NCBI RefSeq assembly: GCF_011089895.1
Contig: NZ_JAANAT010000001.1
Location: forward strand, 744,001 to 808,000
From: Mucilaginibacter inviolabilis
GTDB taxonomy: Bacteria > Bacteroidota > Bacteroidia > Sphingobacteriales > Sphingobacteriaceae
DNA length: 64,000 bases
Direction: 5' to 3'
Shown here: piece after piece, positions 1 to 64,000 of the stretch
How the letters are laid out: each line of letters starts with the position of its first letter
Numbering within the stretch: the first letter of the stretch is position 1
Notes under the pieces: generated by a model
Database searches by the model: none
Seen by the model: the letters and a program-made list of their open reading frames with translations, nothing else
Told to the model about the DNA's origin: nothing
Program-made: the position numbers and the translations under genes

Positions 1-397
1 GCTCATTGCATCCGGTAAAGATGGATATAGTGTAGCAGCTAATGGTTTAGGGCAAAACGGTTATGATGCTTTTTCGCCCGGTCATTACAATTTAGTATCT
101 GGTTTTATTGCCGAAACTGTTTTTACCTTCATCTTTCTGCTGGTAATTTTTGGTTCAACATCTACCAAAAATATACATGGTGGTTTCGCCGGTCTGTCAA
201 TAGGTTTAAGCCTGGTGCTTATCCATATAGTTGGTATCATGGTTACCGGTGTATCGGTAAATCCGGCACGGAGTATTGGCCCGGCATTACTGGTAGGTGG
301 GGCCGCCATTAGCCAGTTATGGTTATTTATTGTAGCACCTATACTAGGAGCCATATTAAGCGCTGCGGTGTGGCGTATTATATTGGAAAGAAAATAA
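1..397 (+). CDS. aqpZ: aquaporin Z-like channel, C-terminal part (5' end outside window)
   Basis: The reading frame is open from base 2 to the stop at 395-397, so only about the last 131 residues are present. They contain hydrophobic membrane spans and the second MIP-family half-helix motif NPAR in the context VSVNPARSIGP, where Arg is the selectivity-filter residue. This motif and the AETVFTF helix before it fit a water-selective aquaporin of the AqpZ group rather than a glycerol facilitator. The protein would form a tetrameric water channel in the inner membrane. The first NPA motif and the start codon lie outside the window. A strong hairpin terminator follows. Confidence 0.88.
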   Translation, partial: LIASGKDGYSVAANGLGQNGYDAFSPGHYNLVSGFIAETVFTFIFLLVIFGSTSTKNIHGGFAGLSIGLSLVLIHIVGIMVTGVSVNPARSIGPALLVGGAAISQLWLFIVAPILGAILSAAVWRIILERK

Positions 398-410
398 TAT
401 TACAAAGCAC

Positions 411-453
411 ACAACCAGGTTAGCAGGTATATTCCTGTTTAACCTGGTTTTAT
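411..453 (+). terminator. hairpin terminator after the aquaporin gene
   Basis: An inverted repeat with arms AACCAGGTTA (413-422) and TAACCTGGTT (440-449) is extended by an inner GCAGG/CCTGT pairing and followed by a short T-rich run. It lies 15 bases after the stop codon, as expected for intrinsic termination. Confidence 0.75.
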
Positions 454-621
454 AGCGTTACCTTTTTACCATGTGTATGAGTTATGCATGGCTTCATCAT
501 GCTCCTTTCTGATTTTCGTTTATGAGCTGTATTTTTATCTAATTATTTATATTTTAAACTTATTCTTACATTAGGTTAAAAATATACATCTCAAGGCTTT
601 AATAAATGCTATTATTACCTT

Positions 622-629
622 TAATTTTG
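622..629 (+). promoter_or_regulatory. -7 promoter box (TAATTTTG) upstream of the histidine kinase gene
   Basis: TAATTTTG matches the Bacteroidota TAnnTTTG -7 element. It is 43 bases upstream of the kinase start codon. No clean -33 TTTG is present, so the assignment is tentative. Confidence 0.4.
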
Positions 630-672
630 CCAATTAAATATCGGCATCATAGTTGCTTAGCATTTAGCTTTA

Positions 673-2802
673 ATGAAATCTACATATACTCAAAAAATCT
701 CGAGGAAGATCATGCTGGCGTTTTTGGCATTGATCATTATCCTGGCTATCATCGCGCTTTTTGTACGTAATTCTATTTCCAATAAATTACAGGATCTTTC
801 CAAATTAGCTCATGACGTTGAATACGATCAATCAAAACCACAGCAGGCCTTACTATTATTACACGAGGCCGAGGATGATTTCCAGGAGTCGTTATTAAGC
901 ACTGATGACGAAAAGAGCAAGGCTTATAAAATCAAGCTATCAGAAGCATTTAACCTGATTGATACCCTGCTTAAAGACCATGCTAATATGCCGGGTTTAA
1001 GCGAAGAACAACATCAAAAAGTGTTGTACTGGCACGCTAAAAAGTTAGAACTATCGGTTAAGTTATATGACCTTAAGCATAATTTTGATTCCCTGCTTAC
1101 CGTTTATGCCGATTTTAATGAAGCTACCGGTAAAGAACCGGCCAGTATCAGTATCAATAACGGCCCCAGGAAAAAAAGTATTGAAAACAAAACCGACACT
1201 ATAAAAAAAGATATTGTTGGCAAAAAGAAAGGCCTTTTTGGGCGAATCAAAGATGCTATCGTTAATAAAAACAGCAATACCTCTTCCAGTATTATTGTAG
1301 TTAATCATAGCCGGACAAATTTATTGGTTGATTCAGCAACCCGCAAGGTTGCTTACCGCGATAAAAAGAGTTATAATCAAAAGTTAAAACAGCTGCAGGA
1401 ACGGAATATCAAACTGCTGGCCACACAAAAAGATTTAATATCGCTTAACATCCGTATCCGTAACGAACTGGAAAACATTATAAATGGTGTAAAGGATATC
1501 AATTATAACATCGCCAATGAGTTTAAGGGGATGACATTTAAAAGCTACCAGGAAACCACCCGGTTAATAAATAATTTTTACCTGGCGGCCCTTTTCCTGG
1601 TATTGATATTTGCCGCGTTGCTCATTGTATTTATACTTAAATTGGGAGTATCTGAAACCTTGCTGCGACAGGAAAATGAACGATCGGTTACTATTGCCCA
1701 GCAAAAGATGGATCTGCTGCAACACATGAGCCATGAAATCCGAAATCCACTCACAGCTATAAAAGGCTTTCTGTATATATTCAGCCAAACCAATCTGTCG
1801 CCCCGGCAAACGGATATGCTGGGCTCCATCAGGCTTTCGTCTGATATGCTGTTGCGCACATTGAATGATACGCTTGATGCCGCTAAAATGGAGAACAGCG
1901 AGTTTAAGATCAACCGTGATCCTTTCAATACCGATTTTGTATTGAAAGAGGTGATTGAAAGCATGGAGTTCAGCGCCACTAAAAAGAAGCTAAGTCTGGA
2001 TTATCATTTTGAAGGCGATAAGAACGCCCTGGTTTTAGGCGATAGTTTCAGACTTAAGCAGGTGATGGTTAATTTGCTAAGCAATGCTATTAAGTATACT
2101 AATACAGGCGGTGTTACAGTAAAAGCTTCCCTGATATCGGTCAATAAGGAAAGCAGACTGGTTGTTGATATTACCGATACCGGTGCAGGTATCAGCCAGG
2201 AGCAGCAGGCCAATCTTTTCTCTAAATATTATCAAACCAGCTCGGCAAAAGGTCAAACCGGTACAGGGCTTGGGCTTTATATCTGTAAACAACTGGTTCA
2301 ACTGCAAAACGGGCAAATCAGTGTAAAAAGTGTTGCCGGCAAAGGGAGCACATTTAGCTTTTATATACCTTATGAAGCCGGTAGTGTTGCCATTGACAAG
2401 CAAAAAATAGATGATCCGCTATCGTTACTCAATGGAATCAGTATCCTTGCTGTAGACGACAATGAGCTAAGTTTGATGTTCCTGAAAATGATGACCAGTA
2501 AGTGGAATATTAAATTTTACCAGGCTAATAATGGAGAAAGCGCCCTGGATACATTGGCCAAAGAAGCTATTACCGTTATATTAACCGATATTCAGATGCC
2601 TATGATGGATGGTCACGAACTTATTGCAGCTATCAGGCAATTAAAAGCTCCTTTAAATAAAGTACCGGTTATAGCAATCAGCGGTACTTCAAAACCATCG
2701 GATGCCGAGAAACTATCTAAAAAAGGATTTTCGGGTTTTGTGACCAAACCATTTGCCGAGGCTGAACTGGTAAGGCAGATCATCAGCGCGCTGAAATTGT
2801 AA
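673..2802 (+). CDS. hybrid sensor histidine kinase with C-terminal receiver domain
   Basis: This 709-residue membrane sensor kinase has an N-terminal transmembrane helix (about residues 12-30), a mostly helical sensor region rich in charged residues, and a second membrane helix near 302-322. The HisKA dimerisation domain follows, with the phospho-acceptor in MSHEIRNP (His354). The ATPase domain shows the N-box LLSNAIKYT (Asn471), DTGAGI (Asp502) and GTGLGLY. The C-terminal receiver domain has the acidic pair Asp595/Asp596, phospho-acceptor Asp639 in LTDIQMP, and Lys692 in VTKPF. Phosphate would pass from His354 to the fused receiver and then probably to a separate phosphotransfer or regulator protein that is not visible nearby. 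The gene stands alone, so the stimulus and target cannot be read from context. Confidence 0.93.
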   Translation: MKSTYTQKISRKIMLAFLALIIILAIIALFVRNSISNKLQDLSKLAHDVEYDQSKPQQALLLLHEAEDDFQESLLSTDDEKSKAYKIKLSEAFNLIDTLLKDHANMPGLSEEQHQKVLYWHAKKLELSVKLYDLKHNFDSLLTVYADFNEATGKEPASISINNGPRKKSIENKTDTIKKDIVGKKKGLFGRIKDAIVNKNSNTSSSIIVVNHSRTNLLVDSATRKVAYRDKKSYNQKLKQLQERNIKLLATQKDLISLNIRIRNELENIINGVKDINYNIANEFKGMTFKSYQETTRLINNFYLAALFLVLIFAALLIVFILKLGVSETLLRQENERSVTIAQQKMDLLQHMSHEIRNPLTAIKGFLYIFSQTNLSPRQTDMLGSIRLSSDMLLRTLNDTLDAAKMENSEFKINRDPFNTDFVLKEVIESMEFSATKKKLSLDYHFEGDKNALVLGDSFRLKQVMVNLLSNAIKYTNTGGVTVKASLISVNKESRLVVDITDTGAGISQEQQANLFSKYYQTSSAKGQTGTGLGLYICKQLVQLQNGQISVKSVAGKGSTFSFYIPYEAGSVAIDKQKIDDPLSLLNGISILAVDDNELSLMFLKMMTSKWNIKFYQANNGESALDTLAKEAITVILTDIQMPMMDGHELIAAIRQLKAPLNKVPVIAISGTSKPSDAEKLSKKGFSGFVTKPFAEAELVRQIISALKL

Positions 2803-2810
2803 ATTTGGTT

Positions 2811-2895
2811 GGTATAAAGTAGTTAGTATCAAGTACCAAGACTTTGATTCAAAAACGTTATTTTCAATGGTCTTGATACTAACTACTTGATACTT
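2811..2895. repeat. intergenic inverted repeat, GTATCAAGTAGTTAGTATCAAG type (copy 1)
   Basis: A perfect 17-base inverted repeat has arms at 2817-2833 and 2872-2888, separated by 38 bases, between the kinase stop codon and the converging barrel gene. The right arm is flanked by a further TTGATACTT. A related element sits at 28867-28953 after the RND transporter gene. The shared TTGATACT and ACTACTTGATACT words suggest a dispersed extragenic palindromic family. Confidence 0.6.
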
Positions 2896-2899
2896 GTCT

Positions 2900-4525
2900 C
2901 TAAAAGTCGTGGTATAAATTCCGGAAGCCGCTTTTTACCCCAAAGGTAACCAGGGTAGTTTTGTTATCATTCAAGGCATTTTTTTCTTGCCTGTATATAC
3001 CACCTATTTCAATGCGCAGATTTGTTTTAGGGTTTACCAGAAACGATACGGTACCTTCGCCATAATAAAGTTGAGTGCTGATACCTTGTCCAATAGCCGG
3101 AGTTGGGTTAGGGTTAACCGGATATGGCTTGGTTAGTAACTTTCCGTTGTTGTCTGTGGCGTTAGCATCAAGTCCGTATTTACCATAATCAAGCTGACCC
3201 TGGAAATCGAACCGGCCGATAGAGTAGTTGACGATACCCAAAAACTCTCTGAAATTGGCTCCAAAAGGATGGGCAAGCGGATCGCCAAAAAAAGTATAAT
3301 TATTAAGCGTATTGCTATTGGTATAAGTATATGGTTTTACGGTATTAAACTCAAAAAGATAATTTAACCGGTTAACCTTAAAAATATCGGCTCCGCGGAT
3401 ACCCAATTGTATACCATTAGTATTATCGAGGTTATTGCCCGAAAAGAAATTGTTGAATTTAAACTTATCAAGCAGTAATTGGCCATAAATGGCCGTTTTG
3501 TCAAATATCTTATACTTACCTGTAAAACCCATAAATACATTATCCTTGGGTGACCCTGACGATCCTAAGCCGCTGGAGAATACTAATGGATTGATAAAGT
3601 TTACATCAAAACCCCGTCTGTTTCCCTGATCATCCGCTTCAGGCGTAATCAGCGCGTTGAAGAAACCCAATGATACACGGTTACTTACATTCCAGTCTAC
3701 ATAATGAAACAGGGCCCATTTACGCCTGTTACTTCCCAATTCATCAAATTTAGGTGCTTTCAAATCTTCCAGATACGCCCAGGCCATCATATACTGCACA
3801 CTTCCAAGGTTAGCGGTAAGTCTTAACAAGGGCATATTTGCAGCATAATCTGATAATAACAATGACCTATAGCCATCGCCTACAAACATTTTATCCTGAC
3901 CCAAAGTAATGTTCAATTGCTTTATAGGCGTGTAAGAAGCTATGGCGGTAACGTACGACCAATCCTGCGAGTTACGGGCCTGGCCGATATAATTACGGGC
4001 ATAAGCCTGACCTGGTATAAAACCATTGGCATTTACAACATCGTTATAATAAGTCGGAAATTTGCCCTGGTCTTCAAAGCCGCTGGTGTAAAACGAGAAT
4101 TTGGTACCTACAGTACCTCCAAATTGAAAACCCCGCGAATTTAAATAGGTTGATCGTTTACCGGAAAAATCTCTTCCAAGTTGTAAATCTGCAATAACAT
4201 CCCCGTAAAAAGTATAATCTTTAGTTTGTACGTCGAACAAATGCTCATTAAACAATTTGCGGCTAAACCATGTTTTACGTTGATCGCTTACACCTATATT
4301 CATCACAGAATCATAAGTGCGGTTGATGAGGCTATCAATCAAAAAAGGACGTAGGGACGTGTGAAAAGAGCTTTTTGTGCTATATATATCACCATTGAAT
4401 TTTTGATAAAGCAGGTAGGATTGTGGCAGATAAACAGCTTGTGCATTACTAGTCTGAACCGAAAGGAGGAGTACCCCAGCTAACAAAAATAATTTTATTG
4501 ATTGAAAGAAGTAGAGTTTTTGCAT
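2900..4525 (-). CDS. outer-membrane beta-barrel protein, RemB/Wzi-like
   Basis: The 541-residue product begins with a clear signal peptide ending near SVQTSNAQA. The rest is dominated by alternating hydrophobic/polar strands with many aromatic and Asn/Gly residues, typical of an outer-membrane barrel. The N-terminal segment (YLPQSYLLYQKFNG, then SFHTSLRPFLIDS) resembles Bacteroidota proteins annotated as gliding-motility protein RemB within the capsule-assembly Wzi superfamily. A role in surface polysaccharide attachment or export is therefore possible, but this rests on resemblance alone. The protein ends in Phe, as many outer-membrane proteins do. It converges with the kinase gene and diverges from the DUF2723 gene. 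The alternative is an uncharacterised porin-like barrel. Confidence 0.55.
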   Translation of the reverse strand: MQKLYFFQSIKLFLLAGVLLLSVQTSNAQAVYLPQSYLLYQKFNGDIYSTKSSFHTSLRPFLIDSLINRTYDSVMNIGVSDQRKTWFSRKLFNEHLFDVQTKDYTFYGDVIADLQLGRDFSGKRSTYLNSRGFQFGGTVGTKFSFYTSGFEDQGKFPTYYNDVVNANGFIPGQAYARNYIGQARNSQDWSYVTAIASYTPIKQLNITLGQDKMFVGDGYRSLLLSDYAANMPLLRLTANLGSVQYMMAWAYLEDLKAPKFDELGSNRRKWALFHYVDWNVSNRVSLGFFNALITPEADDQGNRRGFDVNFINPLVFSSGLGSSGSPKDNVFMGFTGKYKIFDKTAIYGQLLLDKFKFNNFFSGNNLDNTNGIQLGIRGADIFKVNRLNYLFEFNTVKPYTYTNSNTLNNYTFFGDPLAHPFGANFREFLGIVNYSIGRFDFQGQLDYGKYGLDANATDNNGKLLTKPYPVNPNPTPAIGQGISTQLYYGEGTVSFLVNPKTNLRIEIGGIYRQEKNALNDNKTTLVTFGVKSGFRNLYHDF

Positions 4526-4899
4526 CGTTACAAAGTAAGCATTATTTATATTAACATGAAAATTGGATAAGCTTATTGACTAAGGAAATAATACCTTATT
4601 TGTTTTTACAAAATAACATAATTAATAATTGAGCTTTGATTTTTTGACTAAAGATTATTGTGGCAGGAATTTTTTAACAGGGCCTTAATTACCCCAAATA
4701 TATGATCGGGCGGTAGCGTTACAAAGATCAGATACAAGAGGGGCAAAGAAAGAATTCTTACTCTTTGCGCTCAAAACCTTTACGCTATTGATTGTAAAAG
4801 TTAATTTATGTTAAATTTGGTAGCGCGGAATTGTTTTTTTTAAATAAGCTATAAAAATCATGATATTTGCGCGCGCTAAAAACCCATACTATATATTAA
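4526..4899. promoter_or_regulatory. divergent intergenic region with a promoter for the GT117-type gene
   Basis: This gap separates two divergent genes. On the plus strand TAAATTTG at 4812-4819 matches the TAnnTTTG -7 box, with TTG triplets at 4788-4790 and 4792-4794 at plausible -33 spacing. The predicted leader is about 75 bases. No convincing promoter was found for the minus-strand gene, and nothing coding is visible. Confidence 0.5.
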
Positions 4900-7800
4900 A
4901 TGCAATACAAAAAAATCAATAATCTTTTAGGCTGGCTTTGCTTTGTTATAGCTTCTGTGACCTACATTTTAACATTGGAGCCCTCCGTAAGTTTTTGGGA
5001 TTGCGGCGAATTTATTTCATGCGCCTACCGTTTACAGGTAGCCCATCAGCCTGGTTACCCTGTTTTTGCCATGTTGGGTAAATTATTTTCGTTGTTATCA
5101 TTCGGCGACAATACCAAGGTGCCTTATTTTACCAATTTAGGTTCGGCGGTAGCTAGTGGAGCTACGATCATGTTCCTGTTTTGGACGATAACCGCCCTGG
5201 CCAAAAAAATGCTTTTGAATAAACGCGATGATGTAGTTGAGCAATCAAACCTGATTCTGATTATGGGAGCAGGCCTGGTTGGTGCGTTGGCTTTTACCTA
5301 TACCGATACCTTTTGGTTTTCGGCGGTCGAAACCATCGTATTTGCCCTGTCATCACTGTGTACCGCTATTGTATTTTGGGCCATATTAAAGTGGGATGCC
5401 CATGCCGATGAAAAAGGAGCCGATAAATGGCTGGTTTTTATAGCTTATGTTATAGGCTTATCTATTGGTATCCACTTGCTTAACTTATTAACCATTCCGG
5501 CTATAGCCATGGTGTACTTCTTCCGCAGGAGTAAAAATATTACCGTTAAAAATGGCATCCTGGCATTTTTAGCAGGTGTAGTTATCCTGGGGCTGGTACA
5601 ATACGGTATTAGGGGATATACTATAAAGTTTGCAGCCTATTTTGACCTTTTCTTTGTAAACTCACTGGGCTTAGGTTTTGGCACCGGCGCATTTTTCTTT
5701 ATATTACTTATTGTTGTGGCGCTTGTAGGCGGTATTATATATAGTATCCGCGCTAAAAAGCCAACGCTTAACCTGGCTTTATTATGTGTGGCCTTTATTT
5801 ACTTTGGCTATGCTGCTTTTGCCTATATACCTATCAGGGCTACTGCAAACCCCGATCTGAATAACTCGCACCCAGACAATGCCTTTACACTTTACGGTTA
5901 CTTAAATCGTATCCAATACGGCGAAACCCCTTTATTGAGCGGCCCATATTATGATGCTACCGTTACCGATCAGAAAGAAGGCAGCATCATTTATCGTAAA
6001 GGAAAAACGCAATATGAAAATGCCGGTAAAAAGATCGAGACCGAATACAGCCATACTACGCCATTCCCGCGTATGTACAGTACCGAACCCAATGATGTTC
6101 AGTTCTATAAAGAGTGGTTGCGTATTCCTGATGGCCAGGCGCCGGGCTTTGGTGATAACCTGAAATTTATGGCCACCTGGCAAATGTACCAGATGTACTG
6201 GCGTTATTTTCTTTGGAACTTTGTAGGTCGTACTAATGATGCCGACGGCCAAACCAGTATGGTGGGTGTCGACGGTAACTGGACTACGGGTCTTTTTGAT
6301 AAAAACTTACCCAAATCGGTAACCAAAGGAACAACCTATACACCGCTATATGCCCTTCCGCTCCTTATTGGTTTAATAGGTGCTTTTTATCACCTTAACC
6401 GTAAAAAGAAGGATGCGCTTATTGTATTGCTTTTATTCTTCTTTACGGGGCTTGCTATTGTGCTGTATGTTAATCAGCCATCCATACAGCCGCGTGAGCG
6501 TGATTATTCATACGTGGGTTCCTTTTATGCCTTTGCCATTTGGATAGGGCTGGGCGTTATTGCCATTGCCGAATTTGCCCGTAAATACATCAATGCCAAT
6601 ACAGCTGCTATAGGATCAACTGTTATCTGTTTATTGTTAGCGCCGGTATTGCTGGCCAGCAAAGAATGGAAAAATCATGACCGTTCCACCAAATGGACTG
6701 CGCATGATATGGCTTATAACTACCTGATATCGTGCCCTCCAAATGCCATATTATTTACTTATGGCGATAATGATACCTATTCGTTATGGTATGATCAGGA
6801 GGTAGAAGGTATCCGTCCGGATGTGCGTATAGTTAACCTGAGCTTGTTTACCGGCGATTGGTACATCCGTCAGATGCAGGGAAAAATGAATCAATCAGAA
6901 CCATTGCCTATCACCATGCCTTATGATAAATATAAGGAAGGAGTGAGGGATGTTATTTATTATAACGACCAGAAAATAGCCGGTCCGGTAGAAGTAAAAG
7001 AGGTATTTGATTTTATATCCTCAGATAACCGGGCTGCGCAGGTGCAATATCAAAGCGGCGACTGGGGTAACTATTTACCAACCAAAAACTTTAAAATCAC
7101 TATTGATCCTGATGAGGTCATTAAAAATGGTGTAGTTACAGCCGATCAAAAAGATAAGCTGGCTAAAGTGATGGACTGGAAATTCACATCAAACTACGTT
7201 ACTAAAGATAACCTGGCGATGCTGGATATTTTGGCCCATAACCATTGGAAAAGACCCATTTGCTTTACCACTACCATTGGTAACGACAACCTGATTGGTT
7301 TACAGCCTTATTTATATAAAGAGGGCTTTACCTACCACCTGATCCCTTTTCAAAAAGACACCACCAAACGCGATCAGTTAGGCAAAACCAATACCATGGT
7401 GATGTATAACAACATCATGAACAAATTTAAATTCGGCAACTTTAAAAATGCCCGTTATCTGGATCATGAGTCAACATCGATGTTTTACCCGGTAATGGCT
7501 TCTACGTTTATCGATCTGATACAAAACCTGATGCAGGAAGGTCATAACGATCTGGCTTTGAAAGCCCTGCATAAATATGATCAGGAAATGCCCGATATTA
7601 CACCGTATATTGATGTAGCCGGTCGTAAATTATTCCTGGCTCAACTGGCATTTCAGCTTAATGACGTAGTTTTAGGCAAAAGGCTTACCAATAGCATTGA
7701 TGATTACGTTACCGATCAGTTGGATTACAACTATCATCTGCTGGGTGATAATTCAAGCAGTGTAAATATGCGCGACGTGCAGATCAGCTTACAATTGCTA

Positions 7801-7917
7801 AACGGCATAGCCGATTTTACCAAGGAAAATAAACAAACCGATATCAATAAAAAGGTATCGGCCCAATTGAATGATTATATGAAAAAGTTTGCCCCTATCT
7901 TAGGCAGCGGGCAATAA
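4900..7917 (+). CDS. DUF2723 / GT117-family multi-pass membrane glycosyltransferase-like protein
   Basis: The 1005-residue protein has about a dozen transmembrane helices in its first 600 residues and a soluble C-terminal half. The N-terminal motif VSFWDCGEFISCA, with Asp34 and Glu37 in the first extracytoplasmic loop, is the hallmark of the DUF2723 family, now grouped with GT-C glycosyltransferases (GT117; the human relative TMEM260 is a protein O-mannosyltransferase). By analogy it would move a sugar from a lipid-linked donor onto an exported protein at the periplasmic face. The C-terminal part has helical repeat character, perhaps TPR-like. It is monocistronic with its own promoter and terminator. 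The acceptor is unknown. Confidence 0.85.
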   Translation: MQYKKINNLLGWLCFVIASVTYILTLEPSVSFWDCGEFISCAYRLQVAHQPGYPVFAMLGKLFSLLSFGDNTKVPYFTNLGSAVASGATIMFLFWTITALAKKMLLNKRDDVVEQSNLILIMGAGLVGALAFTYTDTFWFSAVETIVFALSSLCTAIVFWAILKWDAHADEKGADKWLVFIAYVIGLSIGIHLLNLLTIPAIAMVYFFRRSKNITVKNGILAFLAGVVILGLVQYGIRGYTIKFAAYFDLFFVNSLGLGFGTGAFFFILLIVVALVGGIIYSIRAKKPTLNLALLCVAFIYFGYAAFAYIPIRATANPDLNNSHPDNAFTLYGYLNRIQYGETPLLSGPYYDATVTDQKEGSIIYRKGKTQYENAGKKIETEYSHTTPFPRMYSTEPNDVQFYKEWLRIPDGQAPGFGDNLKFMATWQMYQMYWRYFLWNFVGRTNDADGQTSMVGVDGNWTTGLFDKNLPKSVTKGTTYTPLYALPLLIGLIGAFYHLNRKKKDALIVLLLFFFTGLAIVLYVNQPSIQPRERDYSYVGSFYAFAIWIGLGVIAIAEFARKYINANTAAIGSTVICLLLAPVLLASKEWKNHDRSTKWTAHDMAYNYLISCPPNAILFTYGDNDTYSLWYDQEVEGIRPDVRIVNLSLFTGDWYIRQMQGKMNQSEPLPITMPYDKYKEGVRDVIYYNDQKIAGPVEVKEVFDFISSDNRAAQVQYQSGDWGNYLPTKNFKITIDPDEVIKNGVVTADQKDKLAKVMDWKFTSNYVTKDNLAMLDILAHNHWKRPICFTTTIGNDNLIGLQPYLYKEGFTYHLIPFQKDTTKRDQLGKTNTMVMYNNIMNKFKFGNFKNARYLDHESTSMFYPVMASTFIDLIQNLMQEGHNDLALKALHKYDQEMPDITPYIDVAGRKLFLAQLAFQLNDVVLGKRLTNSIDDYVTDQLDYNYHLLGDNSSSVNMRDVQISLQLLNGIADFTKENKQTDINKKVSAQLNDYMKKFAPILGSGQ

Positions 7918-7939
7918 TCCATTTTCAAGCTATAAAAAG

Positions 7940-7970
7940 AAGCCATCTCATTTTGTGGGATGGCTTTTTT
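7940..7970 (+). terminator. intrinsic terminator after the GT117-type gene
   Basis: AGCCATC (7941-7947) pairs perfectly with GATGGCT (7959-7965) and is followed by a T run through 7970. It starts 23 bases after the stop codon. Confidence 0.85.
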
Positions 7971-7990
7971 ATTTTCCACCGTGATCAGGT

Positions 7991-8285
7991 GTTTTATATG
8001 GCTATTTATTTTAGTATATTTGTGAGTACAACGGCCTTGTTTTCTTTTACCAGAAAGCAAGGCCGTTTTGTTAAGAGATAAAACGGTACAAAAATAGATT
8101 GTTTGGTTTGTAATTATTTTATTTTCAAATGTTTAATACTTTTTAAACTTTTCAAAACACATCAAAACCGTGCTGGAATTTGTTAAAAAGTGTTAAAATG
8201 AAGGTTTTTCGAACGATTTTCAGCAGTTTTTTCCTCGTTTTCGGATCGAAAAATGTTAAAATTTAAGGTTTAAAAAGTTTTCAAA
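7991..8285 (+). ncRNA. candidate structured intergenic RNA / repeat element, copy A
   Basis: A TATATTTG -7 box at 8015-8022, preceded by TTTT at 7992-7995, directs transcription rightwards. A long hairpin begins at the expected transcript start: 8030-8044 pairs with 8053-8067, with outer AACGGCCTTG/CAAGGCCGTT. A block at about 8131-8285 is nearly identical to 48061-48215 and includes the direct repeats TGTTAAAAAG, TGTTAAAATG and TGTTAAAATT. Its ends carry complementary ACTTTTTAAAC and GTTTAAAAAGT, which could close a long-range stem; inside, TTTTTCGA pairs with TCGAAAAA. There is no sustained reading frame. It lies about 100 bases before the HD/PycTM gene in the same orientation. It could be a small RNA, a leader element or a non-autonomous mobile repeat. 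Confidence 0.55.
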
Positions 8286-8381
8286 CCGGTACATCAAATA
8301 ATATCTGAGGAACATTTAATAGCCTGCCGGAAATATTAAATTTTAAAATAAATTTGATTACTTTAACCATAAAAAGCTATC

Positions 8382-9620
8382 ATGAAATTTCAACAGTTGT
8401 TAGAAGAGGTAAAACATGAGGTCATATCATATTTTGATGAGCATCATGATCCCGAACTTGCATACCATAATCTTAAACATACAAAAGACGTAGTTGCTGC
8501 TGCTACCCAGATTGCCAATCATTATCAACTGTCTGACGAGGATTTCTTTATAGTACTATCAGCAGCGTGGTTTCATGACACCGGTTACTTTGTTGATAAG
8601 AGTAACCATGAGGTAAAAAGCAGCGAGAATGCAACCCATTTTCTGAAAAAGCAAAAAGTAGATAACGCGGTGATTGATAAGGTAAATGCCTGTATTATGG
8701 CTACCGAAATGCCGCAGAAACCAACCAATTTACTTGAAGAAATTTTGTGTGATGCCGATCTGTTTCACCTGGGAACCGATGATTTCAGGGAAAAAAGCAA
8801 AATGATGCGCAAAGAGCTGGAAGCCTGCAGGCACATAGAAATTAATAAGGATACCTGGCGGGCAGGCAATATTGAGCTATTACAATCGCATCATTATTTT
8901 ACTGATTATTGCCGCTTGTTATTGAATAACCAGAAGCAAAAAAACCTGGACAGATTAATGGAAAAACAAACCGACGTGGAAGAAAAAGCCGAAAAAAAGG
9001 AAAAATCTGAAGGTGAAAAAGCAACTGAAATTGACCATGTTGAAGCAGCAGTTGCTAAAGAAGAGCAAGATCATCACGATAAAAAACATAAAAGCGATAA
9101 ACCCGAAAGAGGTATCGAAACCATGTTTCGTATAAGCTCGGCAAACCACCAACGTTTGAGTGATATGGCTGATAATAAGGCTCATATTATGATCACGGTT
9201 AACTCCATCATCTTGTCGGCCATTATTAGTTTGGTATTGCGTAAGCTGGATGAACACTCCAACCTGTTGATCCCTACGTTTATGCTGCTTTCGGTAAGCT
9301 TAACTACCATGATATTCTCTATCTTATCTACGCGGCCATCAATACCCCAGGGTGTTTTTTCGCCCGAGGATATCGAGAAAAAGACGGTCAACCTACTTTT
9401 CTTTGGTAATTTTTACCGGATGTCGCTAAATGATTACAGCGATGGCATGGTAAAAATGATGGATGATAAAGATTTTTTATACGGTAGTCTTATCCGCGAT
9501 AATTATTCACAGGGTGTTGTGCTGGGCAAAAAATACCGGCTGTTGCGGGTTTCCTATAATGTATTCATGTTCGGTCTCATTATTTCGGTAGTCGCGTTCC
9601 TGATCTCATCATTGATATAA
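8382..9620 (+). CDS. HD-domain phosphohydrolase fused to a Pycsar effector-like transmembrane domain
   Basis: The 412-residue protein has an N-terminal HD domain (about 1-190) with the metal-binding pattern NLKH, AWFHDTGY (His65-Asp66) and DADLFHLG. A very charged Lys/Glu-rich linker (about 190-240) leads to a C-terminal module starting near 241. That module has the NHQRLSDMADNKAHIM motif and three hydrophobic helices (about 266-284, 293-313 and 392-412), resembling the PycTM effector domain of Pycsar cyclic-pyrimidine defence systems. The HD part may hydrolyse a nucleotide or polyphosphorylated compound, and the membrane part may sense one or act as an effector. No pyrimidine cyclase gene lies nearby. 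It is 25 bases upstream of ppk1, so co-transcription is likely. The domain call is by motif recognition only. Confidence 0.72.
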   Translation: MKFQQLLEEVKHEVISYFDEHHDPELAYHNLKHTKDVVAAATQIANHYQLSDEDFFIVLSAAWFHDTGYFVDKSNHEVKSSENATHFLKKQKVDNAVIDKVNACIMATEMPQKPTNLLEEILCDADLFHLGTDDFREKSKMMRKELEACRHIEINKDTWRAGNIELLQSHHYFTDYCRLLLNNQKQKNLDRLMEKQTDVEEKAEKKEKSEGEKATEIDHVEAAVAKEEQDHHDKKHKSDKPERGIETMFRISSANHQRLSDMADNKAHIMITVNSIILSAIISLVLRKLDEHSNLLIPTFMLLSVSLTTMIFSILSTRPSIPQGVFSPEDIEKKTVNLLFFGNFYRMSLNDYSDGMVKMMDDKDFLYGSLIRDNYSQGVVLGKKYRLLRVSYNVFMFGLIISVVAFLISSLI

Positions 9621-9645
9621 TCTGCAAAACAAAACATCTGCTTTT

Positions 9646-11691
9646 ATGGATCATTATTCATTTTTTGACAGGGATCTGAGTTGGTTGCTATTTAACGGGC
9701 GCATCTTATTGGAGGCTGAAAAGGAAGATCTGCCTCTGATGGAAAGAGTGAATTTTCTTTCAATATTTTCTTCAAACCTGGATGAGTTTTACCGGGTAAG
9801 GATGCCTGTTATATTGGCTGTTAATAAACTGGCTAAAGGTGCCGCACACGAAAAAGAAGACGTTTTACTGGAGGCCCAGCAACTGATTGAGAGGCAGCAG
9901 CAAAAGTTTGGTGAGGTATTTACTGGCAGGTTGATACCTTTGCTCAAACAAAATAAGGTAAACCTGTTGTTCAATGAGCCACTTCCAGAAGTGATTCAGG
10001 ATAAAGTAACCGACTACTTTTTTAGCCAGGTGATGGCCTTCCTGCAACCTGTTGATCTTTCCGAAACCGGTAAAAAATTCTTTCCCGAAAATAATCGTTT
10101 ATATTTCCTAATTACGCAGGAGATAGAGGACAAAAAGGAAAAGACAATATTGCTTAATATACCTTCTAATCAGCTGCCCCGTTTTTATAGCTTATCGGCA
10201 GATGATCAGCAGTATATCATATTTCTGGATGATATTATCAGGTATAATCTTGATAGACTATTTACCAATGAGGCTGTAAGCGGTTGCTATAGCTTTAAAA
10301 TAACCCGTGATGCCGAACTTGATCTGAAAGATGAGTATCATGGCGACCTCTCTGAGCAGATCGAAAAACAGTTGCTCAAAAGAGATATGGGTATGGCCAC
10401 CCGGTTTTTACACCAGCCTGGCATCCCGTTGCGTACGTTACATTCCATAACCGAAAAGCTGGGCTTGCAGGGTTCTAGCGTAGTAGAGGGAGGCGTATAC
10501 CATAATTTGAAGGATCTGATGGGACTGCCCGTAAATTTACCTGCTTTGCGTTATACCCGATGGCCTCCAATCGTTAATACGGGTTTGATAGGTAAAGAGT
10601 CTTTATTTGATCATATTGCAGATCATGACCATATCTTTCATGCACCTTATCAATCGTACAACAGTATACTGCGTTTTTTTAATGAGGCAGCCATTGATAA
10701 GGACGTGCAGGAAATATCAGTAACCCTGTACCGTGTAGCCAGTGATTCCCGCATCGTGAACGCGCTTATCAGCGCGGCTTGCAATGGCAAAAAGGTGAAG
10801 GTAATGGTGGAGCTCAAGGCCCGCTTCGACGAAGCCAATAATATCAAATGGGCCAAAAAAATGAAGGCCGCCGGTGTCGAGATCATTTATAGCGATAAGG
10901 CATTAAAGGTACACGCCAAAATCGCTTTGATCAAAAGATTGGTCAACGGTCGCATAAAATATGCCGGGCTGCTGGCCACTGGTAACTTTAATGAAAGCAC
11001 CGCAGCTTTTTATACCGATCATATTTTGATGACAGCCAATCCGGCTCTGCTACGTGAAATGGAACTGCTGTTTATGTTCCTGGGTAAAAAGGCCAAAACG
11101 TCCGAAGGGTATCCTATCGATTTTAAGCATTTGCTGGTTGCCCAGTTTAACTTACAGCAACGCTTTATCGAGCTGATTGACCGGGAGATAGGCAACGTAA
11201 AAAAAGGTTTAAAAGGAGCTATCACCATCAAACTGAATAATCTGGAAGAGCGCATACTGATCTCCAAATTATATGAGGCATCACAGGCCGGTGTGAAAAT
11301 ATCGCTCATTGTACGGAGTATTTGCTGTATTATACCTGGCGTTAAAGGGATGAGTGAGAACATTACCGTACGCCGTATTGTTGACAGATACCTGGAACAC
11401 GGAAGGATATTTATTTTTCATAACAATAATGAACCAGAGGTTTTCCTGGGTTCGGCCGATTGGATGAACCGTAATATTTACCGGCGTATAGAAGTATGTT
11501 TCCCGGTTTATGACCCGGGTATCAGGGCTGAGATCATGCAGATCATCGATTTGCAGTTAAATGATAATGTACAGGCGGTAATGCTTAACGAAGAGCTGCA
11601 AAATATAAGCATCGAAAAACATGAACCCCTGATACAATCACAGCGGGATATTTACGGGTTTTTAAAGCATAAAACGGATGGAGAAGCTTAA
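9646..11691 (+). CDS. ppk1: polyphosphate kinase 1
   Basis: The 681-residue product has the full Ppk1 architecture: an N domain beginning with FFDRDLSWLLFNGRIL and SSNLDEFYRVRMP, a middle domain, and two C-terminal phospholipase-D-like catalytic lobes. His423 in LKVHAKIALIKR aligns with the autophosphorylated His435 of the E. coli enzyme, and the second histidine site EHGRIFIFHNN (His585, His592) is present. The enzyme reversibly transfers the ATP gamma-phosphate to inorganic polyphosphate in the cytoplasm. The length equals the family norm. It sits directly after the HD/PycTM gene, and its last 14 bases overlap the next reading frame if that gene starts at 11678, which argues for an operon. 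Confidence 0.97.
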   Translation: MDHYSFFDRDLSWLLFNGRILLEAEKEDLPLMERVNFLSIFSSNLDEFYRVRMPVILAVNKLAKGAAHEKEDVLLEAQQLIERQQQKFGEVFTGRLIPLLKQNKVNLLFNEPLPEVIQDKVTDYFFSQVMAFLQPVDLSETGKKFFPENNRLYFLITQEIEDKKEKTILLNIPSNQLPRFYSLSADDQQYIIFLDDIIRYNLDRLFTNEAVSGCYSFKITRDAELDLKDEYHGDLSEQIEKQLLKRDMGMATRFLHQPGIPLRTLHSITEKLGLQGSSVVEGGVYHNLKDLMGLPVNLPALRYTRWPPIVNTGLIGKESLFDHIADHDHIFHAPYQSYNSILRFFNEAAIDKDVQEISVTLYRVASDSRIVNALISAACNGKKVKVMVELKARFDEANNIKWAKKMKAAGVEIIYSDKALKVHAKIALIKRLVNGRIKYAGLLATGNFNESTAAFYTDHILMTANPALLREMELLFMFLGKKAKTSEGYPIDFKHLLVAQFNLQQRFIELIDREIGNVKKGLKGAITIKLNNLEERILISKLYEASQAGVKISLIVRSICCIIPGVKGMSENITVRRIVDRYLEHGRIFIFHNNNEPEVFLGSADWMNRNIYRRIEVCFPVYDPGIRAEIMQIIDLQLNDNVQAVMLNEELQNISIEKHEPLIQSQRDIYGFLKHKTDGEA

Positions 11692-12571
11692 AAATAACAA
11701 CGTGAAGAGAAAGATTGTTGCTTTGATCATGATGGCAATTGGCAGCGTCGCGGTATTTTTAGGCATATCCTGCGCCAATAAACCAGAAGTGATAGCCAAT
11801 CCCAAAGGCTATGATCTGAGCAAACCGGTAAAATATAACATGCACATTAATTTAACCGAGATCTCGGGCATTGCTTTCAGGCATGGTAAAAGTGATTCGT
11901 TATATGCCGAGGAGGATGAGAATGGCAATGTATATTATTTGAAATTAGGTGATAAAAAGGTAAGTGAAAGTCGTTTTGCCAAATCTGGCGATTATGAAGA
12001 TATCGCCATTTGTAATAATTACATGATCATCTTAAGAAGCGACGGCACACTGTTTACTTTCCCGTTTAACCAGGTAAGGAATAAAGAAATTCAGGGGGTG
12101 AAAAAAATAAAGGATATGGTGCCAACGGGCGAGTACGAAGGAATGTATGCTGATGAAAAAACAAATCGCCTGTATATACTTTGTAAAAATTGCGATGACG
12201 ATAAGCGTAAGGTAAGTAGTGGTTATATTTTACAACTGCAAAGTGATGGAACTACAAAACCGGCTGGTGGTTTTAGTATAAATGTAAAAACCATTGAGCA
12301 GCAGCTAACTGGTAAAAAGAAAGGCGCGTTTCGCCCATCGGCCCTGGCTAAAAATTTAAATACCAACGAATGGTATGTGCTTTCGTCGGTTAATAAAGTG
12401 CTGGTGGTTACCGATGCTTCCTGGAATGTTAAAAACGTTTATCCGCTGAAGCCCCAATTATTTAACCAGCCCGAGGGTATTGCATTTGATGACCATAACA
12501 ATCTTTATATATCTAACGAAGGCGATCTGGTTACCGCAGGTAACGTATTGAAATTTAACTATACAAAGTAA
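11678..12571 (+). CDS. SdiA-regulated-like beta-propeller lipoprotein
   Basis: The 297-residue product has a hydrophobic N-terminus ending in GISC, consistent with a lipoprotein signal peptide. The remainder contains phytase/esterase-like propeller repeats: ISGIAFRHGKSDSLYAEED, YEDIAICNN, EGMYADEKTNRLYILCKNC and QPEGIAFDDHNNLYISNEGD. This pattern matches the SdiA-regulated family, whose biochemical role is not established. The ATG at 11678 overlaps ppk1; a GTG at 11702 would give a more compact signal peptide and is a real alternative start. The gene after it begins only 3 bases downstream, so the two are probably translated from one message. Confidence 0.68.
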   Translation: MEKLKNNNVKRKIVALIMMAIGSVAVFLGISCANKPEVIANPKGYDLSKPVKYNMHINLTEISGIAFRHGKSDSLYAEEDENGNVYYLKLGDKKVSESRFAKSGDYEDIAICNNYMIILRSDGTLFTFPFNQVRNKEIQGVKKIKDMVPTGEYEGMYADEKTNRLYILCKNCDDDKRKVSSGYILQLQSDGTTKPAGGFSINVKTIEQQLTGKKKGAFRPSALAKNLNTNEWYVLSSVNKVLVVTDASWNVKNVYPLKPQLFNQPEGIAFDDHNNLYISNEGDLVTAGNVLKFNYTK

Positions 12572-12574
12572 TTA

Positions 12575-13198
12575 ATGATAAAAGACAAAAGGCTTTTCCT
12601 GTTTTTTATATGGCTGTTTGTCTTTATAAATCCTGGGCATAGTTTAGCACAAAATCTTGATGTTGATATTTTAAAAAGTATTAATCCAAGATATCCAACT
12701 TCTCTTTATTGGCGCAATACCAGTAATTCGGCATATTATGTTGCCGGTGCTGCATCATTTGGTACCTTAATTTATGGCTTTGCAAGCAATAACGCCACTA
12801 TAAAACGTAATGCCAGCGAAACCTTTATCAATTTGGGTGCAAGTGTATTGATTACCCAACTTATAAAAGTAGGAGTTAACCGTACCCGTCCGGCTGACCG
12901 GTACCCAGATGAGATATTTGTTAATAGTCCCACCCATAATTATTCTTTCCCTTCGGGGCATACTAGTTTGGCCTTCGCAACGGCAACAACATTATCTATG
13001 CAGTATAAAAAATGGTATGTAACGGTTCCCGCCTATGCCTGGGCATCGTCAGTAGCTTATTCAAGGATGTATTTGGGTAAACATTATCCTACAGATGTGC
13101 TGGCCGGCGCAGCCGTAGGCATTGGTACAAGCTTAGCAGGGCATTGGTTTAATCAAAAGCTGTTTAAGCAGTACCAGAAACCCAAAAAATATGATTAG
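12575..13198 (+). CDS. PAP2-family membrane-associated phosphatase
   Basis: The 207-residue protein begins with a signal-like hydrophobic segment ending near HSLAQN. It carries the three phosphatidic-acid-phosphatase motifs in order: KVGVNRTRP, YSFPSGHTS (Pro126-Ser127-Gly128-His129) and SRMYLGKHYPTDV. The last His-Asp pair supplies the nucleophile region. Several hydrophobic helices surround these motifs. The enzyme probably removes phosphate from a lipid phosphate or pyrophosphate (such as undecaprenyl pyrophosphate) at the periplasmic face. Its position after ppk1 and the SdiA-regulated-like gene suggests shared expression, and an inorganic phosphate-ester substrate cannot be excluded. Confidence 0.87.
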   Translation: MIKDKRLFLFFIWLFVFINPGHSLAQNLDVDILKSINPRYPTSLYWRNTSNSAYYVAGAASFGTLIYGFASNNATIKRNASETFINLGASVLITQLIKVGVNRTRPADRYPDEIFVNSPTHNYSFPSGHTSLAFATATTLSMQYKKWYVTVPAYAWASSVAYSRMYLGKHYPTDVLAGAAVGIGTSLAGHWFNQKLFKQYQKPKKYD

Positions 13199-13280
13199 AT
13201 TAATACTATGGTTTTGATAGTAAGGATAATACAGGTTGTTTAATTACAAATCTGTTACTTACAAAAGCTATTGTTAGTTA

Positions 13281-13288
13281 TAACTTTG
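13281..13288 (+). promoter_or_regulatory. -7 promoter box (TAACTTTG) before the GAF-like gene
   Basis: TAACTTTG matches TAnnTTTG and lies 134 bases before the next start codon. The -33 position is poor. It would place the GAF-like gene in a separate transcript from the ppk1 group. Confidence 0.35.
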
Positions 13289-13422
13289 ACATGGCAAATG
13301 CATTTTTGAGTGTTGAGACAAACAGGGCCCAACAAAAAGATGAATGTGCCAAACTAAAGGAAGATAGTACCCGTATCTTTCAACAGTTTTTAAATTTTTA
13401 ACAGGGTAATTTTATAACAATA

Positions 13423-15777
13423 ATGCACACTGAAGTTTTAAATATAAATAAGGATGACTGTTTTTTATGCCAGGTAGATACCTGCTTGTCATTTAATCCG
13501 TTTGTGGAGCATTTGAAGGAACGTATACAAACCGAAAAAACACTAAAAAGTGAGTTTTATAAGTATGTATTAAATAAATTTGAGACTGACACCTGTATAG
13601 ATCTGGATATGCACCCCGAAGATGCCGAAAAGTACCGGGAAATGCTTGAGTTGATTTATAGTATACTTACTCCTCCCATTTTAAATGAAAAAGAGTTTTT
13701 TTGGGCCCTGAGTACACCCGTCCCCGAAAAAATATTCTTTAGTACAGATGCTTTTTTTGATTTTCACTCCAGTCACCATTCAGGCTTACACTCTGTAAAT
13801 ATGAGCCAGGGTGAGCTGTTTAGTCAACGACAGAAACGATTTATATACAACCTGATACTGGAGCGTTTATACGGCTTTTCAACGGTATCAAAAAATGAAC
13901 TGGTATTTGCTTATTCTGATCCTGAAACCGGGCTTTCAAGATATTATAACATCCAGACCAACACTCAATTTGTAAATATAAAATTGCTTGGTGATCTGCC
14001 TAAAATCAATTTCGACACCATTGAACCTTATATCAATAATTACGAAGGAATAGAGGTTTTAGAAGATATATTGCCGCTTACCAATTTTAAGTTTGAGGGT
14101 TTTAGCGTGATAACCCTCACCGATATAACGCTACCTCATGCTATAGAGAGCATCCGTAATGAATTGGTTAATCATTCTAATAACGAAATTGATCAGTACG
14201 ATTTGATCATCGACTCCTTAAAGACGCTTTCTGAAAACCCTGCTATTGAGTTTGGTTTATTGCCATTTTTAACGGTTAATAACAAACTTATATTTGATAC
14301 CAATGAATGCTCACAAAGTGTGCTTATCTCATCGGCCAAGGAATTTAGTCTGGCCGAAGAAACATTTTATGCCATTACCGATGATTATAAGCTAAACCCG
14401 AAACCCGTATTTTTTAGATCACTGACGGACGAGAAGGTATCCAAACATCCTTTTCTTAATGTTTTAAGGCAGGCAGGTATTAAGTCGTATGGTATCTTCC
14501 CGGTTTATTACAATAAAGCGGTAGCGGGTATTATGGAAGTATATTCCTACCAGGAAATTGTGTTATATGAAAAGCTGTTGTCTAAATTGCAGGCAGCTAT
14601 TCCATTAGTGGCTCAGTTGCTGCAAAATAGTATAGATCAGTTTACCTTCCGCATAGAAAGCATTATCAAAGATAAATTCACCTCGCTGCAACCTTCTGTT
14701 CAATGGAAATTTAATGAGGTAGCCTGGAACTATTTGCGGAAAAGTAACCGGAAAAAAAGAAATCAGGAAATAGAGACCATAGTTTTTGAGGATGTGTATC
14801 CTTTATTTGGTGCGGTTGATATTCGTAACTCCACTATCGAGCGTAATAGCGCTTTGCAGGAAGATCTGAAATCCCTGCTCACCATGATTATGGAGACGCT
14901 GACGATATTAAAAAAACATATTCATCTGACATTGACCGACAGGCTGATCTATAAATGTGAAGAGTGGCTGGAGAAAGTGAACGGGTTTATTACCACCAAT
15001 GATGAGTTGATGCTTGATAGTTTTCTGAATGATGAAGTAAACCCCTTTCTTGATCATTTTCGGAAAAATTATCCTAATGAAAAAGAAGTGATCGACCGCT
15101 ATTTTGATTCTCTGGGTCAGGAAAATGGCTTGTCTTATACTAACAGACGAAACCTGGAAGCTTCCATGCAACTCATCAATACTTCCATCAATCATTATCT
15201 GGAACAAGCGCAGGAAGAAGTACAGGGGTCATACCCGTGCTACTTTGAAAAGTTCCGGACGGATGGCGTCGAATACGATATTTATATAGGGCAATCCATT
15301 GCTCCCGAAAAGATGTTTGATGTATTGTATCTAAAAAATATACGTTTGTGGCAGCTTAAATCAATGGCCGAAATTGCCCGCCTCACTCATGGACTAACCG
15401 AACAGCTTTCCAGGCCATTACAAACTACACAGCTGATATTTATACACTCAAATCCTATCGACATCAGTTTCAGAAATGATGAAAGACGCTTTGATGTGGA
15501 AGGCGCCTATAATATCAGGTACGAGGTGGTCAAAAAACGCATCGATAAGGTTTTAATAGCCGGAACTATAGAACGACTAACCCAGCCCGGCAAAATTGCC
15601 ATGGTTTATTTTAACCAGACAGAAGCAACCGAATACCTGGAGTACATTAAATACCTGCAGGAAGAGAATATACTGCTGGATGACCTGGAACAACTTGAGT
15701 TGGAAGAATTACAGGGTGTTACCGGTTTAAAAGCGCTTAGGGTAGGGGTTAATTGCGAAATAGCTTTAGAAAAATAA
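13423..15777 (+). CDS. large cytoplasmic GAF-domain-like protein
   Basis: The 784-residue product lacks a signal peptide and membrane spans. Around residues 340-385 the sequence FLNVLRQAGIKSYGIFPVYY followed by AVAGIMEVYSYQE looks like the strand-rich core of a GAF domain. The flanking regions are long, charged and helical and match no enzyme motif that I recognise. The N-terminus has a compact cysteine cluster (CFLCQVDTC, Cys13, Cys16, Cys21). Similar large proteins occur in Sphingobacteriaceae and are usually labelled GAF-domain proteins without known function. The neighbours (ppk1 group upstream, kinase-like/Omp85 fusion 51 bases downstream in the same direction) suggest a signalling or regulatory role in that cluster, which is inference. 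Confidence 0.6.
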   Translation: MHTEVLNINKDDCFLCQVDTCLSFNPFVEHLKERIQTEKTLKSEFYKYVLNKFETDTCIDLDMHPEDAEKYREMLELIYSILTPPILNEKEFFWALSTPVPEKIFFSTDAFFDFHSSHHSGLHSVNMSQGELFSQRQKRFIYNLILERLYGFSTVSKNELVFAYSDPETGLSRYYNIQTNTQFVNIKLLGDLPKINFDTIEPYINNYEGIEVLEDILPLTNFKFEGFSVITLTDITLPHAIESIRNELVNHSNNEIDQYDLIIDSLKTLSENPAIEFGLLPFLTVNNKLIFDTNECSQSVLISSAKEFSLAEETFYAITDDYKLNPKPVFFRSLTDEKVSKHPFLNVLRQAGIKSYGIFPVYYNKAVAGIMEVYSYQEIVLYEKLLSKLQAAIPLVAQLLQNSIDQFTFRIESIIKDKFTSLQPSVQWKFNEVAWNYLRKSNRKKRNQEIETIVFEDVYPLFGAVDIRNSTIERNSALQEDLKSLLTMIMETLTILKKHIHLTLTDRLIYKCEEWLEKVNGFITTNDELMLDSFLNDEVNPFLDHFRKNYPNEKEVIDRYFDSLGQENGLSYTNRRNLEASMQLINTSINHYLEQAQEEVQGSYPCYFEKFRTDGVEYDIYIGQSIAPEKMFDVLYLKNIRLWQLKSMAEIARLTHGLTEQLSRPLQTTQLIFIHSNPIDISFRNDERRFDVEGAYNIRYEVVKKRIDKVLIAGTIERLTQPGKIAMVYFNQTEATEYLEYIKYLQEENILLDDLEQLELEELQGVTGLKALRVGVNCEIALEK

Positions 15778-15828
15778 AACTATTTTGTAATATGCAATGG
15801 TTCAACTATTGCTAAACAAAACCATATC

Positions 15829-18417
15829 ATGCGTTCTGCTAAAAACGTGTTTAAATTATTATTCCTGTTTTTAACGGGACTTGCCCTGTTACGTCCGCAA
15901 AGCTTAAAAGCGCAGGTAACAGGCGATAGTATAAAACTGGCTATTGAACCCACCTATAATGATGTAAGTAAAACCCACCGGTTTTTTCTGGGTGAAAATT
16001 ACCGGAAGCTTTGGGCTGCACCGGTTAAATTACCCATATTTCATATTTCTACGGAAAAAGGCGGCCTGAAAATTTTGCAAAAGGGCGGAGGGCAGCAAAC
16101 CAAGTCACTGCGTTTGCAGGATCCTACGGGGCAGCAATGGGTATTGCGTACCATTCAAAAATATCCTGAAAAAGGATTGCCGGCTGATCTCAGGCCTACT
16201 GTCGCTAAAGATATATTGCAGGATCAGGTATCGGCGGCGCATCCCTTTTCGGCCCTTACGGTACAGCCATTAGCCCAGGCGTTAGATGTTCCGCATTCTA
16301 ACCCAAAAATAGTTTATGTGCCCGACGACCCCGCATTGGGTGATTACCGGAAGGACTTTGCCAACCAGGTTTTTTTATTTGAAGAGCGGGAACCCCTTGA
16401 TGCCGACAAAACCGATAATACCCCAAAAGTGCAGCGAAAATTGCAGGAGGATAACGACAACCGGGTTGATGAAAAGACGGTTTTAAGGGCACGCCTGCTG
16501 GATATGCTCCTGGGCGATTGGGACAGACATGAGGATCAATGGCGCTGGGAAAAGATAGATGGCAAACACGAAACTGTTTATGAGCCCGTACCGCGCGACC
16601 GCGACCAGGTATATTACAAAACATCGGGCGTATTACCCTGGATAGTGGCCCATCAATGGTTAAAATCAAAATTCCAGGGTTATAGTAACGAAATCAGGGA
16701 TATTAACGGTTGGAATTTTAATGCCAGGTATTTTGACCGCTACTTTTTAAACCAATTGAGTGAAGATGACTGGAAGGAGCAGATCAGCTTTGTACAATCA
16801 AAATTAACTGACGAATTGATCAACAAGGCTATGAAACTGATGCCCGATACCATTTATCAACTCTCGGGTAAGGAGATAGCCAGTAAGATGATAGCCCGTA
16901 GGAATGGGCTTGCCAAGCAGGCCCTGGAGTATTATCGTTTTATATCGCGCGAAGTAGAAATTCCGGCGAGTGATAAAACAGATCAATTCACTATCCATAA
17001 TGAATCGAATGGCGATTTAACCGTAACGGTTAACAAGATCAAAAAAAATGGGAGTGTTGATAAAGTAACCTATCACCGTACATTTACACCCACGGTAACC
17101 CAAGAGGTTAGGCTGTATGGTTTTGCCGGTGATGACGTTTTTTCGGTTACCGGTAGCCGGCCTTCACCCATAAAAGTACGTATGGTTGGCGGAGATGGAA
17201 TGGACAGTTTTGCGGTGAACGATAGTTTACATAATAAACGCAATCTATACATCTATGATCGTTCAGACCAACAGAATAAATTACCGCTGCCATCCCAGGC
17301 GAAAAATAAAACATCTACTGATTCTACGGTAAATAGCTACGATAAAACCAGCTATAAATTTGACCGATTTGAGCCTATTATTTTAGCTAATTATAGTAAT
17401 GATATTGGGATATTGCTTATCGGAGGCTTTTCATATGAAAAACATGGTTTCCGGAAAGAGCCTTATTCTTTCAGGGAAGAGTTTTTAACCAATTATTCAC
17501 TCGAACGGAAATCGTTATTATTTACTTATGTGGCAGAGTGGAAAAAGCTGATTGGTAATAATGATTTTGGCATTAATATATTATCGCGGGGGCCAAATAA
17601 CCTCAGTAACTTTTTTGGAATAGGCAACAATACGGTTTTTGAAAATAAAGGAGATCATCAAATATCCTATTACCGTAACCGGTATGATTATGTTACCGGT
17701 GATGTTTCCTTACATCACACCTATGGTAACTGGCGCATAAGCGCGGGTATAGCCGGGCAGTTTTATAATAGTCAGGCATCAAACAACGATGAGCGTTTTT
17801 TGAATGACTATAACCAGGCCTATCCAAATGAAAAAGTATTCGGCACCAAGGTTTATGGAGGAGTAATAGCAAATGCGAAACTGGATACCCGTAACAAATT
17901 GATTATACCCACGCAGGGTGTCTTGTGGAATACAACCATAAGTGGGTTTTCTGGTGGTGGCTCAGGTAGCCGCAATACGTATGGACAGATCCTGTCTGAG
18001 TTTAGTTTTTATTTAAACCCTGATAGGGATTCCGTGCTGGTGATAGCTAACCGTACAGGCTTGGGTACAACAGTGGGTGACGCGGCATATTTTCAGTTGA
18101 TGAAGCTGGGCGGCGCGCAAAACTTCCGTGGTTTCCATACCAACAGGTTTACTGGTAAAACCATTGCCTACAATAATCTGGAGCTCCGGTTAAAAGTGCT
18201 CGACTTTAGCTCATACCTGTTACCTGGCTCCTTGGGCATCATTGGCTTTAACGATGTAGGACGCGTTTGGCAACCAGGCGAATCCTCCAACCAGTGGCAC
18301 GATGGCTATGGAGGCGGTATCTACCTGATACCGGCTCAATTAGTTTTGATTGAAGGGGTAGTTGGTTTCTCAAAAGAGGGAGCGTTGCCTTATATATCGA
18401 TAGGGTTTAGATTTTAA
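15829..18417 (+). CDS. kinase-like domain fused to an Omp85/BamA-type outer-membrane barrel
   Basis: The 862-residue product has a signal peptide ending near SLKAQ. Residues about 80-340 form a soluble region with LLDMLLGDWDRHEDQWRW (Gly229 to His234) followed by PVPRDRDQVY (Asp257, Asp259). This arrangement resembles the catalytic and metal-binding motifs of FAM20/HipA-like kinases. Residues about 520-862 are a beta barrel with the Omp85-type GGAQNFRGFHTNRF motif and a terminal aromatic strand ending GFRF. No metallophosphoesterase motif, common in other Bacteroidota BamA fusions, is seen. The kinase-like part would face the periplasm. Activity and substrate are unknown, and it may be a pseudokinase or carrier-binding domain. 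Confidence 0.65.
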   Translation: MRSAKNVFKLLFLFLTGLALLRPQSLKAQVTGDSIKLAIEPTYNDVSKTHRFFLGENYRKLWAAPVKLPIFHISTEKGGLKILQKGGGQQTKSLRLQDPTGQQWVLRTIQKYPEKGLPADLRPTVAKDILQDQVSAAHPFSALTVQPLAQALDVPHSNPKIVYVPDDPALGDYRKDFANQVFLFEEREPLDADKTDNTPKVQRKLQEDNDNRVDEKTVLRARLLDMLLGDWDRHEDQWRWEKIDGKHETVYEPVPRDRDQVYYKTSGVLPWIVAHQWLKSKFQGYSNEIRDINGWNFNARYFDRYFLNQLSEDDWKEQISFVQSKLTDELINKAMKLMPDTIYQLSGKEIASKMIARRNGLAKQALEYYRFISREVEIPASDKTDQFTIHNESNGDLTVTVNKIKKNGSVDKVTYHRTFTPTVTQEVRLYGFAGDDVFSVTGSRPSPIKVRMVGGDGMDSFAVNDSLHNKRNLYIYDRSDQQNKLPLPSQAKNKTSTDSTVNSYDKTSYKFDRFEPIILANYSNDIGILLIGGFSYEKHGFRKEPYSFREEFLTNYSLERKSLLFTYVAEWKKLIGNNDFGINILSRGPNNLSNFFGIGNNTVFENKGDHQISYYRNRYDYVTGDVSLHHTYGNWRISAGIAGQFYNSQASNNDERFLNDYNQAYPNEKVFGTKVYGGVIANAKLDTRNKLIIPTQGVLWNTTISGFSGGGSGSRNTYGQILSEFSFYLNPDRDSVLVIANRTGLGTTVGDAAYFQLMKLGGAQNFRGFHTNRFTGKTIAYNNLELRLKVLDFSSYLLPGSLGIIGFNDVGRVWQPGESSNQWHDGYGGGIYLIPAQLVLIEGVVGFSKEGALPYISIGFRF

Positions 18418-18430
18418 ATAGACGTTCTCA

Positions 18431-18465
18431 GACTTACGAAGTTTTTAAAACTTCGTAAGTCTTTC
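18431..18465. terminator. bidirectional hairpin terminator
   Basis: GACTTACGAAG (18431-18441) and CTTCGTAAGTC (18451-18461) form a near-perfect palindrome whose centre also pairs (TTTT/AAAA), followed by TTTCTT. It lies 13 bases after the barrel gene stop. Confidence 0.65.
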
Positions 18466-18558
18466 TTCCATCATTTTATAAAATACTAAGAGAATAAAAG
18501 CAGATAGTATTTGAGTTATATCAGCTATGAGTTGGCGCTTATTCCGTAATATTTATAC

Positions 18559-18668
18559 AAAAGTGGGTTTACACATTTTTTGTATAAAATTCATTTAATT
18601 AATTGATTATAAAATATTTATATCGATATAAACCATGAAAAGTGTAAACCCATGTAAACCCACTTTTT
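18559..18668. repeat. inverted repeat with tandem TGTAAACCCA boxes
   Basis: A perfect 15-base inverted repeat has arms 18559-18573 and 18653-18667. The box TGTAAACCCA occurs twice in tandem on the plus strand (18643-18652 and 18653-18662) and once inverted within the left arm. The element sits in the convergent gap between the barrel gene and the DACNV-like gene, with an A+T-rich centre. Confidence 0.55.
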
Positions 18669-18715
18669 GGGTAATAAAGTGATTTTAAAGTTTTGTAAGC
18701 ATTTCTCCTAAAAGC

Positions 18716-19885
18716 TCAGAGTAAAAGAATATCTATCTGGTGTGCATGAACCATATTCACCACGGGCGACCATGCAAACACTGTAAACCGGCCATCCTGC
18801 GAAGCTACTAGAGCAATGGCATCTTTTTGATCGAATACAAATTGGGCAGCTGATAAATGTCGTGTTCCTCCATTTTGTGCCGGGTGAATGATCTGGGTAG
18901 AGCAACCAACTACGGGCTCTGTCACAATAATTTCCTCAACACGAACACTTTTGGATGATCGACCTATTTTAGCGCCAAAGGCCAGTAATTCATGTTTGTC
19001 GTTGATTACGGTGGCTCCGTCAATAGAAGTTAACCCACCAATGGTATCTACAGCCCGGCGCAGTTTTTCCTGCCAGGAGGTATGATATTTTTCGATGCCC
19101 TCATGTATCATCAGATCGGTAAGGCCAGAAAATGCAGGGGCTACCGGGTAGGATATTGGCGTAATGATTGATTCCATCCAATCGTCGTTACCGGAAGGAA
19201 CTACCAGCAAGATTCCACCACGACGGTGTGCCTGCATGGAAGCTGCCAATTGTACCAGCACATTCACAGGGTCGTTCCAGGAGGATGGTAGCGTAAAGTC
19301 GAGCATGGAGGTGAGGATGGTGGGGCAGTCGGAAAGGGTTGAACCTTGTTCGTCTACTACTTTGATATCATCACCTTTTAATATAACTATGTTCAGAAAT
19401 TTGCCAAAACCGTCAACCCTGCGGTGCTTGATCACCAACAGGCCCGGTTCTATCACTTCCAAAACAAAGCAATAAGCAGGTATAGCCAATGTGGTGCCCC
19501 AAACATAAAGTTCACCATCTTCTACCCATACGCCTAAATGTATACCTGGCTGCTGAACCGCAGAGGCAAACTTGGTAAGGATATTTGGTGCAAGCGGTAT
19601 TTTATGGCCAAATAGCAAAGGCTGTCCAGCACTTTCGGGAGGCAGAAAAGCCAGCGTAAATTTTGGCGAATAGCCCTCTTCCCGGCGCAAACTTGCCCAA
19701 AAGGCTATATCAATTATATTTTCAATGGTACTAATATCAGGAGTAGGGGCGGCAACATTGGCATCAGCCTCGGTATTAACCAATGAATGAAAATATTTAA
19801 AATGTCTTTCAACCGAAGGTGCTACAACCCGGGCAGCTTTATAAGTAGGTTCAGAGGTCATGCTGCTGGTTTTCATTTTTTTCAA
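18716..19885 (-). CDS. diadenylate-cyclase-like (DACNV-type) nucleotide sensor protein
   Basis: The 389-residue protein has no signal peptide. Its C-terminal 130 residues show the DisA_N/DAC signature pair: SIDGATVIND (Asp289-Gly290-Ala291) and NGGTRHLSAAQFVFDQKDAI (Thr341-Arg342-His343). Active diadenylate cyclases have DGA and a GTRHR motif; here the second arginine of RHR is Leu344. This supports assignment to the DACNV sensor families described among Bacteroidota conflict and signalling proteins rather than a canonical c-di-AMP synthase. Residues 1-250 form a separate domain without motifs that I recognise. A nucleotide-binding sensory role is most likely, and residual cyclase activity cannot be excluded. 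It is transcribed alone and converges on the polyphosphate-associated cluster. Confidence 0.7.
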   Translation of the reverse strand: MKKMKTSSMTSEPTYKAARVVAPSVERHFKYFHSLVNTEADANVAAPTPDISTIENIIDIAFWASLRREEGYSPKFTLAFLPPESAGQPLLFGHKIPLAPNILTKFASAVQQPGIHLGVWVEDGELYVWGTTLAIPAYCFVLEVIEPGLLVIKHRRVDGFGKFLNIVILKGDDIKVVDEQGSTLSDCPTILTSMLDFTLPSSWNDPVNVLVQLAASMQAHRRGGILLVVPSGNDDWMESIITPISYPVAPAFSGLTDLMIHEGIEKYHTSWQEKLRRAVDTIGGLTSIDGATVINDKHELLAFGAKIGRSSKSVRVEEIIVTEPVVGCSTQIIHPAQNGGTRHLSAAQFVFDQKDAIALVASQDGRFTVFAWSPVVNMVHAHQIDILLL

Positions 19886-20042
19886 TAGGATGTGCTTGTT
19901 GTGTTACCAAAAATAATGCTATTTACCTGCTGACACAAGCAAATAGGTCAAAATTGCAATTGAAGGATAATTCTGTTTAAGTAAAGTAATATATTAATTT
20001 TATAACAAAGGTGCATTGCCTTTATATAGATATTTGCTTGTT

Positions 20043-20627
20043 ATGTATCAAACGCTTTTACAATATATTATTGATTACTCGTCAATGAAGGTTTCAGATC
20101 AGGAATTTGAAATGATACAGGCAGTTTTTAAACCAAAAAAACTGCGAAAAAGGCAATACCTGTTACAGGAAGGCGATATATGCAAATACCTTTCGTTCAT
20201 TTGTAAAGGGGCCATGCGACAATATTCTGTAGATAACAAAGGCGTTGAGCATATTGTAAGATTTGGGATTGAACGCTGGTGGATGGCCGATTACGAAAGT
20301 TTTACTACAAAAACGCCCTGCAGTTATGATATTGATGCTGTTGAAGACACTGAGCTTTTACAGATCAGCAGCGAGCACCTGGATGAATTAAAGGCGAAGG
20401 TTCCGGCCATTGACGCCATGATCGAAAAGATGAATCAGCGGAGTTACGTGTCCCACCAAAAACGCATCCGCTCATCCATCAGTCAAACTGCTGAAGACAG
20501 GTTTAGCGAATTGATGAATACTTACCCCGAATTTCTGCAGCGCTTTCCTCAAAACATGGTTGCCTCTTACCTGGGCATTTCTCCCGAAACTTTAAGTCGC
20601 ATCCGCAAACAAATGACTTTGAAGTAA
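20043..20627 (+). CDS. Crp/Fnr-family transcriptional regulator
   Basis: From the ATG at 20043 the product has 194 residues. An upstream TTG at 20016 is possible but adds residues not expected in the family. Residues about 20-120 form a cyclic-nucleotide-binding-type beta roll (GDICKYLSFICKGAMRQYSVD) without the usual cAMP-contact Arg/Ser-Ala set. The C-terminus has a winged-helix recognition segment, VASYLGISPETLSRIRKQ. This is the short Bacteroidota Crp-like type whose ligand is generally unknown. The MFS gene starts 49 bases downstream and is a likely target or partner. Confidence 0.88.
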   Translation: MYQTLLQYIIDYSSMKVSDQEFEMIQAVFKPKKLRKRQYLLQEGDICKYLSFICKGAMRQYSVDNKGVEHIVRFGIERWWMADYESFTTKTPCSYDIDAVEDTELLQISSEHLDELKAKVPAIDAMIEKMNQRSYVSHQKRIRSSISQTAEDRFSELMNTYPEFLQRFPQNMVASYLGISPETLSRIRKQMTLK

Positions 20628-20652
20628 TGGTACCTCACTTATAAATTATCCC

Positions 20653-20660
20653 TACTTTTG
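20653..20660 (+). promoter_or_regulatory. -7 promoter box (TACTTTTG) before the MFS gene
   Basis: TACTTTTG fits TAnnTTTG and ends 16 bases before the MFS start codon, giving a very short leader. No good -33 element is seen. Confidence 0.4.
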
Positions 20661-20676
20661 CCACTTTAACACAGGT

Positions 20677-21846
20677 ATGGATCAGCTTACAACTCCCGGG
20701 AAATTGAAATTACGAATGGCCTGCGGGGTATTCTTTTTTATTTCGGGGTTTGGATATTCATCATGGGCTTCACGCATACCATCCATACAGCAACAATTGC
20801 ACCTTAATGAAGGACAGTTAGGGGCTGTATTGTTCGCTTTACCCATAGGCTTGATGCTTACCATACCAATAACTGCAAAAATGCTGAAGCATTTTAGTAG
20901 TCGGAGTATTATGCTGGTTGGTGCTATTGCTTTTAATGTTTTACTGTGCCTGCCTGGTTTTACGGCTTATATATGGCAACTGGTGGTATTACTCTTTTTC
21001 TTTGGTTCGGCTCGTAATATATTTAATCTGTCGGTAAATGCTCAGGCGGTGAGTGTACAAAGTTTTTATGACAGATCTATCATGGTTACATTCCATGGTA
21101 TCTGGAGTATGGCTGGTTTTGCGGGCGCTGCTGTCGGATATTTGATGGTATCCTTTAATGTTGCTCCATCTTATCACTTATTATTTGTCGGGATTAGCAT
21201 GATCATCATTACCTTGATCTTTTACCCCTATGCTTATTATGAAAAACCTGTTAATAAAATAAATCGGTCTGTTTTTACCTTGCCCGACAAACATCTGATC
21301 AAGTTTTCACTAATCTGCTTTGCATCTATGGCTTGTGAAAATACCATGTACGACTGGAGCGGCATCTATTTTCAAAAAGTGCTCCATGCCTCAAAACCGG
21401 CTGCAACGGCCGCATTTGTAGTATATATGGTATCCATGACCATTGGCCGGTTTACCGGCGATAAGCTGGTAGCATCTGCAGGTATAAAAAAAGTGCTCAG
21501 TTTTAGCGGTATTTTAATATTAACGGGTTTACTGTTTTCTGTCGTTTTGCCATATAATTATACGGTATATATAGGTTATGCGATGGTAGGGATGGGGGTA
21601 TCATGTGTGGTACCGTTGGTATTTAGTATGGCTGGTAAATCACAAAGCATGAATACAGGTCAGGCATTGGCCGCTATATCAACGGTAGGTTATCTTGGCT
21701 TTTTGATTATACCACCTGCGGTAGGTTTTATAGCTCAGGCAGCAGGATTACGCTGGGCTTTTGGTATTGTGGCGGGTTTTGGCGCTTTGATCATTATTAT
21801 GGTATCAAAGCTTAAATCACAAACCGAAGCCGTTGTTACAACTTAA
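20677..21846 (+). CDS. MFS transporter (YbjJ-like)
   Basis: The 389-residue product has about twelve hydrophobic helices arranged in two six-helix halves. The opening GFGYSSWASRIPSIQQQLHLN matches the group of major-facilitator proteins related to E. coli YbjJ, where WA-RIP is conserved in helix 1. It should be an inner-membrane secondary transporter. The substrate is not evident. The Crp/Fnr-type gene just upstream in the same direction suggests co-regulation. Confidence 0.85.
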   Translation: MDQLTTPGKLKLRMACGVFFFISGFGYSSWASRIPSIQQQLHLNEGQLGAVLFALPIGLMLTIPITAKMLKHFSSRSIMLVGAIAFNVLLCLPGFTAYIWQLVVLLFFFGSARNIFNLSVNAQAVSVQSFYDRSIMVTFHGIWSMAGFAGAAVGYLMVSFNVAPSYHLLFVGISMIIITLIFYPYAYYEKPVNKINRSVFTLPDKHLIKFSLICFASMACENTMYDWSGIYFQKVLHASKPAATAAFVVYMVSMTIGRFTGDKLVASAGIKKVLSFSGILILTGLLFSVVLPYNYTVYIGYAMVGMGVSCVVPLVFSMAGKSQSMNTGQALAAISTVGYLGFLIIPPAVGFIAQAAGLRWAFGIVAGFGALIIIMVSKLKSQTEAVVTT

Positions 21847-21914
21847 ACACTTGATAAATATCAAGACTATTTTCTGCTTTATATCATTTAACAGCTTTTG
21901 AGCTTAATTCACCT

Positions 21915-21941
21915 TTGCTATGTAAATATAAAACATAGCAA
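21915..21941. promoter_or_regulatory. palindrome directly upstream of the SDR gene start
   Basis: TTGCTATGT (21915-21923) and ACATAGCAA (21933-21941) form a perfect 9-base inverted repeat with a 9-base spacer, ending 3 bases before the start codon. It overlaps a weak -7-like CACCTTTG (21910-21917). It could be an operator or an RNA hairpin that masks the ribosome-binding region. Confidence 0.45.
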
Positions 21942-21943
21942 TA

Positions 21944-22807
21944 ATGAAAAAGATAGTTTTAGTAACCGGAACCAGCACCGGGTTCGGAAAGTTAATAACC
22001 CAGACATTATCAAAAGAAGGCCATACGGTAATAGCTGCGATGCGTGGGGTAAATGATAAGAACCTGGCCGCAGCTCAGGAACTGGCCGCCTTGCCCGGTG
22101 TTGATGTTGTTGAGCTTGACGTAACGAGTGATGCCTCTGTTCAGGAAGCATTTGAAAAAAGTTTAGCCAAATATGGCCATATTGATGTATTGGTAAACAA
22201 TGCAGGTTTAGCCGGTTTTGGCGTAACCGAAGCCTATACGCTTGACCAGGTAAGGCGACTGTTCGAAGTGAATTTTTATGGTGTGCTGCGTACGTATAAT
22301 GCGGTGTTGCCATCTATGCGGGCCCGTAAAGATGGATTGATCATTAATCTTTCAACGGGTGCCAGTGGTTTTACTTTGCCCTTCATGGTGCCTTATATGG
22401 CTTCTAAATTTGCCATGGAGGCCCTTACCGAAGGTTTTCAGCATGAGTTGAAAGATTATGGTATCGAAAACGTATCCATTCAAAGCGGTGTTTATCCAAC
22501 CGAAATGAATACCGGTGTTAAACCTGGGGTTAATGCTGATAGGGAATATATTATAGCAGCTTACGGAAATGCAGCTACTAATGCATTCAACGCGATGGGG
22601 CAAGCACTATTTGGTAAAATGGCTGAGTTTAAAATGGATCCGCAAACCATAGCTGATGGTGTACTGGAATTGATCAACAAAGAAAAAGGTACACGACCTT
22701 TGCGCTTTCCGCTGGATGCTGTTGCACAGGGTACAGATCATGAGTTTGTAAAATCTCGTGCGGAGATCAAAGATAGGTGGGCTAAAAAATATGGATTTGA
22801 ATTATAA
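21944..22807 (+). CDS. short-chain dehydrogenase/reductase
   Basis: The 287-residue protein shows the classical SDR pattern: nucleotide-binding TGTSTGFG near residue 8, an acidic LDVTSD loop, the structural NNAG motif, an active-site serine region in INLSTGASG, and Tyr151-x-x-x-Lys155 in PYMASKFAME. It would use NAD(P)H to reduce or oxidise a small substrate in the cytoplasm. The substrate cannot be deduced. The gene is flanked by its own palindrome upstream and a terminator downstream, so it appears monocistronic. Confidence 0.93.
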   Translation: MKKIVLVTGTSTGFGKLITQTLSKEGHTVIAAMRGVNDKNLAAAQELAALPGVDVVELDVTSDASVQEAFEKSLAKYGHIDVLVNNAGLAGFGVTEAYTLDQVRRLFEVNFYGVLRTYNAVLPSMRARKDGLIINLSTGASGFTLPFMVPYMASKFAMEALTEGFQHELKDYGIENVSIQSGVYPTEMNTGVKPGVNADREYIIAAYGNAATNAFNAMGQALFGKMAEFKMDPQTIADGVLELINKEKGTRPLRFPLDAVAQGTDHEFVKSRAEIKDRWAKKYGFEL

Positions 22808-22820
22808 TTGTATCAAAATT

Positions 22821-22849
22821 AAGAGTCTGGCAAAAACGCCGGACTTTTA
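22821..22849 (+). terminator. intrinsic terminator after the SDR gene
   Basis: AGTCTGGC (22824-22831) pairs with GCCGGACT (22838-22845) with one wobble pair, and TTTT follows. It begins 13 bases after the stop codon. Confidence 0.8.
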
Positions 22850-22870
22850 ATTATCAAAAACCACCACAAC

Positions 22871-23395
22871 ATGAGCAATACAATAACCGAAACCAATACA
22901 CTGTCGCTGCTGAATACAGCAGTTAAAGTGGCTATATCTAACTGGGAGCTGCAAAATACCCGCCTCAATACTTTATTAGATAAACTAACCGATGATCAAT
23001 TGGCTGCCCAAACCGCTCCCGGTCGTAACAGCGGTGTATATCTGTTGGGACACCTTACCGGCGTAAGTGACGGTATGTTCACCTATCTGGAATTGGGCGA
23101 CAGGCTACATCCTGAACTGGATGAACTGTTTTTGAGAAACCCCGAGGCTGCTGAGCTGCAAAGACCATCGATAGTGGACCTTAAAGCTTACTGGAATGAT
23201 GTGAATGCTCAACTTAAACAAAAGATGGAAGCATTACCGGTAGAAGGTTGGTTTGCAAAACACAGCGCCATATCGGCAGATGATTTTGAGCGGGAGCCAC
23301 ATCGCAACAAACTGAATATTCTGATCAACCGTACTATTCACCAAGGTTATCATTTAGGACAATTAATTTACCTGTTGAGCAAACCAAACGTATAA
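22871..23395 (+). CDS. DinB-family four-helix protein
   Basis: The 174-residue product is all-helical, with the spaced histidine pattern of the DinB/YfiT superfamily: LLGHLTGVSDG in the second helix region and TIHQGYHLGQLIYLL near the C-terminus. These histidines usually bind a divalent metal, and some members are thiol transferases. The specific substrate is unknown. It lies just after the SDR terminator and before the tetR operator region. Only family-level assignment is justified. Confidence 0.82.
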   Translation: MSNTITETNTLSLLNTAVKVAISNWELQNTRLNTLLDKLTDDQLAAQTAPGRNSGVYLLGHLTGVSDGMFTYLELGDRLHPELDELFLRNPEAAELQRPSIVDLKAYWNDVNAQLKQKMEALPVEGWFAKHSAISADDFEREPHRNKLNILINRTIHQGYHLGQLIYLLSKPNV

Positions 23396-23464
23396 AGCGT
23401 TTTACGTGACAATTCAATGAAATGAATTTGACAAAAGGATGGTAAATAAAAATTAGATCCTTTA

Positions 23465-23504
23465 TACTTTTGCCTAACGCTGTTAAATGAATTAACAGCC
23501 GTTA
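23465..23504 (+). promoter_or_regulatory. tetR promoter with overlapping operator
   Basis: TACTTTTG at 23465-23472 fits the -7 box. Immediately downstream, at the expected start of transcription, lies the palindrome CTGTTAA-N5-TTAACAG (23480-23486 and 23492-23498), extended outward by TAACG/CGTTA. Binding here would block initiation, consistent with autorepression by the TetR protein encoded next. Confidence 0.6.
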
Positions 23505-23550
23505 AGAAAAACCGGGAATTGAAATAAAACCCGGTTGTTTTTGTAAAATC

Positions 23551-23567
23551 ATTTAACACTGTTAAAT
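23551..23567. promoter_or_regulatory. second tetR-proximal operator
   Basis: ATTTAAC-ACT-GTTAAAT is a perfect 7+3+7 palindrome that ends 19 bases before the GTG start of the regulator. It shares the GTTAA core with the sites at 23480, 24215 and 24307. Confidence 0.6.
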
Positions 23568-23586
23568 AATTTAATTAAGTAAAAAA

Positions 23587-24192
23587 GTGGCAAGCAAAGA
23601 ACGGATACAACGCTTAAAAGAAGAAACCAGAATCAATATTCTGGATGCTTCTCTCCAGATTGTGAAAGAGGAGGGATGGCAGGCTTTGAGCATGCGTAAA
23701 ATTGCCGATGTGATTGAATATACTGCGCCCATTATATATGAATACTTTGCCAACAAAGAAGCTATCCTGTTAGAACTTACCCGAAAGGGGTATCTGATAC
23801 TTACCCGTGACTTACAAGAGGTGAGAGCCAAATATGAATTGCCTGCAAAGCAACTGGAAGCCATGTGGTTGGCTTATTGGGACTTTGCAATGGAAAACAA
23901 AGAGCTTTACCAACTGATGTTTGGGGTAGAAATGAATTGCTGCTGTGATATGGTGGCAACACTCGAAGAATCAGAAGGGCCGTATAACGAATTCAGTCAG
24001 GCTATTATTGAACTCATGCACATCGAACACCCAACCAAGGATATGGTATGTTTAAAGTATTATACCTTTTGGTCTGTAGTACACGGATTGATATCAATCA
24101 ACATCCTGCGCAGAGGTTATTCTGATGAGATGAACCAACAAGTATTAAAAGATGCTATTGGAACAATCATTAAATCAATAGAAAGGGCTTAA
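23587..24192 (+). CDS. TetR/AcrR-family repressor of the adjacent RND operon
   Basis: The 201-residue product starts at GTG 23587. Its N-terminal helix-turn-helix (about residues 10-55) contains ILDASLQIVKEEGWQALSMR and ADVIEYTAPIIYEYFANKEA, the standard TetR DNA-binding layout. The C-terminal helical domain, with a cysteine group NCCCDM near 120, would bind an inducer. The three-gene efflux operon starts 292 bases downstream. Shared GTTAA-core palindromes occur before this gene and between it and the operon, which supports autoregulation and control of the pump. The inducer is unknown. Confidence 0.9.
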   Translation: MASKERIQRLKEETRINILDASLQIVKEEGWQALSMRKIADVIEYTAPIIYEYFANKEAILLELTRKGYLILTRDLQEVRAKYELPAKQLEAMWLAYWDFAMENKELYQLMFGVEMNCCCDMVATLEESEGPYNEFSQAIIELMHIEHPTKDMVCLKYYTFWSVVHGLISINILRRGYSDEMNQQVLKDAIGTIIKSIERA

Positions 24193-24214
24193 AATTTTGC
24201 CTGCATTAAAACAA

Positions 24215-24239
24215 TGTTAAATAATTTAACACTGTTAAA
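24215..24239. promoter_or_regulatory. overlapping palindromic operators before the RND operon
   Basis: TGTTAAA-TAA-TTTAACA (24215-24231) and TTTAACA-C-TGTTAAA (24225-24239) are perfect palindromes sharing a half-site, giving three half-sites in a row. They match the regulator-proximal operators and probably bind the same TetR protein. Confidence 0.6.
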
Positions 24240-24306
24240 CATATAAAGTTTAAACATCTATCTATCAAACATATAAATACATACAATCATGGACATCAAT
24301 TTTTAC

Positions 24307-24323
24307 CTGTTACTCATTAACAG
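24307..24323. promoter_or_regulatory. operator-like palindrome upstream of the adaptor gene
   Basis: CTGTTA-CTCAT-TAACAG repeats the spacing of the palindrome at 23480-23498 (CTGTTAA-N5-TTAACAG) and lies between tetR and the adaptor gene. Confidence 0.5.
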
Positions 24324-24483
24324 CATTAAGAAGCTTAAAACTGTTAAAACAAGCACAGCTTATCAGGAGTGTTAGCTGCAACAACAAGATCATATACACA
24401 TGAACATAACTCAATCAACATATATGCAGACCGCAAGGTCATTTCAATCTCTATCATTTATCATCATCAAAAATTAATTATTT

Positions 24484-25626
24484 ATGAAAAGTTTCATTTT
24501 AGCGCTTTTAGCACTTTCATTATATGGTTGCTCTTCAAAGCCTCAAACACAACAGGCTCCGCCGCCACCATCTTTACCCGTAGCCGCTGTTACGGCAGGC
24601 ACACAAACTACTTACCAGGAATATCCTGCATCAATAGAAGGTATTGTTAATGTAGAGATACGTCCGCAGGTAAGCGGAACTTTAGATAAAGTTTTTGTTG
24701 ACGAAGGTGCTTTTGTAAGCGCTGGTCAACCAATCTTTAAAATTAACGAGCAGCCTTATCGTGCAGCATTAAATAACGCAATTGCTGCTTTACATGCTGC
24801 CGAAGCAACTCAACTCAATTCACAACTGGAAATTGATAAGTTAACTCCATTAGTTGAAAACAAAGTAGTTTCTGACTATCAGTTAAAAACAGCTAAAGCA
24901 ACCAATCAGGTTTCTAAAGCAAATATTGAACAGGCAAAGGCAAACATTGCAACTGCTCAGATCAATTTGGGTTATACTTTAATCAAAGCTCCGGTAAGTG
25001 GTTATATCGGTCGTTTACTTAAAAAACAAGGAAGTTTAGTTACACCAGCAGATGTTGATGCACTTACTCAACTATCAGATGTACACGACGTACGTGCTTA
25101 TTTCTCATTAGGCGAAAAGGATTTTATCAACTTTAAAGAACAATATCCTGGTCAAACCTTAAGTGAGAAATTAAAACAATTACCATCAGTATCATTACTA
25201 TTGGCAGACGGCACTGAATATGCCAAACAAGGTAAAATAGATATGATCGATGGTCAGTTTGATAAAAACACCGGTGCCATTACCGTACGTGCAAGTTTTG
25301 CTAACCCACAAGGTTTAATACGTTCAGGTAACACTGGTAAAGTTCGCTTAAGCCTGGAACATAAAGATGCTTTAATTATACCTGAATCAGCTACTGTTGA
25401 TATGCAGGATAAAGTATTTGTATTTACCGTAGGTGATAGCAGCAAAGTGAAAAAAGCAGCTATTACTATTGTTGGTAAAAACGGCGACAATTATCTGGTT
25501 AAAGACGGCGTAAAAGTAGGCGACCAGATCGTGTTAAGCGGTGTTGATAAATTACAAGAGGGTATGGTAATCCAACCTCAAAAAGCTACAGGTAAAGTAG
25601 CTGACGCCGCTGTAACAAAAAAATAA
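24484..25626 (+). CDS. RND efflux periplasmic adaptor lipoprotein (AcrA/MexA type)
   Basis: The 380-residue product has a lipoprotein signal peptide with lipobox LYGC. Barrel-sandwich/lipoyl halves surround a coiled-coil hairpin: VEIRPQVSGTLDKVFVDEGAFV before it and LIKAPVSGYIGRLLKKQGSLV after it. Beta-barrel and membrane-proximal domains follow. It links the inner-membrane pump to the outer-membrane channel. It is followed by 24 bases and then the pump gene. Operators matching those of the TetR gene lie upstream. The exported compounds cannot be predicted. Confidence 0.95.
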   Translation: MKSFILALLALSLYGCSSKPQTQQAPPPPSLPVAAVTAGTQTTYQEYPASIEGIVNVEIRPQVSGTLDKVFVDEGAFVSAGQPIFKINEQPYRAALNNAIAALHAAEATQLNSQLEIDKLTPLVENKVVSDYQLKTAKATNQVSKANIEQAKANIATAQINLGYTLIKAPVSGYIGRLLKKQGSLVTPADVDALTQLSDVHDVRAYFSLGEKDFINFKEQYPGQTLSEKLKQLPSVSLLLADGTEYAKQGKIDMIDGQFDKNTGAITVRASFANPQGLIRSGNTGKVRLSLEHKDALIIPESATVDMQDKVFVFTVGDSSKVKKAAITIVGKNGDNYLVKDGVKVGDQIVLSGVDKLQEGMVIQPQKATGKVADAAVTKK

Positions 25627-25650
25627 TACATACACTTAAACTTTAAAGTC

Positions 25651-28600
25651 ATGTTTCAGAAATTTATAGAAAGACCAGTACTATCAACAGTTATCTCCAT
25701 ATTATTGGTGATAGTTGGTGTACTTGGTTTAACAAAACTGCCCTTAGAGCGGTTCCCAAATATCGCGCCTCCGTCGGTATTGGTATCTGCTGTATACCCG
25801 GGCGCTAATGCCGAGACTATTTTACGTTCCGTGACTCCGTCATTGGAAGAGGCTATCAATGGTGTGGAAAACATGACCTACATGACCTCCACAGCCAGTA
25901 ATGACGGTACACTGGGTATCACAGTTTACTTTCAACAAGGTACCAACCCCGATCAGGCGGCTGTGAACGTTCAAAACCGTGTTTCGCAAGCAACAAGCCA
26001 GTTACCGGCAGAGGTTGTACAATATGGTATAACCACTACCAAACAGCAAAATAGCTTTATTGGAGCTATGGGTATTTACTCAGAAGATCCAAAAAAATAT
26101 GATGCGACCTTTGTAAATAACTATGCGCAGATCAATATTATCCCTGAGATTAAACGTATCCCAGGTGTAGGTTCTGCCAGTGTATTTGGTGGTATTAAGG
26201 ATTACTCCATGCGTGTTTGGTTAAATCCAACTCAATTGGCTACTTACAAAATCACGCCTGCCGAAGTAATGGCCGCTATACAGGACAAAAACCTGGAGGC
26301 TGCGCCTGGTAGATTAGGTGAGCGTAGCAATGAAGCATTTGAATATGTAATTAAATATAAAGGTAAACTTACCACTCCAGAAGAATATCAGAATATTGCT
26401 ATCCGTGCAAATGCAGATGGTTCTGTGTTGCGTTTAAAAGATGTAGCGCGTGTTGAACTGGGCGCTTATAGCTATAGCAGTGTAAACCGCTTAAACGGAT
26501 ACGAAGGTATTACTATTGGTATTATACAATTGTCTGGTTCAAACGCCAACGAAATCCAGATTGCCATTGATAAGTTGATGGTGAAATTATCAAAGGATTT
26601 CCCGGTAGGTATCAAATACAATCAGTTTTATCGTACCAAAACCGATCTTGATGAGTCAATTGACCAGGTGGAGCATACATTAGTGGAAGCATTTATCCTG
26701 GTATTTATCGTGGTATTTATATTCCTGCAAGATTTCAGGTCTACATTAATCCCGGCCATAGCGGTTCCGGTGGCCATTATTGGTACTTTCTTCTTCATGA
26801 ACTTATTTGGTTTCTCTGTTAATTTGTTAACCTTGTTCGCGCTTGTGTTGGCCATCGGTATTGTGGTGGATGACGCGATTGTGGTGGTGGAAGCGGTGCA
26901 TGCCAAAATGGAGGATAATCCAAAGCTTACCCCAAAAGAGGCGACTACCGAGGCCATGCACGAAATTAGCGGTGCCATTATATCTATTACATTGGTTATG
27001 GCGGCGGTGTTTTTACCGGTTAGTTTCATGACAGGTTCAACAGGTATATTCTACAGGCAGTTTGCATTAACAATGTCTATAGCCATCATTATTTCGGCTG
27101 TTAACGCTTTAACTTTAAGTCCAGCCCTGGCTGCTTTATTTTTAAAGAATAAGCATACTGCCGATGGTCATGAGGCGCCTAAAAAAGGCTTTGTTGAGAA
27201 ATTTTACGCTGGCTTTAACGGTGGGTTTAATTATATGACCACCAGGTACGTTGGGGCCTTAAAGATCCTTATTCGTAATAAATGGATCAGTATGATTGGG
27301 CTGGCAATAATAGTTGTTGCTACGGTTTACTTGGTAAACAGAACAAAAACAGGCTTTATTCCAACTGAGGATCAGGGTTTCGTGGCTATCGCGGTTTCAA
27401 CACCATCCGGAACTTCATTAGCCAATACCAGTAAAATAATCAATCAGGCCGAAAAAGAGCTGAGAGCTTTACCATCAGCAAGATTTGTGATGGCATTGTC
27501 TGGCTTTAACTTTTTAACGCTATCAAACAGCCCATCAGCAGGTCAGATCTTCCTGTTGTTAAAACCTAATAAAGATAGGGGTGCCGTTAAGAATATTGAT
27601 GATATACAAAATATAATAAGAGGTAAATTAGGCGCCATACCAAGCGGTACCTTCTTCGTGTTCAGCTTTCCAACTGTTCCCGGATTTAGTAACGTAGAAG
27701 CTTTGGACGTACAGCTTCAGGATAGAACCAATGGCCGATTGGATAAATTTAGCGGCGTAGCCAATAACTTTATCGGCAAGCTAATGGCAAAACCAGCAGT
27801 TGCTTATGCCTTTACTTCCTATAAAGCCAATTACCCTCAATTACAATTAGAGGTTAATGATGAAAAGGCTAATCAATTAGGGGTAAGTGTCAGAGACATT
27901 CTGTCAACTATGCAGGCTTACTTTGGTACTGCGCAAGCATCGGACTTTAACCGCTTTGGTAAATACTACCGTGTGATTGTTCAGGCCGATATTGCCGACA
28001 GAACCGACCCTGCATCTATCGATCGTGTATTTGTTAAAAACAAAGCAGGAGAAACTGTGCCAATTAATACTTTGGTTAAACTAACCCGTGTTTATGGTTC
28101 AGAAACTGCTTCACGTTACAACTTGTTTAACTCTATAGAGGTTCAGGCCATTCCTAAACCAGGCTACAGTTCTGGTGATGCGATTAAGGCTATTGAAGAA
28201 ACAGCTAAAGAAGAATTGCCAAATGGTTTTGCTTATGAATTCTCAGGCCAAACACGTGAGGAAATTTCTTCAGGTGGACAGTCGGCAGTAATATTTATGC
28301 TTTGTTTGATATTTGTATATTTCTTATTATCAGCACAGTATGAAAGTTACATCCTGCCATTAGCGGTAATACTTTCTATCCCTACAGGTATATTTGGTGT
28401 ATTTGTGGTATTAGGTTTAACAGGTATTGAAAACAACATCTATGTACAGGTAGCCCTGATCATGCTCATCGGTTTGTTGGCCAAGAACGCCATCCTTATT
28501 GTGGAATATGCGGTACAGCGACGAAGAGCAGGCCATACCCTGGTTGAATCGGCTATTGAGGCAGCCAGATTAAGGATAAGACCGATCATCATGACATCAC

Positions 28601-28848
28601 TTGCTTTCGTGTTCGGTTTGTTCCCGATGAGTATTGCTACAGGTCCGTCTGCACAAGGTAACCACTCTATAAGTATTGGTGCAGCAGGTGGTATGCTTTC
28701 AGGAGTAATCCTGGGTTTATTCATCATACCGGTACTGTTTGTGATATTCCAATACTTACAGGAAAAAGTTTCAGGAGCACCTAAAGCACCAGTAAATAAC
28801 GGTGGTAAAGATGTTCATGTAACAGACTTTGAACTGGCTAAAAATTAA
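25651..28848 (+). CDS. RND efflux inner-membrane transporter (AcrB/MexB, HAE1 type)
   Basis: The 1065-residue protein opens with FIERPVLSTVISILLVIVG, the usual HAE1-family first helix. It contains two repeats, each with membrane helices and a large periplasmic loop. The proton-relay pair Asp407-Asp408 lies in GIVVDDAIVVVE, at the same numbers as in E. coli AcrB. It would use proton-motive force to expel hydrophobic toxic compounds as a trimer. Length and motif spacing are normal, and no interruption is seen. It is the middle gene of the adaptor-pump-channel operon. Confidence 0.97.
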   Translation: MFQKFIERPVLSTVISILLVIVGVLGLTKLPLERFPNIAPPSVLVSAVYPGANAETILRSVTPSLEEAINGVENMTYMTSTASNDGTLGITVYFQQGTNPDQAAVNVQNRVSQATSQLPAEVVQYGITTTKQQNSFIGAMGIYSEDPKKYDATFVNNYAQINIIPEIKRIPGVGSASVFGGIKDYSMRVWLNPTQLATYKITPAEVMAAIQDKNLEAAPGRLGERSNEAFEYVIKYKGKLTTPEEYQNIAIRANADGSVLRLKDVARVELGAYSYSSVNRLNGYEGITIGIIQLSGSNANEIQIAIDKLMVKLSKDFPVGIKYNQFYRTKTDLDESIDQVEHTLVEAFILVFIVVFIFLQDFRSTLIPAIAVPVAIIGTFFFMNLFGFSVNLLTLFALVLAIGIVVDDAIVVVEAVHAKMEDNPKLTPKEATTEAMHEISGAIISITLVMAAVFLPVSFMTGSTGIFYRQFALTMSIAIIISAVNALTLSPALAALFLKNKHTADGHEAPKKGFVEKFYAGFNGGFNYMTTRYVGALKILIRNKWISMIGLAIIVVATVYLVNRTKTGFIPTEDQGFVAIAVSTPSGTSLANTSKIINQAEKELRALPSARFVMALSGFNFLTLSNSPSAGQIFLLLKPNKDRGAVKNIDDIQNIIRGKLGAIPSGTFFVFSFPTVPGFSNVEALDVQLQDRTNGRLDKFSGVANNFIGKLMAKPAVAYAFTSYKANYPQLQLEVNDEKANQLGVSVRDILSTMQAYFGTAQASDFNRFGKYYRVIVQADIADRTDPASIDRVFVKNKAGETVPINTLVKLTRVYGSETASRYNLFNSIEVQAIPKPGYSSGDAIKAIEETAKEELPNGFAYEFSGQTREEISSGGQSAVIFMLCLIFVYFLLSAQYESYILPLAVILSIPTGIFGVFVVLGLTGIENNIYVQVALIMLIGLLAKNAILIVEYAVQRRRAGHTLVESAIEAARLRIRPIIMTSLAFVFGLFPMSIATGPSAQGNHSISIGAAGGMLSGVILGLFIIPVLFVIFQYLQEKVSGAPKAPVNNGGKDVHVTDFELAKN

Positions 28849-28866
28849 TTTGAGTATATGTCAATG

Positions 28867-28953
28867 GTGAGTATCAGGTATCAATAATTTAAAAAAGTTG
28901 TATTTGAGATTGTTAATCAATCTTGATACTTGATACTCACTACTTGATACTGA
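28867..28953. repeat. intergenic inverted repeat, TTGATACTTGATACTCAC type (copy 2)
   Basis: Left arm 28867-28884 and right arm 28923-28940 are complementary at 17 of 18 positions, with a second ACTACTTGATACT directly after the right arm. The element is related to 2811-2895 in both sequence words and location just after a stop codon. It sits inside the efflux operon. Confidence 0.55.
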
Positions 28954-28985
28954 AAAATGAAAATCACTAATTCAATAATTAATCG

Positions 28986-30404
28986 ATGAAACCATATATA
29001 AAACCATACGCCTTACTAATACTGGCGGTTGCTTTCATAAGCGCCTGTAAAGTATCAAAGGATGTGGCTACCCCAAAAGCAGAGCTGCCTGCTAATTTCA
29101 GAAACGCAGCCAACACCAGCGATACCAGCAGCGTTGCTGATATTCAATGGAAAAGCTTTTTTACCGATGTTACATTGCAAAAACTGATTGATAGCGCTAT
29201 CGCTAAAAACTACGATATGCAGATCGCTGTTAAAAACATCGAGGCATCACAGTTATTGTTTAAACAGGTAAAATGGAACTATGTTCCTCAGCTGGATTTA
29301 AATGTAACAGCTAATACTAACAGACCATCTGACAATAGTTTAAACGGTTTAAGTACAAAGTCCTTCCTGCGTACTAGCCATGTGGAAGATTACAACGCTA
29401 ACCTGGCGCTGACTTGGGAGGCCGATATCTGGGGAAAGATCCGCAATCAAAGCAGATCAGCCCTGGCATCATACTTGCAAACAGCTGAAGCTAAAAAATT
29501 ACTCCAGACTAATATTGTAGCCAGCGTATCACAAGGCTATTATAACTTGCTGATGCTGGATGATCAGTTGGCTATCGCACAAAAGAATGTAAAACTTAAT
29601 GACAGCACTTTGCGCATTATCCGTTTACAATTTGATGCGGGCCAAACTACCCTGTTAGCGGTACAACAGGCAGAAGCGCAACGTTTGTCTGCTGCTCAAT
29701 TAGTTCCGGGATTTGAACAGAATATTGCAATACAGGAGAATGCCATAAAAATATTAACCGGTTCACTTCCTGATAGGATTGAACGCACTGTTCGTTTAGA
29801 AGATGTAGCTATACCTGATAACTTGTCAGCCGGTGTACCATCTATTGTGGTAAGCCGTAGGCCGGATGTGAAAAGTGCGGAATTGGCCTTAACTATTGCC
29901 AATGCAAACGTAGGTATTGCACAAGCCAACATGTATCCATCGTTAACTATTACCGGTAGCGGTGGTTTGAATACCTTTAAAGCAAGCAACTGGTTTACTA
30001 TCCCCGGTTCTTTGTTTGGTACCGTAGCGGGTGCGGTGGCTCAGCCATTGTTTCAGCACAGGCAGTTAAAAACCCAGTACAAAGTTGCATTGGTTGATCG
30101 CGAAAAGACTGTTTTACAGTTCAGACAATCTGTTTTAAACGCTGTTGGTGAAGTATCCGATGCTTTGGTAAAAATCGAAAAGCTGAAAACACAGCAGGCC
30201 ATTATTGCTGACCGTGTGAGTACTTTACAAAAAGCTACCAGCAACGCTAATTTATTATTCAGAAACGGCCAGGCTACTTATTTAGAGGTGATCACTGCTC
30301 AAAGCAATGTATTGCAAAGCGAGCTTGATCTGGCAACCGTTCAAAATGCACGCTTAAACGCTGTATCAGATCTGTACCGCTCAGTAGGCGGCGGCTGGAA
30401 ATAA
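28986..30404 (+). CDS. RND efflux outer-membrane channel (OprM/TolC family lipoprotein)
   Basis: The 472-residue product has a lipoprotein signal peptide with ISAC lipobox and two repeats of the outer-membrane efflux protein fold. Long helices rich in Ala/Gln/Asn (AQKNVKLNDSTLRIIRLQFD) and the repeat-typical SRRPDVKSAELAL and AQSNVLQSELDLATVQNAR are visible. It would trimerise to form the exit duct for the pump encoded upstream. The gap from the pump gene is 137 bases and holds a repeat element, so expression may be partly uncoupled, but no terminator is obvious. Confidence 0.95.
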   Translation: MKPYIKPYALLILAVAFISACKVSKDVATPKAELPANFRNAANTSDTSSVADIQWKSFFTDVTLQKLIDSAIAKNYDMQIAVKNIEASQLLFKQVKWNYVPQLDLNVTANTNRPSDNSLNGLSTKSFLRTSHVEDYNANLALTWEADIWGKIRNQSRSALASYLQTAEAKKLLQTNIVASVSQGYYNLLMLDDQLAIAQKNVKLNDSTLRIIRLQFDAGQTTLLAVQQAEAQRLSAAQLVPGFEQNIAIQENAIKILTGSLPDRIERTVRLEDVAIPDNLSAGVPSIVVSRRPDVKSAELALTIANANVGIAQANMYPSLTITGSGGLNTFKASNWFTIPGSLFGTVAGAVAQPLFQHRQLKTQYKVALVDREKTVLQFRQSVLNAVGEVSDALVKIEKLKTQQAIIADRVSTLQKATSNANLLFRNGQATYLEVITAQSNVLQSELDLATVQNARLNAVSDLYRSVGGGWK

Positions 30405-30430
30405 AAATAACCCCACCCCATATATATGCA

Positions 30431-30465
30431 AAGAGGCGCTGTTATATAACAGCGCCTCTTTTTTA
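30431..30465. terminator. perfect 30-base palindromic terminator between convergent genes
   Basis: AAGAGGCGCTGTTAT at 30431-30445 is exactly complementary to 30446-30460, and TTTT follows. On the opposite strand the stem is not followed by a long T run, so it mainly ends the efflux operon, but it may act both ways. Confidence 0.88.
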
Positions 30466-30480
30466 TTTTAAAGCGGTTGT

Positions 30481-31650
30481 TTATAAGCCGGATACATTGA
30501 AATGCGTATAGCTTGTAAATCCTAAAAAGGTGTTGTCATTAGGGACTCCATTTGGTGGATTGATCTCTCTTAATGATTTTAGATTGGCCGTATTATATTG
30601 ATTGTAAGCAACCTCTGTTCCCGGAAATACTGGACTATTAACGGTACAATAATTACAACCGGTAGATTGATTGTAAGCTCGCCTCATAAAATCGTATCCC
30701 GCGCTAATCCTGCTTGAATTGGCTGTCCAGATGGAACCATCGCCTTGAATTTCGGCAATCTGAGCAGCGTATGCCAGCGCAGTTAAGGTATATTGATAGT
30801 GCACACAATCTTGTCTGTCGCACAATTCAGGCAATGTACCGTCGCTTTGTATAACTATGGGCAGATAGTTTTTGATCATATCTTCGCCATTCTGAAAAAC
30901 AGTAGCGCTGTTCAGAAACACACCGATAGCCATTTTTGCATACCCTGCCGAAGTGTCCCAATTATTATTATACGAGGTTGGTGTGTTGTTGATGTAGTTA
31001 TTTTTAACCAAATTTAGGAAACTACTGAATTGGTTAATATCGGCAGCAGACCAACCTGCACCTACGCCATTAACTTTATAATATCTGATGATTTCGGCAG
31101 CAGCAACAAAGCTCGGTGTTGTCCAGGAAGCTTCCAAATCTGGCTGATTAGGATTGGTTGATGAATCTTTTAAGCCATAACCTTGAAAATTGTACGCCCA
31201 GCCATTCAGGATAGCTATAGTTTGCTGTGCATAGCTGGCTGTACCCGTTTTTGCCCAACGCAAAGCCGTTGCATAAGCTAATTCGGCATCTTTACGAATC
31301 TGATCTTTGGACGGAGTTGTAGCTCCGTTTGATCCTACCACCACTGTTGATGGAAATGAGGTAGGGTAAGAGTGGCTGTTAATGTAGTCCAACACTTTTT
31401 GGTACGAAGCTGTGCGGGTTGCATCACCTCCATTTACCTGGCCGCCAACCAGGTCTAAGCTGGCTTGCGTGTTTAATACGCCGGGATGCACAAAGGTAGT
31501 TACTGCCGATGTAGACAGCTTTCCGGAATTAGCAGCATTGTCGGATGCTGCATTTTCCGGATTTGATGACTTTTTACATTGGTACAAAAATGTACTTCCG
31601 GCAACCATGCCGATGGCGATCAGCATGGAGCTGATTTTCTTGTTTTTCAT
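30481..31650 (-). CDS. alginate-lyase-family secreted lipoprotein (PL5/PL38-like)
   Basis: The 389-residue product has a signal peptide ending in FLYQCKK, a lipoprotein site, and a short Ser/Asn-rich linker. It then forms an alpha/alpha-toroid domain with NNNWDTSAGYAKMAIGVFL and CVHYQYTLTALAYAAQIAEIQG. These are the conserved Asn-Trp and His/Tyr segments of the alginate lyase superfamily (Pfam Alginate_lyase). The enzyme probably cleaves an acidic polysaccharide by beta-elimination at the cell surface or in the periplasm. Alginate versus glucuronan cannot be decided. It is not inside a visible SusCD locus. Confidence 0.72.
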   Translation of the reverse strand: MKNKKISSMLIAIGMVAGSTFLYQCKKSSNPENAASDNAANSGKLSTSAVTTFVHPGVLNTQASLDLVGGQVNGGDATRTASYQKVLDYINSHSYPTSFPSTVVVGSNGATTPSKDQIRKDAELAYATALRWAKTGTASYAQQTIAILNGWAYNFQGYGLKDSSTNPNQPDLEASWTTPSFVAAAEIIRYYKVNGVGAGWSAADINQFSSFLNLVKNNYINNTPTSYNNNWDTSAGYAKMAIGVFLNSATVFQNGEDMIKNYLPIVIQSDGTLPELCDRQDCVHYQYTLTALAYAAQIAEIQGDGSIWTANSSRISAGYDFMRRAYNQSTGCNYCTVNSPVFPGTEVAYNQYNTANLKSLREINPPNGVPNDNTFLGFTSYTHFNVSGL

Positions 31651-32112
31651 AATTTAAAATTTAGTATATGGTTTATTAAATGGTTTGCAAAAGCACATAA
31701 GAATCCTGTTCGGAAATTGCAGGGGCTCCGTTCAGTATTTTTATTAAAAAATTATTATTATCGGTAAATATTGGTGACTCAAATCTATATGATATATATG
31801 TTACAACAAGCTGTTGATGAGTGATTTATTTACGAAAACGTTTGCGTTTTAGCTATAAGAACATTGAATTTAAGGGTTGCTAAGTGTATCTGCAGGTATC
31901 AGGTTTAGGCTATAGTTAGTGTAATTATGGATAGAAAATATTATTAAATATGACTGAAAATATATAGGGTGAAGCTTCTTATAAGAATTGACAACTTAAT
32001 TGTATAAACTCAAATTGTACTGTCAATTTTAACTTATTGCAAATAAATTACCCTGAAATAGCCATATTTTTGCTATCATAGCAGCACCCGCATTGATTTG
32101 AACTTTTATTGA
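31651..32112. promoter_or_regulatory. divergent intergenic region with operator-like palindrome and promoter
   Basis: AAAACG-TTTG-CGTTTT at 31835-31850 is a perfect palindrome like those bound by LacI-family regulators. TATTTTTG at 32065-32072 fits the -7 box for the GH20 gene, with TTG at 32037-32039 rather far upstream. No coding sequence is visible. Confidence 0.4.
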
Positions 32113-33834
32113 ATGAAATTTAAACTATTAGCAGCACTTCTCTTATTTTCTGTTTGCGTAAAAGCCCAAAACTTAAACATTATCCCACAACCACAATCGG
32201 TTAATAAGGGGACTGGTCAATTTTACTTGAATAATCGTACTACTATTGGCGCTAATGATACCGCATTACTGGCTCTGGTTACTTATTTTCAGAAAGAAGT
32301 ATATAAAGCAAAAAATGTTGCTCTTGTACAAAATAGTACAGGCTCCGGAAGCATGGTTGACCTCGTATTAACTAATACATCATCAACAATAGGTGCTTAC
32401 ACTGTAAATATAGCTCCGGAGCATATCACTGTTTCTGCATCAAATAAAGAGGGTGTTTTTTATGGATTGATGTCGTTACTGCAGCTTATAAAAGATCAGC
32501 AGGTTGATAATGACAATAATTTATGTTTGCAAACTTGTAGAATAACTGATGCACCACGCTATCAGTGGCGTGGCCTCATGCTTGATGAATCAAGGCATTT
32601 TTTTGGCAAGCAAAAGGTAAAGCAACTGCTTGACTGGATGGCTTATTATAAATTGAATAAGTTTCACTGGCACCTAACTGATGTTCAAGGCTGGCGGATC
32701 GAGATCAAAAAATATCCTAAACTGGCAACCATAGGAGGTATAGGCAATTACAGCGATACATCTGCAGAGGCCAAATATTATACACAGGATGATATCCGCG
32801 AAATTGTAGCTTACGCAGCACAAAGGTTTATAACGGTAATACCAGAAATTGACATGCCGGGCCATGCCACGGCCGCGAATAAAGCTTATCCGGAATTTTC
32901 AGGTGGAAGTGTTGCCGGTTATCCCAACTTTACTTTCAACCCGGCCAATGAAAACACTTATCAATACCTGGCCGATATCATCAAAGAAACCAATTCATTA
33001 TTCCCGGCACACATGATCCACCTGGGAGGTGATGAAGTTGCTTATGGTGTTAAGGCCTGGTCGTTGGATACGGCTATTGCCCGTATGATGCAAAAAAAGA
33101 ATTTTGATGGTGTTAACCAGCTGGAGCAGTACTTTTTTAAACGGATGGCGGATACCGTTACCAGTCTGAACAGTAAAATACTGGCCTGGGATGAGGCTAC
33201 CGGTGGAAATTTACCTCCGGATAAAACAATTATTTTTTGGTGGCGGCAAAACCTTCCCGGCCAGTTGCATCTGGCGCTTCAGAAAAATTACCAGGTGGTG
33301 CTTTGCCCTCGTTTACCGCTTTATTTTGATTTTTTACAAGATACAGGACTTGTAGCCGGCAGAAACTGGAATGGAGTAGTTAACAGGGTAACCGATGTTT
33401 ATAATTTCCCCGACAGGCAAGTAGCAGCTGATGAATTAAATTCAAAACTTATTGTTGGCGTTCAAGCTAATATCTGGACAGAAAGAATAGAATCTGAAAA
33501 GCGTTTGGACTTTATGCTTTTCCCGCGCATAGCCGGGCTGGCCGAAGCGGCATGGACTTTACCAGAGCAGAAAAACGAGCTGGCTTTCACCGATAAATTA
33601 AAAGCCGACTTTAAAAATTACGATGCTGCCGGTGTTTACTATTATAACCCGTTTGAGCCATCTTCCCACCCGGAGGTTGTTGATTTTATACCTCGCTTTA
33701 AGGTGGTCAAAGCGCAATCATACGTTCGTCACACCTCAAAACGACGAGTGCACGGGAAATCGAATCATAAGAAACATGTAAGCGCCAAAAAGAGTCATAA
33801 AAACTCAAAAAAATCCCATAAAAAAAGGAAATAA
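32113..33834 (+). CDS. secreted GH20 beta-N-acetylhexosaminidase with Lys/His-rich tail
   Basis: The 573-residue enzyme has a signal peptide ending VCVKAQ, a small N-terminal GH20b domain, and the TIM-barrel catalytic domain starting with RYQWRGLMLDESRHFF. The catalytic pair Asp307-Glu308 lies in HLGGDEVAYGVKAW, where Glu is the acid/base and Asp assists the substrate N-acetyl group. It removes terminal GlcNAc or GalNAc from chitin fragments or glycans. The last 35 residues or so are extremely rich in Lys, His and Ser and are not part of the GH20 fold. They may bind an anionic surface. The stop codon lies within the terminator stem. Confidence 0.94.
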   Translation: MKFKLLAALLLFSVCVKAQNLNIIPQPQSVNKGTGQFYLNNRTTIGANDTALLALVTYFQKEVYKAKNVALVQNSTGSGSMVDLVLTNTSSTIGAYTVNIAPEHITVSASNKEGVFYGLMSLLQLIKDQQVDNDNNLCLQTCRITDAPRYQWRGLMLDESRHFFGKQKVKQLLDWMAYYKLNKFHWHLTDVQGWRIEIKKYPKLATIGGIGNYSDTSAEAKYYTQDDIREIVAYAAQRFITVIPEIDMPGHATAANKAYPEFSGGSVAGYPNFTFNPANENTYQYLADIIKETNSLFPAHMIHLGGDEVAYGVKAWSLDTAIARMMQKKNFDGVNQLEQYFFKRMADTVTSLNSKILAWDEATGGNLPPDKTIIFWWRQNLPGQLHLALQKNYQVVLCPRLPLYFDFLQDTGLVAGRNWNGVVNRVTDVYNFPDRQVAADELNSKLIVGVQANIWTERIESEKRLDFMLFPRIAGLAEAAWTLPEQKNELAFTDKLKADFKNYDAAGVYYYNPFEPSSHPEVVDFIPRFKVVKAQSYVRHTSKRRVHGKSNHKKHVSAKKSHKNSKKSHKKRK

Positions 33835-33857
33835 CCAATTGGTTATTTCCTTTTTTT
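33821..33857. terminator. bidirectional terminator overlapping the GH20 stop codon
   Basis: Bases 33821-33856 form a 36-base perfect palindrome with A6 at one end and T6 at the other, so it could terminate both the GH20 gene and the converging minus-strand gene. The GH20 TAA at 33832-33834 is inside the left arm. Confidence 0.88.
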
Positions 33858-33869
33858 ATCTTTTTAAAC

Positions 33870-34211
33870 CTATCTGTAAGTAGAAAGATGGGTTGTTTTT
33901 ATAGTAAGCATAAATGATTTACCTACACTTATTTTAACATTTTTATCAAGCAATAAAGCTTTTACAGCCTCGTCGGTTCTGATAGCTTCGTACAGATCAC
34001 GGGCTACTGGTGAGCCGCTGATGTTATTGGTCACCTTACCGTTTTCCATACTGATGTTAAAGGTATATCCTGTTTTGCTGCGGCCACCAGCCGATTCAAA
34101 ATCTGTTATATTCAATTTAAACTGCTGATCCTCATTCAGGCTCTTTTTCAAATGCAAACGAATAACCGGCATATACCTTTGCCAGGTAGCTAAAAACTTT
34201 CTTTCTTCCAT
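33870..34211 (-). CDS. conserved small protein of unknown function
   Basis: The 113-residue soluble protein (start ATG 34211) has no signal peptide or membrane span. It begins MEERKFLATWQRYMP and ends with a strand-rich basic segment. I do not recognise a family. The shared terminator immediately after its stop and the balanced composition support a real gene. It converges with GH20 and has no operon partner. Confidence 0.6.
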   Translation of the reverse strand: MEERKFLATWQRYMPVIRLHLKKSLNEDQQFKLNITDFESAGGRSKTGYTFNISMENGKVTNNISGSPVARDLYEAIRTDEAVKALLLDKNVKISVGKSFMLTIKTTHLSTYR

Positions 34212-34591
34212 ACTATGCTTTTATAAAAAATGAAACCCTTGTGAGGTATTATTCTACAAGGGCATTAAAACGATTATAAGAACAGGCAATATTTCCTGAT
34301 CCTAATTATTGAAAATTATTGTTTGTTAAATTAAAGGTAACTGTGAGCTGCAGGCCCTCCATAATGTTACCGCATGATTTTTCAAAGCTAAGTAAATTAA
34401 TGTGTAAAGGGGCTATGTTGTTCAATAAAGTTATATCGAAATGTTTCGTTAAAGATAAATGGTGCACCGCCGGGAGAAATATTATCCTGTAGAGGTAATA
34501 TAGGGGCAAATGATCGTCTATTTAAGGCAGTTCATAAAAAGCAGCGGCATATTAATTAGTAATTTGCACATACAAATTTTGTTAACAGAAA
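34212..34591. other. intergenic region without a convincing gene
   Basis: Between two divergent genes lies A+T-rich sequence with one small hairpin, CCCTTGT (34236-34242) and ACAAGGG (34256-34262). A minus-strand 67-codon frame here shows no protein-like features. No clear promoter box was found. Confidence 0.4.
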
Positions 34592-36367
34592 ATGAACCGC
34601 AGCTCTAAACTCAAAACATCCCTGACTTGCTTTTTAACCCTGCTTGCTTTTATTACTCAAGCTGCTCCTATAATTTATATTAACCAGGTTGCTTTTGATG
34701 TCCGGGGAGCAAAAAGTGCGGTTATCCGTAATGATATTAAATTGAGTGGTTTATCATTTAAGTTAATCAACTCATCAGGGAAATCTGTTTTTACAGGCAC
34801 ACTAAAAGGGCCCGAACAAATTAATGACTGGGTTAAGAATGCTTTTTTTTATCAGGCAGATTTTTCGTCTTTTAAACTAATTGGCAAATATAAGTTAAGT
34901 ATTAGTGTAAACGGCAAGCCATACCTTTCTGATGATTTTGAGGTGAACGAGAACGCGCTTGCGGTGAATACGCTTCCATCCATCATTAGTTATTATAATA
35001 AGCAACGGGCCAATACGCCAACGGAGCTTGATGTAGATAAAGCCGTGATTCTTTATGGCAGCAACAAAACCGCGGATGTACGCGGAGGATGGTGTGATGC
35101 ATCTGGCGATGTGAGTAAATATTTTTCGCACCTGGCTTATGCTAATTATCTGTCGCCTCAGCAAATTCCGCTGGTTACCTGGTCAATGGTAAATGCGGTG
35201 CAAACTATACCGGGTTTACTGCATCAGCTTCATGCCGATGATAGCATGACTACTGAGGCTTTATGGGGAGCTGATTACATCATGCGTTCGCTGTCAAAAG
35301 AAGGTTATTTTTATATGACTGTTTTTAGCTACTTCAGTAAAGATCCCAAAGCACGCCGGATAGTAGGACTAAGGGCTAATAGCGTTACAACAGACGAATA
35401 CCAATGTGCTTTTCGCGAAGGCGGAGGGATGGGTATAGCTGCATTGGCCCGTATCTCTACTTTAAAAAAAGACGGTGATTATAAATCGACCGAGTACCTT
35501 ACGGCGGCCAAACGTGCTTACGCTCATCTGCTTATTAATAACACCAAATATGATGATGACGGTAAGGAAAATATCATTGACGATTACTGTGCTTTAATGG
35601 CTGCTACCGAACTCTGGATAGCAACCGACAGCTCATTTTATCAGGATGAAGCCCGCAACCGTGCAAAAAACATCGAAAAACGGATGAGTCCAGCCGGTTA
35701 TTTTATCAGCAATGATCAGGGGCGTCCGTTCTGGCACGCATCTGACGCCGGTTTACCTGTTATTGCCTTGTGCAGGTATTTGAGCAAGGAGAAAGTGCAG
35801 AAGGAAAAAACAGCAGCGTTAGGAGTGATCAAAAAAACGCTTGATTATAATCTGCGGGTAACCAATGAGGTCAGTAATCCGTTTGGCTACGCCCGGCAAA
35901 CCTTTCGCCTCGGCAATCAGATAAAGGATGGCTTTTTTATCCCCCATGAAAATGAAACCGGCTGGTGGTGGCAAGGTGAAAATGCCCGGTTGGGATCATT
36001 GGCTACAGCTGCTATAGTAGGAGGTCGCCTGGTTTACCCGCAAAAAGGCGGCTGGGGTGTAAAAAAAGATCTGGCCGTTTATGCATCCGATCAGTTATCA
36101 TGGATACTGGGCTGTAACCCATATTCTATGTGCTTTATGTACCAGTTTGGCAAAAACAACGTGCCTTACATGAGTTCAAGTTTTGGACATGGATCGGGTA
36201 AAGGTGGCATATCCAATGGTATCACCGGTAAAGAAGGCAACCCGGATGGTAGCGGTATTGATTTTAAAACCGAGGATAAGGGTAACGAATGGCGATGGAC
36301 AGAACAATGGTTGCCTCATGCGGCATGGTTTCTGCAGGCTATCACTGCTATGGCTCAACCCCAGTAA
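34592..36367 (+). CDS. secreted GH9-family glycoside hydrolase (endoglucanase type)
   Basis: The 591-residue enzyme has a signal peptide ending FITQAA, an N-terminal immunoglobulin-like CelD_N domain (INQVAFDVRGAKSAVI, about residues 25-115), and an (alpha/alpha)6 catalytic domain. The nucleophilic-water aspartates are in GGWCDASGD (Asp169, Asp173), and the catalytic acid is Glu571 in RWTEQWLPH. The substrate-site region SSFGHGSGKGG is also present. It hydrolyses beta-1,4-glucans with inversion, in the periplasm or outside the cell. A beta-glucosaminidase activity within GH9 cannot be excluded. It stands alone. Confidence 0.88.
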   Translation: MNRSSKLKTSLTCFLTLLAFITQAAPIIYINQVAFDVRGAKSAVIRNDIKLSGLSFKLINSSGKSVFTGTLKGPEQINDWVKNAFFYQADFSSFKLIGKYKLSISVNGKPYLSDDFEVNENALAVNTLPSIISYYNKQRANTPTELDVDKAVILYGSNKTADVRGGWCDASGDVSKYFSHLAYANYLSPQQIPLVTWSMVNAVQTIPGLLHQLHADDSMTTEALWGADYIMRSLSKEGYFYMTVFSYFSKDPKARRIVGLRANSVTTDEYQCAFREGGGMGIAALARISTLKKDGDYKSTEYLTAAKRAYAHLLINNTKYDDDGKENIIDDYCALMAATELWIATDSSFYQDEARNRAKNIEKRMSPAGYFISNDQGRPFWHASDAGLPVIALCRYLSKEKVQKEKTAALGVIKKTLDYNLRVTNEVSNPFGYARQTFRLGNQIKDGFFIPHENETGWWWQGENARLGSLATAAIVGGRLVYPQKGGWGVKKDLAVYASDQLSWILGCNPYSMCFMYQFGKNNVPYMSSSFGHGSGKGGISNGITGKEGNPDGSGIDFKTEDKGNEWRWTEQWLPHAAWFLQAITAMAQPQ

Positions 36368-36524
36368 CAATTAAGCAAGATTTTTAATTTATTCATCATT
36401 TCTTTATCTTAGCGCCATTAGCCAGGATTAATCAACCATGTGCTAAATATCTGCAAAGCTCAACCAATCATGTGCTTTATTATGCTATAATGCGACCGTT
36501 TTAAGTCGCACAAAAATCGATATT

Positions 36525-36713
36525 ATGCTGATAGCTATAATGAAGGCCTGTATTTTTCTATGTATTCTGATATTGCCATTCCGGGGTCCTTCCAGGCGAC
36601 GTGAAAATACACCAGACAAATCTCAAAGCGTTAAAATATTTTCAAAATATGGTGTGAACGAGTCTGGTAACCTGGAAATGATGGAAACGGATGATCATAC
36701 CGGAACTACTTAA
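36525..36713 (+). CDS. possible small secreted or membrane protein
   Basis: A 62-codon frame begins with a hydrophobic stretch (KACIFLCILILPF) that could be a signal or membrane segment, followed by a hydrophilic charged tail. It ends just before a strong hairpin. I do not recognise a family, and the coding evidence is weak; it may be untranslated. Confidence 0.25.
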   Translation: MLIAIMKACIFLCILILPFRGPSRRRENTPDKSQSVKIFSKYGVNESGNLEMMETDDHTGTT

Positions 36714-36719
36714 AATATA

Positions 36720-36755
36720 TCTCTCAAGCGCCCGTTAGAGCGCTTGAGAGATAAA
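36720..36755. terminator. hairpin terminator for the minus-strand DUF1801-type gene
   Basis: TCTCTCAAGCGC (36720-36731) pairs perfectly with GCGCTTGAGAGA (36740-36751). Read on the minus strand it follows the DUF1801-type stop codon and leads into TATATTTT. Confidence 0.75.
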
Positions 36756-36757
36756 GG

Positions 36758-37168
36758 TTATTTTTTACTTTTTTTGGATAGGGCGAGGATCTCGTTCTGC
36801 ATCATTCTTTCTGATATGATCTTTCTGATAAGTTCAACTGGTAAGGCTTCGCCCGGTGCAAAATGTAGTGTAGAACCAGATACCCGGATCTCTTTGAGCT
36901 CATCTGTCATTGATTTTACTAGACCAGGGCTCATGGTGTAAAAGCTACAGTATTTTTTATTTACACCGATGCCTACCAACATGTAATGATACTTGTAACA
37001 AGGCAGCTGATAGCTGATCACTTCTGTTGCCTGCGGAACAGTTGTTAATATAATATGCCTCAACTCCTCCAGCGTGGGCCTGAATGATGCGGGCTGCTGT
37101 GCAATATATTCATCGGTATTGCGTGGCGGCGGAAAATCTGAACCTCTCATAGCAGATAAATATACCAA
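36758..37168 (-). CDS. DUF1801-family protein
   Basis: The 136-residue product has the DUF1801/YdhG-like layout: a helical IAQQPASFRPTLEELRHIIL segment, then EVISYQLPCYKYHYMLVGIG, and a strand-helix C-terminus with LHFAPGEALPVELIRKII. The fold is related to frataxin-like small proteins of unknown biochemical role. The start at 37168 is 8 bases after the stop of the VOC gene, so both are probably one transcript. A start at 37150 is a possible alternative. Confidence 0.75.
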   Translation of the reverse strand: MVYLSAMRGSDFPPPRNTDEYIAQQPASFRPTLEELRHIILTTVPQATEVISYQLPCYKYHYMLVGIGVNKKYCSFYTMSPGLVKSMTDELKEIRVSGSTLHFAPGEALPVELIRKIISERMMQNEILALSKKSKK

Positions 37169-37176
37169 ATTGATAA

Positions 37177-37653
37177 TTAACCTTGTGCGTAGGCCTCTTT
37201 TAATACGTTAAGGTCAATTTTAACCATCTGCATCATAGCCATCATCACGTTGCTGGCCTTTTTGGTGTTTTTATCTTTTAGCATCGCCTCAATTTCTATA
37301 GGGCTTACCTGCCATGACAGGCCAAACTTGTCTTTAAGCCAGCCACATTGATTCTCTTTCCCGCCATCGGCTAATAGGGCATTCCAATAAAAATCAATCT
37401 CTTCCTGTGTTTTACAGGTAATAGATAATGATATAGCTTCGGTGAATGGAAATCCAGGGCCACCATTCAATATCATAAACTCCTGTCCGTCCAGTTCAAA
37501 GCGGGCAACCAGTATGTCGCCGGCTAATTGCGGATGTGCTTCACCATAACGAGTGATATCTGAAACTTTTGAGTTTTTAAAAATCGAGGTATAAAAATCG
37601 AGGGCCTCCTGAACTTTACCGTTGAACCAAAGGCATGGGATGATCTTTTGCAT
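37177..37653 (-). CDS. VOC-superfamily (PhnB/glyoxalase-like) protein
   Basis: The 158-residue protein has the paired beta-alpha-beta-beta-beta modules of the vicinal oxygen chelate fold. It begins KIIPCLWFNGKVQEALDFY and has GQEFMILNGGPGFPFTEAIS and DKFGLSWQV segments. This is the PhnB-type group once labelled 3-demethylubiquinone methyltransferase, for which no methyltransferase activity should be assumed. Metal or small-molecule binding is plausible. It is the first gene of a two-gene minus-strand unit with the DUF1801-type protein. Confidence 0.85.
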   Translation of the reverse strand: MQKIIPCLWFNGKVQEALDFYTSIFKNSKVSDITRYGEAHPQLAGDILVARFELDGQEFMILNGGPGFPFTEAISLSITCKTQEEIDFYWNALLADGGKENQCGWLKDKFGLSWQVSPIEIEAMLKDKNTKKASNVMMAMMQMVKIDLNVLKEAYAQG

Positions 37654-37799
37654 AATGTATTCTCCTTAATTTGTTTTAATATGATTTGCTGTTAACTTGT
37701 TTTGTTAATACCAAAGTTACCTGAAGCTATCCTGTAAAAAAGGGGGTGAATGTGACAATATGCGGGGGCGATTGCGTATTGATAGGAATGACTTAAAAA

Positions 37800-37835
37800 G
37801 AAAAAGGCGATCTGTTTACAGACCGCCTTTTATAT
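37800..37835 (-). terminator. terminator of the small membrane protein gene
   Basis: AAAAGGCG and CGCCTTTT around a TCTGTTTACAGA core form a strong hairpin with A/T tails on both sides. It lies after the minus-strand gene that ends at 37871. Confidence 0.75.
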
Positions 37836-37870
37836 GTCGAAAAAGAATTTTCCTTTAAAGATTATACCAC

Positions 37871-38092
37871 TTAGGAGTTTTTTGATTTTTCTCCGGCGAA
37901 TGGTAAAGTTGAAATAAAGATAACCATGCCGACACCAAAAGTAATAAACCCGCCATAAACAACGCCGGCAGAAGCCTGAACTCCGCTGATAGAATCAGCA
38001 GGGTTAAACGCGTGGTTTGGCGTGAAAATAAAGAAACCACCTATTATTAAGATACCTATTGTTGTGATTAAAAGCCCTAATATTCTTTTCAT
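37871..38092 (-). CDS. small two-helix membrane protein
   Basis: The 73-residue product has two hydrophobic helices (about residues 4-24 and 43-64) joined by a short polar loop, and a short charged C-terminus. The start ATG at 38092 and the downstream terminator support a real gene. I do not recognise a family. It probably sits in the inner membrane. Confidence 0.6.
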   Translation of the reverse strand: MKRILGLLITTIGILIIGGFFIFTPNHAFNPADSISGVQASAGVVYGGFITFGVGMVIFISTLPFAGEKSKNS

Positions 38093-38269
38093 GTTTTTGA
38101 TGTGAAACTGTAATGCAGCAAATGTATAAACTTTAATGCAATCAACAAATAACCCTTATACCTAAATATGGGTATTTTGATGAATAATTGTACAAAATGG
38201 ATGTTTGTTTTATAATTTTAGTTTAATCTATCAATTTAATTCCCCCCATTTTAACAAATCTTAAACCTT

Positions 38270-39010
38270 ATGAAAAAGTACAATCTATTACTTAGCTTGA
38301 TGACCGCTTTAGGTATAATAGTTATTTTAAATGCTAATGCACAAACCAGTGAGCCAGGAAGTAATGACAATAAGAGTGTTAAATTAGCTATCAGTTCCCC
38401 TTTTGATTTTGTGCCGGGCGACTCAGTAATCTTTGTTGAAAATTTCTCCAAAATACCGGATGGTTCAACCACGCCCGCGTTTAAAACTAATGGCTCAGCT
38501 ACAGTTGTTAGCGTACAAGGTAAGGATGGTAAGTGGCTAGCCCTTGCCGATAATGCTACTTATAAATTAAGTAAACAAATTTTTTACCCTAAACATTTTT
38601 CGGTTGAGTTTGATGTACTGGCCGTTGCTGATCAAAGCAAAGATATTTACCCTGTGCCCATTGGCTTTGTTAAAGATAATGGTATAAAACAATATAATGA
38701 TGGTGAAGGGGCTTACATCGATTTAAAATACTATAATGGTGAAGAGGTAGATGTTAATAGCTTGTTTACAAATAAGTTTTTGAATACTCAGTTCGATCTA
38801 CCATCTTATGCTAACCGGGCAATGCATGTATCCATTATTGTGAATGGCGACAGAATGGTGGTTTATTTAGATAAAACAAAGCTGGCTGATACGCAGGCAT
38901 TTTTACCTGGGAGTGCCAAAAATTTATACATCAGCGGACCAATGCAATATCATAATGGATCTAAGGTATTGGTGAGCAATTTTAAGATTGCAAAATTTAA
39001 AAGAAGATAG
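38270..39010 (+). CDS. secreted concanavalin/LamG-like beta-sandwich protein
   Basis: The 246-residue product has a signal peptide ending near NANAQTSE, a short linker, and a beta-sandwich domain starting DFVPGDSVIFVENFSKIPDG. Later segments HFSVEFDVL, MHVSIIVNGDRMVVYLDKTKL and LYISGP resemble the lectin-like domain often found ahead of OmpA peptidoglycan-binding domains in Bacteroidota. Here the OmpA part is missing and the protein ends in a basic FKRR. It probably binds carbohydrate or cell envelope in the periplasm. The gene stands alone. Confidence 0.6.
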   Translation: MKKYNLLLSLMTALGIIVILNANAQTSEPGSNDNKSVKLAISSPFDFVPGDSVIFVENFSKIPDGSTTPAFKTNGSATVVSVQGKDGKWLALADNATYKLSKQIFYPKHFSVEFDVLAVADQSKDIYPVPIGFVKDNGIKQYNDGEGAYIDLKYYNGEEVDVNSLFTNKFLNTQFDLPSYANRAMHVSIIVNGDRMVVYLDKTKLADTQAFLPGSAKNLYISGPMQYHNGSKVLVSNFKIAKFKRR

Positions 39011-39019
39011 AAAATAACA

Positions 39020-39053
39020 AAAAGCCCCGCACATTGTACGTGGCTTTTTGTTT
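39020..39053. terminator. hairpin terminator between convergent genes
   Basis: AAAAAGCC and GGCTTTTT flank an imperfect GC-containing stem just after the lectin-like gene, before the convergent hydrolase stop. Confidence 0.65.
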
Positions 39054-39063
39054 ACTTCGGAAT

Positions 39064-40038
39064 TTATTTAGGCAGGTCCTTCATGAATTCCAGAATATCG
39101 GCACCAATTTCCTGGGCATGGGTTTCCAGGGCAAAATGACCGGTATCATAAAATTTTACCTTGGCGTTCGGGTTATCTCTTTTATAAGCTTCGGCGCCGG
39201 CGGGTAAAAAGAAGGGGTCATTTTTGCCCCATACAGCCAGGAACTTTGGTTTTTTATCCCTAAAATAGGCCTGAAATTTGGGGTACAAGAGTACATTACT
39301 TTTGTAATCAACCATCAGGTCTACCTGAATTTCCACATGGCCTGGCAGATCAAGAATATGTTTATCTAATGCATAAGCTTCCGGTTCGATCAGTGATTTA
39401 TCGGTCACGCCTGTTTCATACTGGAATTTCACCATATCCAGCGATACAAAACTTTTCAAAGCATCGCGGTTCTCCTGTGATGGATCGTTCCATGCTTTCT
39501 GTATCGGGTTCCATGCGGTGCTTAATCCTTCCTCGTAGGCATTACCGTTTTGTGATATGATGCCCGTTATTTTTTCGGGGTTGGCCAATGCCAAACGAAG
39601 GCCAGTAGGGGCGCCGTAATCAAAAATATAAACCGCAAAGCGTTTGAGCTTTAAATTATCAATAAAGCCTTGCATCGCAAGCGCCAGGTTATCAAAAGTA
39701 TAACTGTATACTTTATGATCGGGAGCATCCGAAAAACCAAAGCCCGGAAGATCGGGAGCAATTACATGATATTGGGTGGCCAATATTGGTATCAGTTTAC
39801 GAAACATAAATGATGATGTGGGATATCCGTGCAATAACAGGATAACCGGTGCGTCTTTAGGGCCCGATTCACGGTAAAAAATATTCAGATCATTTACCTT
39901 AACATTGTTGTAATGGATGGTTGTAGTTTTCATTTGATTGTTTTTTGTAGAATTTATTTGTTGGGCACATGCGGATGAAATTCCGGCAAGGAAAAGCAGT
40001 AATATAAACTGCCATTTTGTTTGTTTGATTGATTTCAT
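39064..40038 (-). CDS. alpha/beta hydrolase, haloalkane dehalogenase/epoxide hydrolase-like
   Basis: The 324-residue product has a signal peptide with a cysteine at residue 24 (ISSAC), so it may be a periplasmic lipoprotein. The hydrolase core has the oxyanion motif HGYPTS (His70), the nucleophile elbow VYIFDYGAPTG with Asp140 in place of serine, Asp274 in WGKNDPF, and His301 in DTGHFALE. An Asp nucleophile is the mark of dehalogenases and epoxide hydrolases rather than esterases. The substrate is unknown. The gene is divergent from a LysR regulator, with a shared operator-like palindrome between them. Confidence 0.85.
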   Translation of the reverse strand: MKSIKQTKWQFILLLFLAGISSACAQQINSTKNNQMKTTTIHYNNVKVNDLNIFYRESGPKDAPVILLLHGYPTSSFMFRKLIPILATQYHVIAPDLPGFGFSDAPDHKVYSYTFDNLALAMQGFIDNLKLKRFAVYIFDYGAPTGLRLALANPEKITGIISQNGNAYEEGLSTAWNPIQKAWNDPSQENRDALKSFVSLDMVKFQYETGVTDKSLIEPEAYALDKHILDLPGHVEIQVDLMVDYKSNVLLYPKFQAYFRDKKPKFLAVWGKNDPFFLPAGAEAYKRDNPNAKVKFYDTGHFALETHAQEIGADILEFMKDLPK

Positions 40039-40040
40039 AG

Positions 40041-40065
40041 ATCAAATTTATATCGTACATTTGAT
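40041..40065. promoter_or_regulatory. LysR-type operator in the divergent promoter region
   Basis: ATCAAAT-N11-ATTTGAT is a perfect 7+11+7 inverted repeat and contains the T-N11-A core expected for LysR-type regulators. It lies between the hydrolase start (40038) and the LysR start (40113). Confidence 0.6.
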
Positions 40066-40112
40066 TATAAAAAACGATTAATAATAATATAAAAAATCAT
40101 AAAAAGTGATTT

Positions 40113-40967
40113 ATGAATAGTAATGATCTTAAAATATTTGAAGCGGTGGCCACTCACGGTAATTTTACCAAGGCTGCCGAAGCGATGTTCACGGTACAGT
40201 CAAACGTCACAGCGCGGATAAAAAGCCTGGAAGAAGAATTTGATGTGCAGCTATTTAAAAGAACATCGCGTACGGTAGAACTGACAGCAGCGGGAGAGAT
40301 ATTTATACAGTATTGTAAAAGGCTAAACCATCTGACCGAGACCCTAAAACAGGAGTTATCCAATGCTCATCAACTTTCCGGCTCGCTTAAAATTGGATGT
40401 ATTGAAACCACCATGGCGCTTAAAGTACCTGGGCTGATACAAAAATTTACCGATGAATATCCCGATGTTACCCTGAGTTTCCGGGCCGATAACTCCAATA
40501 ATCTGATCAACGATGTATTGAATTATAAGCTCGATGCCGCCTTTGTTGCTTCCCCGGTTATAGCGCCGGAATTGGGGGTACATCTCGTAAAAGAAGAAAA
40601 GCTTGCTATCGCGACCGCCGCAAACTATCCCGATCTGCAGGAGTATGTAAAAAAAGGACAGGTTAAAATTGTTGTTTTTGACGTTGGCTGCAGTTATCGC
40701 CCCAAATTGGAAGACTGGCTAAAAAAGCAGGGGATCTTTAATTACCAATGCACCGTGCTGAATACGCTGGAGGGCATAGTGAATTTTGTGGAAGCGGGAG
40801 TAGGTATAACCATCATGCCCGAAGATCTGTTTAGCCAGATGTATTATAACCGGAAATTAAAAACATATCCCATTGAAGGCGAACAGGGCGTACTGACCAC
40901 GTTGATCACGTACAGAAAAGATTTGCCGCAATCAAATGCTATGAAAGTGTTTATGGGGTTGTTTTGA
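40113..40967 (+). CDS. LysR-family transcriptional regulator
   Basis: The 284-residue protein has an N-terminal winged helix (FEAVATHGNFTKAAEAMFTVQSN then VTARIKSLEEEFDVQLFKR) and a substrate-binding domain with SGSLKIGCIETTMA. Typical LysR proteins of this length activate a divergent gene; here that is the Asp-type alpha/beta hydrolase, with a matching operator between. The aminopeptidase gene downstream starts only about 65 bases after the stop and may be co-transcribed by chance. Confidence 0.93.
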   Translation: MNSNDLKIFEAVATHGNFTKAAEAMFTVQSNVTARIKSLEEEFDVQLFKRTSRTVELTAAGEIFIQYCKRLNHLTETLKQELSNAHQLSGSLKIGCIETTMALKVPGLIQKFTDEYPDVTLSFRADNSNNLINDVLNYKLDAAFVASPVIAPELGVHLVKEEKLAIATAANYPDLQEYVKKGQVKIVVFDVGCSYRPKLEDWLKKQGIFNYQCTVLNTLEGIVNFVEAGVGITIMPEDLFSQMYYNRKLKTYPIEGEQGVLTTLITYRKDLPQSNAMKVFMGLF

Positions 40968-41032
40968 TCATGAATAACCGGGTTCATTTTTATAAATTTG
41001 GTCATCCTGCTAACGGGCTGTTGATTTTCCCT

Positions 41033-43603
41033 ATGATTTTAAAAAAAATACGCGCGCGTGCTATCACTTTAAGTTTTATAATTTTTAATACGATAACAGC
41101 TTACGCTCAAATAAGCGCGCCGCCAGTTGAACCTGGCGTATCGCTGGCATTGGCCCGATACAGGCGCTCGGTGATCAGCGATATTCAATATACCCTTAAT
41201 TTTGATATCCCTGCCGATAAAACTAAAGGTATTGAGGCAAAGGAATCAATCAGCCTGGTTTTAAAACATATCGATCAGCCTTTGCAGCTTGATCTGAAAC
41301 AAGCCGCGGGCAAAGTGCATGCTATACAGGTAAATAACAAACAGATTCCTGTGAAACTGGAGCAGGAACATTTACTGATATCGCCCGGATTTCTGCGTAC
41401 GGGTAAAAATATCATTTCCCTTCAGTTTACTACCGGCGATCAATCACTAAATCGTAACGACGATTATTTGTACGCCCTGTTTGTACCGGATAGAGCCCGA
41501 ACAGTTTTTGCCTGTTTTGATCAGCCCGACCTGAAGGCTAACTATCTGCTTACGCTCCAGGTGCCTTTCGGATGGAAAGCATTGGCCAATGGAGCTATCG
41601 CCGATTCTGTAAGTCGGGGTGGGAGAACAACCTACAGATTTAATAAGTCGGACAAGTTGAGTACTTATTTATTTTCATTCGCCGCCGGCAAATTCAACGC
41701 TGTAAAGCAGCTTATTGGTGGCAGGAAAGCTGAGTTTTTATACCGTGAAACAGATACCACCAAAATCAAATTAAGCATAGCCCCAACGTTTACTGCGCAT
41801 AAAGACGCCATTGACTTTTTGCAACAGTGGACCGGTATCCCATTCCCATTTCAGAAAATAGGCTTTATAGCTATACCCGATTTTCAGTTTGGTGGTATGG
41901 AGCATCCAGGCGAAGTGCAGTATAAAGCTTCAGCGGTGTTTCTGGATGATGGAGCCACCAAAGATATGATCATATCCCGGTCGAACCTGTTCTCGCATGA
42001 AACTGCGCATATGTGGTTTGGTGATATGGTAACCATGCAATGGTTTAACGATGTGTGGATGAAAGAGGTGTTTGCCAATTTTATGGCCGATAAAATAACC
42101 GAAAAACTGATGGGCAGCGAAACTTTTGATCTGAAATTCTTACAGGATCATTACCCGGCGGCTTATAGTATCGATCGTACACAAGGCGCCAATCCCATAC
42201 GGCAGGAACTGGATAATTTGAAAGATGCCGGTTCGCTATATGGTAATATCATTTATCATAAAGCTCCCATCATGATGCAGCAGCTGGAGCTGCTGATGGG
42301 AAAAGAAAAATTCAGACAGGGGATACAGGAGTATCTGAAAAAATACGCTTATGGCAACGCTACCTGGAATGATTTGATTGCTATCCTGAGCAAACACACT
42401 ACAACAGATCTTTATGCATGGAATAAAGTATGGGTAAACCAACCCGGCCGACCGGTATTTGACGAAAAGGTAAGTTATACCGGAAATAAGATCAGTGATT
42501 TTAAGATAACCCAGCACCCGGAATTTGGGGCTATGCGGGTTTGGCCGCAATCGTTCAGTGTAACTATGGTATATCCATCCTATACTAAAAATATAGTAGT
42601 GAATATGAAAGGCGCCAGTATCGATCTGAAAGAAGCCCTGGGCCTTGATAAACCATTATACATGGTATTTAATTCAAATGGGATAGGGTATGGTTTGTTC
42701 CCGGTAGATAAGGGAAGCACCGATAGTTTATTCCGGATCAATAATCCATTACAAAGGGCCTCACTTTATATTTCGGCTTATGAAAACATGCTGGCAGGCC
42801 GGTACTTTAAACCACAGGAATTGCTGAGCATCCTTTCGAAAGGATTAACTTTAGAAAAGGAAGAAACCAATTTGAGATTGCTAACCGGTTATATCGGCAA
42901 TATATACTGGGAGTTTATCACGCCCGCAGATCGTAATGCTATGGCTGCTGAATTGGAGGATGGTTTATGGTTGGCATTGCAGCAGCAGGAAAAACCCAAT
43001 AATAAAAAAGTGCTTTTTAGGGCGTACCAGGATGTGTACTTAACAGATGCAGCCAAAAAGAACATCTATACCATCTGGCAACTGCAAAAACCACCATTAG
43101 GGGTCAAATTAAATGAGGATGATTACACCTCGCTGGCACTGAGTATAGCATTAAAAAGCGATTCGGCGACAGGTGTATTGCAGATGCAGGAAACAAGAAT
43201 AGCCAATGCCGATCGTAAAAAACGACTAGAGTTTTTAATGCCGGCTTTGTCAGTAAATGAACAGGAGAGGGACGCTTTTTTTAATAGTCTGCAAAATATA
43301 AAGAACCGGCAAAAAGAAGCCTGGGTAACCACGGCATTAGTTTATTTGCATCATCCCTTAAGACAAAAAACATCAGAGAAATATCTCCCTAAAAGCCTGG
43401 AAATGATAGAGGAAATACAGAAAACCGGTGATATCTTCTTCCCCCAATCATGGTTGCAGGCGGTGTTCGGTTACTATCAGGATAAGGAGGCAGCCAAGGT
43501 TGTTAGTGATTTTTTAAATGCGCACCCTCGTTACAATCCAAAACTTAAAGCCAAAATACTGCAGAATACGGATAACCTGTTCAGGGCGCAAAAATTGTTA
43601 TGA
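41033..43603 (+). CDS. M1-family secreted metallo-aminopeptidase
   Basis: From ATG 41033 the product has 856 residues with a signal peptide ending ITAYAQ. Upstream TTG/ATG alternatives at 40964 and 40970 would place extra residues before it. The exopeptidase motif is FGGMEHPG (a GAMEN variant). The zinc site is HETAHMWFGD (His322, Glu323, His326) plus a distant Glu in WMKEVFANF. The C-terminal half is helical as in M1 enzymes. It removes N-terminal residues from peptides in the periplasm. Its stop overlaps the converging MFS gene by 6 bases. Confidence 0.93.
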   Translation: MILKKIRARAITLSFIIFNTITAYAQISAPPVEPGVSLALARYRRSVISDIQYTLNFDIPADKTKGIEAKESISLVLKHIDQPLQLDLKQAAGKVHAIQVNNKQIPVKLEQEHLLISPGFLRTGKNIISLQFTTGDQSLNRNDDYLYALFVPDRARTVFACFDQPDLKANYLLTLQVPFGWKALANGAIADSVSRGGRTTYRFNKSDKLSTYLFSFAAGKFNAVKQLIGGRKAEFLYRETDTTKIKLSIAPTFTAHKDAIDFLQQWTGIPFPFQKIGFIAIPDFQFGGMEHPGEVQYKASAVFLDDGATKDMIISRSNLFSHETAHMWFGDMVTMQWFNDVWMKEVFANFMADKITEKLMGSETFDLKFLQDHYPAAYSIDRTQGANPIRQELDNLKDAGSLYGNIIYHKAPIMMQQLELLMGKEKFRQGIQEYLKKYAYGNATWNDLIAILSKHTTTDLYAWNKVWVNQPGRPVFDEKVSYTGNKISDFKITQHPEFGAMRVWPQSFSVTMVYPSYTKNIVVNMKGASIDLKEALGLDKPLYMVFNSNGIGYGLFPVDKGSTDSLFRINNPLQRASLYISAYENMLAGRYFKPQELLSILSKGLTLEKEETNLRLLTGYIGNIYWEFITPADRNAMAAELEDGLWLALQQQEKPNNKKVLFRAYQDVYLTDAAKKNIYTIWQLQKPPLGVKLNEDDYTSLALSIALKSDSATGVLQMQETRIANADRKKRLEFLMPALSVNEQERDAFFNSLQNIKNRQKEAWVTTALVYLHHPLRQKTSEKYLPKSLEMIEEIQKTGDIFFPQSWLQAVFGYYQDKEAAKVVSDFLNAHPRYNPKLKAKILQNTDNLFRAQKLL

Positions 43604-45157
43604 TTGACCTGGTGAGGTGTTCTTTTTAATGGTATTATTGCGAATAAACAGGAATGACATCAAAGCACCTAAAAAAGCAAGCAAAGCGGATAGCTGCATC
43701 ACACGGGAATAAACACTAATAAAACCTGAACGATACAGCTTTTTGATAGCCTGCTGGTCATGAGTATGGAAGCCAGCCGGTACTTTGGCATCGCCCAGGT
43801 TGGTGGCTTGTGCCATCACCGTTTGTTTTTGTTTTTCATTTAAGGGGATGTGCTGAATGTCCTGCTGCAAGGCCCCGGTAAAAAGCAGAACGGCCAAAGC
43901 TCCTAAAATAGCATTGGCGAAAACATTGGCAATACGCGAAAGCGCATTGTTCACCCCAGAAGCGGTTCCCGAAAAATGATCACTTACCGAACCCATAACA
44001 GCAGCCGTAAGTGGCGCCACCGTGAATGACATGCCGGTGCCGAAAATAATAATGCCCGGGAAAAAGGTGGTCCAATAATCTGCGGGGCCATGGGTTTGTC
44101 CAACAAAAGATAGAATGAACAAGCCAATACCGGCAGTTGCCGGGCCGCATATCAGTAATAATCTGGGGCCGTGTTTGTCTGCAATTCCCCCCGCAAAACG
44201 GGCCATCCCAATCATCAATATAGTAAAAGGCAGAAAAGTAAGGCCCGATTGCAGTTGGCTGTAGCCCTGTGCCTGTACCAGGTTGAGCGAAAGAAACAAC
44301 ATAGCAGCGCTAAGCCCTGCATACAGGAAAAAAGTAAGCAGGTTAACCCCGCTAAAAGTCATATTTTTAAATAATGTTAAGGGCATCATAGGATGCTTGC
44401 TTTTACTTTCGATAAAGATAAAAGCAGCCAACAGTACCGCACCCAAGGTTAATGAAGTATAAACCTGCCAATTCCCAAAACCCATTGCCGGTGCCCTCAA
44501 AAAGCCAAAGGTAAGTGAAGCCAGACCAAGTGCTATGGAGATAGCCCCCGGGAAATCAATGGCATGATCGGTATCTTCACTCCGGCTTTCCTTTACTTTA
44601 AACCACAGGATCAAAAGAGCTGCAACACCTATCGGTACATTAATGAAAAATATATAGCGCCACAAACCGGCATCGCCAAAAGCCCCTCCCAAAATAGGGC
44701 CGCCTAAGGTAACCACTGTAGTAAAGGCCGACCAAGTACCGATGGCTTTACCCCGCTCTTTTTCATTAATGGAAGAGGAGATCAGGGATAAGCTCCCAGG
44801 TATCATCAGTGAGCCGCCAATACCCTGCAGCATGCGGAATGCGATAAGCAGTTTTACATCGGGAGCAAAGCCGCAGGTTGCCGAGCCTGCAATAAAAATA
44901 AAGATCCCGGCCATGAAAATCTTTTTCCGGCCCAGTTTATCGCCAAGTGCACCGCCAATCATGATTAGCGCGGCCAGCATCAAAAGATAAGCATTCAGTA
45001 TCCAAAAAAGATCGGTACCGCTGGCATTTAAACTTTTTTGCAGTGAGGGTAACACTACATTTAGTGCAGTGCTATCAATAAAGGCCATAGCCGAAGCCAT
45101 GATGGAGGAAACCATGATCCATTTACCGGCAGAACTGCCTAGTGCTACTGTTGCCAT
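43598..45157 (-). CDS. DHA2-family MFS drug exporter (EmrB/QacA type)
   Basis: From the ATG at 45157 the protein has about 519 residues and 14 hydrophobic helices. Helix 1 carries AFIDSTALNVVLPSL, the DHA2 motif with an acidic residue, and the loop 2-3 motif GGALGDKLGRKK follows. A longer 550-residue frame begins at 45250 but adds an odd extra hydrophobic lead. It should export drugs or metabolites by proton antiport at the inner membrane. It converges with the aminopeptidase gene and has no adaptor gene beside it. Confidence 0.9.
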   Translation of the reverse strand: MATVALGSSAGKWIMVSSIMASAMAFIDSTALNVVLPSLQKSLNASGTDLFWILNAYLLMLAALIMIGGALGDKLGRKKIFMAGIFIFIAGSATCGFAPDVKLLIAFRMLQGIGGSLMIPGSLSLISSSINEKERGKAIGTWSAFTTVVTLGGPILGGAFGDAGLWRYIFFINVPIGVAALLILWFKVKESRSEDTDHAIDFPGAISIALGLASLTFGFLRAPAMGFGNWQVYTSLTLGAVLLAAFIFIESKSKHPMMPLTLFKNMTFSGVNLLTFFLYAGLSAAMLFLSLNLVQAQGYSQLQSGLTFLPFTILMIGMARFAGGIADKHGPRLLLICGPATAGIGLFILSFVGQTHGPADYWTTFFPGIIIFGTGMSFTVAPLTAAVMGSVSDHFSGTASGVNNALSRIANVFANAILGALAVLLFTGALQQDIQHIPLNEKQKQTVMAQATNLGDAKVPAGFHTHDQQAIKKLYRSGFISVYSRVMQLSALLAFLGALMSFLFIRNNTIKKNTSPGQS

Positions 45158-45287
45158 AAAATAGGTTAATGTATACGTAAATGTAGCAAACAGTAAGCAC
45201 AAAAGGATGTAATAAGTGGTGGTGGGATGATTACTTAACAGTAGTAACACATCGAGTGATAGCTATCCTACAAAGGATGCCAAAGGG

Positions 45288-45362
45288 TGTCATGCTGAGC
45301 GCCGTCGAAGCATGGTGGGTAGCCTCTGCGCTCTACCCTTCGACGGCGCTCAGGGTGACAGT
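45288..45362. repeat. CTGAGCGCCGTCGAAG extragenic inverted repeat
   Basis: CTGAGCGCCGTCGAAG (from 45295) reappears inverted as CTTCGACGGCGCTCAG (about 45338-45353), with TGTCA/TGACA at the outer ends. The high GC content is unlike the surrounding DNA. Similar TGTCATGCTGAGC words are common extragenic repeats in Bacteroidota genomes, which suggests a REP-like family. Confidence 0.65.
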
Positions 45363-45415
45363 CCCTTTTTTATTTTAGTAGTATTCTTTCGTTATGTCTT
45401 TTCATCGGCTATTAC

Positions 45416-47818
45416 TCACTTAACTACCCATTCATGTATCCCGGACGAATTGTCTACGGGTAATTGGATTTCCATTCTTAAAGCAATAGTGTTGACCGGT
45501 TCAAATGTTATCGTGTTAAAGGCGTCTTTGCTGATAGTGTACGGAATGGTGTTTTTTACAGGTACCCATTGACCATCTTTCAGGTAAAGTATTTTGTACG
45601 ATGCCGGTATACGGCAACCACCCCAGGGGCCATCATCAAACCAGTAAACTTTTGATTCGCTCACCGTGTGCGCGGTGTCAAAATTATATTGAACATATTC
45701 GCTGGTGTTTTTGGCAGGCCACCAATGCAGGTAGGGATAACTGGCATCCTTGGAGTCGGCTGGTTCATATTGATCCTGAATAGCCGCATACATTTTTGTG
45801 TTTTTTAATGATGATGTTACCTTACTGGTACTTGCTATGGTGGGCGCAGGTTTGGGACGTGCTGCCGAAGCTTCGTAAGGAATCCATACGGTCATTTCGC
45901 TTGGTCCGCGGTTTGCCCAGGCGTAGTAGGGTATAGCTTTTACCTGCTGGTTGGTTTCAAGCAGTTGATCGCTGTTTGTTTGGCGTTTGGTGCTTTTGCC
46001 CGCCGCACTTATCACATCAACACCATTGAGCAGATCGGCATGGTAATTTGCATTGGCGATGGCGTTTGTATCAACCATAATGTTTTGTACCAGGCTGTCT
46101 TTATTATCCGGCCCTTCCAAACAGTACACAACCGGCCCGCGTTCAAAGGCAAAACGATTCCTGTCATCCTTAATCAAGGGGTTGGCCAATACCTTTTCTG
46201 TTTTCATTGGCAATAAAAGAGAAACCTGATCGCCTTTTTTCCAGGTTCGTTTTAACACGGCATAGCCTTTTTCGGTAACAAATGATTGCGGTTTACCGTT
46301 GATGGATAGCATCACCGGCAATACTTTTTTATCCATAAAAGTATACAGGTTACCCGGTACCGGTTGCTGTTTGGCCCAGCCCGGTATGCGTACCCTTAAA
46401 GTAAACTCAAAGGCTTTCTCCGGGTTAACCGTGATATCAACTTTACCTTTCCAGGGATAGTCTGTAGTTTGTATAATATTTACATTGCCCGATGTCAGTT
46501 TGATACTGCTGGAATTACCCATAAATAGATTGATATACAGGTTGTTTTTGTTTTTTGCATACACATAACCCGGCAGCGATGGTAAAAAGCGGGTCATATT
46601 GCTGATACAGCAGGCGCAGCTGATCCATGCACTACGCTCGTGCTGCGACATGGATGCCAGCGGATTAGGATAAAAAAAACGGTCGCCGCTTAAAGAAACA
46701 CCAGAAAGCAGGCCATTGTAAAGTGTTCTTTCCAATACGTCGATATATTTCGAATCGCCATGCAGCAAAAACATCCTGCTGTTCCAGTATACATTGCCAA
46801 TGGCCGCACAGGTTTCGGCATAGGCCGACATATTCGGGAGTTGGTAAGCATCGCCAAAAGCTTCTCCGTCAGCGTTGGCTCCTATGCCACCTGTGAGGTA
46901 TAATTTTTTGTTAACCACATCTCCCCATATATCATCAATAGCGGTTAAATATTTAGTATCGCCGGTTAGGGCAGCAATATCTGCCATGCCGGTATACATG
47001 TAGGCTGCTCTTACGGCATGCCCTTCGGCTTCGTGCTGATCGACTACTTTTTTATTGGCCTGGTTGTATACCTCGCCTTTAGGGCCGCGCACATCCAGGA
47101 AAAATTTAGCCAGATCGAGATATTGCTTGTTGCCGGTAACCCGGTACATTTTTGATAGACCAATTTCTACTATCTGGTGACCTGGATACTCTTCCAGTTT
47201 ACCCGGGCCGAAAACTTTAACCAGCAGATCGGCATTTTTTATGGCGATGTTAAGCAGACTGCGTTTCCCGGTAGCCAGGTAATGGGCAACAGCAGCCTCG
47301 TACAAGTGCCCGCAATTATACAGTTCATGGCTCAGCACCTGCTCTTGTTCCCAACGTTTGGTGCCTATCCATTTATTGGGATGTTTGGCATTGATGCTGC
47401 GGAAGGTGTACAGGTAGCCATCAGGTTCCTGCGCGTCGCCAATGATGCTGATCAGGCTATCAATATATTTATCCAGTTGAGGGTTAGCTTTATTTTGCAT
47501 GGAGTATGAAGCTCCTTCAATAGCTTTATACACATCGGTATCATCAAATGGATATTCGGTTACCTTATCGCCGTCGAGCTTTTTGGCGGCTCTTAAAAAG
47601 TTATCCATACGTCCGTTTGCCTTGCATTGTGCCAAAACATAGGGTATAGTTACATTAGCATTCACATCCATTTTGGGCCGCCAGAAATGATCATTCACGT
47701 GCACACTGGTGAAGGCCACGGGTTGTATAGGATAATCCTTTTGTTGTGAAATAGCCGGGTGTGAAAATGCTATAGTGAATAATGATAACACGCAGGCCGC
47801 TTTCCTTTTCTTGATCAT
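45416..47818 (-). CDS. secreted GH127-type beta-L-arabinofuranosidase
   Basis: From ATG 47818 the product has 800 residues and a signal peptide ending SHPAISQQ. An upstream ATG at 47842 is possible. The (alpha/alpha)6 domain matches GH127 (formerly DUF1680): WEQEQVLSHELYNCGHLYEAAVAHY, GHAVRAAYMYTG, AETCAAIGNVYWN and SCACCISNMTRFLP. The Glu and zinc-ligand/nucleophile Cys residues sit in the last two. A beta-sandwich and an extra C-terminal domain (about residues 680-800, carbohydrate-binding-like) follow. It removes beta-L-arabinofuranose from plant glycans. No SusCD partner is adjacent. Confidence 0.88.
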   Translation of the reverse strand: MIKKRKAACVLSLFTIAFSHPAISQQKDYPIQPVAFTSVHVNDHFWRPKMDVNANVTIPYVLAQCKANGRMDNFLRAAKKLDGDKVTEYPFDDTDVYKAIEGASYSMQNKANPQLDKYIDSLISIIGDAQEPDGYLYTFRSINAKHPNKWIGTKRWEQEQVLSHELYNCGHLYEAAVAHYLATGKRSLLNIAIKNADLLVKVFGPGKLEEYPGHQIVEIGLSKMYRVTGNKQYLDLAKFFLDVRGPKGEVYNQANKKVVDQHEAEGHAVRAAYMYTGMADIAALTGDTKYLTAIDDIWGDVVNKKLYLTGGIGANADGEAFGDAYQLPNMSAYAETCAAIGNVYWNSRMFLLHGDSKYIDVLERTLYNGLLSGVSLSGDRFFYPNPLASMSQHERSAWISCACCISNMTRFLPSLPGYVYAKNKNNLYINLFMGNSSSIKLTSGNVNIIQTTDYPWKGKVDITVNPEKAFEFTLRVRIPGWAKQQPVPGNLYTFMDKKVLPVMLSINGKPQSFVTEKGYAVLKRTWKKGDQVSLLLPMKTEKVLANPLIKDDRNRFAFERGPVVYCLEGPDNKDSLVQNIMVDTNAIANANYHADLLNGVDVISAAGKSTKRQTNSDQLLETNQQVKAIPYYAWANRGPSEMTVWIPYEASAARPKPAPTIASTSKVTSSLKNTKMYAAIQDQYEPADSKDASYPYLHWWPAKNTSEYVQYNFDTAHTVSESKVYWFDDGPWGGCRIPASYKILYLKDGQWVPVKNTIPYTISKDAFNTITFEPVNTIALRMEIQLPVDNSSGIHEWVVK

Positions 47819-47929
47819 ACGCTTGAGTTTACAGATATGCACAGTAAAGCTACAGGTACGTACAGAAATATTATAGATGATAATTTGCAGGGTGATAACC
47901 GGATTTTACCCCATTTTGCTGTCAGTATA

Positions 47930-48225
47930 TTGCTCACATATATTTAGTATATTTGTAGGTAACGGCCCGCTTGTATGATAAAAATACAAGCGGGCCGTTC
48001 TGGTTAAGTCCAAAAGAGAACAAAAATAGCCTGTTTTTGAGTTAGTTATTTGATAGTCAATTGTTTAATACTTTTTAAAGTTTTAAAAACTCATCAAAAC
48101 CGCGCTGTAATTTGTTAAAAAGTGTTAAAATGATGTTTTTTCGATCAATTTTAGGCCCTTTTTGCCCCGTTTTTGACCGGAAATTTGTTAAAATTTAAGG
48201 TTTAAAAAGTTTTTTGCATCATGAT
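47930..48225 (+). ncRNA. candidate structured intergenic RNA / repeat element, copy B
   Basis: TATATTTG at 47948-47955 is followed at 5 bases by a perfect 16-base hairpin (47961-47976 with 47984-47999, loop GATAAAA). It shares the outer AACGGCC/GGCCGTT pairs with copy A while the inner pairs differ but remain complementary. The block 48061-48215 matches 8131-8285 nearly base for base, including TGTTAAAAAG, TGTTAAAATG, TGTTAAAATT and the closing pair ACTTTTTAAA/GTTTAAAAAGT. The GH127 gene reads away to the left, and the deaminase gene has its own promoter downstream, so the element appears to be an independent transcript or repeat. Confidence 0.55.
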
Positions 48226-48316
48226 TTATCACGGTGTAGATATTAAAATTGGTTTATAGGATAAAATATGGTTAGTACCTGTTAAATTACTGACTTATTC
48301 ATATGGCATGTCGGTC

Positions 48317-48324
48317 TAATTTTG
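48317..48324 (+). promoter_or_regulatory. -7 box (TAATTTTG) of the hydroxyproline-type gene cluster
   Basis: TAATTTTG fits TAnnTTTG and ends 16 bases before the deaminase start codon, giving a short leader. It is downstream of the copy B element and separate from it. Confidence 0.5.
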
Positions 48325-48340
48325 TAAAAAACATTTAGAA

Positions 48341-49279
48341 ATGATAGCATTTGATTGGAAAGGTGTATTTCCTGCTGTAACTACCAAGTTTACTGATAAC
48401 GACGAACTGGATTTTAAAGCTTTTGATATCAACTTAAACGCTCAACTGGAAGCCGGTGTTGATGGTTTTATACTAGGCGGATCTTTAGGTGAAGCAAGTG
48501 TACTAAGCGATCAGGAAAAATATGACCTGCTTGCCCACACCGTGGATTTTGTGGATGGTAAAGTACCTGTGATACTCAATATCGCGGAGCAAACAACCAA
48601 AGCGGCCGTTATCTGCGCACAAAAAGCGTTGGACAATGGCGCTGATGGCTTAATGCTATTGCCGCCAATGCGTTACAACAGTGAAGAACGTGAAACCATA
48701 ACTTATATCAGTACCATTGCCAAAAGCACGCCGCTACCGATCATGATATACAATAATCCTGTTGATTACAAGGTAGAAATCACGCTGGATATGTTTGAGC
48801 AGCTTGCCGCCTACCAAAACATACAGGCAGTAAAGGAATCAACCCGTAACGTGTCAAACGTAACCCGTATGATCAATCGCTTTGGTGACAGGTTTAAAAT
48901 ATTAACAGGTGTTGATCCTTTGGCAATGGAAAGCCTGGTTATGGGCGCAGATGGTTGGGTAGCCGGATTGGTTGATGCTTTCCCCAGGGAAACGGTGGCC
49001 ATTTATCGTTTGGTTAAGGCTAAAAGATATGATGAGGCATTGGCTATTTACCGCTGGTTTTTACCGGTGCTGGAATTGGATATTCACCCTAAGCTGGTAC
49101 AATACATTAAACTGGCAGAAGTAGCTACGGGCATAGGTACCGAAAATGTGCGTGCCCCGCGTTTACCTTTAGTAGGTGCTGAGCGCGAAAAAGTTCAAAA
49201 GATCATCAGCGACGCGCTTGCTGTCCGTCCGGTATTGCCAGTAGGCAGCTGGGGCAAACTAAGCGAGGTTGCGTTATAA
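48341..49279 (+). CDS. DapA-family lyase/deaminase, probable pyrroline-4-hydroxy-2-carboxylate deaminase
   Basis: The 312-residue protein is a class I aldolase of the DapA family: GVFPAVTTKF at the start, GSLGEASVLSDQEK, Tyr137 in IMIYNNP, and the Schiff-base Lys165 in AVKESTRN. Family members include dihydrodipicolinate synthase, but the next gene is a hydroxyproline epimerase and the third a D-amino-acid oxidase-like enzyme. That matches the hydroxyproline route in which this type deaminates 1-pyrroline-4-hydroxy-2-carboxylate to 2-oxoglutarate semialdehyde. The specific function is an inference from context; the fold is certain. Confidence 0.78.
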   Translation: MIAFDWKGVFPAVTTKFTDNDELDFKAFDINLNAQLEAGVDGFILGGSLGEASVLSDQEKYDLLAHTVDFVDGKVPVILNIAEQTTKAAVICAQKALDNGADGLMLLPPMRYNSEERETITYISTIAKSTPLPIMIYNNPVDYKVEITLDMFEQLAAYQNIQAVKESTRNVSNVTRMINRFGDRFKILTGVDPLAMESLVMGADGWVAGLVDAFPRETVAIYRLVKAKRYDEALAIYRWFLPVLELDIHPKLVQYIKLAEVATGIGTENVRAPRLPLVGAEREKVQKIISDALAVRPVLPVGSWGKLSEVAL

Positions 49280-49287
49280 TACAACAT

Positions 49288-50289
49288 ATGGCCAGTAAAA
49301 CTTTTTTCTGTATAGATGCACATACCTGCGGCAACCCGGTGAGGTTAGTAGCTGGAGGTGGCCCGACCCTGAAAGGCAACAATATGAGCCAAAAACGCCA
49401 ACATTTTTTGAAGGAGTATGACTGGATCAGGACGGGCTTAATGTTTGAGCCCCGGGGGCATGATATGATGTCGGGAAGCATTCTTTATCCACCTCATGAT
49501 CCTGAAAACGATGTGGCGGTTTTGTTTATTGAAACCAGCGGATGTTTACCTATGTGCGGTCATGGCACTATCGGAACTATTACTATAGCTGTAGAAGAGG
49601 GCTTGATACAACCTAAAGTGCCTGGTATTATACGTATGGAAGCACCTGCGGGCCTGGTTTTAATTGAATATAAACAGGAGGGCAAAAAGGTTACCTCGGT
49701 AAAGCTCAAAAACGTAGCTGCATATCTTGCAGCAACAGATCTGCAGGTAGAGTGCCCGGACCTGGGTATGCTCACTATCGATGTATCCTACGGCGGAAAT
49801 TACTATGCTATAGTTGATCCGCAGCCTAATTTCAGTGGCATCGAACATTATACCGCCGGGCAATTAGTGGCCTGGAGTCAGGTGCTACGCAAGCGCATTA
49901 ATGAAAAATATGAATTCATTCATCCGCAGGATCCCACTATAAATACCTGTACCCATATCCTTTGGGCCGGGGCTACCTTATCTGATGATGCCACAGCCAG
50001 AAATGCCGTATTTTATGGCGATAAAGCTATAGATAGATCACCCTGCGGTACGGGCACATCTGCCCGTATGGCGCAATGGTACGCCAAAGGAAAGCTACAG
50101 GTTGGTGAGTCATTTATACATGAAAGTATCATAGGTAGTAAATTTACGGGCAGGGTAGAAGAGGTCGTTAAGATCAATGATATAGATGCCATTATCCCAA
50201 GTGTGGAAGGTTGGGCCAAAGTTTACGGCTACAATACCATCAAGATAGACGATGACGATCCCTACGCACACGGATTCCAGGTGATATAA
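49288..50289 (+). CDS. 4-hydroxyproline 2-epimerase (proline racemase family)
   Basis: The 333-residue enzyme has both catalytic cysteines of the family: Cys90 in PMCGHGTIG and Cys253 in RSPCGTGTSAR. The two-Cys pattern marks an epimerase or racemase rather than a dehydratase, where the second is Thr. It would interconvert trans-4-hydroxy-L-proline and cis-4-hydroxy-D-proline. Proline racemase itself is less likely because of the neighbouring deaminase-type gene 8 bases upstream and the oxidase gene downstream. Confidence 0.88.
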   Translation: MASKTFFCIDAHTCGNPVRLVAGGGPTLKGNNMSQKRQHFLKEYDWIRTGLMFEPRGHDMMSGSILYPPHDPENDVAVLFIETSGCLPMCGHGTIGTITIAVEEGLIQPKVPGIIRMEAPAGLVLIEYKQEGKKVTSVKLKNVAAYLAATDLQVECPDLGMLTIDVSYGGNYYAIVDPQPNFSGIEHYTAGQLVAWSQVLRKRINEKYEFIHPQDPTINTCTHILWAGATLSDDATARNAVFYGDKAIDRSPCGTGTSARMAQWYAKGKLQVGESFIHESIIGSKFTGRVEEVVKINDIDAIIPSVEGWAKVYGYNTIKIDDDDPYAHGFQVI

Positions 50290-50338
50290 TCGGTTTTATT
50301 TTCTAAAATCAAATATTTCAATAGTTCAAAATACAATT

Positions 50339-51580
50339 ATGGCTAAAGTGCTGATTATTGGCGGTGGGATCGTTGGCTTAAGTTCCGCTTATTATTTACA
50401 TAAAGCCGGGCATCAGGTTACCGTGATTGATAAAGGGGATATGACTGACAGTTGTTCCTACGGAAATGCCGGAATGATTGTACCGAGTCATTTTATACCT
50501 CTGGCAACGCCGGGTATGGTGAGCCAGGGTATCCGCTGGATGTTTAGCAGTAAAAGCCCGTTTTATGTGAAACCATCATTAAATCCGGAGCTAATATCAT
50601 GGGGGCTTCAGTTTTTAAAAAAAGCGAATGCCGAGCATGTAGAAAAGTCGGCTATACCTTTAACAGAGCTTTCATTACTTAGTAAGAAGCTTTATCAAGA
50701 GCTGAGTAAGGAGCCCGGTTTTGAATTTGACCTGGTTGAAAAGGGTATCCTGATGTTTTATAAAACCGAAAAAGCAGGTGAAGAAGAAGCCCACATGGCT
50801 GAAAAGGGTAGGCAGCTTGGTCTGGATATGAAAGTACTTAGTCCCGCCGATTGCTTGAAGCTTCAACCCAAACTTAACCTGGATGTATTAGGAGCAGTGC
50901 ATTATGGTTGCGATGCCCACCTTTCGCCCAATAAGCTCATGGCTGCTTTATTAAAATATCTACGGGCTGCGGGTGTTAATTTAATTACTAATAAAGAAGT
51001 CACAAAAATAGAAACCTCAAATGGGAAAATAAGTCGTGTATGGTCATTCGGGGAAGAATTTACGGCCGATGAATATGTGGTAGCAGGTGGCTCATGGTCG
51101 CCTTCAATAGGGAAATTGTTAGGGTTGAAAATTTTGCTGATGCCGGGTAAGGGTTACTCTTTTAATGTTCAGGATAATGCCGGAATGATGCAAATTCCAG
51201 CATTGCTGGCCGAAGCCAGGGTGGCTATTACGCCCATGAACGGTGGCTTACGTTACGGCGGGACGATGGAGCTTGACCGAATCAATAACCGGGTAAATAT
51301 GAACAGGGTAAAAGGTATAGTAGAATCTGTACCGAAATACTTTCCCGGGATTAAACCAGCTATTCCGCAGCAAAAAGATATATGGTTTGGTTTCAGGCCA
51401 TCATCTGCCGATGGATTGCCTTATATAGGTAGAAGTAATAAATACTCCAACCTTATTATAGCCACCGGGCATGGCATGATGGGTTTAAGTTTAGGTGCTG
51501 CAACAGGTTTATTGGTAACCGAAGTTATTTCGGGCAAATCAACATCAATCAATATCACTGAGTTTGCTCCTGACAGATAG
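50339..51580 (+). CDS. FAD-dependent D-amino-acid oxidase-type enzyme, probable cis-4-hydroxy-D-proline oxidase
   Basis: The 413-residue protein opens with the Rossmann FAD motif VLIIGGGIVGLSSAYYL and a Glu/Asp-type ribose contact in VIDKGD. The DadA/DAO-type body contains PTPELISWG-like and FGFRPSSADGLPYIGRS segments and ends in an ATGHGMMGLSLGAATG loop. It would oxidise cis-4-hydroxy-D-proline to the pyrroline that the DapA-type enzyme then deaminates. The three genes are co-directional with small gaps. Other D-amino acids remain possible substrates. Confidence 0.82.
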   Translation: MAKVLIIGGGIVGLSSAYYLHKAGHQVTVIDKGDMTDSCSYGNAGMIVPSHFIPLATPGMVSQGIRWMFSSKSPFYVKPSLNPELISWGLQFLKKANAEHVEKSAIPLTELSLLSKKLYQELSKEPGFEFDLVEKGILMFYKTEKAGEEEAHMAEKGRQLGLDMKVLSPADCLKLQPKLNLDVLGAVHYGCDAHLSPNKLMAALLKYLRAAGVNLITNKEVTKIETSNGKISRVWSFGEEFTADEYVVAGGSWSPSIGKLLGLKILLMPGKGYSFNVQDNAGMMQIPALLAEARVAITPMNGGLRYGGTMELDRINNRVNMNRVKGIVESVPKYFPGIKPAIPQQKDIWFGFRPSSADGLPYIGRSNKYSNLIIATGHGMMGLSLGAATGLLVTEVISGKSTSINITEFAPDR

Positions 51581-51616
51581 AATAGATTCCCAATTTTATA
51601 CTTTTATCGGAAAAAC

Positions 51617-51673
51617 ATTTAAATCATAAATTTATAATTGTTCTATAAACAATTATAAATTTATGATTTAAAT
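51617..51673. repeat. 26-base perfect A+T-rich hairpin after the oxidase gene
   Basis: Arms 51617-51642 and 51648-51673 are exactly complementary over 26 bases around a 5-base loop (CTATA). The sequence is almost wholly A/T and has internal sub-palindromes. It lies between the oxidase stop and the AraC gene. It is not a classical terminator because no T run follows the stem and it lacks GC pairs, but it is far longer than expected by chance. Confidence 0.6.
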
Positions 51674-51865
51674 ACGTATTCTTGTGTTTTTTAAAATTGT
51701 ATTTTTAACAATAAAAACAAACTAAATATCAACTTTGCAAAGCTATTTTTAGTGGCCTATCACAATAAATTAGCAAATAATAACCAGATATTATCCTGTT
51801 ATTCTAGATTATTAGCTTTTTAAGTTAAGTAAATGTAAATTCAGGAAGAATTAACTCATATCAAG

Positions 51866-52768
51866 ATGAAAGTTTTACAATTTACCATCCCGTTGCCGCA
51901 TGATAAAAGTGTGATAGTGGAAAAAGTTTGTTTACCTCATCATTATCCATATTTGCACCGGCATAAAGAAATCCAGATCACCTGGATACGGCAAGGTGAG
52001 GGAACTTTAATAGCCGGAAACAATATGCATGATTATTCGGCTGGAGATGTGTTTTTTTTGGGATCAAATTTACCGCATCTATTTAAAAGCAATCCTGAGT
52101 ATTTTGCAAATAATACCAATAAACAAGTAGAAGCTTTAACCATATTTTTTGATCCGGAAGGTACCCTGGCCTCTTTTTTTGATCTGCCGGAGATGACTCA
52201 GGGCAGGATATTTATGCAGCAGCACCAGCAAGGATTTAAAATTCCAGATGGCAGTGCTGATGAGATATCACAAATAATGACTACTTTAAAAGCTGCTTCA
52301 GGGTCTGATCAGTTGGTACAATTTTTATACTTGCTTAAGGGATTAACCAACTTAAAAGAAAAACTAGATCCGTTATCAACTTACGGTAATCTCCCCGGTA
52401 TTACCGAAAATGAGGGTATACGTATTGGGAAAATTTACAATTTTATTATGCGGCATTACAGCGATCCCATTACGCTGGAAGATGTAGCCAAAGTAGCTTA
52501 TATGACGCCTGAATCATTTTGCCGCTATTTTAAAAAACACACAGGTCATACTTTTATTTCATTTTTGAATGAGATCAGAATCAACGAAGCTTGTAAAAGA
52601 TTGATTGCTCATAAATTTGAAAGTATCAACTCTATCGCTTATAAATGCGGATTTAACAGTATTACCAATTTTAACCGGGTATTTAAATTTGTTATTGGCA
52701 GCTCCCCGCGAGGCTATCTGGATACTTACAATAATAATTTAGTAAACCTGAACAGGGTTGCCAGTTAA
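51866..52768 (+). CDS. AraC-family transcriptional regulator (cupin type)
   Basis: The 300-residue product has an N-terminal cupin-like ligand domain (HRHKEIQITWIRQGEGTL with HDYSAGDVFFL) and a C-terminal AraC double helix-turn-helix (about residues 200-295) with TLEDVAKVAYMTPESFCRYFKKHTG and INSIAYKCGFNSITNFNRVFK. It may control the hydroxyproline-type genes upstream or the two secreted carbohydrate-active genes downstream. The gap of over 280 bases to the oxidase contains a long hairpin, so it is probably not in the same operon. Confidence 0.92.
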   Translation: MKVLQFTIPLPHDKSVIVEKVCLPHHYPYLHRHKEIQITWIRQGEGTLIAGNNMHDYSAGDVFFLGSNLPHLFKSNPEYFANNTNKQVEALTIFFDPEGTLASFFDLPEMTQGRIFMQQHQQGFKIPDGSADEISQIMTTLKAASGSDQLVQFLYLLKGLTNLKEKLDPLSTYGNLPGITENEGIRIGKIYNFIMRHYSDPITLEDVAKVAYMTPESFCRYFKKHTGHTFISFLNEIRINEACKRLIAHKFESINSIAYKCGFNSITNFNRVFKFVIGSSPRGYLDTYNNNLVNLNRVAS

Positions 52769-52879
52769 AAACATAAAAGGAAATTTGTGTTTTCTGAAAA
52801 GACAGACAAGGATAGTGAGTACTTTAGCTATTGTTACATTAGCCTAAACCATTATAACGCTATTCTGTAACCTGTTTTA

Positions 52880-54565
52880 ATGAAAAATATAATCACCAAA
52901 GTTTTTGGAATATCTGTTCTGACAGTATTAATATGTGTTTGCATGCTAAGCTCTTCACGGAGCCAGATCAAACAAGAGCCAACACCCCGGATTGTTAATA
53001 TTGTCAATTTTATACGTTTATTGGAACCCCGCGATGCAGCAATTACAGAAGATGTGTTGTATCAGACTGTAGTGAAGCAGGTAGAAATCATGAAAAAGTA
53101 TAAACTCGGCGGTACTTTTTTATTGCAATATGACGCTCTTATCGACCCAAGATATCAAAAACTACTGAAAGCCTTACCCCGCGATTCTTTTGAGATAGGA
53201 GCTTGGTGGGAAATTCCTCAGCCACAGGTAGAAAAAGCAGGATTGAAATGGCGCGGGCGATATCCCTGGGACTGGCGCGCCAATATTGGTTTCTCTACCG
53301 GTTACACACCTGCGGAACGAGAAAAGTTGATCGACGTATATATGGCAGAGTTTAAGCGAATTTTTGGATACTATCCCAAATCGGTTGGATCCTGGTTTAT
53401 TGACAGCTATAGCTTGAATTACATGTATCAGAAGTACCACATTGTGGCTTCCAGCAATTGCAAGGATCAATACGGTACAGACGGTTACACTCTTTGGGGC
53501 GGCTATTGGAACCAGGCTTATTATCCGAGTAAGATCAATTCTTACATGCCTGCACAAAACGAAAAAAATCAGATTCCGGTACCGATCTTCCGGATGCTTG
53601 GATCCGATCCTATACGCCAATACGATAACGGCCTTGGGACAACCCGGCAAGGGGTGGTAACACTGGAACCTGTTTATAAATTTGGTGGCGGCGATTCTAC
53701 GTGGGTAAACTGGTTCTTAAAATCGTTTACGGAGGATAAATGTCTTGGGTTTAATTATACACAGGCTGGGCAGGAAAATTCTTTTACCTGGGATGCTATG
53801 GCCAAAGGTTTTGAAATTCAAATGCCTTTGCTGGCAAAGCTAAGAGACGAGCATAAGATCAGGGTGGAAACCATGGAAGCATCTGGGCGCTGGTTTAAAG
53901 AGAAATATAAAGTTACGCCGGCTACTTCATTTGCAGTAAGTAAAGATATAGAGGGAAGTGATTTAAAAACTGTGTGGTTCAACAGTCGTTTTTACCGGAT
54001 CAACCTGTTATGGGAAAACGGCAATCTCCGTGTCCGTGATCTTCACCTTTTTGATGAAAGTTTTCCTTCTGTTTACACCAATGAGGTAGCAACATCTAAC
54101 GAATGCTCCTTTTTTACCTTACCTGTTATAGATGGTTATATTTGGAGTAAGCCGAATCAATTAGCTGGGTTAAGGTTAAAGGCAATAATTGATGGCCAGG
54201 AAGTATTGGTGAAAGGAAAAGATCCGGTATATAGTCAAACCGGGCCCGGCCACTTACACGTGTCCTGGCCGTTAATCTCTGTTAAGGGCTCTTTTGAAAT
54301 GGATATGAATGAAAAGGAATTGAAAATGAGTTTAGTTAGCGACAATGCCTATAACTGGTATTTTGATATGACAACTGCTACGGATGCAAAGTTACCTTTT
54401 GAAAAAATCACTGATAATCAGATCGCATGTAGTTTTGAAGGAATGGATTATGTTTTTAAACCCATCAAAGGTAGTTTTTCAGAACCGGGGAATGGGATCT
54501 TGTTCCGGTTAAAACCAATAATGAATACTATCCAGTTTGATCTTTCCGCCATCAAAAAGCTTTAA
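52880..54565 (+). CDS. secreted polysaccharide-active protein, DUF3863-like barrel (uncertain)
   Basis: The 561-residue product has a signal peptide with hydrophobic core ending CMLSSSRSQ. Its N-terminal half is an alpha/beta barrel with FLLQYDALIDPRYQ, ELGAWWEIPQP-like and SVGSWFIDSYSLNYM segments. These remind me of the Bacteroidota DUF3863/DUF3864 and of polysaccharide-deacetylase or GH57-like barrels. The C-terminal half is beta-sandwich-rich. No firm catalytic assignment is possible. The six-hairpin glycosidase starts 13 bases downstream, so the two act together in glycan breakdown. The AraC gene directly upstream is the likely regulator. Confidence 0.5.
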   Translation: MKNIITKVFGISVLTVLICVCMLSSSRSQIKQEPTPRIVNIVNFIRLLEPRDAAITEDVLYQTVVKQVEIMKKYKLGGTFLLQYDALIDPRYQKLLKALPRDSFEIGAWWEIPQPQVEKAGLKWRGRYPWDWRANIGFSTGYTPAEREKLIDVYMAEFKRIFGYYPKSVGSWFIDSYSLNYMYQKYHIVASSNCKDQYGTDGYTLWGGYWNQAYYPSKINSYMPAQNEKNQIPVPIFRMLGSDPIRQYDNGLGTTRQGVVTLEPVYKFGGGDSTWVNWFLKSFTEDKCLGFNYTQAGQENSFTWDAMAKGFEIQMPLLAKLRDEHKIRVETMEASGRWFKEKYKVTPATSFAVSKDIEGSDLKTVWFNSRFYRINLLWENGNLRVRDLHLFDESFPSVYTNEVATSNECSFFTLPVIDGYIWSKPNQLAGLRLKAIIDGQEVLVKGKDPVYSQTGPGHLHVSWPLISVKGSFEMDMNEKELKMSLVSDNAYNWYFDMTTATDAKLPFEKITDNQIACSFEGMDYVFKPIKGSFSEPGNGILFRLKPIMNTIQFDLSAIKKL

Positions 54566-54578
54566 ACCTTAACAATTT

Positions 54579-57086
54579 ATGTTTATCAAAAAGGTACATA
54601 CTTTTTTTATTTATGCCCTATTCCTTTTTGCGTTTAGGAGTAGCATGGCGAAAACGACCATTGAGGGTGATAAATCGATCACTATAACCAGTTCTCATAT
54701 ATCGATGGTAGTTAACTATGGGAACGAGGCTAGTATTGTTTCACTTATAGTTAATGGGCAGAAGGTGGTTAGCGGAGCTAGTGGAGCTTTTACATCGGTT
54801 AAGGTGGGTAGTAATACTTATTCTTCCCTGCAGTTGAAAGGTAAACCCTTATTATCAAGTATCCCAAGCGGTATCCAAATCAGCGGAATTAGTTATGGGG
54901 GTAAAGGATTGACTATCAATGAAAATTGGATATTCCTGAAACAGAAAGAAGGGATTAAATGGCGTGTTGAAAGATCTTTTTCCAAAGCGGTGCAGGTTGA
55001 AGAAGCAGCAATGCCTGTTATTAATTTTGATCATATCAATACCTGGGAGGGCGCTTATCAAGGTTATGGTGGTATTGCCTGGTTTTACCTGTTTAATGAA
55101 AAACTATGCACTTATGGCGTTCACACCCGGTCTTCGAGTTTCTGGAACAGTAAAACCGGCAACGGGCTAAATATTACGGTTGATGCACCTGGTAAAGAGG
55201 TGGCAATGAAGTATACCCGCACCAACGAAGACAAATTGGCCTATACGGTTACTACTTCTGATCAGGAAATGTTACCCCGCTCAGATAGCGGAACCAACAG
55301 GCGGCGGTTTATCCGAAAAAGTACGGATGTTTGGGCACCATTTAGTATAGCCGGTGGCAAAAGCACGCAGAGTTTAACATTCAGTTATTTTGACTATCAG
55401 GAAAAATATGGAAGGGGTAAACTTACGGGTATAAATGCCGGTCAGGTGAATGCCGTATTGGGTACAATTGCCCGTATTGGTGTTATTGATTCCCTCCATT
55501 TTGGTGGAAATAGCTGGGCAACGCCCTATGGCCCAATCTGTCTGCACGAACAATATATCGGTCAGCTAGATTTAGGTATTAACGATCCTGGCTATTTGAA
55601 TGGCTATAAAAGCTGTCTTGATTTTTATCGGGATCACGCCATAAAACCAGATGGACGGGTTTATCCGCGCTGGGCTTACACCAATGAAGACGCGATGCCT
55701 GGTCAATGGAACAAAGATGGTTTCTACGAGGCACAATGGGGGATATTGATGGATTCGAACCCGGATTTTGTAACCAATGTGGCCGAATTATATGACATGA
55801 CCGGCGATCAGAAATGGGTGAAAACACACCAGCTTTCCTGCGAAAAGGCTTTGGACTGGATACTGAAAAGAGATAGTAACGGTAATGGTTTGGTTGAAAT
55901 GATGACTGATTTTACAGGGCAAAAACGAAGCAGCGACTGGATAGATATCATTTGGGCATCCTATGAAAATGCCTTTGTAAACGCCAAACTTTATCATGCC
56001 CTGGTAAAATGGGCCGCGGTAGAGCGTTTGCTGCACAATACCGTTAAAGCTGGTCAATACGAAGCTTTTGCTGTTAAACTCAAAGCCAGTTTCAATAAAC
56101 CAACCAATGAAGGTGGTTTTTGGGATGAAGAAAAGAAATGCTACGTTCACTGGCGCGATAAGGATAATACCATACATGGCCGTAATATGATTACGCCGGT
56201 TAATTTTATGGCTATTGCCTATGGTATTTGCGAAGATCATGCCCGTCAAAAACTTATCCTGGATAATATAGAGGCACAAATGCAGCGGGAGAAACTTTTC
56301 TTTTGGCCATTAGCCATGACTTCTTATACTCCGGCTGAAGGGAAAGAATATCAATATCCTTTTCCTGAATATGAAAACGGCGACCTGTTTTTATCCTGGG
56401 GAGCTTTGGGGGTTAAAGCTTATGCCAGTTATGATCCTGCTATAGCAGTTAAATACGTGAAAAATGTATTGGAGCAATATGGTAAAGATGGATTGGCCTA
56501 CCAGCGATATGGCCGTTTGAAACAGGATGGCAGGGGTGATGATATTTTATCAGGCAATAGTTTATCCATCGTCGGTTTGTATCAGGCTATATATGGTGTA
56601 AATCCCCTCTACAATCGCTTTTATCTCGATCCGCATATCACACCGGAACTGGCAGGTACCGAACTCAAATACAATTTCAGGGGGCAGCGCTTAACTATAA
56701 ACCTTGATAATGATAGTTATTCCATATCCAACAAAACATTTAAAGTAATCAGCCCTAAAAACTTTGGTTTTAACGCGACTGCTAATCAATTATCTTACTT
56801 TAATGGCAGTAGTTCTTACGTGGCTTTGCAAGTTACCACAGATAATCCCTTGACTTTAAAACTAAATAACTGGGGGCAAAATAAAATAGAATGGGAGCAA
56901 AGCATAAACAAATCATCCACTAAGCCCCTGGCTTATCAGATCAGTCAGCTAAGCCCCAATACTCATTACAGTATCTCTGTTAATGGGCGTCTTTTACAAA
57001 AAGCAAGCAGCAATAGCAAAGGAGAATTATTGGTACATTACAAGCCACTGCACTTGAAGGAGAAAGTTAATATTGATGTGGAGTAG
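54579..57086 (+). CDS. secreted six-hairpin glycosidase-like protein
   Basis: The 835-residue product has a signal peptide ending SSMAK and an N-terminal beta-sandwich (about residues 25-300). The alpha/alpha toroid (about residues 330-690) contains PRWAYTNEDAMPGQW, SSDWIDIIWASYENAFVNAKLYHAL and ENGDLFLSWGALGVKAYA. The acidic residues in these stretches fit an inverting glycosidase of the six-hairpin superfamily (GH63/78/95-like). A C-terminal Fn3-like domain follows. The exact GH family cannot be named. It is translationally close to the upstream gene and belongs to the same small polysaccharide cluster. Confidence 0.65.
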   Translation: MFIKKVHTFFIYALFLFAFRSSMAKTTIEGDKSITITSSHISMVVNYGNEASIVSLIVNGQKVVSGASGAFTSVKVGSNTYSSLQLKGKPLLSSIPSGIQISGISYGGKGLTINENWIFLKQKEGIKWRVERSFSKAVQVEEAAMPVINFDHINTWEGAYQGYGGIAWFYLFNEKLCTYGVHTRSSSFWNSKTGNGLNITVDAPGKEVAMKYTRTNEDKLAYTVTTSDQEMLPRSDSGTNRRRFIRKSTDVWAPFSIAGGKSTQSLTFSYFDYQEKYGRGKLTGINAGQVNAVLGTIARIGVIDSLHFGGNSWATPYGPICLHEQYIGQLDLGINDPGYLNGYKSCLDFYRDHAIKPDGRVYPRWAYTNEDAMPGQWNKDGFYEAQWGILMDSNPDFVTNVAELYDMTGDQKWVKTHQLSCEKALDWILKRDSNGNGLVEMMTDFTGQKRSSDWIDIIWASYENAFVNAKLYHALVKWAAVERLLHNTVKAGQYEAFAVKLKASFNKPTNEGGFWDEEKKCYVHWRDKDNTIHGRNMITPVNFMAIAYGICEDHARQKLILDNIEAQMQREKLFFWPLAMTSYTPAEGKEYQYPFPEYENGDLFLSWGALGVKAYASYDPAIAVKYVKNVLEQYGKDGLAYQRYGRLKQDGRGDDILSGNSLSIVGLYQAIYGVNPLYNRFYLDPHITPELAGTELKYNFRGQRLTINLDNDSYSISNKTFKVISPKNFGFNATANQLSYFNGSSSYVALQVTTDNPLTLKLNNWGQNKIEWEQSINKSSTKPLAYQISQLSPNTHYSISVNGRLLQKASSNSKGELLVHYKPLHLKEKVNIDVE

Positions 57087-57118
57087 TGAATCGTTACTAA
57101 CACGAGCTGTCGGTCAGA

Positions 57119-57964
57119 TTATTGACAGAGACTAGCCTGTGTTTGAAATTTTAGGTATTCCAGTGGCGTTTTTCCGGTATAGCCTTTAAAATCTTTTAGA
57201 AAATGGTTTGAATCGTAATACCCGTTTGATATGGCAATTTGCATCAAATTGACATCCTTGCTAGCAACCAGTTCGAGGTACGCATGCATAAAACGTTGGA
57301 GTTGAATGTACTCTTTTGGTAGAAGTCCAATATGCTGCACAAAACTCCTTTCCAGCCATTTATAGTTCACGCCGGCATCATGGGTTACATTCTTTACGGT
57401 GCTTTTTCCGTTTATTTTGTGAATATAATTCAATGTTTTATGTAAGGTTTCAGGGGCGCCCATCTTCGTAAAAGAATACTGAACATATGTACTTACAAAT
57501 GCTACCTTTTCTTCAATAGATTTGAATTGGAAAAAATTCTTTATGCTGAAGTTATTGTTACTGGCGATATATTCAAATGAGGCAACTGGATTATATCTAA
57601 AATATAGAGCATCTAAACCAAACAACTGGTAAAAAGCACCTGGATAGAAACGAACTATAAAAATCTGATCGGTATTATAATGGTATTTAACATAAACATT
57701 CTTAATAGAGCCGGCACTTGCCCAAGCCGCTTTAATTTCAAATGTCCCATTTTGCCCTGTTACTTCTACTGTGTCTTCACGACCTGGTAAAAATACAAGT
57801 ACTGGAAACCCATCATTAAAAATAAGATGTGTATTATCCTTTGGATCTCTGGCGAAAACATAAAATCCCTCAATAACAGATTCAAGCTCTGTTGATGGAC
57901 TAATTTTATAACCATCAGCATTAAATTCCCCTAATTGTATCTTTTTCAGATAATTTATCGGCAT
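57119..57964 (-). CDS. AraC-family regulator with DUF6597-type N-terminal domain
   Basis: The 281-residue protein ends with an AraC DNA-binding domain: HIGLLPKEYIQLQRFMHAY and SNGYYDSNHFLKDFKGYTGKTPLEYL. The N-terminal half resembles the DUF6597 ligand domain often found in this type (FVFARDPKDNTHLIFNDGFPV). It is divergent from the methionine aminopeptidase gene, with a 44-base gap. Target genes are unknown. Confidence 0.88.
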   Translation of the reverse strand: MPINYLKKIQLGEFNADGYKISPSTELESVIEGFYVFARDPKDNTHLIFNDGFPVLVFLPGREDTVEVTGQNGTFEIKAAWASAGSIKNVYVKYHYNTDQIFIVRFYPGAFYQLFGLDALYFRYNPVASFEYIASNNNFSIKNFFQFKSIEEKVAFVSTYVQYSFTKMGAPETLHKTLNYIHKINGKSTVKNVTHDAGVNYKWLERSFVQHIGLLPKEYIQLQRFMHAYLELVASKDVNLMQIAISNGYYDSNHFLKDFKGYTGKTPLEYLKFQTQASLCQ

Positions 57965-58008
57965 GCAGCAAATTTACGGGAAAATGTTAACCGCCGCAGA
58001 ATAATACC

Positions 58009-58821
58009 ATGTCTAATATTTACTATGAGCACAATTTAATGACATCTAACTTTGCGTTTATGGTTGTAAAAACGGAAGAAGAGCTGCAAGGTATAAAGAA
58101 TGTGAGTGAAGCTGTTGCACTTACCTTACAAAAAATGAAGGCGTATACGCAGATAGGTATGTCTACAAAAAACATAGATGAATACGGAAGACAACTATTG
58201 GAGGTTCTTGGTGCGAAATCTGCTCCATTCAAAACATATGGTTTTCCTGGTTATAGCTGCATCAGCGTTAACAAAGAGTTTGCTCATGGTATCCCTTCTG
58301 ACAAGGTCATTCTGAAAAATGGAGATATTATTAATATCGATGTATCCGCAGAATTAAATGGCTTTTGGTCTGACAACGGATGCTCATTTATTGTAGGAGA
58401 AGATATACAGGGTGTACAACATTTAATAGATACCTCCAAAGAAATATTATTGGATGCGATTTCTCAAATAAGTGGAGGAATAAGGATTTCTGATATTGGA
58501 AAACTGATAGAAACTAAGGCCAAAAAGGCAGGATATACCGTTATCCGAGATTTAGGTGGTCATGGAGTTGGATTAAGTTTACACGAAGAGCCTAGTGGGA
58601 TAATGAATTATTACGATCGTTTTGATAAAATCAGGCGATTTAGAAAGGATTCTGTTGTTGCTATTGAAACATTTATTTCCACCAGGTCTGCATTTATTGA
58701 GACAGCCTCAGATGGTTGGGCTTTTGTAGGTAATAAAGGTGGATTTGTAGCTCAGCATGAACATACTATATTGGTAACAGCTGGCAAACCAATAATTTTA
58801 ACAGCAGCAAATGGAATATAG
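58009..58821 (+). CDS. map: type I methionine aminopeptidase (additional copy)
   Basis: The 270-residue enzyme has all metal-binding and catalytic segments of M24 methionine aminopeptidases: NKEFAHGIPSD (His), NIDVSAELNGFWSDNG (two Asp), LGGHGVGLSLHEEP (His), AIETFIS (Glu) and QHEHTILVT (Glu). The usual copy lies in the ribosomal protein operon, so this stand-alone gene is likely a paralogue with a slightly altered metal-site context. It removes initiator Met in the cytoplasm, unless it has become specialised. Confidence 0.9.
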   Translation: MSNIYYEHNLMTSNFAFMVVKTEEELQGIKNVSEAVALTLQKMKAYTQIGMSTKNIDEYGRQLLEVLGAKSAPFKTYGFPGYSCISVNKEFAHGIPSDKVILKNGDIINIDVSAELNGFWSDNGCSFIVGEDIQGVQHLIDTSKEILLDAISQISGGIRISDIGKLIETKAKKAGYTVIRDLGGHGVGLSLHEEPSGIMNYYDRFDKIRRFRKDSVVAIETFISTRSAFIETASDGWAFVGNKGGFVAQHEHTILVTAGKPIILTAANGI

Positions 58822-58945
58822 ATTTGTTATCTCCTTGGTAATGAAGTCTCATTAGAAAATCACCAAAACAAAAAATCTTTAACACCTTTTATTGTTCTTG
58901 AGCGTTTAAAAAGGTACTAATTGCGATATAAATTAGAAACACCAT

Positions 58946-59302
58946 ATGAATTTGAATAATAAAACAATACTGGAAAAGGCAAACGCCGCTATTACAGAAG
59001 GCGATCATGAAGGTTTTCTGTCTTTTTGTACCGAGGATACGGAGTGGATATTTGTAGGTGACAAGACCTTAAAAGGGAAAGAGGCGGTTCGACAGTATAT
59101 GGCAATCGCATACATGGAGGCACCAAAGTTCATAGTTGAAAACTTAATTGCCGAAGGGGAGTTTGTTACAGCACTCGGCAAAATCAGTATGAAGAATGAA
59201 GAGGGGAAAATGGTCGATTATTTATACTGTGATGTCTGGCGATTTCACAATGGAAAAATGGCCGAATTAAAGGCTTTCGTTATCGAGAATGTGTTGAAGT
59301 GA
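58946..59302 (+). CDS. SnoaL/NTF2-like small protein
   Basis: The 118-residue product matches the cone-shaped NTF2-like fold of SnoaL-type proteins: AITEGDHEGFLSFCTEDTEWIF, a TLKGKEAVRQYMAIA loop and a final YLYCDVWRFHNGKMAELKAFV strand. Members include small hydrolases, isomerases and binding proteins. No catalytic residues are decisive. It follows the aminopeptidase gene by 124 bases. Confidence 0.8.
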   Translation: MNLNNKTILEKANAAITEGDHEGFLSFCTEDTEWIFVGDKTLKGKEAVRQYMAIAYMEAPKFIVENLIAEGEFVTALGKISMKNEEGKMVDYLYCDVWRFHNGKMAELKAFVIENVLK

Positions 59303-59482
59303 GAATTTCGGAGAGATTCTGCCTATGATCAGTGTTATCAATTATTTTACACTGATTTTTTAGTTTAGTAAAAAGCAACTGCTCAGACTAAACTGGTGTG
59401 CAAATTTGTAACTCTTTTAAACCTTCATGCTGTTTAATGATCTTAGTTTTAGTTAAAAAGCTATTAAAATTAATCGGCACTT

Positions 59483-60826
59483 ATGAAACTCCTTATCATG
59501 CTTCTTGTCTCATTAGCTTTATGCTTACCGGCAATTGCTCAATCGTCTGTTAAGAATGCAAAAAAGGATACTGTCAATCAGGAATATCTTATCCAGTATG
59601 ATCCTGGTATATTACGGGTAAAAGGTAATTCGTTGCCCATCGGTATCATAACCACATCTAATAAAGGGCAAAGATCACAAACAGAAGGTTTTTCAAATGG
59701 TACTGATAGTTGGTCGAAATATAAAATAGATGTAGATAGTGGCAGTTACTCAAATGGAAAAATTAAAATCAAAGGCAGCGGAAGTCAATACAAAAAGGGA
59801 GACTCAATAACGGTCAATGTCTATACAAAAAAATGGTTTTTAGGTGGAAGAGGTAAGTGGTTATTCACTCAGAAAATTCCGTACAATTACGAAACAAGTA
59901 TACAAATCTTAACCACAGGGAATTTTTCGAAAGCGCCGGGCGACCATGTAATGTTTGGTGTCCGGAAATACTTTGATAATAAAATGTTTGTTGATAAGTG
60001 GGCACCTGTAAAGAAGAATCTGAAAGATTTTGGGTTCCAATTTAACGGTGTACATATCTCGAAGTCAAAAAGCGATTTGAAAATTGATAACGATCCAACC
60101 AAAATCAGCAACGATAAAATACAACTGACTGCCTTATTAGCTAAGAACACTACAATAACTGATACACTTAATTTTTTGCTTGATTATATTGCAAATTACC
60201 AGTGTATTATACGATCAAACGGAAGAGGACAAGATTTAAATATTACTGCAGATATTTATCACGACTCTATCATCAACGCACAATTGTTAAAAATCAGGGT
60301 AAATAATGATGTTTATCATAAAACCTATAATTACTGGGTTAATACAAATGGAGGTTCAATAGCTATTTCAAGTATTGGCGCAAACGGAAGTGATGGATTA
60401 AATGGTACAGATGGTCTTGCCGGTGCATCAGGATCGCCGGGAACAGTTTCGGTTAACGTAGAAACCACAACCAATAGTGATGGAACAACTACCACTACTA
60501 CCAATACGGTAACTGGCGCGGGTGGAGATGGTGGAAATGGGCAGGACGGCGGAAACGGTCAGGATGGAGATGCAGGAGGTAACGGCGGAAATATTATTGT
60601 TAATTACTCACCAGCGGTAACGCCCTTCCTTAGTTTGATTAAAGTAAGTAGTATACCTGGCAAAGGCGGATCCGGAGGCAGGGGAGGACAAGGCGGTGCA
60701 GGCGGAACTGGTGGCAGCGGAAATCCGAATGGGAATAATGGGCTTAAGGGGCAGGATGGTCGTTCCGGGTGGGATGGGCCAGATGGACAGATGGGAACCG
60801 TGACTTTCAGAATGTTTAATCCATAA
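59483..60826 (+). CDS. secreted protein with collagen-like glycine-rich C-terminus
   Basis: The 447-residue product has a signal peptide ending LPAIAQSS and a globular region of about 280 residues with no family that I recognise. From about residue 298 it is a Gly-rich tract with G-x-y style repeats (GANGSDGLNGTDGLAG, GGDGGNGQDGGNGQDG), broken by a Thr-rich segment and ending FRMFNP. Such tracts can form collagen-like triple helices or flexible surface stalks. The C-terminus does not end in a recognised sorting motif that I can name. Its function is unknown. Confidence 0.65.
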   Translation: MKLLIMLLVSLALCLPAIAQSSVKNAKKDTVNQEYLIQYDPGILRVKGNSLPIGIITTSNKGQRSQTEGFSNGTDSWSKYKIDVDSGSYSNGKIKIKGSGSQYKKGDSITVNVYTKKWFLGGRGKWLFTQKIPYNYETSIQILTTGNFSKAPGDHVMFGVRKYFDNKMFVDKWAPVKKNLKDFGFQFNGVHISKSKSDLKIDNDPTKISNDKIQLTALLAKNTTITDTLNFLLDYIANYQCIIRSNGRGQDLNITADIYHDSIINAQLLKIRVNNDVYHKTYNYWVNTNGGSIAISSIGANGSDGLNGTDGLAGASGSPGTVSVNVETTTNSDGTTTTTTNTVTGAGGDGGNGQDGGNGQDGDAGGNGGNIIVNYSPAVTPFLSLIKVSSIPGKGGSGGRGGQGGAGGTGGSGNPNGNNGLKGQDGRSGWDGPDGQMGTVTFRMFNP

Positions 60827-60857
60827 TACTAAGTGTTAAAATTATATGTCTTTCGTT

Positions 60858-60865
60858 TATCTTTG
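60858..60865 (+). promoter_or_regulatory. -7 box (TATCTTTG) before the ABC-F gene
   Basis: TATCTTTG fits TAnnTTTG and ends 24 bases before the GTG start at 60889. Confidence 0.45.
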
Positions 60866-60888
60866 CGTGTAATTCAATATTCCATACT

Positions 60889-62523
60889 GTGATCAATGTA
60901 AATAACATTTCCGTTTCATTTGGCGGAACCACGCTTTTTAGTGATGTAACCTTCTCTATAAATGAGAATGACAAGATAGCCCTGATGGGTAAAAATGGTG
61001 CAGGAAAATCTACTATCCTCAAGATCATTGCTGATGTAGCCAAACCTACTACCGGTAGCGTAACCGGCCCTAAAGATGCGGTAATAGCGTATCTGCCACA
61101 GCATTTACTTACCCAGGATAAAGTTACCGTTTTTGAAGAAACCATGAAAGCATTTGAAGAGGCGAATCAAATGCAAAAGGAGCTTGATGAGGTAAACGAG
61201 CAGCTTAATATTCGTACTGATTACGAAAGCGATGATTATATGAAGTTGATTGAGCGCGTATCAGAACTGAGCGAAAAAGTTTATACAATAGAAGAAACCA
61301 ATTATGACGCAGAAGTAGAAAAGGTACTCAAAGGCCTGGGATTTGAGCGCAAGGACTTTGGTCGGCAAACTTCCGAGTTTTCTGGTGGTTGGCGAATGCG
61401 TATTGAGTTAGCTAAAATTTTGTTAAAAAAGCCGGATCTTATTTTATTGGATGAGCCCACCAATCACATGGATATCGAGAGTATACAATGGTTAGAAGAT
61501 TTTCTGATCAACTCGGCAAAGGCGGTAATGGTAATCTCGCACGATCGTGCTTTTGTAGATAATATTACCAATCGTACCATCGAAGTTACCATGGGCAGAA
61601 TATACGATTATAAAGCCAAGTACACTCATTATCTGCAGTTACGAGCCGATCGCCGCGTGCATCAATTGAAAGCCTATGAGGAGCAGCAACGGTTTATTGC
61701 AGATAATCAGGAGTTCATAGACCGCTTTAGGGGGACTTACTCCAAAACTTTGCAGGTGCAGTCTCGGGTAAAAATGCTGGAGAAGCTTGAAATTATCGAG
61801 ATAGATGAAGTAGATACTTCGGCATTACGGTTGAAATTTCCACCTTCACCACGTTCGGGGCAATATCCGGTAATGGTAGAGGATCTGACCAAAACCTACG
61901 GCGATCATGTTGTATTCAAAAACGCATCTATGGTGATCGAACGAGGAGAAAAGGTAGCTTTTGTGGGTAAAAACGGCGAAGGTAAATCAACCATGATCAA
62001 AGCCATCATGAACGAGATCGATTTTGAAGGAAGTTTGAAAGTGGGTCACAATTCCAAGATCGGATATTTTGCCCAGAACCAGGCTGCATTACTGGATGGG
62101 AATTTAACCGTATTTGAAACCATTGACCAAATCCCGTTAAGCGATGGCACAGTTAAAATCAAGGATCTTTTAGGCGCGTTTATGTTTAGCGGTGATGATA
62201 CCACCAAAAAAGTTAAGGTTCTTTCCGGAGGAGAGAAAACTCGTTTAGCCATGATCAAGTTATTATTAGAGCCTGTAAATTTGTTAATACTGGATGAGCC
62301 CACCAATCATTTGGACATGAAAACTAAAGACATCATTAAAGATGCGCTGAGGGATTTTGATGGCACTTTGATACTGGTATCTCACGACCGGGATTTCTTA
62401 GACGGGTTAGTGAAAAAAGTATTTGAGTTTGGTAATAAACGAGTACGCGAGCACTTTGAGGATATCAAAGGATTTTTGGCCTACAAAAAAATGGATAGCT
62501 TAAAAGAGATCGAACAAAGTTAA
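60889..62523 (+). CDS. ABC-F family ATPase (ribosome-associated)
   Basis: The 544-residue protein has two ATP-binding cassettes and no membrane domains. Walker A motifs GKNGAGKST and GKNGEGKST, signature motifs EFSGGWRMRIELAK and LSGGEKTRLAM, Walker B segments LILLDEPTNHMD and LLILDEPTNHLD, and a charged linker between the domains define an ABC-F. Such proteins act on ribosomes as translation factors (EttA/Uup-like) or antibiotic-resistance factors. Start codon is GTG 60889, supported by the promoter box and the MINVNNISVSFGG start. The specific subgroup is not resolved. Confidence 0.95.
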   Translation: MINVNNISVSFGGTTLFSDVTFSINENDKIALMGKNGAGKSTILKIIADVAKPTTGSVTGPKDAVIAYLPQHLLTQDKVTVFEETMKAFEEANQMQKELDEVNEQLNIRTDYESDDYMKLIERVSELSEKVYTIEETNYDAEVEKVLKGLGFERKDFGRQTSEFSGGWRMRIELAKILLKKPDLILLDEPTNHMDIESIQWLEDFLINSAKAVMVISHDRAFVDNITNRTIEVTMGRIYDYKAKYTHYLQLRADRRVHQLKAYEEQQRFIADNQEFIDRFRGTYSKTLQVQSRVKMLEKLEIIEIDEVDTSALRLKFPPSPRSGQYPVMVEDLTKTYGDHVVFKNASMVIERGEKVAFVGKNGEGKSTMIKAIMNEIDFEGSLKVGHNSKIGYFAQNQAALLDGNLTVFETIDQIPLSDGTVKIKDLLGAFMFSGDDTTKKVKVLSGGEKTRLAMIKLLLEPVNLLILDEPTNHLDMKTKDIIKDALRDFDGTLILVSHDRDFLDGLVKKVFEFGNKRVREHFEDIKGFLAYKKMDSLKEIEQS

Positions 62524-62968
62524 AAAGGTACTTGGGCATATTATCTAACTTATTCAAGCATGTTTTGCAGGTAAGCGACTGAGCTTATCGTATGTTGCAA
62601 TTCTAAGACATAATGCTGCGATTACTTTAGCAAGATCGGCGTTTCTCTGCTCGCTAAGATATGCTTCATTGCATTTATTATGTTGGGCATTTTGTCTCCG
62701 AAACAGGCGTTATATATAACTAACAGAATCAATAATTATCTCATAACACTCGCCCTTATCTTTTTAAAATAGCGTTTTTTTATTCCGTTTTTTCATTGAG
62801 ACGCGAGTAGTTATATTTAGTCCAATAAATATTAAAAAAATATTTATTATCGAAAATAGTATTCTACAGTACATTTGCGTTATAACTTACTCAAAACACA
62901 TCAGGGTGCTTTCTGATCTGTTTGCTATTTGAAAGTCGCAAGCATTTGTAAAAGGCTGCTAATTATAT
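62524..62968. promoter_or_regulatory. intergenic region with ECF sigma gene promoter
   Basis: TACATTTG at 62870-62877 fits the -7 box 91 bases before the sigma gene start, and an AATAAATA/TATTTATT inverted repeat (62824-62831 and 62841-62848) lies just upstream. The remainder shows no gene or further clear signal. Confidence 0.4.
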
Positions 62969-63562
62969 ATGATTGTAGAAAATAAAGATGATAACACTTC
63001 AACTAAATACGATGGTATTTACAAGGAAGACATATCGTCTTTTGAGCATTTCTATAAAGTGAATTATAAAAAATTGCATTTGGTATCCTTCAGGTACACT
63101 AATGACCATGAACAGTCTGAAGAAATTGTTCACGATATTTTTCTTAAAATCTGGGACAATTTGGAATTACTATCTTCTATAAAAAATATTGAAGCGTACC
63201 TGTTTCGTTCGGTAGTCAATGCATCGCTTGATTTTATCAAAAAGTCGAAGAGAACAGTTTCATTACAGAAAACATTTCTCGAAAATTCCGAAACGATAGA
63301 ATGGGAAGAGAATAATTTTGATGAGCTGGAAAATCGTTTAAAACTAGTAGAAAAAGCAGTAGAACAATTACCGCCAATTTGTAAGAAAGTATTGCTGATG
63401 AGTAAATATGACAAACTTAAACAGCAAGAGATAGCAGATACCTTAAATATTTCTATAAAAACCGTCAAAAACCATTTGACCTATGGATATAAAAAAATCA
63501 AGGAATTTATAAATTCAAGTAAAACCTGGATTTTGATTTTTATTATAGTACTTTTTGGATGA
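62969..63562 (+). CDS. ECF sigma-70 factor, Bacteroidota family 1 type
   Basis: The 197-residue protein has region 2 with YKLHLVSFRYTNDHE-like and SEEIVHDIFLKIWDN segments and region 4 with QLPPICKKVLLMSKYDKLKQQEIADTLNIS and a KTVKNHLTYGYKKI recognition helix. This is the RpoE-like ECF type that pairs with FecR anti-sigma factors in Bacteroidota. Unusually, it ends in a hydrophobic tail WILIFIIVLFG that could tether it to the membrane. The FecR-type gene starts 13 bases downstream, so the pair forms a surface-signalling unit. Confidence 0.92.
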   Translation: MIVENKDDNTSTKYDGIYKEDISSFEHFYKVNYKKLHLVSFRYTNDHEQSEEIVHDIFLKIWDNLELLSSIKNIEAYLFRSVVNASLDFIKKSKRTVSLQKTFLENSETIEWEENNFDELENRLKLVEKAVEQLPPICKKVLLMSKYDKLKQQEIADTLNISIKTVKNHLTYGYKKIKEFINSSKTWILIFIIVLFG

Positions 63563-63575
63563 TTTACAGTCATGT

Positions 63576-64000
63576 ATGCAGATGATGGAAAATAATTTCG
63601 ATAACGCCCCATATGAACTGATTGTAAACAGTTTTAGCAATTCACTTTCGCCCGGCGAGATGGAGGAATTGGAGGCTTGGTTAGCATTGTCGGCCGAAAA
63701 TGTAAAGCTTTATAATGAAATTGTTGCCATCAATCATGATCTGGATTCATTGGCTCATCAGAATCTTTTAAATACTGATGAATCATGGGTGAGATTTAAA
63801 AAGTTATCGGAGGATAGGAAAGTAGTAACCTTAACTAAGCACAATAACAGAAGTCGTATATTTTGGATTTCCTCTATCGCAGCAACATTAGTGGTAGCTC
63901 TAAGTATTGTCCTGGTAATGTGGCGCTCCCGAAATAATGATATTACTATTCTTCAAACAAAAGCAAACCAACATCTGAAAATAATTTTACCTGATGGGAG
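63576..64000 (+). CDS. FecR-family anti-sigma factor (3' end outside window)
   Basis: The frame starts at ATG 63576 (ATGs at 63582 and 63585 are alternatives) and is open at the window edge. The N-terminal part (EELEAWLALSAENVKLYNEI) is the DUF4880-like cytoplasmic sigma-binding segment. A membrane helix (IFWISSIAATLVVALSIVLVM) follows near residue 100. The final LKIILPDG is the start of the FecR core, with its VxLPDG motif. It would hold the ECF sigma factor inactive until a TonB-dependent outer-membrane receptor signals substrate. Such a receptor is expected just beyond the window. Confidence 0.88.
   Translation, partial: MQMMENNFDNAPYELIVNSFSNSLSPGEMEELEAWLALSAENVKLYNEIVAINHDLDSLAHQNLLNTDESWVRFKKLSEDRKVVTLTKHNNRSRIFWISSIAATLVVALSIVLVMWRSRNNDITILQTKANQHLKIILPDG

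Follow-up and report, generated by a model that had tools for sequence, protein, structure and literature searches.

The BIMEs of Escherichia coli are among the closest described systems to the element presented here; BIME-2 elements are gyrase sites, and BIME-1 elements carry IHF sites. The motif of E. coli gyrase is symmetrical and spans 130 bp: cleavage takes place in a 36-bp centre that lacks periodicity, and the 47-bp arms show a period of 10.75 bp (PMC6379681). Curvature over about 75 bp suffices to pin plectonemes in vitro (PMC6301789), and what A/T runs phased with the helix do in bacterial chromosomes has been described as unclear (PMC3940949, PMC3431218). We present here, from computation, a dispersed family of about 105 elements of about 280 bases each in the 7.15-Mb genome of the soil bacterium Mucilaginibacter inviolabilis. 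A search of the open-access literature found no description of this family.

Like BIME/REP sequences, the element has about 100 or more intergenic copies, a palindromic part, and a proposed role in supercoiling or nucleoid organisation; unlike them, it has no alternating REP array but a single covarying hairpin, a 139-bp body of phased runs, and a promoter, and it shows no correlation with Y1 (RAYT-type) transposases. With bacterial clusters of phased A-tracts and with curved promoters (Tolstorukov 2005, cited in PMC9825172; PMC3940949; PMC4132750), it shares phasing at the helical repeat, predicted curvature, and a suggested role in packaging or supercoiling. Those signals are statistical and genome-wide or belong to single promoters, whereas the element is a homologous, dispersed family of fixed length, with its curvature downstream of the promoter. 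Like the element by prediction, plectoneme-pinning DNA is strongly curved over more than 75 bp, a curvature that was shown to pin supercoils in vitro; the natural pinning sites described lie upstream of promoters and form no homologous repeat family (PMC6301789). The best reading of the element is as a DNA-architectural one that would function in the manner of BIMEs, of plectoneme-pinning curved DNA, or of strong gyrase sites. It was not filed as a gyrase site, BIME, RNA family, or transposable element, because a defining feature of each was either missing or only partly present.

The window is the whole stretch of DNA that was analysed, 64,000 nucleotides of contig NZ_JAANAT010000001.1 (positions 744,001 to 808,000). 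It contains two copies, A and B, both on the + strand and both where the sequence-only reading had placed them, each with TATATTTG, a hairpin, and a conserved block of TGTTAAAA repeats. The order of parts is a −7 box, a hairpin, a spacer about 70 nt long, a body running from CTTTTTAAA to TTTAAAAAG, and a T-run, right after which conservation ends (in copy A, immediately 3′ of TTTAAAAAGTTTT). The family alignment and boundary profile place copy A as a whole, from the promoter region to the terminal T-run, at 7991 to 8281. Its −7 box TATATTTG, assigned to a Bacteroidota-type promoter from the sequence, its near invariance in the family, and the enrichment of TTG 23 nt upstream, lies at 8015 to 8022. 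The 5′ hairpin at 8030 to 8067 (arms 8030 to 8045 and 8052 to 8067) is supported by covariation across copies and a preference for G·U over A·C, and the spacer at 8068 to 8138, which includes partly phased A/T runs, by the tract occupancy profile. The curved body, 139 bp with A/T runs phased at 10.75 bp, occupies 8139 to 8277. By the sequence and family profile, the −7 box TATATTTG of copy B lies at 47948 to 47955. It is followed by a hairpin at 47961 to 47999, supported by covariation, whose 16-bp arms (47961 to 47976 and 47984 to 47999) have zero mismatches and are thus 100% complementary, a spacer at 48000 to 48070 (tract occupancy profile), and a 139-bp curved body at 48071 to 48209, recognized by its phasing, length, predicted curvature, and inverted-repeat (IR) pattern.

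The sequence-only reading called the element two-copy, which stands for the window, where the IR-bounded body pattern occurs exactly twice (0 in 100 shuffles), and fails for the genome. There, counts that depend on motif searches, with each genome readable in part, give about 96 exact occurrences of the 20-nt core TTTGTTAAAAAGTGTTAAAA, 103 to 107 at no more than one or two mismatches, and 101 of the IR-bounded body pattern; the reversed control of the core had 0 matches in the same genome. BLAST with copy B alone as the query returned 40 scored matches at E ≤ 1e−41. For the family analysis, 1.94 Mb of sequence around copies was read, from which 99 copies above 80 bits were recovered, nearly all full-length and intergenic wherever inspected.

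Distribution was searched in 150 Mucilaginibacter genomes using BLAST and the pattern CTTTTTAAA-N118..124-TTTAAAAAG. Eight genomes carry the family, and the carriers include Mucilaginibacter sp. OK268, M. lappiensis ATCC BAA-1855, sp. SG564, M. aquaedulcis CECT 8102, and sp. SP1R1. Four close species contain 101, 111, 99, and 89 copies, and four distant species have 15, 3, 3, and 2 pattern matches (one of those with 3 has a fourth that looks coding); because the pattern is strict, true counts in the distant species are probably higher. The remaining genomes of the genus have 0 to 2 pattern matches each, coding- or chance-like, and the family was absent from the rest of the Sphingobacteriaceae sample, which yielded single chance matches only. 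With so few carriers among the 150 genomes, the element is dispensable within the genus.

The body is constrained to 139 bp and a 10.75-bp phase, which is a signature of DNA shape. Its A/T runs occupy fixed slots about 10.7 bp apart in the tract occupancy profile, and across 89 copies their spectral power at 10.75 bp is 28.1, versus 2.5 ± 0.2 in run-preserving shuffles. Body length is 138 to 140 bp in 187 of 195 bodies. Two body subtypes differ at alignment columns 181 to 190 and 214 to 239, with a CGCGTTGAA stretch in one and extra GTTAAAA repeats 10 to 11 bp apart in the other; a loss of about 10 nt is offset by a gain of about 11 nt, which is one helical turn, and the total lengths are equal within about 1 bp. 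Curvature predictions from an approximate wedge model gave an end-to-contour ratio of 0.55 for the body versus 0.87 for dinucleotide shuffles; the phasing is independent of any model. A sliding scan of the 1.94 Mb with the same approximation gave a median ratio of 0.47 for copies versus 0.93 for background, with predicted ratios below 0.55 in 90% of copies versus 7e−5 of background windows, so that the bodies are predicted to rank among the most bent DNA read. Seventy viral segments with the same inverted 9-mers had a median phasing power of 3.4, versus 29.7 for the family (minimum, 13.7). The viral matches to the core 20-mer and the IR pattern were rejected as chance, with neither a profile match nor phasing, and scanning viral contigs with a neighbouring protein turned up no match.

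Phase is also kept in the 21 divergent bodies recovered as pattern matches from the four distant species (z = 24.6, 17.8, 16.5, and 8.9). Occupancy of the run slots there is 0.81, versus 0.15 half a turn away, and A has been exchanged for T or T for A in 53 of 198 occupied slots of divergent copies. That phase and length are kept while the sequence and the strand of the runs drift is, in our view, the strongest evidence that what is conserved is shape and neither sequence nor RNA. Sequence conservation goes beyond the A/T runs at some body positions (TTTGTTAAAAAGTGTTAAAA), which calls for a protein or another explanation. On these results, we consider it somewhat probable that the element is a DNA-architectural one, its body working as DNA shape, and that it serves as a supercoil- or nucleoid-organising site.

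Several curved sequences were met beside the family. L188:1435 and L151:8145 are strongly curved by prediction, apparently noncoding, and outside the family by profile; the latter has A/T runs of its own plus a hairpin. At L251:4042-4778 in M. lappiensis, a curved element is split by about 450 bp of other repeats, with both halves recognisable.

The body could instead be a full-length gyrase wrap beside a promoter, making the copies strong DNA-gyrase sites repeated round the chromosome, like the phage Mu SGS or BIME-2. Its 139-bp length and 10.75-bp spectral peak resemble the 130-bp, 10.75-bp E. coli motif (PMC6379681), both falling at about 130 to 140 bp. Its layout is also roughly symmetrical, with A-runs mostly on the left, T-runs on the right, and inverted repeats at the ends. 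We nevertheless judge this reading unlikely. Unlike the strong gyrase sites, the body has no nonperiodic 36-bp core, its centre being as periodic as its arms (amplitude 0.31 versus 0.25 and 0.32) and almost in phase with them, and it recurs as about 100 homologous copies; gyrase, moreover, is universal, yet the element occurs in 8 of 150 genomes.

Upstream of the body, the element has its own promoter and hairpin. The −33/−7 arrangement is the promoter type of Bacteroidota. In the family, the −7 box (TATATTTG/TATHTTTA) is nearly invariant at its place, and TTG is found at exactly −23 from it in 21 of 87 copies, versus 1 to 4 at most other positions. The −33 box is imperfect in the window, where copy A has TTT at 7992 to 7994 and copy B has no TTG at the exact offset, so the promoter claim rests on the family profile. 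Apart from the TTG there is little conservation upstream of the −7 box, and the promoter thus seems to be retained for its function and not copied along as a block.

There is one hairpin per copy, at a constant end and in a constant orientation, and its commonest arms across the family are AACAGCCCGG...CCGGGCTGTT. Twelve predicted pairs show double compensatory changes in the copy alignment, every one of them in the hairpin, and permuting alignment columns among copies costs the hairpin 6 to 9 kcal/mol (z, −15 to −20). On the + strand, stem mismatches are G·U in 51 cases versus A·C in 18 (P = 9e−5), or 46 versus 18 in distinct contexts (P = 6e−4), related copies not being fully independent in these counts. 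A DNA cruciform has no strand preference for G·U over A·C. This preference therefore indicates that selection has favoured the hairpin as a transcript made in the direction of the promoter, and we infer that it acts as RNA, read on the promoter strand.

Promoter and hairpin are kept and the curved body is lost at L272:4921-5061 in SG564 and L288:1903-2048 in OK268, which have similar flanks, and likewise at L265:5438-5547 in M. lappiensis. Such copies are natural test cases for what the head of the element does alone.

If the product were a short hairpin RNA of about 45 to 50 nt, made by the promoter and a self-terminating hairpin, the curved DNA would only tune that transcription. The hairpin does start at about the expected start site, TTTnGTT follows the stem, and at the site shared by SG564 and OK268 the promoter and hairpin persist in the absence of a body. 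The T-run is weak, though, a terminator scan calls no terminator there in copy A, and the tight body length is not obviously needed for tuning, so that we regard this explanation as quite unlikely.

The sequence-only reading had suggested a transcribed RNA family, to be supported by many promoter-linked copies with covarying stems, and had noted that the ends of the conserved block can pair. Many promoter-linked copies and a covarying stem were indeed found, the stem being the 5′ hairpin, and ACTTTTTAAA and TTTAAAAAGT are complementary in sequence. This complementarity is that of a DNA inverted repeat, lacking the covariation of an RNA helix, and the spacer and body (about 210 nt) show no covariation beyond column composition (column permutation, z between −1.6 and +1.3). 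The RNA-family reading thus holds only for the hairpin head, and it is very unlikely that a whole transcript of about 250 nt is the functional product of a multicopy small-RNA family. Beyond the promoter signature and the covarying stem with its G·U preference, such a family would account for the sharp 3′ end with its T-run and for a consensus folding energy of −71.8 in the 99-copy alignment, versus −11.6 ± 3.5 with shuffled columns. Despite that energy, the column-permutation test led us to reject a full-length RNA family: column composition alone explains the pairing in the body, where phased A- and T-runs pair trivially. The helix 134-147:184-197 has no double changes and is not kept in sp. 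SP1R1, and A and T are exchanged inside the body. Rfam gave no match at the gathering score in the window, and 15 copies searched at E ≤ 3 gave chance-level hits only. As a caution for similar cases, a low folding energy together with repeated blocks that pair can pass for an RNA family where the real constraint is DNA phase.

Neighbouring genes, called as longest open frames, tend to be co-oriented with the element (>E> 43, <E> 23, >E< 20, and <E< 13). About 10 bp separate the end of the element from the stop codon of a convergent neighbour, and about 110 bp are left before a neighbour's start codon, room for that neighbour's own promoter. Shared regulation of the two gene clusters next to copies A and B, as proposed from the sequence, was not borne out: a survey of the neighbours of copies found them diverse, with no family enriched, and the downstream genes in the window have −7-like boxes of their own between the element and the start codon (TAAATTTG near 8350 and TAATTTTG near 48317). 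In 67 of 99 copies, the strand of the element matches the local GC skew.

Copies avoid near neighbours on the chromosome. Relative to uniform placement, intervals below 20 kb number 8 versus 24.6 ± 3.7 expected (0 of 5,000 simulations were as low), and those below 5 kb number 0 versus 6.8 expected. Regular spacing was considered and rejected (interval coefficient of variation [CV] 0.89, P = 0.12; gaps up to 383 kb), only short distances being avoided. Three copy-free stretches of 286 to 383 kb (G000 contig C1, 406 to 722 kb and 1384 to 1767 kb, and C2, 125 to 411 kb) may represent acquired islands or a special region of the chromosome.

Two other repeats were noted in passing. An unrelated dispersed repeat of about 310 to 340 bp that contains CTTGGCCGCGGGAGGGCC (L125:16289-16602 and L146:9479-9820, also L155, L215, and L227) was met in the alignment of SG564 with the window's genome and is at times near the curved element. 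The GTCATGCTGAG/CTCAGGATGAC inverted-repeat motif, at 45289 in the window, is also dispersed, with 49 motif matches in the 1.94 Mb, and a similar repeat lies inside the insert that splits the L251 curved element of M. lappiensis.

The family is vertically inherited. All 35 SG564 copies with a comparable orthologous region are at the same site and in the same orientation, with flanks near 85% identity, and both readable copies of SP1R1 are orthologous to copies in the window's genome. Mean identity is 67.5% among copies within the window's genome and 79.2% for the SG564 orthologs. Copy L271 of SP1R1 shares only 58% identity with its ortholog, versus a mean of 58.8% with other copies. On these two loci, it seems that the copies were homogenised within each lineage once the lineages had diverged, or that a single trans-acting factor made them change in parallel.

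A nonautonomous mobile element (MITE- or REP-like), amplified in the clade ancestor and now fixed, with body and hairpin as transposase recognition sites, would fit the high, dispersed, and clade-restricted copy number, the inverted repeats at the body ends, and the Y1 transposases present in the genome, and target immunity of a transposon could explain the near-neighbour avoidance equally well, but we consider it highly improbable: a scan of 4- to 9-mers at all offsets found no target-site duplication, the 4- and 5-mers that it returned all deriving from the motif; in the readable parts of the genomes, alignable flanks never enclosed a clean empty site, and absences coincided with rearranged intergenic DNA; and searches of plasmids, phages, and viral contigs gave no relatives, while Y1 transposases, the only class compared, are equally frequent in carriers and noncarriers, orthologous sites stay occupied, and almost all copies are full-length. 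Nor is recent mobility supported for the nonautonomous repeat that the sequence-only reading had offered as an alternative, given the same absences and the stability of orthologous positions.

In the DNA-architectural reading that we prefer, the element is a composite intergenic device, in which a promoter would drive an RNA that starts with a GC-rich hairpin, and some 210 bp of DNA come next. Of these, the final 139 bp, equal to 13 helical turns of about 10.7 bp each, would be strongly bent by the phased A/T runs, with CTTTTTAAA and TTTAAAAAG inverted at the edges. It is this composite makeup that the computations support, and the functions proposed for it are inferred. The body would then form a large part of a superhelical turn, drawing the two inverted sites nearer, and may fix the tip of a supercoil, have a protein that bends or wraps DNA (gyrase or a nucleoid protein) wound with it, or both. 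Local transcription from the built-in promoter would supply or sense supercoiling, and the conserved GTTAAAA direct repeats in the body would be the points at which a specific protein makes contact, its preference having shifted from species to species.

With about 100 sites, typically tens of kilobases apart, the copies would be organisers of supercoil domains or the nucleoid, a Bacteroidota counterpart of the E. coli BIMEs. Put as a whole, and only tentatively, some 100 dispersed, vertically inherited stations, each a self-transcribed hairpin with a 13-turn curved coil, concerted within species and conserved in shape and not in sequence, may partition the chromosome into supercoil domains. 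The sites are known to the base, noncarrier congeners can serve as controls, and the predictions for half-turn versus full-turn changes are clear. As a discrete multicopy family of fixed length, whose sequence drifts as its phase and length persist, the element makes selection on DNA shape directly testable.
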